Below are positions 1 through 43,170 of a DNA stretch of 43,170 nucleotides, piece after piece; the stretch's first letter is position 1; each line of letters begins with the position of its first letter. The position numbers were made by a program, and so were the translations under genes. Under the pieces are notes generated by a model. It did not search any database. It was not told the origin of the DNA and worked only from the letters and a program-made list of their open reading frames with translations. The stretch is from positions 1 to 43,170 of the forward strand of contig NZ_JAFLWA010000009.1 in the NCBI RefSeq assembly GCF_017316125.1. The letters run 5' to 3'. The stretch comes from Enterococcus sp. DIV0660C. Its GTDB lineage: Bacteria; Bacillota; Bacilli; Lactobacillales; Enterococcaceae.

Positions 1-1
1 A

Positions 2-545
2 GCGATAAACGAAGTCAAAAAAACAGATACAAAATTGACAGGGAACGTAAACGAACAAGATGTTGAAGCAGGACGCACGTATGAACTAAAAGCGACACTG
101 AACGACAAAGAAATCGGAACGATCAAAGTGGAAGCCGGTAAAGAATTCAGCATGGACTTACCAGAAGGCACGACCTTAAACGAAGGAGACAAAGTAGCCG
201 TCCAAGTCGTTGGTCATCAAGCAGGTAAAGAAGACAAAGTGAGTGAACAAGCGAAACAAACTGTAGTTGATGGAACCAACTGGTCAGACTGGCAAGTAAA
301 TGCGCCAACGTTGAACGAAGTCAAAACAACAGATACAAAATTGACAGGGAACGTAAACGAACAAGATGTTGAAGCAGGACGCACGTATGAATTAAAAGCG
401 ACACTGAACGACAAAGAAATCGGAACGATCAAAGTGGAAGCCGGTAAAGAATTCAGCATGGACTTACCAGAAGGCACGACCTTAAATGAAGGAGACAAAG
501 TAGCCGTCCAAGTCGTTGGTCATCAAGCAGGTAAAGAAGATAAAT
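2..545 (+). repeat. 306-bp tandem repeat within the surface protein gene
   Basis: Two direct copies with a period of exactly 306 bp (102 codons): TTGACAGGG recurs at 35 and 341. Over roughly 238 aligned bases only a handful differ. A few changes lie in the first codons (A/T, I/L, K/T) and the rest are silent changes such as CTA/TTA and AAC/AAT. The second copy is cut short at about 545, where the C-terminal region begins. Further copies may exist to the left of the window. Confidence 0.95.
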
Positions 546-1351
546 CAAGTAAAACAGTTGAACAAGTCGTTCAATCCATCAAACATCCTACGATTTCTGA
601 ATTTGACAAGGGGTATTGGCGTAATTATGGTCTAGTTTTTGAAGGGAAGATTGACAATGAAGATTGGGATTTATCTGATGCTTCTCATATTCAAAAACAA
701 GGATTAATCTACGATGAATCAGGTAAAGTCGTCAAAGAAATGCCAGCAGCTAACCATAACTGGTACGATCCAGCGAGATACAATGGGTATCAAGTCATTG
801 TCGACAATGATGTATTAGGTGAATTAGTAGCTGGAAATTACACGATTGGTATGCGCGTGACAATTGATGGACAAGTAATGGACGAATTACCATTACAAAT
901 CAAACCACAAATGACACGAATGGGTCCTATCCATAATGATTTCAATGATTTAGAACAAGTAACGTTAAAACAAAATACCATCAAACCGGGTGTCATCAAT
1001 AACACTCCAGGTTTCAATGTGTCAACTTCAAGTGAGACAGAAGAAGTTCATTTGTTTAATAAATATTGGAATGATGAAGATCAATTAGTTTTTGATGGTT
1101 ACTTCATGAACGTTGCGCATCAAGGCACAACTAAAAAATTACAGATTACTGACAAAAAAGGTCAAGAAGTCTATCAAAAAGCAGAACTCGAAGCCGCACC
1201 AGATTCATGGGGTGTTCCGACCGGTGTTGCTGATGATGATACATTCCAAGCAATCATCCCAATCGAATTCCGTGATCAAAGTCAATATGATTATACGATT
1301 TCCTTAATAACAGAAGATGGAACTGAAGTTTTCACACATCCACTAGTATAG
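2..1351 (+). CDS. Ig-like repeat surface/secreted protein, 3' part (5' end outside window)
   Basis: The reading frame is open from the left edge, so the N-terminus and any signal peptide are missing. Residues 1-182 of the visible part are two copies of a 102-residue module rich in Lys, Glu, Thr and Val (key strings KLTGNVNEQDVEAGRTYEL and GTTLNEGDKVAVQV), typical of bacterial Ig-like stalk domains on adhesins. The remaining 250 residues are a different region, rich in Trp, Tyr and Asn, that looks like two related beta domains (GYWRNYGLVFEGKID and KYWNDEDQLVFDGYF resemble each other). The protein ends in THPLV with no LPXTG motif or C-terminal membrane anchor, so it is secreted or held non-covalently. 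A hairpin terminator follows. The exact function is not recognisable; adhesin-like is an inference from architecture. Confidence 0.8.
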   Translation, partial: AINEVKKTDTKLTGNVNEQDVEAGRTYELKATLNDKEIGTIKVEAGKEFSMDLPEGTTLNEGDKVAVQVVGHQAGKEDKVSEQAKQTVVDGTNWSDWQVNAPTLNEVKTTDTKLTGNVNEQDVEAGRTYELKATLNDKEIGTIKVEAGKEFSMDLPEGTTLNEGDKVAVQVVGHQAGKEDKSSKTVEQVVQSIKHPTISEFDKGYWRNYGLVFEGKIDNEDWDLSDASHIQKQGLIYDESGKVVKEMPAANHNWYDPARYNGYQVIVDNDVLGELVAGNYTIGMRVTIDGQVMDELPLQIKPQMTRMGPIHNDFNDLEQVTLKQNTIKPGVINNTPGFNVSTSSETEEVHLFNKYWNDEDQLVFDGYFMNVAHQGTTKKLQITDKKGQEVYQKAELEAAPDSWGVPTGVADDDTFQAIIPIEFRDQSQYDYTISLITEDGTEVFTHPLV

Positions 1352-1396
1352 TTATTTTAAGACTAATTGAAGTAACCATATAGTAGAAGTAAGCCG

Positions 1397-1438
1397 GACA
1401 ATTCAAAAATATTTCCTTATTTTTGAATTGTCTTGCTC
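1397..1438 (+). terminator. Rho-independent terminator after the surface protein gene
   Basis: A perfect 15-bp inverted repeat (GACAATTCAAAAATA, with its complement at 1418-1432) and a 6-base loop sit 45 bp after the stop codon. The T-tract after the stem is weak. Confidence 0.7.
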
Positions 1439-1584
1439 TATTTCTTGCTGAAATAAGCAAATGTTTATAGAGATTCAGTATATGAAATAAGTAAACATGT
1501 GGATAAAAAGGATTTTATGTGTCGATGTAGAGCAATGACTGTTCACAGTTTTAGCTAATAAAATGAATAAAAAGATTTATTCGC

Positions 1585-1620
1585 AGAGTTGCGACAAGAC
1601 GTTTGTCACAACTCTTTTTC
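1585..1620 (+). terminator. Hairpin with T-tract upstream of the GT2 gene
   Basis: AGAGTTG-C-GACAA pairs with TTGTC-A-CAACTCT around a short loop, then TTTTTC. It lies 24 bp before the GT2 start, so it either ends upstream transcription or acts as an attenuator of the polysaccharide operon. The 1440-1584 stretch between the two hairpins shows no gene. Confidence 0.6.
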
Positions 1621-1643
1621 TATGAAAAGAAAGAGGAGAAAGA

Positions 1644-2963
1644 ATGTTTAACCTACCAAATTATGCGTTTTTACCAATGAAATGGCTAGCAATTTTCATG
1701 GTCATTATTGTTTTTGCCAACTTGATTTATTTTACCACGCTCTCCATTTTCGGGTTAAAAAAACCAAGACGTGACTATAAATTAGTACTAGATCAAAAGA
1801 GATTTGTCTTCGTCGTACCTGCTCATAATGAAGAAGCTGTGATTGGTCCCACGGTCAAAAGCTTAGTAGATCAGAATTATGACCCAAAATTATTTGATAT
1901 CGTAGTGATTGCGGACAACTGTACAGATCAAACGATTGATGTCGTCCAATCTTATCCACGAGCAACTGTTTTTGAAAATGTTTCTGGACCAGAAGATCCA
2001 CGAGGTAAGCCACATGCAATTGCTCGATATGTAGAAACAAACCATTGGAAATCTTATGATTACATTGCATTTATTGATGCCGATAATATTGTTGATCCAA
2101 ATTACTTAAGAGAAATGAATTCACAGATTATAGCTTATCCAGAATTAACTGTTATTCAAGGATATTTAGGCATGAAAAACGTTCGTTCCTCAATTACAGC
2201 TTCTGGCTACGCTGCAGTGTATTTTATTACAAATCGTGCTGTTCAAGCAGCAAACTATTTATTAGGATGGAATGCAGCTATTGGCGGGACAGGGTTTATT
2301 CTTGATACCAATTATTTAGCAGAACATGGGTGGAATCCGCGAAGCTATACGGAGGATTTTGAATTACAAGTTGAACTTTCGATTGCCGGGAAACGCAGCG
2401 GTTGGAATCACTTTGCGGTTGTTCACGATGAAAAGCCTGACTCCTTGATTGCAAGCCATCATCAACGAACACGATGGGCACAAGGACACTGGTATGTTGC
2501 ATTTACAACAACTTGGCGACAGATTCTTTCACTTTTCAAATCAAAAAGTTTAACTGAACTCTTAAGTAAAGTAGAAACACTTTTTTATTCTTATTCTATG
2601 GTGAGACCGGTAGCAATGCTAGTGATTTTATTTTTAAGTTTGATTGACAAACGAATTTTAGAATACTTGCCAAATTTATTTTCGCTATTAACATTCTGGT
2701 TGAGCATTGAAGCATTGAATTTCTTGATTATCCCAATCGTCTATTTTTCTGAAGAAGCAAAAGAATATTTTGCAGATGAAAAGGGAATCATCAAAAAAAT
2801 TATTTTTTTCATCCGCTTAGTTATTGCCTTTATTTATAATTCAATCACTTACATGGCTGCCCAACTAGTAGGATTTTGTACATGGTTCAAACCACAAAAT
2901 AAATGGAATAAAACAGTTCATAAGGCAACATTCGATCGAACAAAAGAGGAGGCTGCTGAATGA
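1644..2963 (+). CDS. Processive-type family 2 glycosyltransferase, membrane-bound
   Basis: 439 residues, ATG start behind GAGGAG. It transfers sugars from nucleotide-sugar donors at the inner face of the membrane. One N-terminal membrane segment (about 14-36) precedes the catalytic domain, which shows the full GT2 set: HNEE (61-64), D91 in ADNCTD, DAD (145-147), TED (236-238) and QRTRW (274-278). The last is the QxxRW signature of processive synthases such as hyaluronan, cellulose and PNAG synthases. Three to four membrane segments follow (about 318-415). The gene overlaps the next small ORF by ATGA and is followed by a UDP-GlcNAc 2-epimerase, so a HexNAc-containing extracellular polymer is a reasonable inference. 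The actual polymer cannot be named. Confidence 0.85.
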   Translation: MFNLPNYAFLPMKWLAIFMVIIVFANLIYFTTLSIFGLKKPRRDYKLVLDQKRFVFVVPAHNEEAVIGPTVKSLVDQNYDPKLFDIVVIADNCTDQTIDVVQSYPRATVFENVSGPEDPRGKPHAIARYVETNHWKSYDYIAFIDADNIVDPNYLREMNSQIIAYPELTVIQGYLGMKNVRSSITASGYAAVYFITNRAVQAANYLLGWNAAIGGTGFILDTNYLAEHGWNPRSYTEDFELQVELSIAGKRSGWNHFAVVHDEKPDSLIASHHQRTRWAQGHWYVAFTTTWRQILSLFKSKSLTELLSKVETLFYSYSMVRPVAMLVILFLSLIDKRILEYLPNLFSLLTFWLSIEALNFLIIPIVYFSEEAKEYFADEKGIIKKIIFFIRLVIAFIYNSITYMAAQLVGFCTWFKPQNKWNKTVHKATFDRTKEEAAE

Positions 2964-3040
2964 AGAAAAAATGGATAAAAAACTTAGAATTTCTTGTAGT
3001 AGTTGTTTTACTACTAGGCTTTTTTTATTTGTCAATTTAG
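2960..3040 (+). CDS. 26-residue single-pass membrane peptide
   Basis: ATG at 2960 overlaps the TGA of the glycosyltransferase gene (ATGA) and is preceded by AAAGAGGAGG at an ideal distance. The product has a basic head (MKKKWIKNLE) and one hydrophobic helix (FLVVVVLLLGFFYLSI), then TAG. The coupling to the upstream synthase and the clean ribosome binding site argue for translation. No family is recognised. By analogy with small subunits of membrane complexes (KdpF, CydX) it could be an accessory subunit of the synthase; that is inference. Confidence 0.65.
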   Translation: MKKKWIKNLEFLVVVVLLLGFFYLSI

Positions 3041-3054
3041 AAAGGAAGTTAAAT

Positions 3055-4161
3055 TTGATTAAAATCATGACCGTTTTTGGTACACGTCCCGAAGCAATCA
3101 AAATGTTACCAATTGTAAAAGAAATCGAAAAGCATCAAGAAAAATTTAAAGGAATTACTGTTGTTACTGGGCAACACCGGGAAATGTTGGATCAAGTTCT
3201 ATCAGTATTTGAAGTAAAACCAGATTATGATTTAGCTCTGATGAATAAAAATCAGACATTAGCAGATATAACTATTGGAATTATTACTGAATTAGACAGT
3301 ATACTAATGATAGAACAACCGGATATCATTTTAGTCCATGGTGATACAACAACGACTTTTGCCGCTAGCTTGTCTGCTTTTTATCATCAAATCCCAATTG
3401 GGCATGTAGAAGCCGGCTTGAGAACTTGGGATAAATATAGTCCGTTTCCTGAAGAAATGAATCGCCAACTAACTGATGTGTTAAGTGATTTTTATTTTGC
3501 TCCAACAAATATAAGTAAAGAAAATTTGCTAAAAGAAAATCATCGAGCTGATCGTATTTTTGTTACAGGAAATACAGTGATTGATGCTTTGAGCTACTCT
3601 ATTACACCAGACTATACCCACGAAATCTTAACAAAGTTAAATACAGATCATAAGTTTATTTTATTGACGATGCATCGCAGAGAAAATCAAGGACAACCGA
3701 TGGTCAACGTTTTTCTAGCAATCAAACAATTAGTAGAACGCCATCCTGAGTTTGAAGTGGTGTTTCCTGTACATCTTAGTCCAAAAGTTCAGTCAATCGC
3801 TGAGCAATATTTAGCTGATGTGGAACGAGTGCATCTCATCGAACCATTGAACATGGTTGATTTTCATAATTTAGCTGCTAGAAGTTATTTGATTCTAACA
3901 GACTCAGGTGGTGTACAAGAAGAAGCTCCTTCATTACAGAAACCTGTTTTAGTTTTACGCCAAGAAACGGAACGCCCAGAAGGAGTGGCTGCGGGTACTT
4001 TAAAAATCATAGGAACTGAGACAGAGAATGTTTTACTAGAAACAGAAAAGTTGATCTTAGATCCACAAGCATATGATGAAATGGCAACAGCTAAAAACCC
4101 GTATGGAGACGGGCACTCTTCTGCCCGGATCTTAACAATTATCGAGGAAAACTTTACTTGA
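3055..4161 (+). CDS. wecB: UDP-N-acetylglucosamine 2-epimerase (non-hydrolysing)
   Basis: Interconverts UDP-GlcNAc and UDP-ManNAc in the cytoplasm, supplying ManNAc for surface polymers. The start chosen is TTG at 3055, behind AAGGAAG, giving MIKIMTVFGTRPEAIKM, which matches the family N-terminus. An upstream in-frame ATG would add 28 residues overlapping the membrane peptide and is unlikely. 368 residues, the normal family length. Motifs seen: FGTRPEAIKM, GQHREM, VHGDTTT, HVEAGLRT, PEEMNRQ, LTMHRREN, and DSGGVQEE with TERPEG for UDP binding. It lies 14 bp after the membrane peptide and 37 bp before the Mga-type gene, in one apparent operon. mnaA is an equally valid name. Confidence 0.93.
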   Translation: MIKIMTVFGTRPEAIKMLPIVKEIEKHQEKFKGITVVTGQHREMLDQVLSVFEVKPDYDLALMNKNQTLADITIGIITELDSILMIEQPDIILVHGDTTTTFAASLSAFYHQIPIGHVEAGLRTWDKYSPFPEEMNRQLTDVLSDFYFAPTNISKENLLKENHRADRIFVTGNTVIDALSYSITPDYTHEILTKLNTDHKFILLTMHRRENQGQPMVNVFLAIKQLVERHPEFEVVFPVHLSPKVQSIAEQYLADVERVHLIEPLNMVDFHNLAARSYLILTDSGGVQEEAPSLQKPVLVLRQETERPEGVAAGTLKIIGTETENVLLETEKLILDPQAYDEMATAKNPYGDGHSSARILTIIEENFT

Positions 4162-4198
4162 GAATTGTTAGAATAAATGGTACTTGGAGGAGATAAAC

Positions 4199-5701
4199 AT
4201 GTATGAGCTTTTTTTGAATAAAAAAAATGAAGGAAAACTAGCAATCTATAAATTTTTACTCTTTTCTAAGAATGGTCGAACAGAAGAAGAAATAATGAAC
4301 GAGTTTTTCTTGAGCAAAACGACATTTAGACGCTATATGAATGAGTTAGAAAATGATTTGCAGACGATTTTCCAAATGGGTGTGATGATCCAATACAATT
4401 CGTTTGGTAATCTAATGATCACGCGTTCAATTGAATATACGATTGGGTACACGATTGATCAACTAAGAATTTTATATATCAAAGAAAGTTCACTTTTCCA
4501 AGTCTTAACAGCACTTTTTTCTAAAAGTTACTTATCGGTGGATCAATTATCAATTGACTTGAATCTCAGTACACCACATGTTTATAAAAGCTTATCAATG
4601 ATCAAATTGATTTTAAAAAAATTTGATGGAACGATTTATTTAAGTGAATTTGGTAATTTAGAAGGTAGTGAATTTGGTATTCGTTACTTCTGTTATCTGA
4701 TTTACTGGAATGTTTTTAAAACGAGTACAGAAAATCCGTTTTCACCGCGTGTACTTCCAGAATTTCTAGATATTGAATACTTGAAGAAGAATATGGGAAT
4801 CAAGAAAAATCTGACTTTCTCACAAAAAATGAAAATCAGAATGATACAGGCAATTACTTGTTTTCGGATTACCAATCGAAAAAAAGAGTTAGATGTACCA
4901 GAAGAATATCTGGTAGATATTCAATTTTTTTATCGTGGCGAAAACCTTTTGAATCTAGAGGGATTCCGAGTAGATGAAGCTACATTAGTAAAAGAGTCAA
5001 TGGCTTTGAGTTTTTTTATTCGAGGTTTGGTTTTTGATGTTGATACACCAGAAATGAGACGAAAAATTGTCAAAGATTATCAGCAATCAACATTAACAGT
5101 TGCTCGATTGACAGAGAATATATTAAATGATTTTCATCAACAGTTTGGCTTTGAGTATCGGAAAGAAATGTATGATGAATCTTATTACTTATTGCTATGT
5201 TTTCTTATTTACTGTAAACATATTCACATGGAAGTAGACGAATATTTTGAAAATTCGATTCAGAAAAATGAACGAATAGTTAAGGAAAATCGCAATTTTG
5301 AACTTTTTCGGCATAAACTAATACATTTCATTACCAGCTATCAGGAATTTACACAATTATCCACATTAGCGAGTGAACAACTGGCTCACTTGCTTTTTTA
5401 TATTTATGATTTGAATACATCAACACCTCACGTCAAGGTATTTGTGATGAATAATGGAGCAATTGGTAATGGTTATTTGATTAAGAATGGTATCCAAGAA
5501 GTTTTTAATGCGGATATTTTACGAATTGTCGAAGATCCAGAAGAAGCAGACTTGATTATTTCTGATGTTTACGAAGGTGTAGAGGTAAAGGCAGAACGAT
5601 TTTATTTTAATAATATTTATGATGAAAAAAATTGGGAAGGACTGATTCAGTACCTTTCAGAATTTATCTTTCAGAAAATATTTTTTAAAGATTCAATTTA
5701 G
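4199..5701 (+). CDS. Mga-family transcriptional regulator with PRD-like and EIIB-like regions
   Basis: 500 residues from ATG 4199, behind TTGGAGGAG. Two helix-turn-helix regions are visible near the N-terminus (EEIMNEFFLSKTTFRRYMNEL, about 30-50, and VDQLSIDLNLSTPHVYKSL, about 110-130). They are followed by a long helical PRD_Mga-like region. The C-terminal segment (VFVMNNGAIGNGYLIKNG) resembles a PTS EIIB fold but lacks an evident phosphorylatable Cys. The family controls virulence and surface genes in streptococci and enterococci, with activity linked to sugar status through PRD phosphorylation. Its position as last gene of the polysaccharide operon suggests it regulates this operon, which is inference. 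Confidence 0.8.
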   Translation: MYELFLNKKNEGKLAIYKFLLFSKNGRTEEEIMNEFFLSKTTFRRYMNELENDLQTIFQMGVMIQYNSFGNLMITRSIEYTIGYTIDQLRILYIKESSLFQVLTALFSKSYLSVDQLSIDLNLSTPHVYKSLSMIKLILKKFDGTIYLSEFGNLEGSEFGIRYFCYLIYWNVFKTSTENPFSPRVLPEFLDIEYLKKNMGIKKNLTFSQKMKIRMIQAITCFRITNRKKELDVPEEYLVDIQFFYRGENLLNLEGFRVDEATLVKESMALSFFIRGLVFDVDTPEMRRKIVKDYQQSTLTVARLTENILNDFHQQFGFEYRKEMYDESYYLLLCFLIYCKHIHMEVDEYFENSIQKNERIVKENRNFELFRHKLIHFITSYQEFTQLSTLASEQLAHLLFYIYDLNTSTPHVKVFVMNNGAIGNGYLIKNGIQEVFNADILRIVEDPEEADLIISDVYEGVEVKAERFYFNNIYDEKNWEGLIQYLSEFIFQKIFFKDSI

Positions 5702-5710
5702 AAAAACAAA

Positions 5711-5765
5711 AACCCACTACCAGAATTGATTGAATGATCAATTTTAGTAGCGGGTGTTCTTTTTG
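5711..5765 (+). terminator. Bidirectional terminator between the Mga-type gene and nrdG
   Basis: AACCCACTACCAGAATTGAT pairs with ATCAATTTTAGTAGCGGGTG with few mismatches around a 6-base loop. A T-run follows on the + strand, and A-runs on the other side serve the convergent nrdG transcript. Confidence 0.8.
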
Positions 5766-6368
5766 TTAGATTAGGTCTTGTTTTTTGATCTGTTCGTATG
5801 TTTGAGTAGCATCGAAACATTTTTCCCAGATAACTACTTTCTTTTGTGCTAAAGATTTTTGAACATCGACAATTCGTTGGTTACTGCTTCCACGAAATTG
5901 TAGCTTCAAGTCACGTTTAGAAAGATCGAAACGACCATCGACTAAGATATCAATTTCTGCTAACAAAGCTAACTTGTCTTCAGAATCTTGTAACAATTCA
6001 TCAAACGTATAACCAGTCCAAGACCAGATATCTTTCGCATGACCAAACTCTTGACGGATTCGGCGAACAACTTGCAAACAAACATCTGTATTCAAAAAAG
6101 GTTCACCACCAAGCAGAGTCAAACCTTGAACATAATCATGGCGTAGATCTTCAATTATTTTTTCTTCTAGTTCTTGAGTGAATGGTTTCCCATAGTGGAA
6201 ATTTTGAGCTGCTTTATTGAAACAACCTTCGCAAGCAAATAGGCAACCACTGACGTACAAACTATTCCGGACGCCCTCACCATCGACAAAATTAAATGCT
6301 TTATAGTCAGCAATATAATTTTGACTATACTCTTCAGCTAACCATTCTTTTGGTTTTGGATTTCTCAT
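5766..6368 (-). CDS. nrdG: Anaerobic ribonucleoside-triphosphate reductase activating protein
   Basis: A radical-SAM activase of about 200 residues that installs the glycyl radical on NrdD. The cluster motif is visible as C42-x3-C46-x2-C49 (GCLFACEGC), followed by LLGGEPF, the SAM-contacting GGE motif. The ATG at 6368 gives MRNPKPKEW; a TTG one codon earlier is possible. AGGAG lies 14 bases upstream of the ATG, a rather long spacing. The gene lies 150 bp downstream of nrdD on the same strand with a hairpin between, so it is probably reached by partial read-through. A TTGTTA-17-TATATT promoter-like pair lies just before the ribosome binding site, but too close to be convincing. Confidence 0.95.
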   Translation of the reverse strand: MRNPKPKEWLAEEYSQNYIADYKAFNFVDGEGVRNSLYVSGCLFACEGCFNKAAQNFHYGKPFTQELEEKIIEDLRHDYVQGLTLLGGEPFLNTDVCLQVVRRIRQEFGHAKDIWSWTGYTFDELLQDSEDKLALLAEIDILVDGRFDLSKRDLKLQFRGSSNQRIVDVQKSLAQKKVVIWEKCFDATQTYEQIKKQDLI

Positions 6369-6449
6369 CAAAACACTTCTTTCTCCTATAATATAAGTTC
6401 TTGTACTCTAGCTAACAAAGCAGTTTAAGTGTTAGTAGAAAAGTGCTTA

Positions 6450-6496
6450 TCAAAAAAGTTGTGACAAAAAGTAATTTGACTTTTATCACAACTTTC
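6450..6496 (-). terminator. Hairpin terminator downstream of nrdD, before nrdG
   Basis: Read on the minus strand, an approximately 17-bp stem (GAAAGTTGTGATAAAAGT with its near complement) and a short loop end in TTTTTT. It lies 23 bp past the nrdD stop. Some read-through to nrdG is likely. Confidence 0.65.
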
Positions 6497-6518
6497 AGTT
6501 TTACACTAAGTTAGTGGA

Positions 6519-8702
6519 TTACTTCATGTGTTTTACACGAGAAGAAATTTCTTTATGACGTCCATGAACCATTGGGCGAGCTTGAGGATTACCCAAATAA
6601 CCACAAGTCCGTTTCACCACGTCACAAGTTTTTGGATCATGGTTACCACATTCAGGACATTCAAAGCCACGTTCTGTTGGGGTAAAATCACCTTCAAAAC
6701 CACATTCATAGCAATGATCAATTGGTGTGTTTGTTCCAAGATAGCCAACTTTGTCATAAGCAAAATCCCAAACAGCTTCCAATGCTTTTGGATTTTGTTG
6801 CAACATTGGATACTCACAGTAGTGGATGAACCCACCAGAACAATATTGTGGGTAATCTTTTTCAAAATCAAGTTTTTCAAAAGGTGTTGGATTTTTGCGA
6901 ACATCATAATGGAAACTATTTGTGTAATATTCTTTATCTGTAATATTATCGACGAGACCAAATTTTTCCGTATCTAAACGACAGAAACGATCGGTCAAAC
7001 TTTCACTTGGTGTTGAATAGACACTAAAGTGATAACCATATTCATCGCCCCAATGATCTGCATTGGCTTTTAACTTTTTAAGAATAGCTAAAGTGAATTC
7101 TTTTGCTTCCGGATTTGTTTCCCATTCGCCACCGTAAAAAGCAGAGGCTACTTCATACAATCCAATGTAGCCAAGGGAAACAGTTGCCCGACGATTTTTA
7201 AAGAGTTCATCCACAGCATCTGTACGTGAAAGACGTTTACCGAAAGCCCCGTACATATATAGAATTGGCGCATTTGCAGGGATAGCTTCTTTACAACGTT
7301 CTACGCGATAAACCAAGGCATCCTTCATGATTTCAAGACGATCAGCTAATAGTTGCCAAAACTTTTCTTGACTTCCTTTTGCTTCCATTGCAATTCGAGG
7401 TAAGTTTAGCGTGACTACACCTAGATTCATGCGCCCCACATTGATTTCTGTTCCATTTTCGTCTTTCCATCCTTGTAAGAATGAGCGACAACCCATTGGG
7501 ACTTTGAAACTACCTGTTAGTTCAACGATTTTGTCATAATTTAAAATATCTGGGTACATCCGTTTGGTTGCACATTCCAAAGCTAATTCTTTAATATCAT
7601 AGTTTGGATCCGTTGGCGCAAGATTCACGCCAGCTTTGAGTGTAAAAATGAGTTTTGGAAAAATGGCTGTTCGTTTTTCGCTTCCAAGTCCATTGATTCG
7701 AATTTGTAAAATAGCCTTTTGAATTTCACGTTCAAACCAATTTTCACCAAGTCCAAAGCCAAGAGAGGTGAAAGGTGTTTGTCCATTAGAGGTAAACAAG
7801 GTATTGATTTCATATTCTAAACTTTGCATTGCATCAAAGATATCTTTTTTTGTTTTTGCTTTGGCGTAAGCTTCTTGTCGTTCTGTTGTTTCGACCCATT
7901 CTTGTGCATCTTTTAAATGTTTTTGATAATTTAATTCAGCAAATGGCGCAAGTAGTTCATCTGTGCGATCAGCCGAACAACCACCATACTGACTAGAAGC
8001 TACATTGGCGATGATTTGTGAGATTTGGGCAGTTGCTGTTTGAATCGATTTTGGTGATTCAACTTCAGCATTCCCAATTTTAAAACCATTATTTAACATG
8101 CCTTTAAAGTCAATCAAACAACAATTGGTCATTGGTGTATATGGATGATAGTCCAAATCATGATAATGGATATCGCCTTTTTGATGGGCATTGGCAATAT
8201 GAGGAGGTAACATTTTCAAACCAATTGACTTACCAACGATTCCAGCAGTCAGATCACGTTGCGTATTAAAAACATTACTGTCTTTATTCGCATTTTCATT
8301 GACAACTGTTTGATCCTTGTTGATCAATTTTTCAATGGAAAAGTTGATATCAGTTGCTTTGCTACGTTCAAAATCACGTCGTGTACGATAACGGATATAT
8401 TCTTCAGCAAGTTCATATTCATTTTTTTCAAGTAGAATGTGCTCAACGATATTTTGAACTTCATAGATTTTGACATTTTCAACAAAACGGCTCTTGATTT
8501 CGGCGACAACTAAGTCAACGATTGACTGAATCCGTTCATAGGCAAGGGGAGACAAAGAGCCATGAATTTTCTTCTCAGCTTTGACTAATGCTTCATTGAT
8601 TTTTTGTTCATCAAAGTCGACGTGACGACCATCACGTTTAATGATTTTGATTGTGGGTGATTGTACTTCGTTGGCTGGCATTTCTTTATAGTTTACCTTC
8701 AT
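6519..8702 (-). CDS. nrdD: Anaerobic (class III) ribonucleoside-triphosphate reductase
   Basis: 727 residues. Reduces NTPs to dNTPs without oxygen using a glycyl radical. The start chosen is ATG 8702 (MKVNYKEMP) behind GTAGGAG; upstream in-frame codons would add a 20-residue extension without a family match. An N-terminal ATP-cone is visible (IKIIKRDGRHVDFDEQKINEAL). The C-terminus carries the zinc site, two CxxC pairs (CYEC and CPEC), and the glycyl radical loop RTCGYLG, with the radical glycine at about G701. It works with nrdG downstream. Candidate NrdR boxes precede it. Confidence 0.97.
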   Translation of the reverse strand: MKVNYKEMPANEVQSPTIKIIKRDGRHVDFDEQKINEALVKAEKKIHGSLSPLAYERIQSIVDLVVAEIKSRFVENVKIYEVQNIVEHILLEKNEYELAEEYIRYRTRRDFERSKATDINFSIEKLINKDQTVVNENANKDSNVFNTQRDLTAGIVGKSIGLKMLPPHIANAHQKGDIHYHDLDYHPYTPMTNCCLIDFKGMLNNGFKIGNAEVESPKSIQTATAQISQIIANVASSQYGGCSADRTDELLAPFAELNYQKHLKDAQEWVETTERQEAYAKAKTKKDIFDAMQSLEYEINTLFTSNGQTPFTSLGFGLGENWFEREIQKAILQIRINGLGSEKRTAIFPKLIFTLKAGVNLAPTDPNYDIKELALECATKRMYPDILNYDKIVELTGSFKVPMGCRSFLQGWKDENGTEINVGRMNLGVVTLNLPRIAMEAKGSQEKFWQLLADRLEIMKDALVYRVERCKEAIPANAPILYMYGAFGKRLSRTDAVDELFKNRRATVSLGYIGLYEVASAFYGGEWETNPEAKEFTLAILKKLKANADHWGDEYGYHFSVYSTPSESLTDRFCRLDTEKFGLVDNITDKEYYTNSFHYDVRKNPTPFEKLDFEKDYPQYCSGGFIHYCEYPMLQQNPKALEAVWDFAYDKVGYLGTNTPIDHCYECGFEGDFTPTERGFECPECGNHDPKTCDVVKRTCGYLGNPQARPMVHGRHKEISSRVKHMK

Positions 8703-8759
8703 CTTCTCAACTCCTACTAAATTCTTCTTGTCTATCATAAAACAAATTAATAAAACGGG

Positions 8760-8817
8760 CAACTATATGTAGGGGGTTATTTGATGTATAAACAAGTGAA
8801 TATACCATATATGGTGT
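8760..8817 (-). promoter_or_regulatory. Candidate tandem NrdR boxes upstream of nrdD
   Basis: Two sites resemble the NrdR consensus (acaCwAtATaTwGtgt): CAACTATATGTAGGGG at 8760-8775 and ATACCATATATGGTGT at 8802-8817, the latter holding a perfect 12-bp palindrome. Their centres (8767.5 and 8809.5) are 42 bp apart, four helical turns. This matches the paired, helically phased arrangement known for NrdR repression of reductase genes. Confidence 0.6.
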
Positions 8818-8869
8818 ATATTCCTTTGTGAAAAAAAGTGAAAACGTGCAAACACAGGATTTATAAAAT

Positions 8870-8972
8870 GAATAAAAAAAGCAAAAAAAAAATAAAAAAA
8901 CATTTTTTTTGCTCAAAGTGACAAAAACTAAAGAGAAAAAAACAAAAGACTATGCTACGATGCAAGTATAAT
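8870..8972. other. A/T-rich divergent intergenic region between nrdD and the ABC transporter
   Basis: No gene is seen here. An A8/T8 inverted repeat (AGCAAAAAAAA at 8880-8890 with TTTTTTTTGCT at 8903-8913) could form a weak bidirectional terminator or simply reflect A-tracts. A TATAAT at 8967-8972 is a candidate -10 for the ABC operon, but no good -35 stands 17 bp upstream. Confidence 0.35.
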
Positions 8973-9007
8973 AAAAGTAGTGAGGAATATTTTAGGAGGG
9001 CAAACAT

Positions 9008-9775
9008 ATGGAACGAATGATTGAGGTGAAGCATCTCAGTAAAATTTATGGAAATAAATTAGCGCCCGTCAAAGTACTAGACAATCTTTCTTTTACTGTG
9101 GACGAAGGAGAATTCGTAGGAATTATGGGTCCAAGTGGTGCAGGGAAAACAACTTTGATGAATATCTTATCGACGATCAGTTTGCCAACTATGGGAAGTG
9201 TCACGATTGAAGGAAAAGAAATCACTAAAATGAAGAGTAGTCAGCTTAGTGATTTTAGACGAAAGCAATTAGGTTTTATTTTTCAGGAGTTTAACTTAGT
9301 TGATACATTGAATGCCAAAGATAATATTTTATTGCCTTTAGCAGTGGAACGGATGCCAAAAGAAGAAATGGAGCGGCGTGTCTTACATGTTGCACAATTG
9401 CTAGACATTGAAGAAATCATGAAACGCTATCCAGATGAATTATCGGTCGGGCAACGTCAACGAATTGCGGCGGCACGTGCCTTAGTTGTTCATCCAAAAG
9501 TTATTTTTGCAGATGAACCAACAGGCTCACTTGATTCAAAGTCAGCAACAGAATTATTAAATTATTTAACATTGATGAATCAAAAAGAAAAGGCAACTGT
9601 GTTAATGGTAACTCATGATCCTTATACCGCAAGTTATTGTAATCGCATTTTATTTATCAAAGATGGTGTGATTTTTTCTGAAGTTGTTCGTCGCGGCTCG
9701 CGAAGTGAATTTTTTGAAAAAGTGATCGATATGCAAGCGACAATCGGGGGAGGTGGCAAGATCAATGCTATATAA
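9008..9775 (+). CDS. BceA-type ABC transporter ATP-binding protein
   Basis: 255 residues, ATG behind TTAGGAGGG. Walker A GPSGAGKT (41-48), Q-loop Q93, signature LSVGQRQR (145-152) and Walker [13 protein letters not shown] (165-176) are complete. The LSVGQ form of the signature occurs in the BceA/MacB-like subfamily. It energises the permease encoded next, which overlaps it by 11 bp. BceAB-type pumps give resistance to, or sense, peptide antibiotics that act on lipid II cycle intermediates. No histidine kinase or response regulator gene of the usual BceRS kind lies next to it. Confidence 0.88.
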
Positions 9776-11849
9776 GTTGGCTGCCAGAAGTTTATTTAGA
9801 CAGTCGCGGGGGTACTTGATTTATTTTTTTAGTCTGACTTTTTCAGTCATGATTTACTATTCTTTTAATTCGATGACGTACGATCAATCGTTAGTTCGCC
9901 GTGCGAGTCAAGACGGATCGATTGATGGTGCACTCGGTTTTGGAACGTTTATGATTACGTTGGTGTTACTATTTTTTGTTTATAGTGCGAATCGTTTTTT
10001 TCTAAATCGTCGTGAAAAAGAAATTGCTATCTATCAATTGTTTGGGGTAAGTAAGTTTCAAATTTCTTCGATCTATCTGATTGAGACGATGGTAATTGGT
10101 CTATTCTCTTGTGTGACAGGTATTTTGTTAGGGATTGTTTTTTCAAAACTTTTTCAAATGATTTTAGTTCGAATGATGCGAATGCAAATCGATAGTCCAT
10201 TTTTTGTTGCTTGGTCGTCCATCGTTGATACATTGGTTGTATTTTTTCTGATTATTTTGATTGTGTCGGTGCATTCTACTTGGAAAATTTGGCGTTACCC
10301 AATGATCCAAAGTTTTGGAAATGCAGAGCGAGTAGTTAGTAAAAAAATGCGTTTACGAACCAGACACCGTTTGCTGGGCATCATCGGATTGTTTCTATTG
10401 ACAAGCGGTTATTTTGGCGCAATTCATTTTCGCGAGTATTTAACGTGGTTAGTAGAAAATGGCGCTCAGTTTGGCTTGATTTTTAGTTATCCATTTTTAA
10501 TTTTTTTATTATGTGTGATTGGAACGTATCTCTTTTTCTGTTTTTCATTACGTTTCTTACTGAATAGTTTGAGCAAATGGAGGGTTGGTTACCGTGGAAT
10601 CAATTTGTTGATGATTGGCAATACACAGATTCATTTGATGAAGGGGTGGCGAACAAGTTCCTTGATTACATTGATCTTAGGTGTTTCTTTAGCAACTATT
10701 GGTGGTGTAACTTCTTTAGCTACCTTAGTTATTCATACAACGGATATTGAGAATGCAACAGATTATCAATTGGACGCTCAGACAGCGGAGTTTATTGCGC
10801 CGATTTTGGCCAAAGAAAAGCAAAAAATTACCCAAGAAATGGTTTTGAACTATAAAGTAGTTGGAAGTGTACATGATTTTCGTTTAGGGCAGGTAGAAGA
10901 CGGGCAAGAGTTTCAATTGGTAAATTTAATTACAGAAAAAGAATATCAAAACTTCCGAAAAATGAATCCTCGATTACCAAAGATCCAGTTGAAGTCAGAT
11001 AACCACACTATATTATTGGATGAGATCCAGTCTTTAGTGAGAAATATCTCGATTTACGGGAAAAGAATCTATCTACCGAATCAAACGGCTTTGAAAATCC
11101 AATCGATTCGTCCGGACATGCTAGGTGAAAGCATGATGCGCTATAGTGGCCCAACGCTAATTGTCAGTGAAAAAATTTATCAAGCAACGCAAGGCGCAGC
11201 GTATCAAGTTGTTCATTGGAATGTAACTGGTGGAAATAATGAAGCAATCAATGAGATTTTGGATCGGAAAGTTGAAATTAATTGGAATCATTCTGTTGAG
11301 TATCAATATGAGATCGAGCAGCAAAAATTGTCTGGAGAAATCGTTGCAAAAACGACAGAAGATGACGAGGGATTTGAGGATAGTTCAACGGAAGATTTTA
11401 CTGATACAAGTAAAGAAACAGGGCAGTCCGCGCGCTTGAATTTTACAGCAAGGTATCCACAGATGCGTTCAGTTTATCGTCAAACGGGTAGTTACACGTT
11501 TGTTTCGCTATTTGTTGGGATGATTGTTGTTATTACGACTGGTAGTATCTTAATGGTCCGGCAGTTAGCAGAAGCGGAGGAAGAAAAAGGTAATTATCAT
11601 TTACTTACGAAATTAGGTATTCCACAAAAAAGAGTAAGTTTGATGATCTATGGTCAAAATGCGATTACTTTTTTCCCATCAATGATTTTAGGTATTTTAC
11701 ATGCTGTTTTTGCAATCAATGTCTTCGCTCAATATATTAAGACGGCGGATTACTGGCTTGCTTATCTTGTCTGTGGATTGTTAGTAGTTGTCTATATGTT
11801 GCTCTATGTGATTACTTGTCGTTGGTACTATCGAATTATCAAAGAATAA
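9765..11849 (+). CDS. BceB-type FtsX-like ABC transporter permease
   Basis: 694 residues from ATG 9765 ([11 protein letters not shown]) behind GGGGGAGGTGG, overlapping the ATPase gene by 11 bp. Architecture: about ten membrane helices, with a long extracellular domain between roughly residues 320 and 590 that contains an acidic, low-complexity stretch ([20 protein letters not shown]). The FtsX-like cores flank it, with [16 protein letters not shown] near the N-terminus. The large extracellular domain is the hallmark of BceB permeases and is involved in peptide recognition. Substrate unknown. Its location just before the dlt operon fits a cell-envelope defence role. Confidence 0.85.
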
Positions 11850-11867
11850 AATATAAAACGAATCTCA

Positions 11868-11910
11868 CAGCACTTTTATCGATGGACAGTCGGTAGGAGT
11901 GCTGTTTTTT
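11868..11910 (+). terminator. Terminator after the ABC transporter operon
   Basis: CAGCACT pairs with AGTGCTG (11898-11904) across a 23-base loop, then TTTTTT. Confidence 0.7.
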
Positions 11911-12150
11911 GTTCGACGAATAGAAGAAGAGGAAGAAACTGTTCGTGTGGGAAATGACAAAAATTAAATTTTTTTGAAGTAAATGAAAAAATTTCTGTCA
12001 ATTGCTATTTATTTCTTTGTACAGAATCCTTATTTTTCAATCTTGTGACAAAAGTGTTAGCCTGAAATCGCTTATCGTAAGCTAGATAGATGTTCCCTTA
12101 GACGAAAAATCGTTAAAATTTCTGTAGAAGTTTGATATGGAGGTGTTTTG
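11911..12150 (+). other. Leader region of the dlt operon
   Basis: About 240 bp without a gene. A short inverted repeat GCTTA-TCG-TAAGC lies at 12069-12081. No convincing -35/-10 pair was found by eye, although the dlt promoter must lie here or upstream. Confidence 0.3.
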
Positions 12151-12300
12151 ATGAAGAAGTGGTGGGCACAACCTCAAGTTAATTATTGGGGGAAATTTTT
12201 CATTCGCACCCTTTTTTATGGTTTGATATTCCTTGCATTGATTTATTTGTATCACTATAAAAATATCCAAGGAGGATCCTTTATCTACAATGAGTTTTAG
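12151..12300 (+). CDS. dltX: DltX, small teichoic acid D-alanylation membrane protein
   Basis: 49 residues, ATG behind TATGGAGGTG. One membrane helix (about 18-35) and the conserved DltX C-terminal motif FIYNEF at the very end. In the family, the C-terminal motif faces DltB and takes part in D-alanine hand-over across the membrane. It is the first gene of the operon; its stop lies 10 bp before the dltA start, and the dltA ribosome binding site (TTAGGAGGG) overlaps its last codons. Confidence 0.93.
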   Translation: MKKWWAQPQVNYWGKFFIRTLFYGLIFLALIYLYHYKNIQGGSFIYNEF

Positions 12301-12310
12301 GAGGGACATC

Positions 12311-13825
12311 ATGAACGTTAGCACAATCATTGAAGCAATCGATCGCTGGGGCATAACTGAGCCTGAACGCGTGGCTTATCGCACAGCGCATGAAGAGTAC
12401 ACATATGGAAAATTGAAAGCAGCATCTGATGCATTTGCACATTATTTGGAAGTCAATATAGATGATAGAGAACCAATCGTCGTATTTGGTAATTTAGAAT
12501 TTGAAATGCTGGTTGCTTTTTTAGGAGCTGTCAAAGCGGGACACGCGTATTTGCCAATTGAAGAGCAGACACCCCAAGAACGAATCGAAGCCATTTTAAT
12601 GGTGGCGCAACCGACCTTGGTTGTAGGTTTAGGTGAGTGGCCAGAAGTGTTGAATCAACAGCCAGTTTTAACAAAAAAAGAGTTTGTTTCTATTGTTGAG
12701 GAAAAAGTTTCATTTCAGCCTAGTCATCCAGTAGAAATGACAGAAAACTTTTATATTATTTTTACTTCAGGAACAACGGGACAGCCAAAAGGCGTTCAAA
12801 TCAGTCACGATAATTTAAAAAGTTTTGTGGAATGGACATTAACTGATTTTACTATCCATCCTGGCATGCGTTTTTTAGCGCAAGCGCCCTTTTCATTTGA
12901 TTTATCAGTCTTCTCCATTTATCCTGCATTGGTTTCTGGCGGAATACTTGTTCCATTGGCAAAAGCAATTATTCAAGATTTCAAGCAATTATTCCAGACT
13001 TTGCCACAGTTAAAATTGGAAACATGGGTTTCGACACCCTCCTTCATAGATATTTGTTTGATGGAACCGCAATTTGATGAACAGCATGTTCCTGAGTTGA
13101 AGCAATTTATTTTTTGTGGAGAAGAGCTGACGAAAAAAACAGCGCAAGAGTTATTGAAACGATTCCCAAGCGCAGCAATTTACAACACCTATGGTCCAAC
13201 TGAAGCTACAGTTGCGATTTCCAGTGTTCAAGTTACGCAAGCGGTGTTGGATATGTATGAACGGATTCCAATTGGAAAAGTGAAATCAGATACAAAAGTT
13301 ACGATTTTTGCAGAAGATCAGCCTTGTACAGTTGGAGAAACAGGTGAAATCATTATTTCAGGGCCGAGCGTTTCAAAAGGTTATTTGAATAACCCAGAAA
13401 AAACGGAAGCAGCATTCTTTGAATATGAAAATCAGGCAAGCTACCGAACAGGCGATGCAGGAAGTTTGACTGCAGATGGCATGCTTTTGTATGAAGGCCG
13501 TTTGGATTTTCAAGTCAAGTTACATGGTTATCGAATTGAACTTGGTGACATTGAACATTATTTAGGAATGAATCCAACTATTAAACAAGCAGTAGTGGTA
13601 CCTAAATATCAAGGAGCCAAGGTTCAGCAGTTGGTAGCGTTCATCGTTTTAGAACAAGAAATCGAGCCATCGTTTCAGTTGACGAAAGCTATCAAGCAAG
13701 AGCTAGGAAAATCGGTGATGGAGTACATGATTCCACAAAAAATCAACTATCTTGAACAATTGCCACAAACACCAAACGATAAAATCGATCGTAAGAAATT
13801 ACTTGCTGAGGTGAATCCAACATGA
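12311..13825 (+). CDS. dltA: D-alanine--D-alanyl carrier protein ligase
   Basis: 504 residues. Activates D-alanine with ATP and loads it on the phosphopantetheine of DltC in the cytoplasm. The start ATG 12311 (MNVSTIIEAI) is chosen because TTAGGAGGG stands just upstream; an earlier in-frame start would lie inside that site. Adenylate-forming motifs are visible: FTSGTTGQPKG (P-loop), YNTYGPTEA, YRTGD, GRLDFQVKLHGYRIE, and the catalytic-lysine region NDKIDRKKL near the C-terminus. The 3' end overlaps dltB by ATGA. Confidence 0.97.
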   Translation: MNVSTIIEAIDRWGITEPERVAYRTAHEEYTYGKLKAASDAFAHYLEVNIDDREPIVVFGNLEFEMLVAFLGAVKAGHAYLPIEEQTPQERIEAILMVAQPTLVVGLGEWPEVLNQQPVLTKKEFVSIVEEKVSFQPSHPVEMTENFYIIFTSGTTGQPKGVQISHDNLKSFVEWTLTDFTIHPGMRFLAQAPFSFDLSVFSIYPALVSGGILVPLAKAIIQDFKQLFQTLPQLKLETWVSTPSFIDICLMEPQFDEQHVPELKQFIFCGEELTKKTAQELLKRFPSAAIYNTYGPTEATVAISSVQVTQAVLDMYERIPIGKVKSDTKVTIFAEDQPCTVGETGEIIISGPSVSKGYLNNPEKTEAAFFEYENQASYRTGDAGSLTADGMLLYEGRLDFQVKLHGYRIELGDIEHYLGMNPTIKQAVVVPKYQGAKVQQLVAFIVLEQEIEPSFQLTKAIKQELGKSVMEYMIPQKINYLEQLPQTPNDKIDRKKLLAEVNPT

Positions 13826-15027
13826 CGATCCCTCACATGATTCCTTATGCGCAACCACTCTACTTTTTGCTATTGTTGGTGGCATTAGCACCGATCATTT
13901 TTTCTTTACTCGTGCGGAACAAGCGATTACCGATTTATCAAGCAATTGTCACTTTCTTTTTCTTATTCATTAGCTTTGGTGGGGCAGATTGGCGGCAAGG
14001 AGTGGCTTTGTTTGGCTATGTTATCTGGCAAGTCGTTTTAGTGTGGCTTTATTTCAACTATCGACAGAAAAAGAATGAAACAGGTTGGTTTTACTTGGCA
14101 GTATTTTTGGCAATTGCACCTTTGACGATTACTAAAATCATGCCATTACTGACAAACAAACCAATTTCATTCATCGGATTTTTAGGAATTTCATATCTAA
14201 CTTTTAAATCCGTTCAGATGATTATGGAAATTCGCGATGGCATGATCAAAGAGTATCATCCGCTACGTTATATTCAATTTTTGCTTTTTTTTCCAACTAT
14301 TTCATCAGGACCAATCGACCGCTATCGTCGGTTTGAAAAAGACGAATTGCAAGCACCAAATGTTGAAAAGTATGTTGAACTGTTAGGAAAAGGTGTCCAA
14401 AACATTTTTGTTGGTTTTCTTTACAAATTTATTATTGGGTATTACTTAGGGCAAATCCTCGAACCAGAGTTGAAACATATGGTGATTCATAATGGCGGGA
14501 TTTCGTGGGCGTTACTTGGTTACATGTATGTCTATAGTTTGTACCTATTCTTTGATTTTGCTGGGTACAGTTTGTTTGCGATTGGTACGAGTTATCTTAT
14601 GGGCTATGAAACACCAATCAACTTTAACAAACCGTTTTTATCTTGGAATATCAAAGAGTTTTGGAATCGTTGGCACATGACGTTATCTTTTTGGTTTAGA
14701 GATTATATTTATATGCGCCTGATGTTTTTCTTGATGAAGAATAAAGTTTTTAAAAGTAAAATCGTCGCCTCTAATGTTGGATACTTTGTGCTATTTCTAA
14801 TCATGGGTGTCTGGCATGGGTTAACTTGGTTTTACATTGCTTATGGGATTTACCATGCAACTTTGATTTGCCTAACCGACGCGTGGATTCGTTTCAAGCG
14901 CAAGCACAAAGGTCAGTTACCTGCAAACAAGTTGACACACGCATTTGCAGTCTTCTTGACATTTCAGGCAATCTGTTTTGGTTTATTGATTTTTTCAGGA
15001 ATTTTAAATACCTTACTTTTTGCTTGA
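13822..15027 (+). CDS. dltB: DltB, MBOAT D-alanyl transfer protein
   Basis: 401 residues, ATG in the ATGA overlap with dltA. A polytopic membrane protein of the MBOAT family, which moves D-alanine from DltC across the membrane to teichoic acid acceptors. The two histidines of the active-site funnel are present: H285 in WNRWHMTLSFW and H332 in MGVWHGLTWF. They sit close to H289 and H336 of the Streptococcus thermophilus structure. Length is normal. Confidence 0.97.
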   Translation: MTIPHMIPYAQPLYFLLLLVALAPIIFSLLVRNKRLPIYQAIVTFFFLFISFGGADWRQGVALFGYVIWQVVLVWLYFNYRQKKNETGWFYLAVFLAIAPLTITKIMPLLTNKPISFIGFLGISYLTFKSVQMIMEIRDGMIKEYHPLRYIQFLLFFPTISSGPIDRYRRFEKDELQAPNVEKYVELLGKGVQNIFVGFLYKFIIGYYLGQILEPELKHMVIHNGGISWALLGYMYVYSLYLFFDFAGYSLFAIGTSYLMGYETPINFNKPFLSWNIKEFWNRWHMTLSFWFRDYIYMRLMFFLMKNKVFKSKIVASNVGYFVLFLIMGVWHGLTWFYIAYGIYHATLICLTDAWIRFKRKHKGQLPANKLTHAFAVFLTFQAICFGLLIFSGILNTLLFA

Positions 15028-15077
15028 TCTTTGATTGAAAAAATGAAAATGACATTTATTAAAAGGAGAGAATAAAC

Positions 15078-15311
15078 ATGGGAGAACAAATTTTAACAAT
15101 TTTAACAGATATTACAGGGACAGATGAGGTTCGAAACAATCGTGATATGAATTTATTTGATGAAGGATTACTTGACTCACTTGCAACTGTTCAGCTATTA
15201 GTAGAATTAGATGGCGAGTTAGGAATTCAAGTACCCGTTTCTGAATTTGTACGGGAAGAGTGGGCGACTCCAAATAAGATTATTGCACAAGTAGAAAACT
15301 TAAAGGATTAA
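15078..15311 (+). CDS. dltC: D-alanyl carrier protein
   Basis: 77 residues, ATG behind AAAAGGAGAG. The acyl-carrier fold carries the phosphopantetheine site at S34 in [15 protein letters not shown]. It receives D-alanine from DltA and delivers it to DltB. Its stop (TAATGATG) touches the dltD start. Confidence 0.97.
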
Positions 15312-15313
15312 TG

Positions 15314-16573
15314 ATGAAAAAGAAACTTTTTGCTATATTTGGACCAGTTGTTTTGGCAATCGCATTATTAGTTTTCTTATTTATCTCGCCCTTTCGTGTG
15401 AATGTACATGATCCAAAAGTTATTCATGAAGCAGCTAGTTCAATGTCTGGTAATTTATTGAAGGGAGACGCTATCAAAAACGAAGCGTTAGCCGAAGAAA
15501 AATATGTCCCCTTTTTTGGTTCAAGTGAATTGAGTCGAATCAGTCCTTTTCATCCTAGTGTTTTAGCAAAAAAATATCATCGTGACTATGAGCCCTTTTT
15601 ATTAGGCGCACCAGGTACCCAATCATTTAGTCAATTTATGTTGATGCAATCTGCCGGAAGTCGTTTGAAAGGGAAGAAAGCAGTTTTTATTATCTCTCCT
15701 CAATGGTTTGTTAAGAATGGTGTAAGTAAAGATTACTTCAATATGTATTATTCAGAGTTACAAACCTATGATTGGCTTTTTGGATTGAAAAAGGTGACAC
15801 CAGCTGATCGCTATGTCGCTCGTCGATTGTTAAGCTTTCCTAAAGTAACAGAAAATCAAACGCTGACAGAATTGCTCCAAGAAATCAAAGCAGGTCGGCT
15901 ACCTACTGAGAAAAATCGTAAGAAACTTTATCCTGCTTGGCAACTATTGAAAAGAGAAGATGAATTATTTAGTCCAATTGGTCTAGTTGGAAAACAAAAA
16001 CGAATTGATCAGGCAACTGGACAATTACCAGAAGTGTATCAAGATGCACAATTGAAAAAATTAGCCACTAAAATTGGAAAAAAATCAACGAACAATAATC
16101 CATATGGACTAAAAAATGAATTTTATACGCGTCGAGTGCGTCCAGAAATTGAAAAATTAAAGCAGTCACAGACAAATTGGGATTATTGTTATTCACCAGA
16201 ATTTTCTGATTTTCAGTTAGTCTTGGAACAACTTGCTAAACAAAAAATGCAAGTGCTGTTTATCATTCCACCGGTGAATGAAAAATGGAGTGCTTACACT
16301 GGATTGTCTCAAGAGATGTTACAACAATTTGCGAAAAAAGTGAAATTCCAATTAACCAGTCAAGGATTTAGACAAATTGTTGATCTAACCAAACAAGCAA
16401 ATACACCCTACTTTATGGAAGACACGATTCATTTAGGTTGGCAAGGTTGGCTAGCTGCCGACCAAAAAATTGCACCGTTTTTAGCAGAAAAGCAAGCGCC
16501 AACCCATTACAAGTTGGATAATGCTTTTTATAGTAAAGAGTGGCAACAAAAAGAACCAGATAAGTTAAACTAA
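15314..16573 (+). CDS. dltD: DltD, D-alanyl-lipoteichoic acid biosynthesis protein
   Basis: About 419 residues. One N-terminal membrane anchor (about 7-25) places the SGNH-like domain outside the cell. The nucleophile block FFGSSELSR and the C-terminal Asp/His block MEDTIHLGWQGW are visible. Two adjacent ATGs exist (15311, 15314); the second gives better spacing from AAAGG. DltD completes transfer of D-alanine to teichoic acids. It is the last gene of the operon. Confidence 0.95.
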   Translation: MKKKLFAIFGPVVLAIALLVFLFISPFRVNVHDPKVIHEAASSMSGNLLKGDAIKNEALAEEKYVPFFGSSELSRISPFHPSVLAKKYHRDYEPFLLGAPGTQSFSQFMLMQSAGSRLKGKKAVFIISPQWFVKNGVSKDYFNMYYSELQTYDWLFGLKKVTPADRYVARRLLSFPKVTENQTLTELLQEIKAGRLPTEKNRKKLYPAWQLLKREDELFSPIGLVGKQKRIDQATGQLPEVYQDAQLKKLATKIGKKSTNNNPYGLKNEFYTRRVRPEIEKLKQSQTNWDYCYSPEFSDFQLVLEQLAKQKMQVLFIIPPVNEKWSAYTGLSQEMLQQFAKKVKFQLTSQGFRQIVDLTKQANTPYFMEDTIHLGWQGWLAADQKIAPFLAEKQAPTHYKLDNAFYSKEWQQKEPDKLN

Positions 16574-16603
16574 TAGAGTTTCATTATTAAGTATTGTAAA
16601 AAG

Positions 16604-16800
16604 GTTGTGGCACCAAGCGTTCAGCTTCAAGCAACAAGAAATGCTTTTTCTAAAAATTGCTACTCGTGTTTAGAAAAAAATACTTGTTGTTGAAGAGGTT
16701 GTTTGTATAACACCATGAGTAAGGTGGCGAACGAAGTGCCTAGCTTCAATAAACAAGAATGGATTTTCGAAGTTTGCTTCTCAATTTTTTTGTGAAATTC
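16604..16800 (+). repeat. Inverted-repeat-rich intergenic element after dltD
   Basis: The segment contains no gene. AGCTTCAAGCAACAAGAA with TTTTTCTAAA (16623-16654) pairs with TTTAGAAAAA and CTTGTTGTTGAAG (16669-16694). The flanks (GGTTGTGGCACC / GGTTGTTTGTATAACACC) are also partly complementary. A diverged copy of the left arm, AGCTTCAATAAACAAGAAT, recurs at 16742-16760. It looks like a palindromic intergenic repeat unit (MITE- or REP-like) rather than a plain terminator. Family unknown. Confidence 0.5.
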
Positions 16801-16831
16801 AGATTTATTTTGAAGGAGTTACTTTTTGAAC

Positions 16832-16880
16832 AAAAAAGGAGGTTTGACAAGACTATTGTCATGCCCCTTTTTCTTTTTTT
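16832..16880 (+). terminator. Terminator downstream of the dlt operon
   Basis: AAAAAAGGAGGTTTGACAA pairs with TTGTCATGCCCCTTTTT around a GACTA loop, followed by a long T-run. The stem has two or three mismatches. Confidence 0.75.
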
Positions 16881-16904
16881 GTACGATTTTCTTGAAAACC
16901 TTTT

Positions 16905-16933
16905 TCTCCATTCTTATAGAGAAATGGTATAAT
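16905..16933 (+). promoter_or_regulatory. Extended -10 promoter for the M42 peptidase gene
   Basis: TGGTATAAT (16925-16933) is a perfect TGn-TATAAT extended -10; the -35 (TCTCCA at 16905, 17-bp spacer) is poor, as usual for extended -10 promoters. Confidence 0.6.
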
Positions 16934-16966
16934 TTAGTTTACTAAATAAGAAAAGAGGGAACGAAT

Positions 16967-18046
16967 TTGGATAAAAAGGAAGAAGAATTACTAATTAAAT
17001 TGACATCTGCTAAAGGTGTCCCTGGAAATGAAGAAGAAGTGCGTGAAGTCTTCAAAGAATACGCGCAATCATTTGCAGATGATATTTTCTTTGACGGCTT
17101 AGGAAGTGTCATTGCAAAACATGGTGCTGGTGGGGGGCCAAAAGTATTTATTTCTGGTCATATGGATGAAGTAGGGTTCATGGTTACAAAAATTACAGAA
17201 AAAGGGTTCCTAGAGTTTCAAACACTTGGTGGCTGGTGGGGACAAGTCATGCTTGCACAACAAGTTGAAATCAAAACGCAAGCAGGGGATGTGATCCACG
17301 GTGTGATTGGTTCAAAACCGCCCCACGTTTTAACCCCCGCAGTTAGAAATAAACCATATGACATCAAAGATATGTTTATTGATATTGGTGCAACCAGTGA
17401 CAAGGAAGCCAAAGAGTGGGGCATTCGACCTGGAGATATGATTACACCTTATATTGAATATAAACGATTGAATGGTGGCAAATTTTTATTAGCTAAAGCT
17501 TGGGATAACCGAATCGGCACAGCTGTTTCTTTACGTGTTTTAGAGAACTTAGCTAAAGAAGGGCATCCGAATGTTTTATTTGCGGGGAGTGATGTTCAAG
17601 AAGAAGTTGGCTTACGTGGTGCACGAACAAGTACTCATTTGGTGAATCCAGATATTGCTTTTGCATTAGACACGGGAACAGCTGGTGATACACCAGGAAT
17701 GACACCGAAAGAAGCAGATTCTATTTTAGGAAAAGGACCACAAATCTTGATTTTTGATGCGTCAATGATTCCACATAAAAAATTATTGAACTTTGTGATC
17801 GATGTGGCAGAAGAACTGGAAATCCCTTTCCAATACACAGTCATTACTGGTGGTGGAACAGATGCAGGTCAAATGCATTTAACAAGAGATGGTGTTCCTT
17901 CCGTTGCAATCACTGTTCCGGTTCGCTATTTACATTCCCATACGTCAGTTATTCATGAAGATGACTATTTAAATACAGTCAAATTGGTGACTGAATTAGT
18001 CAAACGTCTCGATCATGAAACTGTTGAAAAGATTCGGAGCTATTAA
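16967..18046 (+). CDS. M42 family aminopeptidase (glutamyl aminopeptidase-like)
   Basis: 359 residues starting at TTG 16967 behind AAAGAGGG. A cytoplasmic metal-dependent aminopeptidase that trims peptides. Di-metal site motifs are visible: HMDEVGF (65-71), WDNRIG, the catalytic EEVGLRGA, DTGTAGDTPG and GGGTDAGQMHL. Length is typical of the PepA/YsdC/FrvX group of M42; earlier annotations as endoglucanase are not supported by the motifs. A DUF975 gene follows 3 bp after the stop codon. Confidence 0.92.
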   Translation: MDKKEEELLIKLTSAKGVPGNEEEVREVFKEYAQSFADDIFFDGLGSVIAKHGAGGGPKVFISGHMDEVGFMVTKITEKGFLEFQTLGGWWGQVMLAQQVEIKTQAGDVIHGVIGSKPPHVLTPAVRNKPYDIKDMFIDIGATSDKEAKEWGIRPGDMITPYIEYKRLNGGKFLLAKAWDNRIGTAVSLRVLENLAKEGHPNVLFAGSDVQEEVGLRGARTSTHLVNPDIAFALDTGTAGDTPGMTPKEADSILGKGPQILIFDASMIPHKKLLNFVIDVAEELEIPFQYTVITGGGTDAGQMHLTRDGVPSVAITVPVRYLHSHTSVIHEDDYLNTVKLVTELVKRLDHETVEKIRSY

Positions 18047-18049
18047 TCG

Positions 18050-18862
18050 ATGGATAAAACAGTAAGTATCTCAGACTATCGTGCGCAGGCGCGTACAGCG
18101 TTAAAAGAACAGTGGGGCATTAATGCTGGGTTAATCTTCTTGGCTGGCTTGATCTCAGGTATCATTGATATGATTTTTGGGAATATTACTTCTTTTGCTC
18201 CTGAGAGTTCGCAAGAAAATATTCTCGGCTTTTTGCTAGATAACTTTTTACTATTTGCATTTACTTATTCGCTTTTGTATATTGCTTTGTTTGTGATGCG
18301 TGGTGGGAAGGCAAAAATCAATCTATTATTAGTTGTTTTTCAAAAGGAATACTTTGTACCATTGTTGCTGATCCATTTATTGAATACTGTAGTCAATTGG
18401 TTGATTAATTCATTGATTTTTTTACCGACAATCTTAATGTCTGGTGTTCGTTCATATGCCAATCTGATTTTAAATTCATCTGGAACAGTAGCAGTTAGTG
18501 TGACGGAGAATGGTTTTCTTGATTTTGGTGTCATTCTTGGCATGTTACTGTTACTTTTTGTCTCAGTTATCGTAATGAACATCGTGGGTGGCTTATTTCA
18601 GTTTGCTGTCTGGGCAAAATTTGATTATCCAGAATTAACGGTGATGCAAGCTCTTCGATATGCTTGGTATTTGATGAAGGATCGTTGGATCACTTATATT
18701 TTATTGCAGTTGTCATTCGTTGGTTGGTATATTTTAGGGGCGTTGGCGTTGGTCTTTGGATTATTATGGGTCATTGCTTATGTTAACGTAACTGCCGCTG
18801 GATTTTATGATCATGCAAGAAATGAAAAAGGCACGCCTGCAGAATATTTTGCACAGGTGTAA
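18050..18862 (+). CDS. DUF975 family integral membrane protein
   Basis: 270 residues with the family start (SDYRAQARTALKEQWGINAGLIFLAGL) and about six membrane segments. The short conserved stretch ALRYAWYLMKDRW lies before the last helices. It starts three bases after the M42 stop, so it is probably co-transcribed, but no strong ribosome binding site is seen. Function unknown. Confidence 0.8.
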   Translation: MDKTVSISDYRAQARTALKEQWGINAGLIFLAGLISGIIDMIFGNITSFAPESSQENILGFLLDNFLLFAFTYSLLYIALFVMRGGKAKINLLLVVFQKEYFVPLLLIHLLNTVVNWLINSLIFLPTILMSGVRSYANLILNSSGTVAVSVTENGFLDFGVILGMLLLLFVSVIVMNIVGGLFQFAVWAKFDYPELTVMQALRYAWYLMKDRWITYILLQLSFVGWYILGALALVFGLLWVIAYVNVTAAGFYDHARNEKGTPAEYFAQV

Positions 18863-18924
18863 GCAGTTTATTCATTGAAAAGATTACTTTTGTGGTAGGA
18901 TAAGTTTTTGAGGAGGAATGTACG

Positions 18925-19665
18925 ATGAAACTAACGGTTTTGGGCTGTTTAGGTGCCTATCCTTATCAAAATCAAGGAACAACCGGTTATTTATTACAAT
19001 CTGACAAGTTCCATTTACTAATTGATGCAGGAAGTGCAACGTTAGTCAAACTGGAAGAACATCTTGAACCGCTGGAGTTGGATGCGGTGATCTTGAGTCA
19101 TTATCATCATGATCATATTGCAGATTTAGGTGTGTTGCAGTACTATTGGCAACTTCATCCTGAAAAAGACCCAGAGGCAGTATTACCGATTTATGGTCAT
19201 ACAGAAGATGCTTTTCATTTTGCCGAATTAAGTATGCCAAATGTCTCAAAAGGAATGGCTTATTATGAACCAGAAGAATTAAAAGTGGGACCGTTTCTCA
19301 TTACTTTTATGAAGACGATCCATCCAGTTCCATGCTATGCGATGCGAATCGTAGAGGAAGCTACTGGAAAAGTATTCGTGTTCACTGGGGACTCTGGTTA
19401 TTTGGAAAGTTTTATTCCGTTTGCACGAGAAGCTGATTTATTTTTAGCAGACACTTATTTATTTGAAGGAAATGAACGGCATCATGCGCATTTTACGTCA
19501 AAAGAGTCTGGCGAATTGGCACAAGCAGCACAAGTGAAAAAACTTGTTTTGACACATTTACCTCAATTTGGCGATTTGGAACAACTAAGAAATGAAGCAC
19601 AAAAAGCTGCTGGTCCAGATGTGAACGTTGAATTGGCAGCTGTTGATAAAGTATTTGAAATCTAG
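18925..19665 (+). CDS. MBL-fold metallo-hydrolase (YhfI-like)
   Basis: 246 residues, ATG behind TGAGGAGG. The metallo-beta-lactamase motif H59-x-H61-x-D63-H64 is intact (LSHYHHDHIADL), and further ligands are plausible in TIHPVPC, FTGDSGY and LTHLPQF. Overall it resembles RNase Z-like hydrolases of unknown substrate. Next to a lipoate ligase it reproduces the Bacillus subtilis yhfI-yhfJ gene order. Only 10 bp separate it from that gene. Confidence 0.85.
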   Translation: MKLTVLGCLGAYPYQNQGTTGYLLQSDKFHLLIDAGSATLVKLEEHLEPLELDAVILSHYHHDHIADLGVLQYYWQLHPEKDPEAVLPIYGHTEDAFHFAELSMPNVSKGMAYYEPEELKVGPFLITFMKTIHPVPCYAMRIVEEATGKVFVFTGDSGYLESFIPFAREADLFLADTYLFEGNERHHAHFTSKESGELAQAAQVKKLVLTHLPQFGDLEQLRNEAQKAAGPDVNVELAAVDKVFEI

Positions 19666-19675
19666 GAGGACGACC

Positions 19676-20680
19676 ATGATTTTTGTACCGAATGAAAACC
19701 ACGACCCAAGAGTAAATTTAGCAATTGAACAATTTTTATTACAAGAAATGCCATTGGATGAACCGATTCTACTTTTTTATATCAATGAACCTTCGATCAT
19801 TATCGGACGCAATCAAAATACGATTGAAGAAATCAATCGGGACTATGTTGAAGAACAGGGAATCCATGTGGTTCGCCGATTAAGTGGTGGAGGAGCTGTC
19901 TATCACGATCTTGGTAATTTGAATTTTAGTTTTATCATGCCTGATGATGGAAATTCTTTCCGCGATTTTGCAAAAGTTACACAACCGATCATTCAAGCAC
20001 TTCATGAATTAGGTGTTACAGGCGCCGAGTTAAAAGGACGAAATGACTTAGTGATTGATGGAATGAAGTTTTCTGGGAACGCAATGTATGCAACAAGTGG
20101 TAGAATGTTCGCCCATGGGACGATTATGTTTGACTCTGATATCAGTGAAGTTGTTAATGCTTTGAAAGTGAAAAAAGACAAAATTGAATCAAAAGGAATC
20201 AAATCTATTCGTTCACGCGTAACAAATATCAAACCATTCTTGCCAAAAGACAAACAAGGAATGACTACAGAAGAGTTTCGTCAAGAAATCTTGTTGAAAA
20301 TTTTTGGTGTAGAGTCTGAAGCCGACATTAAAGAATATCAATTAACCGAAGCAGATTGGGAAAAAATCAATCAAATTTCTGAAGACTATTACAGAAATTG
20401 GAATTGGAACTACGGTAAATCACCTGATTTCAATTTTTCACGTCAAAAACGTTTTCCAATTGGTTCAATTGAAGTTCATCTGGATGTTGCTGATGGATTG
20501 ATTGATGATGCAAAAATCTATGGTGACTTTTTTGGTTTAGGGAATATCGCTGATGTTGAACAAGCGTTGATTGGTCAAAAATATGAGAAATCTTCATTAG
20601 AAAAAACAGTCGATGCAATCGACGTCAAAAAATACTTTGGGGCAATCGAGTCAGAAGACTTGCTTTCATTACTTTATTAA
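19676..20680 (+). CDS. lplA: Lipoate--protein ligase
   Basis: 334 residues from ATG 19676, behind TAGGAGGACG; an upstream in-frame start overlaps the MBL gene. Attaches free lipoate, via lipoyl-AMP, to 2-oxoacid dehydrogenase E2 and GcvH-type domains. RRLSGGGAVYHD (67-78) binds the adenylate, K131 in GMKFSGNAMY is the catalytic lysine, and HGTIMF follows. A C-terminal accessory domain is present. LplJ is the corresponding Bacillus name. Confidence 0.93.
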   Translation: MIFVPNENHDPRVNLAIEQFLLQEMPLDEPILLFYINEPSIIIGRNQNTIEEINRDYVEEQGIHVVRRLSGGGAVYHDLGNLNFSFIMPDDGNSFRDFAKVTQPIIQALHELGVTGAELKGRNDLVIDGMKFSGNAMYATSGRMFAHGTIMFDSDISEVVNALKVKKDKIESKGIKSIRSRVTNIKPFLPKDKQGMTTEEFRQEILLKIFGVESEADIKEYQLTEADWEKINQISEDYYRNWNWNYGKSPDFNFSRQKRFPIGSIEVHLDVADGLIDDAKIYGDFFGLGNIADVEQALIGQKYEKSSLEKTVDAIDVKKYFGAIESEDLLSLLY

Positions 20681-20702
20681 AAGAGTGATCAAATCGATAA
20701 GA

Positions 20703-20742
20703 AAAAAGCTTCCGGAACCTGTTTCCGGAAGCTTTTTTTAGC
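20703..20742 (+). terminator. Strong bidirectional terminator after lplA
   Basis: AAAAAAGCTTCCGGAA pairs with TTCCGGAAGCTTTTTT around a short loop. It serves lplA on + and the convergent kinase-like gene on -. Confidence 0.92.
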
Positions 20743-20747
20743 ATTTT

Positions 20748-22580
20748 TTAAATGCGAGAAAGTTGAATCGTCACTCGATCAAAAATTTCATCTTTTTCTT
20801 GAGTCAATTTACCAGAATACTTATCAGTAACAAGTTTTATCATCATTAAATCAAAGCGTTCTTGACTTTCTAATTCAGTTGTTATTCCACGATCAAAAAT
20901 ATTTGTATCATAATGTGCGTTGTGTTCACAATGAATAATTAAATCATCATCATTGACACGCATCGAAAGAAAAATCTTTCGTTGTAATGGATTTTCGATT
21001 GCATGCGATTCTCTGAAAGAATGCTCCAAGATATGAATCAATAACTGGGTCAAATCGTCATCGTGAACAAATAGATCACTTGGAAGTTCGGCATTAAAGT
21101 GGATCTCAATACTTTGTTTGTTTGCGATTTCTTGGTAACGTGCCAAAATCAAATTTGTCAATGAATGTCCCGATAGGGAAGTCATGATTTCAAACTTTTG
21201 TGCTTCATCAAGTAGTTCATTCAGATAATTTTCTGCTTGTTCTGGTTGACTGGTTTGTAGCATCGCTTGAATCGTTGTCATTCGATCTAAAAAGTCTAAA
21301 CGAAGGGTACTGATTTCTTTCATATGTGTGCGTAAAGATTCATAGTGTGCTTCAAGAAGATCTGTTTTGGTTTTCAAAAAATTCGCTTCTCGAATATTTT
21401 GATCTACGGCACGAATATGTTCTGAAATATTGTCAATCACAATGACTAACAAAATAATCATGTAAAGGATTGTCGACCAGTTAAGTGTGCTGACATAATT
21501 CCCCAAAGTACTTTGAATAAATAAGTAGCAGTGACTAATTGCAATCAGAATGATCCAAGGCGTACAGGAAACGAAAAAGCGATTTCCATGATATGCTTCA
21601 CCAATACAGGCAAGTGAAGTTACCAATGTGCTGAAAACTCGAATGATACTGATCCATTGCATCATCTCAGGAAGCTCTTCTGGTGTGAAGAGCGCATATA
21701 AAATTGGCAAGAAAGAGAAGAAAATCTGAAGAAGGCACCAAATGCCAAACAGTCGTTGATAACGTTCCATGCGCAACGCATAATAAGAAATCAGGAGTAA
21801 TGCACTTATAACGGTAAAAAGATGCGAAAGAGTAGAGTGAACGATTGGATCAAATAACAACCCACTCAAAATATCTTCAGACATTGCGCTAAAGCCAACA
21901 ACTAATGCAAAGCAACTTAAAAAGATCAAAGAAAGATCAAGCCGCTGCTGCTTGTACATGATATAAATCGCCATAATCAATGTTCCAACTGCTAATAAAA
22001 TTGCAATAATCATAGTCAAAAATTGTGGGACTGATTTAGAAAAGATGAAAGTGACCATTGAAGAGGCTGTGCCAATATAAACCTTTGGTGGGATTCCCGC
22101 AAAATTTACGTAAGGAGAGGTAACTTCAATGGATAATTTCTTTCCAGCATAATTATCGGGTAAATCAATGACCGCTAATGATAAACCAGGGTTTTTGCTA
22201 GTCGCGTCGCCCGCTCGTTCATAAAGAACTTGTTGATCTAATTGAACTTTGATCCATTGATGATTTCCTTTTAACAAAATATTCGCTTGGTCCAGTTTTC
22301 TTGTTAAGGTAGTCTCCATCACGAACGTTTCATTTTTAGAAACTTGTGGGACTTTCTCCAAATAATCACTATTGTAGCGGGTTTCAGGGTCATCTTTTGA
22401 ATAAAAATCCCAAGCTTGTTGGATTTCTTTTGTTTTATCACTATCTGCTGGCGAAAGGATAAAATAGAAGAAATAGCTAATGCTAAACAAAAATAACAAA
22501 GATAATATTATTATGGAAAACCATTTCATTTTTGTTGAAAAAAAATCTTTTTTATTATATGTGTTATTTAAAGGAATCAT
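20748..22580 (-). CDS. 7TM GHKL histidine-kinase homologue, predicted catalytically inactive
   Basis: 610 residues from ATG 22580 (MIPLNNTYNK), behind AAAGGA at 9-base spacing; an ATG ten codons earlier lacks a site. Order: one membrane helix (about 20-43), an extracellular domain of about 130 residues, seven membrane helices (about 185-385), a coiled-coil dimerisation segment, and a C-terminal GHKL-like ATPase domain. The expected RHD acceptor motif of AgrC-like kinases reads RLD (427-429). The N-box Asn and Asp positions read HILEH (516-520). The GxGL box reads ERFDL (574-578), although the following LVTDKYSGKL is clearly homologous. It probably senses an extracellular ligand without phosphotransfer. 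No response regulator is adjacent. Confidence 0.75.
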   Translation of the reverse strand: MIPLNNTYNKKDFFSTKMKWFSIIILSLLFLFSISYFFYFILSPADSDKTKEIQQAWDFYSKDDPETRYNSDYLEKVPQVSKNETFVMETTLTRKLDQANILLKGNHQWIKVQLDQQVLYERAGDATSKNPGLSLAVIDLPDNYAGKKLSIEVTSPYVNFAGIPPKVYIGTASSMVTFIFSKSVPQFLTMIIAILLAVGTLIMAIYIMYKQQRLDLSLIFLSCFALVVGFSAMSEDILSGLLFDPIVHSTLSHLFTVISALLLISYYALRMERYQRLFGIWCLLQIFFSFLPILYALFTPEELPEMMQWISIIRVFSTLVTSLACIGEAYHGNRFFVSCTPWIILIAISHCYLFIQSTLGNYVSTLNWSTILYMIILLVIVIDNISEHIRAVDQNIREANFLKTKTDLLEAHYESLRTHMKEISTLRLDFLDRMTTIQAMLQTSQPEQAENYLNELLDEAQKFEIMTSLSGHSLTNLILARYQEIANKQSIEIHFNAELPSDLFVHDDDLTQLLIHILEHSFRESHAIENPLQRKIFLSMRVNDDDLIIHCEHNAHYDTNIFDRGITTELESQERFDLMMIKLVTDKYSGKLTQEKDEIFDRVTIQLSRI

Positions 22581-22793
22581 ATGTAGCGGTCCTTTCTGAT
22601 TGAAGTACATTTAGGTTAAACTTTTTTTTATTTGTAGTCAATGCTTTTATAACACATAAATCGATATTTAATTAAGAAAATAAGGAAAATTATAAGCTTT
22701 AAATATCATTTTTCTAATAAAAAAGAAAAATAGATTAAATTTTATGTTATTATATTGTTGCTTAAGTAAATTAGAAAAATGAGGTGGAAAACG

Positions 22794-23306
22794 GTGCCTT
22801 TTAACAAAAAAATAACTCTTGTTGGCTCGACCATATTGATTCTATTTTTAGCCATTATCTTGTGCGTTGTTTTATTGCCACATTTATTTGGTTTGACGCC
22901 ACAAATCATCAATGATAAAGATATGGCTCCGTTGTATTCAAATGGAAGCGTCGTCTATGTGCGACCACAAAATGCGGAAGATATTTTAGTTGGTGATGTG
23001 ATCACTTATTATGAAAATTCTGGTGAGCGAGTGAAAACTCGGCGTGTGATTGCGGTAGGTGATAACCAAGAATATTTTTATACAAAAGCAGATACACAAA
23101 CACAAGTCGAATCAGGCAGGATAAAACCACGGAGTGTGATCGGAAAACCAGTTTTTCAAATTCCTTATATAGGTGCTTTATTGTCTAAAGACAGTTTCTC
23201 AAAAATGAATTTTTTATTTTGGGGCGTGGCAATTTGTTTAACTGCAGCTACGACATGGAACACGATAGATGAATTTCGAAAAAAGAAAAATTGTAGAATC
23301 ATTTGA
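22794..23306 (+). CDS. SipW-type signal peptidase I homologue, predicted catalytically inactive
   Basis: 170 residues from GTG 22794, chosen because GAGGTGG lies 6 bases upstream; ATG 22779 would place that site inside the gene. It has an N-terminal membrane helix (about 7-30), the S26 fold (GSVVYV, GDVITYYENSG, TKADTQTQVESG, IGKPVFQIPYIG) and a C-terminal helix (about 137-155), as in SipW/ER-type peptidases. The catalytic SxSMxP block reads DKDMAP (41-46), so the nucleophile Ser is Asp43, and the dyad His of THRV reads TRRV (Arg83). Both catalytic residues are therefore missing while the scaffold is intact. It is divergent from the kinase-like gene across about 210 bp. Confidence 0.75.
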   Translation: MPFNKKITLVGSTILILFLAIILCVVLLPHLFGLTPQIINDKDMAPLYSNGSVVYVRPQNAEDILVGDVITYYENSGERVKTRRVIAVGDNQEYFYTKADTQTQVESGRIKPRSVIGKPVFQIPYIGALLSKDSFSKMNFLFWGVAICLTAATTWNTIDEFRKKKNCRII

Positions 23307-23317
23307 TAAAGAACTTC

Positions 23318-23347
23318 GTTCGACAGAATTTCTGTCGAACTTTTTTT
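23318..23347 (+). terminator. Terminator after the signal-peptidase-like gene
   Basis: Perfect 10-bp stem GTTCGACAGA / TCTGTCGAAC with a 3-base loop, then T7. Confidence 0.9.
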
Positions 23348-23418
23348 GCCTAGAAAACTTTTAGTAACTTGTACAATAAATTTGTTCTAAGTATAATGTT
23401 GGAAAGAGGAGGAGAAGT

Positions 23419-24114
23419 ATGCGCAATGAAATGATGCATCGTCCAGTTATCAAGGAAGAATTACTGGATTTTATGCGAACACAACAAAAAAAATTACCTG
23501 GTGAGTTAGGACAGCTTGAAGAAGAGGCGCATGAGGCAGGCGTTCCTGTTATTCCTCATGAAACGGTACTCTTTTTGAAATTTTTCCTTGGTCAAATGAA
23601 ACCAGAAAATATATTAGAAATTGGTGCTGCCATTGGCTTCTCATCTAGTTTGATGGCAACTTCTATTAGTGAAGTAGGCCATGTCACAACGATTGATCGC
23701 TTTGATGTGATGATTGAAAAAGCAAAAAAAAATTATGAACGTCTTGGTTTGACGGAAAAAGTAACGTTGCTTGAGGGACAAGCAGCCGAAATTCTACCAA
23801 CATTGACGGGTCCATACGATTTCATTTTTATGGATAGTGCAAAGTCAAAATATATTGAATTTCTTCCGGAATGCTTGCGTCTATTAAGAAAAGGTGGTGT
23901 TCTGATGGTAGATGATATTTTTCAAGGTGGCACAATTTTACTACCTGATGAAGAAATTCCAAGAGGAAAACGGGCAATTCATCGTAAGTTAAATGAGTTT
24001 CTAAAAGTCGTCATGAATCATCCGGAACTAACATCGAGCATCTTGCCATTGGGTGATGGGGTAATTCTGATTACTAAAGAATCCGATGATGTCTTCTTAG
24101 CCAAAGGTGAATAA
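23419..24114 (+). CDS. trmR: tRNA 5-hydroxyuridine O-methyltransferase (TrmR/YrrM-like)
   Basis: 231 residues, ATG behind AGAGGAGGAG. An O-methyltransferase family 3 enzyme: N-terminal helical part (LLDFMRTQQKKLPGELGQLEEEA), SAM-binding ILEIGAAIGFSS, acidic TTIDRFD, and metal-site region FIFMDSAKSKY with VDDIF. In Bacillus the homologue YrrM/TrmR methylates 5-hydroxyuridine at tRNA position 34. The match by eye is to this subgroup, but other class I O-methyltransferases look similar. Confidence 0.75.
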   Translation: MRNEMMHRPVIKEELLDFMRTQQKKLPGELGQLEEEAHEAGVPVIPHETVLFLKFFLGQMKPENILEIGAAIGFSSSLMATSISEVGHVTTIDRFDVMIEKAKKNYERLGLTEKVTLLEGQAAEILPTLTGPYDFIFMDSAKSKYIEFLPECLRLLRKGGVLMVDDIFQGGTILLPDEEIPRGKRAIHRKLNEFLKVVMNHPELTSSILPLGDGVILITKESDDVFLAKGE

Positions 24115-24161
24115 GCGATAAAAGTTAAGAAACTGTTAGTGTTAAAATAAAATAATTACTT

Positions 24162-24190
24162 GGCTGGGCAGTTGAATTCCCAGCCTTTTT
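24162..24190 (+). terminator. Terminator after trmR
   Basis: GGCTGGG pairs with CCCAGCC across a 10-base loop, then T5. Confidence 0.85.
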
Positions 24191-24322
24191 ATGAAAATAG
24201 TTTAGCTAATTCTCGAATGTGATCTTTCATAAAAAGATCGGTAGAAAAAAAGTTTAATTTGGGTTTTATGATTTCGTTAATTTTAAAAAAAAAATTTTTG
24301 TAATTAAATAACTGAATTCTTA

Positions 24323-24351
24323 TTGACAGAATCTTTTTGTTTCTCTATAAT
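24323..24351 (+). promoter_or_regulatory. Perfect consensus sigma-A promoter for tRNA-Arg
   Basis: TTGACA (24323-24328), a 17-bp spacer and TATAAT (24346-24351), ending 37 bp before the tRNA 5' end. Confidence 0.9.
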
Positions 24352-24388
24352 TACCTTGTTGCGCTAATTCATGTAATGAACATGTGAG

Positions 24389-24462
24389 GTCATAGTAGCT
24401 CAGCTGGATAGAGCATCCGCCTTCTAAGCGGACGGTCGGGGGTTCGAATCCCTCCTGTGACG
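24389..24462 (+). tRNA. tRNA-Arg (anticodon UCU)
   Basis: 74 nt cloverleaf. The acceptor stem GTCATAG / CTGTGAC has one G-U pair. The D-arm is AGCTCAGCTGGATAGAGC, and the anticodon stem TCCGC / GCGGA encloses the loop CTTCTAA with anticodon TCT, reading AGA. The T-loop is TTCGAAT. Discriminator base G; CCA is not encoded. It stands alone, with its own promoter and terminator. Confidence 0.97.
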
Positions 24463-24464
24463 TA

Positions 24465-24506
24465 GAAAAACCGTTAGAAACGTTTGTTTCTAACGGTTTT
24501 TCTTTA
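24465..24506 (+). terminator. Terminator directly behind tRNA-Arg
   Basis: AGAAAAACCGTTAGAAA pairs with TTTCTAACGGTTTTTCT around a CGTTTG loop, beginning three bases after the tRNA. The stem is almost perfectly symmetric, so it could work in both directions. Confidence 0.9.
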
Positions 24507-24731
24507 TTGTTGTGCCAAACTTGTGGCAAAAAAATTTTTACTCAGTTAAAGTTAGAAAAAGTTGGGTTAGCTAGCTTTTTTTATATGTTTATTTGATACT
24601 TCAAAATAGATAAGAATTTAGCGGAAAATAATTCGTATTATTAACAAATAACTAGATGTCTTTGAGAAAATAGATACAAAAATAATCCATTCAGAATACC
24701 AAAAAATATTATTAAAATAAGGAGAAAAAAT

Positions 24732-25175
24732 ATGTTGAAGTATAAAAAAGCTGTGCCAGATGATTACACTAAAGTGTTAGAAGTTTGGGAAAAATCAGTT
24801 AAAAAAACACATGATTTTTTATCACAAAAAGATCTTGAATTTTATAAAGCAGCTATTCCAAATTACTTGGATGCTGTGGAATTACTATTGTGGTACGAGG
24901 ATGAACAGTTGATAGGATTCAGCGGTACACAGGATGAAGAGTTAGCGATGCTATTTCTCGATCCAGAATTTATTGGAAAAAAATTTGGCAGTAAAGTGTT
25001 GAGTTGGTTACTAGAAAATAAAAATATTCAAAAAATAGACGTAAATGCACAAAATAAAAACGCCAAAGCATTTTATTTGAAACATGGATTTACAATTGCT
25101 TCAGAAGATGAAACAGATGGTTTTGGAAAAAATTATCCCATCCTTCATTTGGTTAAACAGAGGGAGAATGAGTAA
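24732..25175 (+). CDS. GNAT family N-acetyltransferase
   Basis: 147 residues, ATG behind TAAGGAG. It has the GNAT fold order: N-terminal YKKAVPDDYTKVLEVWEKSV, central beta strands with LIGFSG, the acetyl-CoA-binding region LFLDPEFIGKKFGSKVLSWLL, and the C-terminal NAKAFYLKHGF motif. It resembles the YjaB-like group of small acetyltransferases; substrate unknown. Its 3' end overlaps the next reading frame by 8 bp. The region between the tRNA terminator and this gene (about 220 bp) is A/T-rich and shows nothing recognisable. Confidence 0.88.
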   Translation: MLKYKKAVPDDYTKVLEVWEKSVKKTHDFLSQKDLEFYKAAIPNYLDAVELLLWYEDEQLIGFSGTQDEELAMLFLDPEFIGKKFGSKVLSWLLENKNIQKIDVNAQNKNAKAFYLKHGFTIASEDETDGFGKNYPILHLVKQRENE

Positions 25176-25556
25176 GAAGGAGTACTCAAATAAACAAGAA
25201 ACAATGTTTAAGATTGAACTTGTCCAAGCTTTTGTTGAACGATTTGGTTTGAAGAGCAACATTGTTTTACGGATAGCTGAGGAATTAGCGACTATTTTAG
25301 CTGATTTTCCATTTACAGCAGCTGAAATCCAGACAGTGAGTAAGCAGTTGCCAGCGGTCGAGCACGTGTATTTTCATGGCAATAACGAAGTCGATGTATC
25401 TGTTGTAGAGAAAAACTGGCTGAGGAGTTTCTAGCGGAAGATAAAGTTTTTGTTGGAAAAAGAGAAATTTATTTTTTGAGCGCGCAGAGTAGTCGGAATT
25501 CTAAATTAGAAACAAAATTGCTAAAACTCGATGAGTCCTTCACTGTTCGTAATTGA
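25168..25556 (+). pseudogene. Small gene of unknown function, apparently frameshifted at about 25411
   Basis: ATG 25168 (behind AGGGAG, overlapping the GNAT gene) opens an 88-residue frame that stops at TAG 25434. From the A5 run at 25411-25415, the -1 frame continues without a stop (KLAEEFLAEDKVFVGKREIY...) for about 47 codons to TGA at 25554. The codon choice and charged composition look protein-like. One A lost from an A6 run would explain this. The joined product would be about 128 residues with no recognised family. If the shift is not real, a functional 88-residue protein remains possible. Confidence 0.5.
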
Positions 25557-25641
25557 AAAACCTTAAATAAAATCAACGAATTATTGACTAGCTGACTTTT
25601 TCACAGCAAAAGGCAAACAATTGAGTAAAAAATTGAAATCA

Positions 25642-25696
25642 ACAAGAGGACAATCAACAAAGAAGTTTGTTGGTCGTCCTCTTGTTCTATTTTTTC
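25642..25696 (+). terminator. Strong terminator before the SulP gene
   Basis: ACAAGAGGACAATCAACAAA pairs with TTTGTTGGTCGTCCTCTTGT (two mismatches) around a GAAG tetraloop, followed by TCTATTTTTT. Confidence 0.88.
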
Positions 25697-25844
25697 TAAT
25701 TAGTTTTCTTGCAATTTTTTAGTCATAGGAATAGAAAAGCTGATGAATAATAAAGGACTTTGTGAATGTTCTTACTTTTAGACTAAACTTATGCTATTCT
25801 AATGATTGTATTTTAAGAAATTTTCATGAAAAGGAGTTTGTAGG

Positions 25845-27473
25845 TTGTTCAAAAATTATCGTTTGTTGTTAAAAAAAGAATTTTCAGGGTACGATTTAGC
25901 AAAGTTTCAAAAAGATTTGTTGGCAGGTGTAACAGTTGCAGCAGTTGCGCTGCCTCTTGCGTTAGCGTTTGGAGTTTCGAGTGGTGCTGATGCCGCGGCA
26001 GGGCTGATTACTGCAATTTTAGCAGGTGTTATCATTGGTGGATTGTCAGGTGGTTTTTATCAAATTTCTGGACCAACTGGTGCAATGGCAGCAATACTAA
26101 TGTCTATTGTAGCGACGCAAGGAATTCATGGGGTGTTACTAGCGACTTTCTTAGCTGGAATTTTCTTGTTGATTGCTGGAATTTTTCGATTAGGAACATT
26201 GACCTCTTTTATTCCAGCACCGGTAATTACCGGTTTTACGTCAGGAATTGCGATCATTATTGCATTGGGACAAGTGGATAATTTATTTGGTGTACATTCA
26301 CAAGGAGCAAATGTGATTGAAAAATTAAGCAGTTATCAGTCGTTAGGCTTTACGGTTAATTGGAGTGCCTTGTTCATGGGGAGTTTAGTGATTCTAGGGA
26401 TGACTTTTTATCCGAAAAGTTGGGCACAAAAAATGCCAAGCTCGCTTTTAGCAATTATTCTGGCAACTGGCGCTATGTTGATTTTTCATTTGCCAGTGGC
26501 AACAGTTGGTAAGATTCCGCAAACAATAATTAGTAGTAATCGTTTAGTTTTAAGCGATTTCCAGATGGCAGATATCCAACAAGTAGCGGTTCCAGCAGTA
26601 AGTATTGCGCTTTTAGGAATGGTAGAGAGCTTATTATGCGGAGCATCTGCTGGTAGGATGGCTAACAAGCCATTAGATAGTAATCAAGAATTAGTAGCGC
26701 AAGGAATCGGTAATTTATTATTACCTTTCTTTGGTGGAATTCCTGCGACAGCAGCAATCGCACGAACAAGTGTGGCAATTAAATCAGGTGCTCAAACGCG
26801 ATTAGCTGGAATCATTCATGCGGGTGTTTTATTTTTATCTATGCTTGTTTTTGCACCAGTGATGTCACAAATTCCAATGCCTGCATTGGCAGGTGTTTTG
26901 ATTGTTACTGCTTGGCGGATGAATGAATGGGAGACAATCCGTGAGTTGTTTTCAAAAAAATATTGGACGTCTATTCTTCTATTTATCCTAACAATGATTT
27001 GTACGGTTATTTTTGATTTAAGTATTGCGATTGTCATTGGAATTATCGGTGGGTGCATTTTCTTTGTTATGAAAAGTGCAGCGATTACGATTTCACTAGA
27101 AACCATCGATTGGAAACGAATGGATTTACCTGAAACTGAAAAATTAAAAGATTGGACAGTTGTTTACATCAGTGGCCCATTATTTTTCATGTCGTCAGAA
27201 AAATTAAAATCAAAATTAGCTGAGTTGAGTGACCAAGATGGTATTATCTTTTCGATGCGTGGGGTTCCGAGTATTGACTTGACTGCGCTGTCTGTTTTTG
27301 ATGAATTTCAAGCGAATGCTGACAAGAGAGGGCAACTAGTCATTTATACTTCGCTGCAACCAGAAGTAGAAAATTATATGAAGCATTTATGGCAAGGAGA
27401 CGGCACGGAACAACATCAAACTGTAGCACACGCCTTATCTGCATTGCATGCACGCTATGAAACGAATCAATAA
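25845..27473 (+). CDS. SulP family anion transporter with STAS domain
   Basis: 542 residues starting at TTG 25845 behind AAAAGGAG. Polytopic membrane protein: the SulP signature region (DLLAGVTVAAVALPLALAFGVSSG) at about 25-48, then the transporter core (GPTGAMAAIL; FGGIPATAAIARTSV), and a cytoplasmic STAS domain from about 440 to the end (VVYISGPLFFMSS, IIFSMRGVPSIDLTALSVF). SulP proteins carry sulfate, bicarbonate or other anions; the substrate cannot be told from sequence. A single-gene unit, flanked by terminators. Confidence 0.9.
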   Translation: MFKNYRLLLKKEFSGYDLAKFQKDLLAGVTVAAVALPLALAFGVSSGADAAAGLITAILAGVIIGGLSGGFYQISGPTGAMAAILMSIVATQGIHGVLLATFLAGIFLLIAGIFRLGTLTSFIPAPVITGFTSGIAIIIALGQVDNLFGVHSQGANVIEKLSSYQSLGFTVNWSALFMGSLVILGMTFYPKSWAQKMPSSLLAIILATGAMLIFHLPVATVGKIPQTIISSNRLVLSDFQMADIQQVAVPAVSIALLGMVESLLCGASAGRMANKPLDSNQELVAQGIGNLLLPFFGGIPATAAIARTSVAIKSGAQTRLAGIIHAGVLFLSMLVFAPVMSQIPMPALAGVLIVTAWRMNEWETIRELFSKKYWTSILLFILTMICTVIFDLSIAIVIGIIGGCIFFVMKSAAITISLETIDWKRMDLPETEKLKDWTVVYISGPLFFMSSEKLKSKLAELSDQDGIIFSMRGVPSIDLTALSVFDEFQANADKRGQLVIYTSLQPEVENYMKHLWQGDGTEQHQTVAHALSALHARYETNQ

Positions 27474-27500
27474 AAAAGAAAAAACTTCAACTTAAAATAA

Positions 27501-27538
27501 AAAAGGAAACCTGAAATTACTCAGGGTTTCCTTTTTTT
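27501..27538 (+). terminator. Bidirectional terminator between the SulP and UDG-family genes
   Basis: AAAGGAAACCTGA pairs with TCAGGGTTTCCTTT (one G-U pair) around a short loop, with T7 on + and A-runs on the other side. It overlaps the last codons of the minus-strand gene. Confidence 0.88.
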
Positions 27539-28176
27539 GTCTCGTCGATGAGTGTCTTTAATGTTTCCCAATCATGCTCAATAAGTGGAGTTAAAGAACG
27601 ATTGTAAAAAATAGCAGCAGGATGGAATAAGGGAAGAAGACGATAAGTGTTTTTTGACCATTCGTATTGTGTTTTTTGCTTGTTCAACTCTAAAATAGGT
27701 CCCACGTATAATTGCCCATGATTTCTTGAAACAGTATAGTCTTTTCCGAGCAAACGTTGAAGACCAATATTTCCTAAAGTAGCAATCAATTCAGGTTTGA
27801 TTGTTGCAATTTCATAATCCAGAATTGGTGCGTGAGCAAAAACTTCAGCTTTAGTAGGCGTTCGATTTGGATAAACGATTTCTTCTTGCTTGGTACGTTT
27901 ATTCACTCGTTCAACAGTACTATAAGGACGGCTACGAACAGCACTAGTAATATAAACATCTGCTCTAGTTAAACTTAATTTTTCAAGACAAGTCATCAAC
28001 TCTTTTCCAGCTTGTCCACTAAAAGGAATGTGATTCTCAACTTCGTTTTTTCCCGGCGCTTCACCAACAAACATTATTTTTGGTTCAAGAGGACCCTGTC
28101 CTGCGACGAACCCTTCAACGGGTCGATTATTCATTCGTTGTTTTGCTTCTTTGATCAATTCAGTAGGATAGTTCAT
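27517..28176 (-). CDS. Uracil-DNA glycosylase superfamily protein (family 4-like, no FeS cysteines)
   Basis: 219 residues. Motif 1 reads GEAPGKNEVENHIPFSGQAG (38-57), matching the family 4/5 GExPGxxE...PFxGxAG block, and the second motif reads LFHPAAIFYN near the C-terminus. Family 4 enzymes normally carry four cysteines for a 4Fe-4S cluster. Only one Cys is visible here (in TCLEKL), so this is a cluster-less branch. Removal of uracil from DNA is the likely role but is not certain for this branch. The ribosome binding site is weak. The gene is divergent from rplU. Confidence 0.75.
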   Translation of the reverse strand: MNYPTELIKEAKQRMNNRPVEGFVAGQGPLEPKIMFVGEAPGKNEVENHIPFSGQAGKELMTCLEKLSLTRADVYITSAVRSRPYSTVERVNKRTKQEEIVYPNRTPTKAEVFAHAPILDYEIATIKPELIATLGNIGLQRLLGKDYTVSRNHGQLYVGPILELNKQKTQYEWSKNTYRLLPLFHPAAIFYNRSLTPLIEHDWETLKTLIDETKKGNPE

Positions 28177-28274
28177 AGATTCATCTACTTTCGTTTTTCA
28201 TTTTCCTCTTTTTAGTATAAAGTGAGTGCCTGAAAATTGCGACTAAAATAGGTGCGTGTGAACAGAAATTATAG

Positions 28275-28303
28275 TTGACGAATTGTATTTATTTTGTTAA
28301 GCT
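28275..28303 (+). promoter_or_regulatory. Promoter of the rplU-prp-rpmA operon
   Basis: TTGACG (28275-28280), a 17-bp spacer, and TAAGCT preceded by TG (TGT-TAAGCT), an extended -10. It lies about 120 bp upstream of rplU, leaving room for the leader. Confidence 0.55.
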
Positions 28304-28309
28304 AGTAAC

Positions 28310-28410
28310 GTTGTAATTGTGGACTCCACAGCTACAACCGCACAGAGTAAGTAGTAAGCACAGCTTAGCTGTCACTTAGGATGGCGAGTCTAAGTATAAA
28401 ATAAGGAGGT
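28310..28410 (+). ncRNA. Ribosomal protein L21 leader (autoregulatory RNA structure)
   Basis: The untranslated stretch before rplU folds into a clear first hairpin, TTGTA..GTGG-ACT-CCAC..TACAA (28311-28338), followed by ACCGCACAGAGTAAG and further possible pairing near AGCTTAGCT/GGCGAGTCTAAG before AAGGAGGTG. The position and the layout match the L21 leader known upstream of rplU in Firmicutes, where L21 is thought to bind its own mRNA. Exact boundaries are uncertain. Confidence 0.65.
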
Positions 28411-28420
28411 GCTTTATAGC

Positions 28421-28729
28421 ATGTACGCAATTATTAAAACTGGTGGTAAACAAGTAAAAGTTGAAGTTGGTCAAGCAATCTACGTTGAAAAACTTGACGT
28501 TGAAGCAGGTGAAAAAGTTGTCTTTGACGAAGTTATCTTAGTAGGTGGCGAATCTACAAAAGTAGGCGCTCCAACAATCAACGGTGCAACTGTTGAAGGA
28601 ACTGTTGAAAAACACGGCAAACAAAAGAAAGTCGTTACTTTCAAATACAAACCTAAAAAACATTCACACCGCAAACAAGGTCACCGTCAACCATACACAA
28701 AAGTGGTTATCGACGCAATCAACGCTTAA
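28421..28729 (+). CDS. rplU: 50S ribosomal protein L21
   Basis: 102 residues, ATG behind [27 protein letters not shown] and the C-terminal [22 protein letters not shown] are characteristic of L21. First gene of the conserved L21-Prp-L27 cluster. Confidence 0.98.
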
Positions 28730-28757
28730 TTAGTGTTTGAGAAAGAAGGCCTGAATG

Positions 28758-29102
28758 ATGATCAAAGGAACATTTAAGCGAAATGACGCTGGTCAAATCG
28801 TTTCATTTACTTTGACAGGGCATGCTGATGCAGGTCCTTATGGAAGTGATATTGTATGTGCAGGTGTTTCTGCATTAGCAATCAGCACAGTCAACGGGAT
28901 TGCTTCATTAGCTGGTTTTGATCCGATTGTTGACGTGAATGAAGAAGATGGCGGGTATCTTTATACCGAAGTTAGCTCAATCATGACACAGGAACAAACG
29001 AATATTGCCGAAATTCTATTGGAAAATCTTTTGCTAGGTTTACAATCCATAGAAGCTGATAATTCAGAATATATCCAAATTAAAACAATTACTGATAAAT
29101 AG
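28758..29102 (+). CDS. prp: Ribosomal-processing cysteine protease Prp
   Basis: 114 residues from the second of two adjacent ATGs; with this start the catalytic residues fall at H22 (LTGHADAG) and C34 (DIVCAGVSA), the same numbers as in Staphylococcus aureus Prp. It removes the N-terminal extension of L27, encoded directly downstream. Gene order rplU-prp-rpmA is conserved in Firmicutes. Confidence 0.95.
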   Translation: MIKGTFKRNDAGQIVSFTLTGHADAGPYGSDIVCAGVSALAISTVNGIASLAGFDPIVDVNEEDGGYLYTEVSSIMTQEQTNIAEILLENLLLGLQSIEADNSEYIQIKTITDK

Positions 29103-29114
29103 GAGGTGCAGACT

Positions 29115-29408
29115 ATGTTATTATCTATGAATCTTCAATTATTTGCCCATAAAAAAGGTGGCGGTTCTACATCTAACGGCCGTGACTCAGAATCAAAACG
29201 TTTAGGTGCTAAACGTGCTGATGGACAAACTGTTACAGGTGGATCAATTCTTTACCGTCAACGCGGTACAAAAATCTATCCAGGTGTAAACGTGGGTATT
29301 GGTGGAGACGACACTTTATTTGCTAAAGTTGATGGCGTAGTACGTTTCGAACGTAAAGGCCGCGACAAAAAACAAGTGTCTGTTTATCCAGTTGCTCAAG
29401 AAGCTTAA
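29115..29408 (+). CDS. rpmA: 50S ribosomal protein L27 with Prp-cleaved extension
   Basis: 97 residues from ATG 29115 behind AGGAGGTG. The N-terminus [18 protein letters not shown] carries the Prp cleavage site, with cleavage after FA exposing the mature HKKGGG end that reaches the peptidyl transferase centre. The rest is standard L27. Confidence 0.98.
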
Positions 29409-29417
29409 TAAATGGCT

Positions 29418-29459
29418 AGCTCCATCCCTTGCTTAACAAGGGATGGAGCTTTTTTTTTG
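29418..29459 (+). terminator. Terminator of the rplU-prp-rpmA operon
   Basis: AGCTCCATCCCTTG pairs with AAGGGATGGAGCT around a short loop, then T9. Confidence 0.95.
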
Positions 29460-29555
29460 TTTAGATAAATCTATAGAATTTTTGATTACCACTCTAAATT
29501 TGACAGATGTTCAACAGACAATTTTAGTATTGAATGAAATCGTTTTTATGATAAA

Positions 29556-29570
29556 CTGTTTACTAAACAG
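29556..29570 (+). promoter_or_regulatory. LacI-type operator in front of the LacI regulator gene
   Basis: CTGTTTA-C-TAAACAG, a perfect 7-bp inverted repeat, lies 24 bp before the regulator start and close to a possible -10 (TATGAT at 29547). Half-site AAACAG recurs upstream of the PTS gene, so autoregulation is likely. Confidence 0.55.
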
Positions 29571-29593
29571 ATGTATGGAGGAGTGTGGAATAT

Positions 29594-30613
29594 ATGACGT
29601 CGATTCGGGATATTGCAAAATTGGCTGGTGTTTCTGCGGCGAGTGTCTCAAGGATTTTAAATAAAGATGCGACGTTTAGCATCAATGAAAATACCCGTGT
29701 TCGAGTGTTGGAAATCGCGAATCAATTAGATTACTCACCTAAGAAAAATCAAAAAGGCGGGCGCAACAAAGGGGATCAATTAACAATTGCTTTAATTGTT
29801 CGACATAAAGAAGCTGACGAACAGGAAGATCCTTATTTTGGACAAATACGAAAAGGAATTGAAAAAGAAGCAGCAAGATGGCGCTTCCGTACAGTCAAAG
29901 CTTTTTATATGAGGGATAAAAATAAAGATTGGGAGCAATTGAAAAAATATGGTGCAGTTATTGTCATTGGAGAAATGACTGAAGAAGCCACAAAACGGTT
30001 AGCTTTGTTTAATAAGAACATTATTTTAGTCGACAATTATTCCAATACTCAACCTTTTGATTGCATCCAAACAGATTTTGCACAAAAAACGGCTAGTTTG
30101 CTTGACACTATGTATGAGAAAAAACATCGAAATATTTCATTTGTGGGTGGACTTAGTACGAAAGTGGACAGTGAAGGACAGGTGCAGACAAGCAAAGATG
30201 AAGTACGTGCTACTGCCTATAAAACATGGATGCGGTTAAATAATCTTGAAAAATATAGTCAAATATATCAAGGAAGTTGGGGGCCAGAAGAAGGATTAGC
30301 TTTAGGCAAAAAATTATTAGCAAGCGATCCACGTCCGACAGCAGTAATAGTTGCAAGTGATCCAATGGCTTTAGGGCTTTATAAAGCAATTAATGAAGCA
30401 AATTTGAAAATACCGGAGGATATTGCGGTCGCTAGCTTTGATGATATTGAAATGGCAAAATTCATGACACCTAGCTTGTCGAGTGTCAAAGCAAATCCAG
30501 AGGAAATGGGACGTATGGCGGTCAGATTAGCAAAAGAAAGGATGCTTGAAGAACGAACCATGCCGATTCGTGTTATCTGTAGTAGTGAATTGATTTTAAG
30601 AGACTCCTTGTAA
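29594..30613 (+). CDS. LacI family transcriptional regulator of the galactoside locus
   Basis: 339 residues from ATG 29594 behind GGAGGAG. The N-terminal LacI HTH is clear (TSIRDIAKLAGVSAASVSRILN, about 2-23), followed by the hinge (LEIANQLDYSPKK) and a periplasmic-binding-protein-like sugar domain (ASDPMALGLYKAIN, VASFDDIEMAKF). It resembles MsmR/GalR-type regulators. It is separated from the downstream PTS operon by a terminator, so it forms its own unit, and probably represses that operon until a galactoside-derived inducer binds. Confidence 0.9.
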   Translation: MTSIRDIAKLAGVSAASVSRILNKDATFSINENTRVRVLEIANQLDYSPKKNQKGGRNKGDQLTIALIVRHKEADEQEDPYFGQIRKGIEKEAARWRFRTVKAFYMRDKNKDWEQLKKYGAVIVIGEMTEEATKRLALFNKNIILVDNYSNTQPFDCIQTDFAQKTASLLDTMYEKKHRNISFVGGLSTKVDSEGQVQTSKDEVRATAYKTWMRLNNLEKYSQIYQGSWGPEEGLALGKKLLASDPRPTAVIVASDPMALGLYKAINEANLKIPEDIAVASFDDIEMAKFMTPSLSSVKANPEEMGRMAVRLAKERMLEERTMPIRVICSSELILRDSL

Positions 30614-30620
30614 AACTTGT

Positions 30621-30656
30621 AAAAAAAGATTCGAAAATCTGAATCTTTTTTTATTT
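30621..30656 (+). terminator. Terminator after the LacI regulator gene
   Basis: AAAAAAAGATTC pairs with GAATCTTTTTTT around an 8-base loop. Confidence 0.8.
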
Positions 30657-30662
30657 TGCACT

Positions 30663-30711
30663 TGTGTAAACGTTAACTAAACAGATATACTGTTTTTGGT
30701 AAACGTTTACA
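30663..30711 (+). promoter_or_regulatory. Promoter with two cre-like sites and one LacI-type operator for the galactoside operon
   Basis: TTGTGT (30663) -17- TATACT (30686-30691) forms the promoter. Over it lie GTGTAAACGTTAACT (30664-30678, cre-like), AAACAG-ATATA-CTGTTT (30679-30695, sharing the half-site of the regulator's own operator) and TGGTAAACGTTTACA (30697-30711), which matches the CcpA cre consensus at 14 of 15 positions. The layout predicts dual control by CcpA and by the LacI regulator. Confidence 0.7.
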
Positions 30712-30739
30712 AAAAAGAAAAAAGAAAAGGGGTTCTAAA

Positions 30740-32071
30740 ATGAAATTTGTTGACAAGTTAGCAGAAAAAATGGTGCCAGCAGCAACATTGATTGCCAATA
30801 ACAAATATCTACTTAGTTTGCGCGATGGTTTTATGATGGCATTTCCAGCTACAATGTTTGCTTCAATTATGATTATTATTCAAAATATCCCAACAACATT
30901 TGCTTTTGCTCAGTATTTACCAGATAGTTTTAATACATTTTTGAATGATTTTTTTGGCCCAGTTGGAAATGCAACTATGAGTATTTCTGCTGTATTTATT
31001 GTTTACGGAATTGGCTATCAATTGGCTGGTCATTATAAACAACCGCAAGTATTTGCAGGAGCCATTTCACTTTCTTGTTTTATTATGTTATTGCCTTTTG
31101 GTACAGATGATGTGGCGGGTTCGTTTATTCCAGTATCTAAACTGGGCGCTGAAGGAATGTTTGTCGGAATTTTGACCGCGATTATTGCTACAGAAATTTA
31201 TTCAAGAATTAGTCGTTCCGGTTTTACCATTAAAATGCCAGATTCGGTTCCTCCGATGATTGCAGAATCATTTGTTGCCATTATTCCCGGTGCTGTCCCT
31301 TTGTTCTTATTTAATTTAATTCGTTACCTCTTTACGTTTACCGAATGGGGAAATGCTGTCGACTTTATCTACCAAATCTTACAACAACCTTTGATGGGAT
31401 TAGGCGGAACGCTACCGGCTGTATTAGTTGCAGTATTTTTCACACAGTTTTTCTGGTGGTTTGGTATTCATGGAACATTGGTGGTCAATGCTATCATTGA
31501 TCCAATTATGAGTGCTTTGGCCATTGAAAATTATGAAGCATATAAAGCAGGAGCAACTGAATTACCACATATTATCAACACTACATTTATGGGTGTATTC
31601 GTAAATCAAGGAATGCAGCTAGGTGTTTCTATTGCTATGGCATTTTTTATTGCAAAATCAATTCGGATGAAGAAAACAATGAAAACAATTATCGCACCCG
31701 CTATTTTTAACGTTTCCGAGCCGATGACATTTGGATTGCCTGTGGTTATGAACCCATTGGCTTTCATTCCATGGGTACTTGCACCAATGGTTTCCACGAT
31801 TATTTCATATTTTGCGATTTATTCTGGACTTGTACCAAGACCAACAGGTGCGACTGTCGTCTGGACAACTCCCATCATCTTATCTGGTTGGTTAGGGACA
31901 GGGTCGATTAGAGGCGCAATCTTGCAATTTGTAACAGTTATTGTGATGACCGCTATTTGGATTCCATTTTTGATGGCAATGGATAATGAATATCTACGTG
32001 AAGAAAAAGAAATAAAAGACGTAGAAATGGATGAAACTATTCATGTAGATAAAACAATAACAACTGATTAA
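30740..32071 (+). CDS. PTS EIIC permease, lactose/cellobiose class
   Basis: 443 residues, ATG behind AAAAGGGG. N-terminal MKFVDKLAEKMVPAATLIANNKYLLSLRDGFMMAFP is typical of CelB-type EIIC; about ten membrane segments follow, with the conserved FFWWFGIHGTLVVN and FNVSEPMTFGLPVVMNP regions. It moves a sugar across the membrane with phosphorylation by an EIIB partner. No EIIA or EIIB gene is present in the operon or elsewhere in the window, so the phosphoryl donor must be encoded elsewhere, or the protein works without one. Confidence 0.9.
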   Translation: MKFVDKLAEKMVPAATLIANNKYLLSLRDGFMMAFPATMFASIMIIIQNIPTTFAFAQYLPDSFNTFLNDFFGPVGNATMSISAVFIVYGIGYQLAGHYKQPQVFAGAISLSCFIMLLPFGTDDVAGSFIPVSKLGAEGMFVGILTAIIATEIYSRISRSGFTIKMPDSVPPMIAESFVAIIPGAVPLFLFNLIRYLFTFTEWGNAVDFIYQILQQPLMGLGGTLPAVLVAVFFTQFFWWFGIHGTLVVNAIIDPIMSALAIENYEAYKAGATELPHIINTTFMGVFVNQGMQLGVSIAMAFFIAKSIRMKKTMKTIIAPAIFNVSEPMTFGLPVVMNPLAFIPWVLAPMVSTIISYFAIYSGLVPRPTGATVVWTTPIILSGWLGTGSIRGAILQFVTVIVMTAIWIPFLMAMDNEYLREEKEIKDVEMDETIHVDKTITTD

Positions 32072-32083
32072 GTAGGTGAAATG

Positions 32084-32530
32084 ATGCGATTAGATACGTT
32101 AACTTACCAGTGGAAATTGCAATCTCAGGTTACTGATTTTTTTTCAGCTTTACTGAATGAACAGCTCCGCTATTTTCAGTCCAAAAATGATTCGATTGAA
32201 ACAATCGAATCAGGTACACGAGTGCATTCATACTTACAAACAAAGGTGAATAAGCAAGTGGTAAAAAGCACTATTGAAATTGGGACGATTATTCCCAATA
32301 AAAAATTGGAATTGATTACCCAACATGCTCATGGAAAAATTCTTCAAACTTATCAGATTCATACAACCGAAAATGGAACAAACTTTGTGAGCTATTCAGA
32401 AACGAATGAGCTGAAACAGATGAAAAGTCAGTTGAGTTTATTGTTCACATTACCAATATATAAACTTATTTATAACAAAAGTGCGAAAAAAAGAATGCAA
32501 TATCTTGAGATGATTGTACAAAATAATTAA
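32084..32530 (+). CDS. DUF3284 domain protein
   Basis: 148 residues; the second of two adjacent ATGs gives the better distance from TAGGTGA. It is a small soluble protein resembling the DUF3284 family (LTYQWKLQSQVTDFFSALLNEQL at the start, KSAKKRMQYLEMI at the end), which typically sits beside EIIC genes of this class. The hydrophobic stretch LSLLFTLPIYKLIY may be a membrane-contact region. Function unknown. Confidence 0.75.
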   Translation: MRLDTLTYQWKLQSQVTDFFSALLNEQLRYFQSKNDSIETIESGTRVHSYLQTKVNKQVVKSTIEIGTIIPNKKLELITQHAHGKILQTYQIHTTENGTNFVSYSETNELKQMKSQLSLLFTLPIYKLIYNKSAKKRMQYLEMIVQNN

Positions 32531-32552
32531 CGGATGACAAGGGTGTTGACAG

Positions 32553-34790
32553 ATGATTGAACAATTGGACGATTGCTTATTCCATCTACACAATGAAGCA
32601 ATTAGCTATATTCTGCATGTGATGGAAAACGGGCAAATTGAGCAGCTTTACTACGGAAAAGCTTTAGGAAAGCTTACGAAAACAGAACTCGATTATTTTA
32701 CGAAAAAAGAAAATAAATCGGCTGGAACAGTCAAATACTTTAGAGATGGACGAGATTTTACTTTGACGGATCACTTTCAAGCCTATCCTGTATATGGAAC
32801 AACCGATTTTAAAGAAGGAGCGATTGAATTAACTTGTCAGGGAAATCCTCTTTATACTGACTTTTCTTTTTGTTCTAATCAAATTCAAACAAGTAAACCT
32901 AGAAATTTGGCTGTTCCCGCAACTTATGGGGAGAATGCTCAGACGCTTCAGCTAATCTTGGAGGATCAGGAACGAGAGTTAATCTTGATACTGAATTATA
33001 CGATTTTTGAAGATAGTCCAGTTATTGTGCAAAATCAAGAATTAATCAATAAAGGAAACAAAATCGTTACAATTGATAAAATGCTTTCCGGTGTATTGCA
33101 TTTGCCTACTTCAAATTATGCGTTTACGCACCTTTCAGGGGCATGGCTGAAAGAGCGACATGAAAAAAGAAGAAAGTTGGAACAAGGAACAGTAGCAATT
33201 GGTTCATTGAAAGGTGCCAGCAGTCATCAGCACAATCCGTTCGTAGCTTTTGTGCATGAAGAAGCCGGTCTCGACAATGGGGACGTTTATGCGATGAATT
33301 TTATTTATTCAGGAAATTTTCTAGCACAGGCAGAAGTTGATGAATGGCAACATACTCGTGGAATGTTGGGGATCCACCCAGCGCATTTTAGTTGGGAATT
33401 GGCTATAAATGAACGATTTGTTACACCAGAAGCGGTGTTATTATTTTCTGATCAAGGAACGAATGGCTTAAGTACAGCGATGGGATCGTTTGTTGAAAGT
33501 CATATTATTGATCCAAAATGGCAACACACAGTGCGGCCCATTGTCTTTAATAATTGGGAAGCTACTTATTTTGAATTTGACGAAGAAAAATTACTCGAAC
33601 TCGCTCGGTCTGGAAAAGAACTTGGAATGGAATGCTTTGTGATTGATGATGGTTGGTTTGGTAAAAGAGATAGTGATCGGTCCTCTCTTGGAGATTGGTA
33701 TGTTGATAAACACAAGTTTCCAAATGGAATAACGGCATTTTCACAAAAGATCCATCAAATGGATTTGCAATTAGGAATTTGGTTTGAACCCGAGATGATT
33801 TCTCCAGACAGTGATTTATATAAGAAACATCCAGAATGGGTCGTCAAACATCCTTATGAACGTTTTTCGATGGGAAGAGGTCAATATGTTCTCGACTTTG
33901 CAAATCCGCAAGTAGTCGATGCTATTTATACTCAAATGAAGAAAATCATACAGGCAACAAATCTAGATTATATCAAATGGGACATGAATCGAAATATTAC
34001 AGAAGCTTATTCAAATTATTTGGCAGATACTTCGCGTAACCAAGGTGAGTTTTTCCACCGATATATCTTAGGTGTGTATGAGCTATATACCAAAATTTTG
34101 ACTGATTTTCCCAATATTTTGATTGAAGGATGTGCAGGTGGAGGCGGACGTTATGATTTGGGAATATTATTTTATAGTCCACAAATTTGGCCAAGTGATG
34201 ATAGTGATGCCGTGGAACGATTAACCATTCAAAGTGGCACATTATTAGGCTATCCATTGTCTAGCTTTAGTAATCATGTGTCTGCCAGTCCAAATCACCA
34301 AATATTACGTGAAATCTCATTAAAATTTAGACAAGATGTAGCTATCTTTGGACCGTTAGGATACGAATTAGATTTGCAACAATTATCAGCAAAAGAAAAA
34401 GAGCAAATTAAAACGACGATTGCCTTTTATAAAAGACATCGATCCTTGCTCACCTCTGGTCAATTTATCCAATTTCTACCTACCTATCCAACTCCCAATC
34501 AAGTGTGTTGGGGTGTCATCAATCAAGAAAAGACAGAAGCTATTGTTGGCTATTATCAAAAACTCGCTCAGGCGAACCCAAGTGCGCAAGAATTTCTAAA
34601 AATTACGCACTTAACTCCTGCTCTGACTTATCAAGTAGGAGAAGAACAGCTTAGCGGGAAATTTTTAGAAGCAGTAGGCATCAGAAAACCATATGCGTTT
34701 AATGGTGCCAATCATGGAACTTATCAAGTGGGAGGAGACTTCCAATCCGTAATCTATCATATCAAAGCAGTGGAAGAGGCGAAAAAATGA
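32553..34790 (+). CDS. Alpha-galactosidase, GH36
   Basis: 745 residues, the normal length of GH36 type I enzymes. Catalytic nucleophile D477 in YIKWDMNR and acid/base D549 in WPSDDSDAVERL align with D478 and D548 of Geobacillus AgaA-type enzymes. Also WFEPEMISPDSDLY, and the GCAGGGGRYDLG block. It hydrolyses alpha-1,6-galactosides such as melibiose and raffinose. No signal peptide, so it is cytoplasmic. The stop overlaps the next gene by ATGA. Confidence 0.95.
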   Translation: MIEQLDDCLFHLHNEAISYILHVMENGQIEQLYYGKALGKLTKTELDYFTKKENKSAGTVKYFRDGRDFTLTDHFQAYPVYGTTDFKEGAIELTCQGNPLYTDFSFCSNQIQTSKPRNLAVPATYGENAQTLQLILEDQERELILILNYTIFEDSPVIVQNQELINKGNKIVTIDKMLSGVLHLPTSNYAFTHLSGAWLKERHEKRRKLEQGTVAIGSLKGASSHQHNPFVAFVHEEAGLDNGDVYAMNFIYSGNFLAQAEVDEWQHTRGMLGIHPAHFSWELAINERFVTPEAVLLFSDQGTNGLSTAMGSFVESHIIDPKWQHTVRPIVFNNWEATYFEFDEEKLLELARSGKELGMECFVIDDGWFGKRDSDRSSLGDWYVDKHKFPNGITAFSQKIHQMDLQLGIWFEPEMISPDSDLYKKHPEWVVKHPYERFSMGRGQYVLDFANPQVVDAIYTQMKKIIQATNLDYIKWDMNRNITEAYSNYLADTSRNQGEFFHRYILGVYELYTKILTDFPNILIEGCAGGGGRYDLGILFYSPQIWPSDDSDAVERLTIQSGTLLGYPLSSFSNHVSASPNHQILREISLKFRQDVAIFGPLGYELDLQQLSAKEKEQIKTTIAFYKRHRSLLTSGQFIQFLPTYPTPNQVCWGVINQEKTEAIVGYYQKLAQANPSAQEFLKITHLTPALTYQVGEEQLSGKFLEAVGIRKPYAFNGANHGTYQVGGDFQSVIYHIKAVEEAKK

Positions 34791-36865
34791 AACGAATAGT
34801 AGCTGGAGAAAGTATTCTACATGGCGGGGATTATAATCCAGAACAATGGCTAGATCATCCTGAAATCTTAGCAAAAGACTTAGAATTAATGAAGAAAGCG
34901 AATATAAATGCGGTTACTGTTGGTATTTTTTCATGGAGTAGTTTAGAGCCACGCGAAGGTGAGTATCACTTTGAATGGTTGGATAAGGTCTTTGATCAAA
35001 TGGAAGCGATGGACGGAAATGTTATCCTCGCTACGCCAAGTGGTGGACGTCCACAATGGTTAAGCGAAAAATATCCAGAAGTTAATCGGACAAATGCTTA
35101 TGGACAAAAACATCATCATGGTTTTAGACATAATCATTGCTACACGTCACCAATCTATCGTAAAAAAGTTCAAGCAATGAACAGACTTCTTGCACAACGC
35201 TATGGAAAACGACCTTCTCTTATTTTATGGCACATCAGCAATGAATATTCCGGTGAATGTTTTTGTGATTTGTGTGCAAAAGCTTGGCGGGATTGGTTAA
35301 AAGAAAAATATCAGACATTAGATGCTATTAATCGTGCTTGGTGGATGACTTTTTGGAGTAATCGTTATTCCGAATGGTCACAAGTAGTACCACCCTCCCC
35401 TTTAGGAGAAACAAAAGTTCATGGAATGGATCTTGATTGGAAACGTTTTGTTACACAACGAACTATTGATTTCTTTTTATCGGAAATTGAACCTATTCGA
35501 GAAATTACACCGGACATTCCCGTCACGACGAATTTTATGGCAGAAGGACATGATCAACATGATTTTTTTCCTTTAGAAGGACTTGATTATCATAAATTTG
35601 CACAAGCTGTTGATATTGTAAGCTGGGATAGTTATCCTGACTGGCATAATAACTATGAATCACTTGTACAAACCGCAATGAAGTCAGCGTATGCTCATGA
35701 TCAATTTCGTTCGTTGAAAAAGCAACCATTTTTAGTGATGGAATCAACACCTAGCGTCGTGAATTGGCATCAATACAACAAATCGAAACGACCAGGAGTT
35801 CATATACTAAGTGCTATGCAACAACTCGCGCATGGTTCAGACAGTACATTGTATTTTCAATGGCGTCAATCGTTAGCTAACTCTGAAAAATTCCATGGAG
35901 CTGTGGTCGGGCATGATAATTCACAGGAGAATCGTGTCTATCAAGAGGTAGCCACCTATGGTCATCGTTTACGTTCGCTTACTCCCATAAAGGGGCTCGA
36001 TAAAAAAGCAAGAGTAGCGATTCTGTTTGATTGGGAAAGCAATTGGGCTTTAAAACGTGGTGGTGGATTTGGGCGTCCTTCAAGGCGTTATCCGCAGACA
36101 TTACAGGAACATTATCAAGTCTTTTGGGAACAAGACATCGCCGTAGATATCTTACATCCGGATGACGATCTTACGAATTACGATCTGGTTGTGGCGCCTA
36201 TGCTTTATTTGATGACGAAAAAAACGATGGCTCATCTTGACACATACGTTAGAGAAGGCGGATGCTTGATTGCTAGTTATTTCACTGGTGTAGTGAATGA
36301 GAATGACGTGCTTCATTTAGGCGAATGGCCTGAAACGTTGCAAAAACTTTTTGGGCTTCTTCCGAAAGAATTAGAAATGCTTTATCCAGAGGAAAGCAAT
36401 CAAATACTTTATGCTGGAAATTTGTATCGCATCAAAGACTATTGCAACATAATCGAAAAAACGTCTGCAGTTGTTTGTGGTGAATATACCGAGGATTTTT
36501 ATGCAGGTACGCCGGCACTTACTAAAAATAATGTTGAAAAAGGCACTACTTATTATTTCGCAGCACGAACAGGAGTCGATTTTTTACGGGTTTTTTACAA
36601 AGAGCTGATTACGGAACTTCAATTAGAAAATCCGTTAGTAAATGAGCCCCTGACTGATGTTTCAGTTCAAAGTCGGACGAATGGCAGAGAAACTTACCAT
36701 TTCTTGATGAATTTTTCAACGAACCAGCAAAAAATCAAGTTGAATCATCCGTGTATCGATGTTGAAACAAAGAAAAGCGCCGGTCAAACGATCGTCCTTG
36801 CTGCTTACGAAGTACGAGTGCTAGTGGAAAGTAATTTACCTAAGAAAGTATCAATGCTCCCTTAG
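34787..36865 (+). CDS. Beta-galactosidase, GH42
   Basis: 692 residues; ATG in the ATGA overlap with the alpha-galactosidase gene. The TIM-barrel start GGDYNPEQWLD and acid/base E153 in HISNEYSG are seen, followed by a metal-binding cysteine cluster (CFCDLC). Nucleophile E319 lies in LVMESTPS. The trimerisation and C-terminal beta domains follow. Cytoplasmic. GH42 enzymes act on unphosphorylated beta-galactosides, often galactans or galacto-oligosaccharides rather than lactose. Confidence 0.95.
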   Translation: MKRIVAGESILHGGDYNPEQWLDHPEILAKDLELMKKANINAVTVGIFSWSSLEPREGEYHFEWLDKVFDQMEAMDGNVILATPSGGRPQWLSEKYPEVNRTNAYGQKHHHGFRHNHCYTSPIYRKKVQAMNRLLAQRYGKRPSLILWHISNEYSGECFCDLCAKAWRDWLKEKYQTLDAINRAWWMTFWSNRYSEWSQVVPPSPLGETKVHGMDLDWKRFVTQRTIDFFLSEIEPIREITPDIPVTTNFMAEGHDQHDFFPLEGLDYHKFAQAVDIVSWDSYPDWHNNYESLVQTAMKSAYAHDQFRSLKKQPFLVMESTPSVVNWHQYNKSKRPGVHILSAMQQLAHGSDSTLYFQWRQSLANSEKFHGAVVGHDNSQENRVYQEVATYGHRLRSLTPIKGLDKKARVAILFDWESNWALKRGGGFGRPSRRYPQTLQEHYQVFWEQDIAVDILHPDDDLTNYDLVVAPMLYLMTKKTMAHLDTYVREGGCLIASYFTGVVNENDVLHLGEWPETLQKLFGLLPKELEMLYPEESNQILYAGNLYRIKDYCNIIEKTSAVVCGEYTEDFYAGTPALTKNNVEKGTTYYFAARTGVDFLRVFYKELITELQLENPLVNEPLTDVSVQSRTNGRETYHFLMNFSTNQQKIKLNHPCIDVETKKSAGQTIVLAAYEVRVLVESNLPKKVSMLP

Positions 36866-36928
36866 GTAACAGAAGTTAGTTATTTAAATGATTTTATATT
36901 TGTGAAGGATAAATAGAATTTAATTTTC

Positions 36929-36969
36929 AATAGGAGTAGTGGCTTATTTAGCTTCTACTTCTATTTTTG
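36929..36969 (+). terminator. Imperfect terminator between the GH42 gene and the GntR gene
   Basis: AATAGGAGTAGTGGCT pairs with AGCTTCTACTTCTATT (13 of 16, plus G-U) around TATT, followed by TTTT. It overlaps the 3' end of the convergent regulator gene. Confidence 0.55.
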
Positions 36970-37651
36970 TTTTGAAATATTTCCAATGCTTGTAACTAAT
37001 AATGTATTCTGCAACACTTTTATCTGGCAAATAAGAATGTTTGACCTGTTTAACGGCAGGTTCTCGAAAACTTAGATTTAACAAACGAAGTAATTCGGGA
37101 TCATCGGGAAACACAATTTCATTTGTTTCAACAGATGCTAAGGAAAAAAGATCAATGCCGAAATCTAAGCGGATTCGTTCGTAGACACTGGTGTAGGCTG
37201 ATAAATCATCTGTAAGTGGTTGTTTCATCAGTTTTTTTGGTAAATGAGTAAGATGAACCAAGAAAGGTATATCATCAAAGTAACGAACGCGTTTAATTTT
37301 ATAATATGTTTCATTACTAGCTAATTTCAATTCATGCAGAATCTTAGCATCATGTTTTTCTTCGATGGATAAAACAGTGACATGTTCTTTATCAAAAGAA
37401 TTACGTTCGAGATCTGAGAATTTGACAGTCTCTGCTATTTTTGATCTTGAAATGAAGGTTCCTTTTCCCTGAATCCGGTAGAGGTAGCCAGCATTCGTTA
37501 ATTCATTAAGTGCTTTAACTGCCGTGATTGAGCTGACAGCATATCTTTTCTTAATCGCAGCTTCTGAATAAAATTTATCGCCAGGAACAAATTTATTCGT
37601 TTTGATTTCAGTTAGTAAGTCTTGTTTGATTTGTTCATACTTAGGAATCAT
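36944..37651 (-). CDS. GntR family regulator with UTRA domain (HutC-type)
   Basis: 235 residues from ATG 37651 (MIPKYEQIKQDLLTEI), behind GGAAGGTGA. A longer reading to 37789 has no ribosome binding site and starts with a non-family hydrophobic segment. The winged HTH (PGDKFYSEAAIKKRYAVSSITAVKALNELTNAGYLYRIQGKGTFI) is followed by a UTRA ligand-binding domain (YYKIKRVRYFDDIPFLVHLTHLP). UTRA domains bind sugars or sugar phosphates. It may control the adjacent galactoside genes or a distant locus. Confidence 0.88.
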   Translation of the reverse strand: MIPKYEQIKQDLLTEIKTNKFVPGDKFYSEAAIKKRYAVSSITAVKALNELTNAGYLYRIQGKGTFISRSKIAETVKFSDLERNSFDKEHVTVLSIEEKHDAKILHELKLASNETYYKIKRVRYFDDIPFLVHLTHLPKKLMKQPLTDDLSAYTSVYERIRLDFGIDLFSLASVETNEIVFPDDPELLRLLNLSFREPAVKQVKHSYLPDKSVAEYIISYKHWKYFKTKIEVEAK

Positions 37652-37851
37652 TCGATCACCTTCCGAAAATAGTGGTGTATTGGTATCAATTTTAAGAATA
37701 GCATGTTCATTTTTCTTTCGCAATAAAAGGGATAATAACGAAACACAGTAGTTGTAAAAAAATGAAGAAGGAAGAAGAGAAAGTTTCAATCAACTACTTC
37801 AAATGGTTTTGTTTTCTGACATACTGAAAAAAGTGGTCTTTTTGTCCACAA

Positions 37852-37880
37852 TTGACCGATTGAGAAAAGCGCAGTATATA
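37852..37880 (+). promoter_or_regulatory. Promoter of the small XRE regulator gene
   Basis: TTGACC (37852-37857), 17-bp spacer, TATATA (37875-37880); an overlapping TATAAT at 37877 is two bases further. Confidence 0.65.
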
Positions 37881-37901
37881 ATTAACAAAAAGGATTTCAT
37901 T

Positions 37902-38129
37902 ATGAAGAGATTATATTATTTACGCAAGCAGCATCAGCTAACGATTCGAAAATTAGCTGAACATCTTCACTGTGATTATTCTGTCTATTCAAAATATGAG
38001 CGAGGTGAGCGAGAAGTTCCACTATACATTTTGATTGAACTTGCTGATTTTTTTGAGACAAATTTAGATTTTTTGTTAGGGCGCACGGATTTTTCAAAGA
38101 AGTTGCCAGAGCCAAGAAGAAAAAAATAA
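37902..38129 (+). CDS. Small XRE (Cro/CI) family HTH regulator
   Basis: 75 residues from ATG 37902, 12 bases after AAAGGA. Almost the whole protein is a helix-turn-helix domain (LRKQHQLTIRKLAEHLHCDYSVYSKYERGEREVPLYILIELADFF), ending in the common FLLGRTD motif and a basic tail (PEPRRKK). No ligand domain. It precedes a 51-residue membrane peptide gene. Target unknown; it could also be a lone repressor of a vanished mobile element. Confidence 0.85.
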   Translation: MKRLYYLRKQHQLTIRKLAEHLHCDYSVYSKYERGEREVPLYILIELADFFETNLDFLLGRTDFSKKLPEPRRKK

Positions 38130-38263
38130 TGGAAAGAACGAATAGAAAGAAAGCGGAACCAAACAGTTTGTAAATTTTGTCTATAGTAAATGGTTATGAT
38201 ACATTGTATCGTGAAGGAAAGATGGGGGAGTGAATAAGTCACAGGACAAAAGAGGGGCTTTTA

Positions 38264-38419
38264 ATGAAGGGAAGATTAGTGAACCTAAATGGGCATCCAT
38301 TGCTGCAGGTGTTGTTGTTTGTAGCTGAAGTCTTATTTGGGCTGGTTGCCTGCCTGTTGGTAAGTGTTTGGTTTGGACGGTTGATGCAAGTGGTTATTGG
38401 TTACTTTGCAGGTTGGTAG
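38264..38419 (+). CDS. 51-residue hydrophobic membrane peptide
   Basis: ATG behind AAGAGGGG. MKGRLVNLNGHPLLQ is followed by one long or two short hydrophobic helices (VLLFVAEVLFGLVACLLVSVWFG, then MQVVIGYFAGW), and the peptide stops with TAG. Length, composition and a clear ribosome binding site support a real gene; no family is recognised. It lies 134 bp after the XRE regulator on the same strand. Confidence 0.6.
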   Translation: MKGRLVNLNGHPLLQVLLFVAEVLFGLVACLLVSVWFGRLMQVVIGYFAGW

Positions 38420-38456
38420 AAGAATGAGTAAGTTTTTAAAAAGTAACTGCTAAAAT

Positions 38457-38498
38457 AATAAAACGAGTGTGGAGGTAATCACACTCGTTTTATTATTT
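38457..38498 (+). terminator. Bidirectional terminator before the LRR protein gene end
   Basis: AATAAAACGAGTGT pairs perfectly with ACACTCGTTTTATT around a 10-base loop; T-run on +, A-run on the other side. Confidence 0.88.
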
Positions 38499-38499
38499 T

Positions 38500-40008
38500 T
38501 TAGAACCAACGTGAAAAGAAAAGTTCTTCTGAGTAATCAGAAGTTTTACCTGTGAAATCTACTGCACGAATTTTGATTTTCCACTGTCCAGGACCATTGA
38601 TTTGATAATCACAATAAGAAGTTTCAGTCGTAGTCGTTATTAATCGACCATCGCGATAATATTCATAGTGACGAATACCAGAGTCATCTGTTGAAGCATC
38701 CCAACTGAGTATCGTACCAAAATGTTCATATTTTTCCACCTTGAGGTTTCTTGGTGTGGCTGGATTATTCCAATCTGGAGCCGCATATTGAATATATGTA
38801 CCAGAAAATTGCTCACTTGAATTAGCATTGCTGAAAGACCAAGAAAGATTATTTGTTCCAGCTTCTAGCCATGAAATATTTGTCCCATCGTAAGTTCCTG
38901 GTTGATTAAAAGTGACGTTCGGTCTTTCACCGTGAATTGTTCGGAGTTTTAAAGGCGTTTTATGGTTGATCCAAGTATTTGATCCAAAAATAGTTTGATT
39001 TAAAGCGACAACTTTCTGAAGACTAGGTACATCTTCTAATACTTCTAAGCTAGTCAATTCATTTCCTGAAAGAGTCAGTTGTTTCAAGTTTGGCAATTCA
39101 ACGAGTGGACTAAGATCGTTGAGTTCATTATTTGATAGACCGAGCTGTTGGAGATTTTTGAATTCAGCGATTTTTCTTAGATTTTCAATTTGGATAAAAT
39201 TATTATCAGGTAAGCTAAGTCGATTTTCACTTAGCTCTAGAGCAATTAAATTAGGAAAATCAAGTTGAGTGTCAACACGCTGAATCTTATTTTCAGCGCC
39301 ATAAATTCCTTGAAGTTTTGTATGTTTTTTTAAAGGTGCGAGGTCGATGATGTTGTTAAAGTTAAAATTAATCATACGTAAATCATTTATGTAATAGAGA
39401 TCAACCAATGATGAGAGTTGGTTGTTATCGACCCAAAGTTGCTTGATTGTTGGAAACTTGCTTACACCATCGAGAGAAGTTAACTGATTATTGCTTAATG
39501 CCAATTGCTCTAATGCTGGCAAATGATTCATAGTATCAATGGAGGAAATCCTGTTGTTAGTCGCACCGATGATTCTTAATTTTGTGAGATTTTGAATGGG
39601 GGTTAAATCTGTCACTAAGTTATTGTTCAAACGAAAGTCTGTTAGGTTCAATGCGAATTCAATTCCGGTAATATCTCTGATGCTCAACCCAGAAATATCT
39701 AAGGTAACTAGGCTTTCCATATGTTGCGATGTGAGTGATTCGTCAGCGGTCAAATGAAATATTTCTTTTAGTTTGGTTTCAAAAGCTGGATCATTGATCG
39801 TGATTGCTTGAGTGGGTTCTGCTGTTATCTTGGAATCAATTTTATTTCCTTTTAAAGGAGCGAGTATGTCAGTGAAATAGTTACTTACTTTGATTGTTTG
39901 TTCTTGCTGTGGCACATTTTCATTCGCGTAACTGATTGGTGAAAACGTTGCAAGTGCGGTACTAAATAATACAAGTGAAGTGACTGTAAAGAACAGATTT
40001 CTTTTCAT
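38500..40008 (-). CDS. Secreted leucine-rich-repeat (internalin-like) protein with C-terminal Ig/FN3-like domains
   Basis: 502 residues, ATG behind TTTGGAGG. It has a signal peptide (MKRNLFFTVTSLVLFSTALA..., probable cleavage after SYA at about 28). A cap-like region (AITINDPAFETKLKEIF) is followed by about ten 21-23-residue LRRs (for example LPALEQLALSNNQLTSLDGV) at about 95-330. After that come an Ig-like segment and an FN3-like domain (ATPRNLKVEKYEHFGTILSWDAS...) to the end. No LPXTG or WxL anchor, so it is released or attached non-covalently. Internalin-type LRR proteins bind host or surface ligands; the ligand here is unknown. Confidence 0.85.
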   Translation of the reverse strand: MKRNLFFTVTSLVLFSTALATFSPISYANENVPQQEQTIKVSNYFTDILAPLKGNKIDSKITAEPTQAITINDPAFETKLKEIFHLTADESLTSQHMESLVTLDISGLSIRDITGIEFALNLTDFRLNNNLVTDLTPIQNLTKLRIIGATNNRISSIDTMNHLPALEQLALSNNQLTSLDGVSKFPTIKQLWVDNNQLSSLVDLYYINDLRMINFNFNNIIDLAPLKKHTKLQGIYGAENKIQRVDTQLDFPNLIALELSENRLSLPDNNFIQIENLRKIAEFKNLQQLGLSNNELNDLSPLVELPNLKQLTLSGNELTSLEVLEDVPSLQKVVALNQTIFGSNTWINHKTPLKLRTIHGERPNVTFNQPGTYDGTNISWLEAGTNNLSWSFSNANSSEQFSGTYIQYAAPDWNNPATPRNLKVEKYEHFGTILSWDASTDDSGIRHYEYYRDGRLITTTTETSYCDYQINGPGQWKIKIRAVDFTGKTSDYSEELFFSRWF

Positions 40009-40196
40009 TTTCTAAACCTCCAAAATTTTTGTTGTGTTGCAAGTTAAGCTTAATAAAAAATACTAAAAAATAAAAATGATAGCTTTAGTTATTTTTAAAA
40101 TAAGTTTTTTAAATGAAAAAAGAACAATGGTTTGTAAAAGTAAGTGCTTGTTTAACAAATGTTTCTTTTATTTTAAAAAAAGCATAAGGTAAATAG
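40009..40196. other. Divergent intergenic region between the LRR gene and the levR-like gene
   Basis: A/T-rich, no gene seen. It must contain the minus-strand promoter of the LRR gene, but no confident -35/-10 pair was identified. Confidence 0.3.
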
Positions 40197-40225
40197 TTGA
40201 CGAATCCTCTAGAAATCCATAGTAT
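40197..40225 (+). promoter_or_regulatory. Candidate promoter of the LevR-type regulator gene
   Basis: TTGACG (40197-40202), 17-bp spacer, TAGTAT (40220-40225). A second possible -10, TATAAT at 40268, has no good -35. Confidence 0.5.
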
Positions 40226-40327
40226 TATGTTTTGTAGTTAGCTATTTTTAGTTATGTTTATTCTATATATAATAGTAAGAAAAATAGTGTAGCAGGAAAT
40301 TTGGAAACACAGGAAGGGGCGTATCAA

Positions 40328-43141
40328 TTGACAAAGCGTATTGACCGAATTTATCTCTATGTCAAAGAAAAAACCGCTCATTTAACAAAAGCAGAAGCTG
40401 ATCGAGGAGTAACTACTCAAGAAATTGCTGAAATACTAGGAATTCAACGAACAAATAGTAGTAAAGATTTAAACCAGTTAGTTCGTGAAGGAAAATTAAT
40501 CAAGTCCGATGGCAGACCAGTCCGTTACATATATCAAAAGGCAGATGTATATCAAAAACCTGAAAGCAAGCATGTCGTTAGTTACAAAGAGGATGTTCTA
40601 CCAATTGAGGAACCAATCGTTTCTATTGATACAAAAGATATTTTTTCCAAAATTATTGGTGAAAATGGCAGTATGAAAAATGCTGTTGAACAGGCAAAAG
40701 CTGCCATCTTGTACCCACCTAGAGGATTAAATTGTTTGATTACGGGGCCAACTGGCTCTGGGAAAACCTATTTTGCACATGCAATGTTTCATTTTGCCAA
40801 AGCAAATCATGTCATTGATGAAGAAAAAGAATTGATTGTGTTCAATTGTGCCGATTATGCAAATAATCCAGAATTATTGATGAGTCATCTTTTTGGGTAT
40901 ACAAAAGGCGCATTTACTGGTGCAACTGAAGAAAAAATGGGGATTATTGACCAAGCAGACGGTGGGATGCTCTTTCTAGATGAAATTCATCGTTTACCGC
41001 CAGAAGGACAAGAAATGATCTTTTATTTTATGGATCATGGAACTTATAGCCGATTGGGTGAGACGACGAAATCACATGAAGCAAACGTCCGTATCGTTGG
41101 TGCAACGACAGAAGACCCCGGCTCTTCCTTGTTGGAAACTTTTGTTAGACGGATTCCAATCAATATTCAACTACCGTCTTTCGAAAAGCGACCTGCTAAT
41201 GAAAAAGTCGATTTGGTAAAGATCATGATTGCTCATGAAGCGAATCGGATCCAACGAAAAATTTCTCTGACGGAAGATGTTGCCAAAGCCTTAATTGGTA
41301 GTGTTACTTATGGGAATATTGGACAATTGAAATCAAATATCCAACTGATTTGCGCACGTGGATTTCTAAATCATATGAACTCACCCGAAATTTCGATTAC
41401 CGTTAGTGATTTAACAGAAGGAATTCGAAGTGGGCTAATTCAGCTAGCTAGCAACCGCGTAGCAATGGCAGAGCTATCAAAAATTCTAGAGCCCAAATTA
41501 ACAATCATACCAAATGATGACATAATGAAAATCCAATCAGATTCGTATGAATTGCCTTATAACTTATACGATATTATTGGAGATAAAGCGGCTTTGTTGA
41601 AATCTGATGGCTTAGATCAAGAGGCAATCAACCATTTTATTTCGACAGATATCAATATTCATTTGAAATCTTTTTATAAAGATCATGGATTTTCTTTCAA
41701 TGCTGACAACAAATTGGCTGAATTTGTTGATCCTAAAGTAATTGAAGTAACACATCAAATTTATAGTATGGTTAAGAATTCTTTGCCTTATGAATTTCAA
41801 CAGAATTTTATTTATGCGATGAGTTTGCATATCAGTTCATTTTTGAAAAAAATCAATTTAGGGGAAGAACGACACACGAATGATAACATTCGAGAAATGA
41901 CATTTGATTTTCCCGAAGAGTATGCAGTTGCAAAAGAAGTCCGTAAATATATTGAAGAATACTTTCAAGTTCGTATTCCAGAAAGTGAAGATTATTATTT
42001 GACAGTCTTATTAGTGTCCTTACGAGCAAATCAAGCAACTGGCCGAATCGGCGTTGTGGTTGCAGCTCACGGAAATAGCACAGCTAGTAGCATGGTTCAA
42101 GTAGTAAAACAACTTTTAGATGTTGAAAATGTTCGAGCAGTTGATATGCCGTTGGATATGGATCCTAAAACGGCTCTTAGCCGAATTGAACGAAAGGTTC
42201 AAGAGGTTGATGAAGGTAGTGGCGTTATTCTGTTAGTTGATATGGGCTCGTTGGCCTCGTTCAATACTCAAATTCAGCGAGAGACAGGAATTCCAATTCG
42301 AACAGTTGATATGGTGACGACGTCGTTAGTTTTAGAAACTGTTCGAAAAGTCTCTGTTTTAGGAACAGATCTAGATACACTTTATGATTCCTTAAAAAAC
42401 TTTCGTGGTTACGCGGCTGTTTCTCCTGCACCAGCTAGTGAAAAGCCAGCTCAAGAGCAAAAAGCAATTTTAGCTATTTGTGCTTCGGGAGAAGGGACGG
42501 CAAAGAGAATCAAGGAATTGATTGAACGAGCGGTAAGTAAACGACAAGAAGCAGAGATAACAGTTTTAGCTTTATCCATTGTTGAATTAGAAAAAGAACT
42601 GCCACGTATTCAATCAGAATATCAAGTGATTGCTACTACAGGAATCACTGATCCTAAAATTGCGGCACCCTTTATTCCACTTGAGCGCTTTATTGATCAA
42701 AATATCGAGTTGATTTTAGACCAACTGTTACTTGAAGCGGATTTAGAAGACGCGCCAGAGGTTTCTTTAACCGAAGAAACGGCGAAAGAAACATGTGTGG
42801 ACTTTATATCAGATAACTTTACTTTTATTAATGGAAGAAAACTGATCGATCCTATTTGGAATTTTGCTGAACATGTGACAGAAAGTATTGGATTAGCTAG
42901 CAAAGAATATGGCTTTAAAATCAATTTGGTCATGCACACAGCTGGGATGATTGAACGAATCGTATTAAATGAACCATTGACTGCCGATAAAGCAGAATTG
43001 GATCAAACGGTTCAAGATCCGTTTTACACAATGCTTCAAAGTTCGATTGTTCCATTAGAGGAAAGAGTGAACTTAAAGATTCCTTTGGTTGAAAGCTATT
43101 ATATTTTACGTTTAATCCATAATCAGTTGGCTAAAGTGTGA
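40328..43141 (+). CDS. LevR/MptR-type sigma-54-dependent PTS regulator
   Basis: 937 residues from TTG 40328 (MTKRIDRIYLYV), behind AGGAAGG at 10 bases; a TTG at 40301 has poor spacing. Order: N-terminal winged HTH (TTQEIAEILGIQRTNSSKDLNQLVREGKLI), sigma-54 AAA+ domain with Walker A GPTGSGKT (about 139-146), GAFTGA (about 194-199) and Walker B GMLFLDE. Then PRD1, an EIIA-Man-like domain with H581 in VVAAHGNS, an EIIB-like domain (LAICASGEGTAKRIKELI), and a C-terminal PRD2. Activity is set by PTS phosphorylation. Such activators sit beside the mannose-class PTS operon they switch on, probably just past the right edge. Confidence 0.93.
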   Translation: MTKRIDRIYLYVKEKTAHLTKAEADRGVTTQEIAEILGIQRTNSSKDLNQLVREGKLIKSDGRPVRYIYQKADVYQKPESKHVVSYKEDVLPIEEPIVSIDTKDIFSKIIGENGSMKNAVEQAKAAILYPPRGLNCLITGPTGSGKTYFAHAMFHFAKANHVIDEEKELIVFNCADYANNPELLMSHLFGYTKGAFTGATEEKMGIIDQADGGMLFLDEIHRLPPEGQEMIFYFMDHGTYSRLGETTKSHEANVRIVGATTEDPGSSLLETFVRRIPINIQLPSFEKRPANEKVDLVKIMIAHEANRIQRKISLTEDVAKALIGSVTYGNIGQLKSNIQLICARGFLNHMNSPEISITVSDLTEGIRSGLIQLASNRVAMAELSKILEPKLTIIPNDDIMKIQSDSYELPYNLYDIIGDKAALLKSDGLDQEAINHFISTDINIHLKSFYKDHGFSFNADNKLAEFVDPKVIEVTHQIYSMVKNSLPYEFQQNFIYAMSLHISSFLKKINLGEERHTNDNIREMTFDFPEEYAVAKEVRKYIEEYFQVRIPESEDYYLTVLLVSLRANQATGRIGVVVAAHGNSTASSMVQVVKQLLDVENVRAVDMPLDMDPKTALSRIERKVQEVDEGSGVILLVDMGSLASFNTQIQRETGIPIRTVDMVTTSLVLETVRKVSVLGTDLDTLYDSLKNFRGYAAVSPAPASEKPAQEQKAILAICASGEGTAKRIKELIERAVSKRQEAEITVLALSIVELEKELPRIQSEYQVIATTGITDPKIAAPFIPLERFIDQNIELILDQLLLEADLEDAPEVSLTEETAKETCVDFISDNFTFINGRKLIDPIWNFAEHVTESIGLASKEYGFKINLVMHTAGMIERIVLNEPLTADKAELDQTVQDPFYTMLQSSIVPLEERVNLKIPLVESYYILRLIHNQLAKV

Positions 43142-43170
43142 CACACTCAATAAACAATACACAAAAAGGA
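43142..43170 (+). other. Start of the region downstream of the LevR-type gene (cut by the window edge)
   Basis: Only 29 bases are seen. No -24/-12 element (TGGCAC-N5-TTGC) is present in them. Confidence 0.3.

What the first reader, a model, noticed from the sequence alone, without database searches (positions are those of the whole stretch)
22794..23306. Signal peptidase homologue with both catalytic residues replaced
The S26 scaffold of a SipW-type signal peptidase is well kept (two membrane helices, GSVVYV, GDVI, TKAD, IGKP, IPYIG), but the SxSMxP block reads DKDMAP and the THRV block reads TRRV. Ser-to-Asp and His-to-Arg together remove the Ser-His dyad, and there is no alternative Lys in the LepB position that I can see. 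An intact reading frame with a ribosome binding site and its own terminator suggests a selected pseudo-peptidase: a chaperone, a decoy or a substrate-binding regulator of secretion.
Basis: partly seen in the sequence, partly recalled or inferred. Interest (0 to 1): 0.72.

Follow-up and report, generated by a model that had tools for sequence, protein, structure and literature searches.

The report
Dead signal peptidase beside dead kinase
Many enterococci keep a signal peptidase that has lost its cutting residues, nearly always beside a receptor whose kinase part has also lost its catalytic residues, so two former enzymes seem to have been kept together as a non-cutting membrane unit.

Summary
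Window 22794-23306 (+) encodes an intact 170-aa S26B (SEC11/SipW-type) signal-peptidase fold lacking the catalytic Ser and His. In all 50 rows compared (window included, five genus-level groups) both are gone: Ser column 0 of 50 Ser (nine different residues), His column 50 of 50 Arg. The gene is under purifying selection (median dN/dS 0.081, 25 pairs), and one loss suffices on the tree (support 87/93). Arg83 is the conserved change; Asp43 is not.

New here: in 49 of the 51 family genomes with the gene, it lies divergently next to the neighbour at 20748-22610 (-), a membrane receptor with an AgrC-type kinase module that is dead too (0 of 36 rows keep all three kinase boxes; 10 of 10 control kinases do). 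One outgroup genome has the pair with an intact Ser-His peptidase. Best reading: a two-pseudoenzyme membrane unit whose peptidase half binds a peptide without cutting it; contact and binding are inferred, not shown. Inactive signal peptidases are a known kind (S. pyogenes SipA, S. aureus SpsA); I found no report of this lineage or its partner in ten searches of open-licence papers.

The parts
22794..23306 (+). c1: inactive S26B signal-peptidase-like protein, 170 aa, GTG start; helices at residues 3-31 and 132-168 in the model
22920..22922 (+). codon for Asp43 in the nucleophile (Ser) column; variable across orthologues, never Ser
   Evidence: K15 A13 D8 G5 E4 Q2 N1 H1 T1 of 50
23040..23042 (+). 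codon for Arg83 in the catalytic His column; invariant
   Evidence: R in 50 of 50; H in 20 of 20 comparators
20748..22610 (-). c0: divergently transcribed receptor-like protein, 620 aa; N-terminal helix, beta domain (about 68-181), helical membrane region (about 182-395), dead AgrC-type kinase module (about 396-620)
20922..21035 (-). codons 526-563 of c0: former ATP-site region with H526, E529, H530 and H563 in place of Asn, Asp, Asn and Asn
22611..22793 (.). shared intergenic region between the divergent starts; GTTATTATA (22746-22754) is found upstream of c1 in 15 of 15 genus genomes
   Evidence: 9-mer counts; spacing of 49 pairs
23318..23340 (+). intrinsic-terminator-like hairpin after c1

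Best explanation
c1 is a conserved pseudo-signal-peptidase of the S26B (SEC11/SipW) type. It keeps the fold and the conserved boxes around the cleft but cannot cut in the known way. It works with its divergent neighbour c0, a membrane receptor with a beta domain and a dead AgrC-type kinase module. Shown: absence of Ser and His, conservation under purifying selection, one loss on the tree, and near-constant pairing with c0. Inferred: c0 and c1 form one membrane complex with their folded domains outside the cytosol; c1's cleft clamps a peptide segment (signal-peptide-like or pro-segment, or a part of c0) without cleaving it; c0 passes the bound state on by protein contact, not by phosphorylation. 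An intact peptidase next to a degenerate kinase in the outgroup genome G065 suggests that the ancestral unit cut its ligand and that the Enterococcus unit turned the cutter into a binder.
For: Ser column 0 of 50 and Arg in the His column 50 of 50, against Ser and His in 20 of 20 other S26B proteins aligned. dN/dS median 0.081 over 25 pairs. Invariant M44 G67 T82 R83 R84 D100 G117 P119 G127 in the 43 rows of A1: the fold boxes stay while the dyad goes. Structure matches SEC11C, SEC11A and SipA; profile match to SEC11A E 1.6e-9 with D100 on the Asp of the GDNN box. c0 and c1 both in 49 family genomes, divergent and adjacent in 49 of 49, gap 158-388 bp, even where other neighbours differ. The only two genomes with c1 and no c0 have a C-terminally shortened c1. 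c0 is degenerate in all 36 rows yet constrained: dN/dS 0.02-0.10 in both parts in 8 of 9 close pairs. Outgroup pair with intact c1 in G065.
Against: No experiment. Contact between c0 and c1 is not shown; divergent adjacency can also reflect shared regulation. In G005 and G011 c0 is broken by several stops while c1 is intact, and the c0 matches of G010 and G045 hold one stop each, so c1 can outlive c0 at least for a while. In group g3 the c0 helical linker is partly missing (on average 35 of 85 columns gapped against g1) and the former ATP domain is only 17% identical to that of g1, so the cytosolic output cannot be the same everywhere. Peptide binding is inferred from fold and from S. pyogenes SipA, for which direct binding assays were negative (PMC4049620, discussion). 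The single-loss branch is not starred (87/93; 84% of 200 bootstrap trees). The genomes share ancestry, so the Fisher p value is descriptive only. The order of loss rests on one 77%-complete genome and on an alignment in which three His lie two to four places from the kinase's phospho-acceptor column.
Confidence: 0.55

Rival explanations
1. c1 acts alone as a SipA-like chaperone that presents a secreted or sorted surface protein for assembly; the link to c0 is only shared regulation.
For: Same logic as S. pyogenes SipA: dead nucleophile, kept cleft, needed for pilus assembly (PMC4049620); Foldseek match to SipA 4n31, E 4.1e-4. c1 intact in G005 and G011 where c0 is broken.
Against: No sortase or pilin domain among the 15 window proteins other than c1 given to Pfam, between 13822 and 30613; c1 is shortened in the two genomes without c0.
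Confidence: 0.2
2. c0-c1 is a signalling pair in which c0 works like P. aeruginosa RetS: a receptor that modulates another, active kinase by a non-enzymatic bond, with c1 tuning its extracytoplasmic state.
For: c0 folds like AgrC kinases (6e52 E 1.4e-7) but lacks the boxes; AgrC-like kinases with intact boxes exist in family genomes (10 of 10 read); RetS precedent read in passages of PMC7695008.
Against: The helical linker that should dimerise is among the least conserved parts of c0 in the four groups compared and is partly missing in g3; no response-regulator domain among the 15 window proteins given to Pfam.
Confidence: 0.15
3. c1 still cleaves with an unusual mechanism (Arg83 as base with another nucleophile).
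For: Arg83, Arg84, Asp100 and Thr82 are invariant in 43 of 43 rows of A1.
Against: The nucleophile column holds nine different residues; no Ser, Cys or Lys is among the invariant columns; Arg is a poor general base (general knowledge). Phage 186 CI of the related LexA family also has Arg at the base position (PMC12984324 passage); that it does not cleave is my recollection.
Confidence: 0.04
4. c1 is a decaying relic on its way to loss.
For: Shortened in G029 and G035; c0 broken in G005 and G011.
Against: Low dN/dS, 15 of 15 presence in the genus, invariant Arg83, shared start, spacing and upstream word.
Confidence: 0.05

Closest known systems
SipA, S. pyogenes (PDB 4n31)
   Same: Signal-peptidase fold, nucleophile lost (Asp in its place), cleft kept, no detectable peptidase activity, needed for pilus assembly (PMC4049620: abstract, section 8 and section 12 part 1 read)
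   Different: SipA lost a Ser-Lys dyad and sits in pilus gene clusters; c1 lost a Ser-His dyad, carries Arg at the base position, and is paired with a dead receptor kinase, with no sortase or pilin among the window neighbours scanned
SpsA, S. aureus
   Same: Second signal peptidase that lacks two catalytic residues and is called inactive (PMC12445088, two passages read)
   Different: Its sister SpsB is an active Ser-Lys enzyme; c1 is S26B and has a near-constant partner gene
SipW, B. subtilis
   Same: S26B branch; has a second role in surface-adhered biofilm beside secretion of TapA and TasA (PMC4238804, passages read)
   Different: SipW is a working peptidase in tapA-sipW-tasA; c1 fails the SipW model cut-off (45.1 against 190 bits)
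SEC11A/SEC11C, human signal peptidase complex
   Same: Best structural and profile match
   Different: Working Ser-His enzyme (recalled) in a eukaryotic complex
RgsP-RgsM, Sinorhizobium
   Same: 7TMR-DISM receptor whose EAL domain is dispensable, acting with an extracytoplasmic putative metallopeptidase (PMC6107284, abstract and section 8 read)
   Different: Unrelated peptidase family and other cytosolic domains; an analogy only
RetS, Pseudomonas aeruginosa
   Same: 7TMR-DISMED2 receptor that acts on another kinase by protein contact, among other ways (PMC7695008, passages read)
   Different: c0 has no 7TMR-DISM Pfam match listed up to E 0.1 and its own kinase boxes are gone

Membership tests
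S26B signal peptidase (SipW/SEC11 type) by descent | fold and profile | tested here: met
   TIGR02228 55.2 bits over cut-off 51.85; SEC11A profile match E 1.6e-9; Foldseek SEC11C 2.2e-5
S26B signal peptidase (SipW/SEC11 type), as an enzyme | catalytic Ser in SxSM and His in the THR box (motif recalled) | tested here: not met
   0 of 50 Ser, 50 of 50 Arg in the His column; 20 of 20 comparators have both
SipW proper | NF046067 equivalog score | tested here: not met
   45.1 against cut-off 190
SipA-type pilus chaperone | neighbouring sortase and pilin genes | tested here: not met
   15 window proteins other than c1 scanned with Pfam, none a sortase or pilin; the other loci were compared only by clustering
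SipA-type pilus chaperone | required for assembly of a surface polymer | not testable with these tools
   needs a deletion mutant
AgrC-type histidine kinase (neighbour c0) | fold of the cytosolic module | tested here: met
   Foldseek 6e52 E 1.4e-7, 4bxi TMt 0.76
AgrC-type histidine kinase (neighbour c0) | H, N and G boxes | tested here: not met
   c0: His 1 of 36 (L131); both N-box Asn and the G box 1 of 36 (L149); controls 10 of 10 for all three
7TMR-DISM receptor (neighbour c0) | 7TMR-DISM Pfam domains | tested here: not met
   none listed up to E 0.1; architecture similar in the model

The most novel reading that the evidence does not exclude
Enterococci carry a receptor complex built wholly from two retired enzymes: a signal peptidase turned into a non-cutting peptide clamp (fixed Arg where the catalytic His was) and a histidine kinase whose ATP pocket was re-tooled. 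In groups g1 and g4 the ATP-site asparagines became invariant histidines (H526, H530, H563, with E529; 24 of 24 rows), which could be a metal or other ligand site. The outgroup pair with an intact peptidase would record the step before the cutter became a binder.
Probability: 0.25. Interest if true: 0.85.

Novelty: new variant of a known kind. Interest (0 to 1): 0.62.

Why it matters
An inactive signal peptidase fixed across a large part of Enterococcus, with its loss placed on a tree, a natural outgroup copy that keeps Ser and His, and a near-constant partner gene, makes the question of what a signal peptidase does once it cannot cut directly testable. It also flags an annotation trap: the dead protein passes the TIGR02228 cut-off in 15 of 15 genus genomes, so a pipeline using that model would tend to call it signal peptidase I.

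Tried and rejected
Decoy for an active SipW: unlikely in this genus, because no other protein passes the TIGR02228 cut-off in any of 15 genomes and the window's own genome shows only two Ser-Lys enzymes beside it; below-cut-off matches of the other 14 genomes were not read. Selected Asp nucleophile: rejected, the column is variable. LepB-type Lys: none among the invariant columns. Local mutation or sequencing error: rejected. Viral origin: one IMG/VR contig of 31 kb matched at 52%; not followed. c0 homologues outside the family: none among 395 order and 398 class genomes, whose 30 and 2 hits are all of this family; these are samples, and at most five candidates per genome were scored. Sequence search of c0 against PDB gave only weak matches, the best (E 0.023) in the helical linker. 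A Wntless match for c0 (8tzs, rank 36, E 5.4e-5) is weak and I do not build on it. Literature: ten searches listed no title or abstract start about this Enterococcus pair; I saw capped listings in four of them and did not open most papers, and only open-licence PMC text is held.

Rows dropped and choices made: the 51 genomes counted with c1 are those with E 5.1e-15 or better; 28 more genomes with weaker matches were counted as without it. The comparators are G065 and the 19 weaker hits that I fetched out of roughly 100 listed. A1 holds 43 of the 50 dead rows (left out: L017, L023, L024, L047 as near-copies or for size; L034, start unclear; L039 and L049, shortened). The tree holds 26 of the 50 plus 20 active rows, with three catalytic columns removed. 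The 25 dN/dS pairs share species. In the nine c0 pairs most have dS above 1.5 in at least one part, so their ratios are rough. Kinase-box rows: 30 c0 loci, G065 and 5 g3 rows, 36 in all; one (L146) is the longer piece of a broken gene, used as it stands.

Full report
What is there. The window lies in a 2.6-Mb genome. That this is the E. faecium group is my recollection of the taxonomy; no call names E. faecium itself. The gene at 22794-23306 encodes 170 aa. Orthologues share the start at GTG 22794. A terminator-like hairpin follows.

The fold. AlphaFold gives mean pLDDT 85.4 with one long helix at each end of a beta core. Foldseek's best PDB matches are SEC11C (E 2.2e-5), SEC11A (4.0e-5) and S. 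pyogenes SipA (4.1e-4). A profile of 43 rows matches SEC11A at E 1.6e-9, with window Asp100 on the Asp of the GDNN box. So this is the S26B, Ser-His branch. The same genome has two signal peptidases with Ser-Lys motifs (motif recalled).

The lost residues. Over 50 rows (window included) from five genus-level groups, four of which hold named Enterococcus species, the Ser column holds K15, A13, D8, G5, E4, Q2, N1, H1, T1 and never Ser; the His column is Arg in 50 of 50; Met, Thr and the second Arg are also 50 of 50. In 20 other S26B proteins from the same family of genomes both Ser and His are present, 20 of 20; these are G065 and the 19 weaker hits I fetched, not every weaker hit. Nine residues at the nucleophile position mean that Asp43 is not a selected replacement; the fixed Arg83 may be. 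The first-stage numbering (Asp43, Arg83) is right. Three g5 rows keep a Ser two places before the nucleophile column.

Selection and history. NG86 dN/dS for 25 pairs with dS between 0.05 and 1.5 has median 0.081. A tree without the catalytic columns puts the 26 dead rows used on one side of a branch (bootstrap/SH-aLRT 87/93, 84% of 200 bootstrap trees), with the G065 copy next to them (93/88; a long branch, so its place is less sure). One loss suffices.

The partner. On the other strand, 20748-22610 encodes a 620-aa protein, c0. In the window and 20 further loci of five groups, c0 was found in 21 of 21 and c1 beside it in 20 of 21 as the script called genes; in the remaining one (L087, G034) the two lie 190 bp apart by coordinates. 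Other neighbours change. Over the 105 family genomes held, c1 (dead, or the intact G065 copy) is in 51 and c0 in 50; both are in 49, and in 49 of 49 they are divergent and adjacent with gaps of 158-388 bp (c0 by profile also 50 of 105). Exceptions: G029 and G035 have no c0 and a C-terminally shortened c1; G050 has c0 at a contig end, so c1 cannot be seen. Against a strict dependence, c0 is interrupted by several stops in G005 and G011 while c1 is intact, and the c0 matches of G010 and G045 hold one stop each. The c0 receptor half was found in 30 of 395 order genomes and 2 of 398 class genomes, all in this family (samples, with at most five candidates scored per genome).

The partner is also degenerate. 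Its cytosolic part folds like AgrC kinases (6e52, E 1.4e-7). Ten AgrC-like kinases from the same family have the phospho-acceptor His, both N-box Asn and the G box, 10 of 10. Of 36 c0 rows, one has the His (L131), another has the full N box and the G box (L149, G061), and none has all three. Yet c0 is constrained: dN/dS is 0.02-0.10 in both parts in 8 of 9 close pairs, several with saturated dS; the ninth pair has almost no changes and gives no usable ratio. In groups g1 and g4 the former ATP domain is as conserved as the receptor part (mean identity 0.61 and 0.56 within groups, and 0.45 between them against 0.41 and 0.39). There the asparagines at positions 526, 530 and 563 (Asn in 10 of 10 control kinases) are His in 24 of 24 rows, and position 529 is Glu in 24 of 24. 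That these are ATP-site positions is recalled; that they form a new site, perhaps for metal, is inference. C561 beside them is 24 of 24 Cys but also Cys in 8 of 10 controls. In g3 and g5 this domain drifts.

Order of events. In G065 (genus g11) the same divergent pair carries a c1 with intact Ser and His, while the c0 phospho-acceptor column is Asn and the G box is gone. Taken at face value the kinase half degenerated before the peptidase half. G065 is one genome, 77% complete, and three His lie two to four places from that column, so the alignment there could be argued.

How it may work. Both proteins are predicted membrane proteins; I infer from their relatives that their conserved folded parts lie outside the cytosol, and I infer one complex in which c1 holds a peptide without cutting it. 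SipA shows that a dead signal peptidase can be needed for an assembly step although its Asp can be mutated without visible effect (PMC4049620, discussion part 1). RgsP-RgsM shows a 7TMR-DISM receptor with a dispensable EAL domain and an extracytoplasmic peptidase-family partner (PMC6107284, abstract and section 8). Phage 186 CI carries Arg at the base position of the related LexA fold (PMC12984324, passage). These are analogies. A decoy role is unlikely, since no other protein passes the TIGR02228 cut-off in 15 of 15 genus genomes.

Standing. Inactive signal peptidases are a known kind. An S26B one, fixed across a large part of Enterococcus with an invariant His-to-Arg change and a near-constant dead-kinase partner, is a new variant of it, as far as the listings of ten searches of open-licence PMC text show.

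Noticed in passing
window 20922-21035 (-), residues 526-563 of c0: Former ATP-site asparagines are invariant His (H526, H530, H563, with E529) in 24 of 24 rows of g1 and g4: a possible re-tooled ligand or metal site.
   Followed up: partly
L153:5358-7778 (G065): Outgroup genome with the same divergent pair but an intact Ser-His peptidase and a degenerate kinase module.
   Followed up: partly
L155:8913-9311 (-) (G035) and L156:11515-11958 (+) (G029): The two genomes without c0 have a C-terminally shortened c1.
   Followed up: partly
G005:C2:160855-162671 and G011:C1:777254-778493: c0 is interrupted by stops while c1 is intact.
   Followed up: no
L068, L072 and further places in G020, G026, G028: These g3 genomes list 11 to 19 matches to this protein, many in open frames of about 320-400 aa; the two I read (L068, L072) have long charged N-terminal extensions and intact Ser-His.
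   Followed up: no
L092:12829-14259 (+) and equivalents: A 477-aa prolyl-tRNA-synthetase-like gene (ProRS-C_1) lies directly downstream of c0 in 5 of 5 g4 and 2 of 2 g5 loci and in none of the other 14 loci; one copy was scanned with Pfam.
   Followed up: no
window 22746-22754: GTTATTATA lies upstream of c1 in 15 of 15 genus genomes.
   Followed up: no
window 13822-16573: An MBOAT and a DltD gene (dlt-like set) lie upstream in 7 of 8 loci of this genus and 1 of 5 g4 loci, and in none of the 8 g3, g5 and g9 loci.
   Followed up: no
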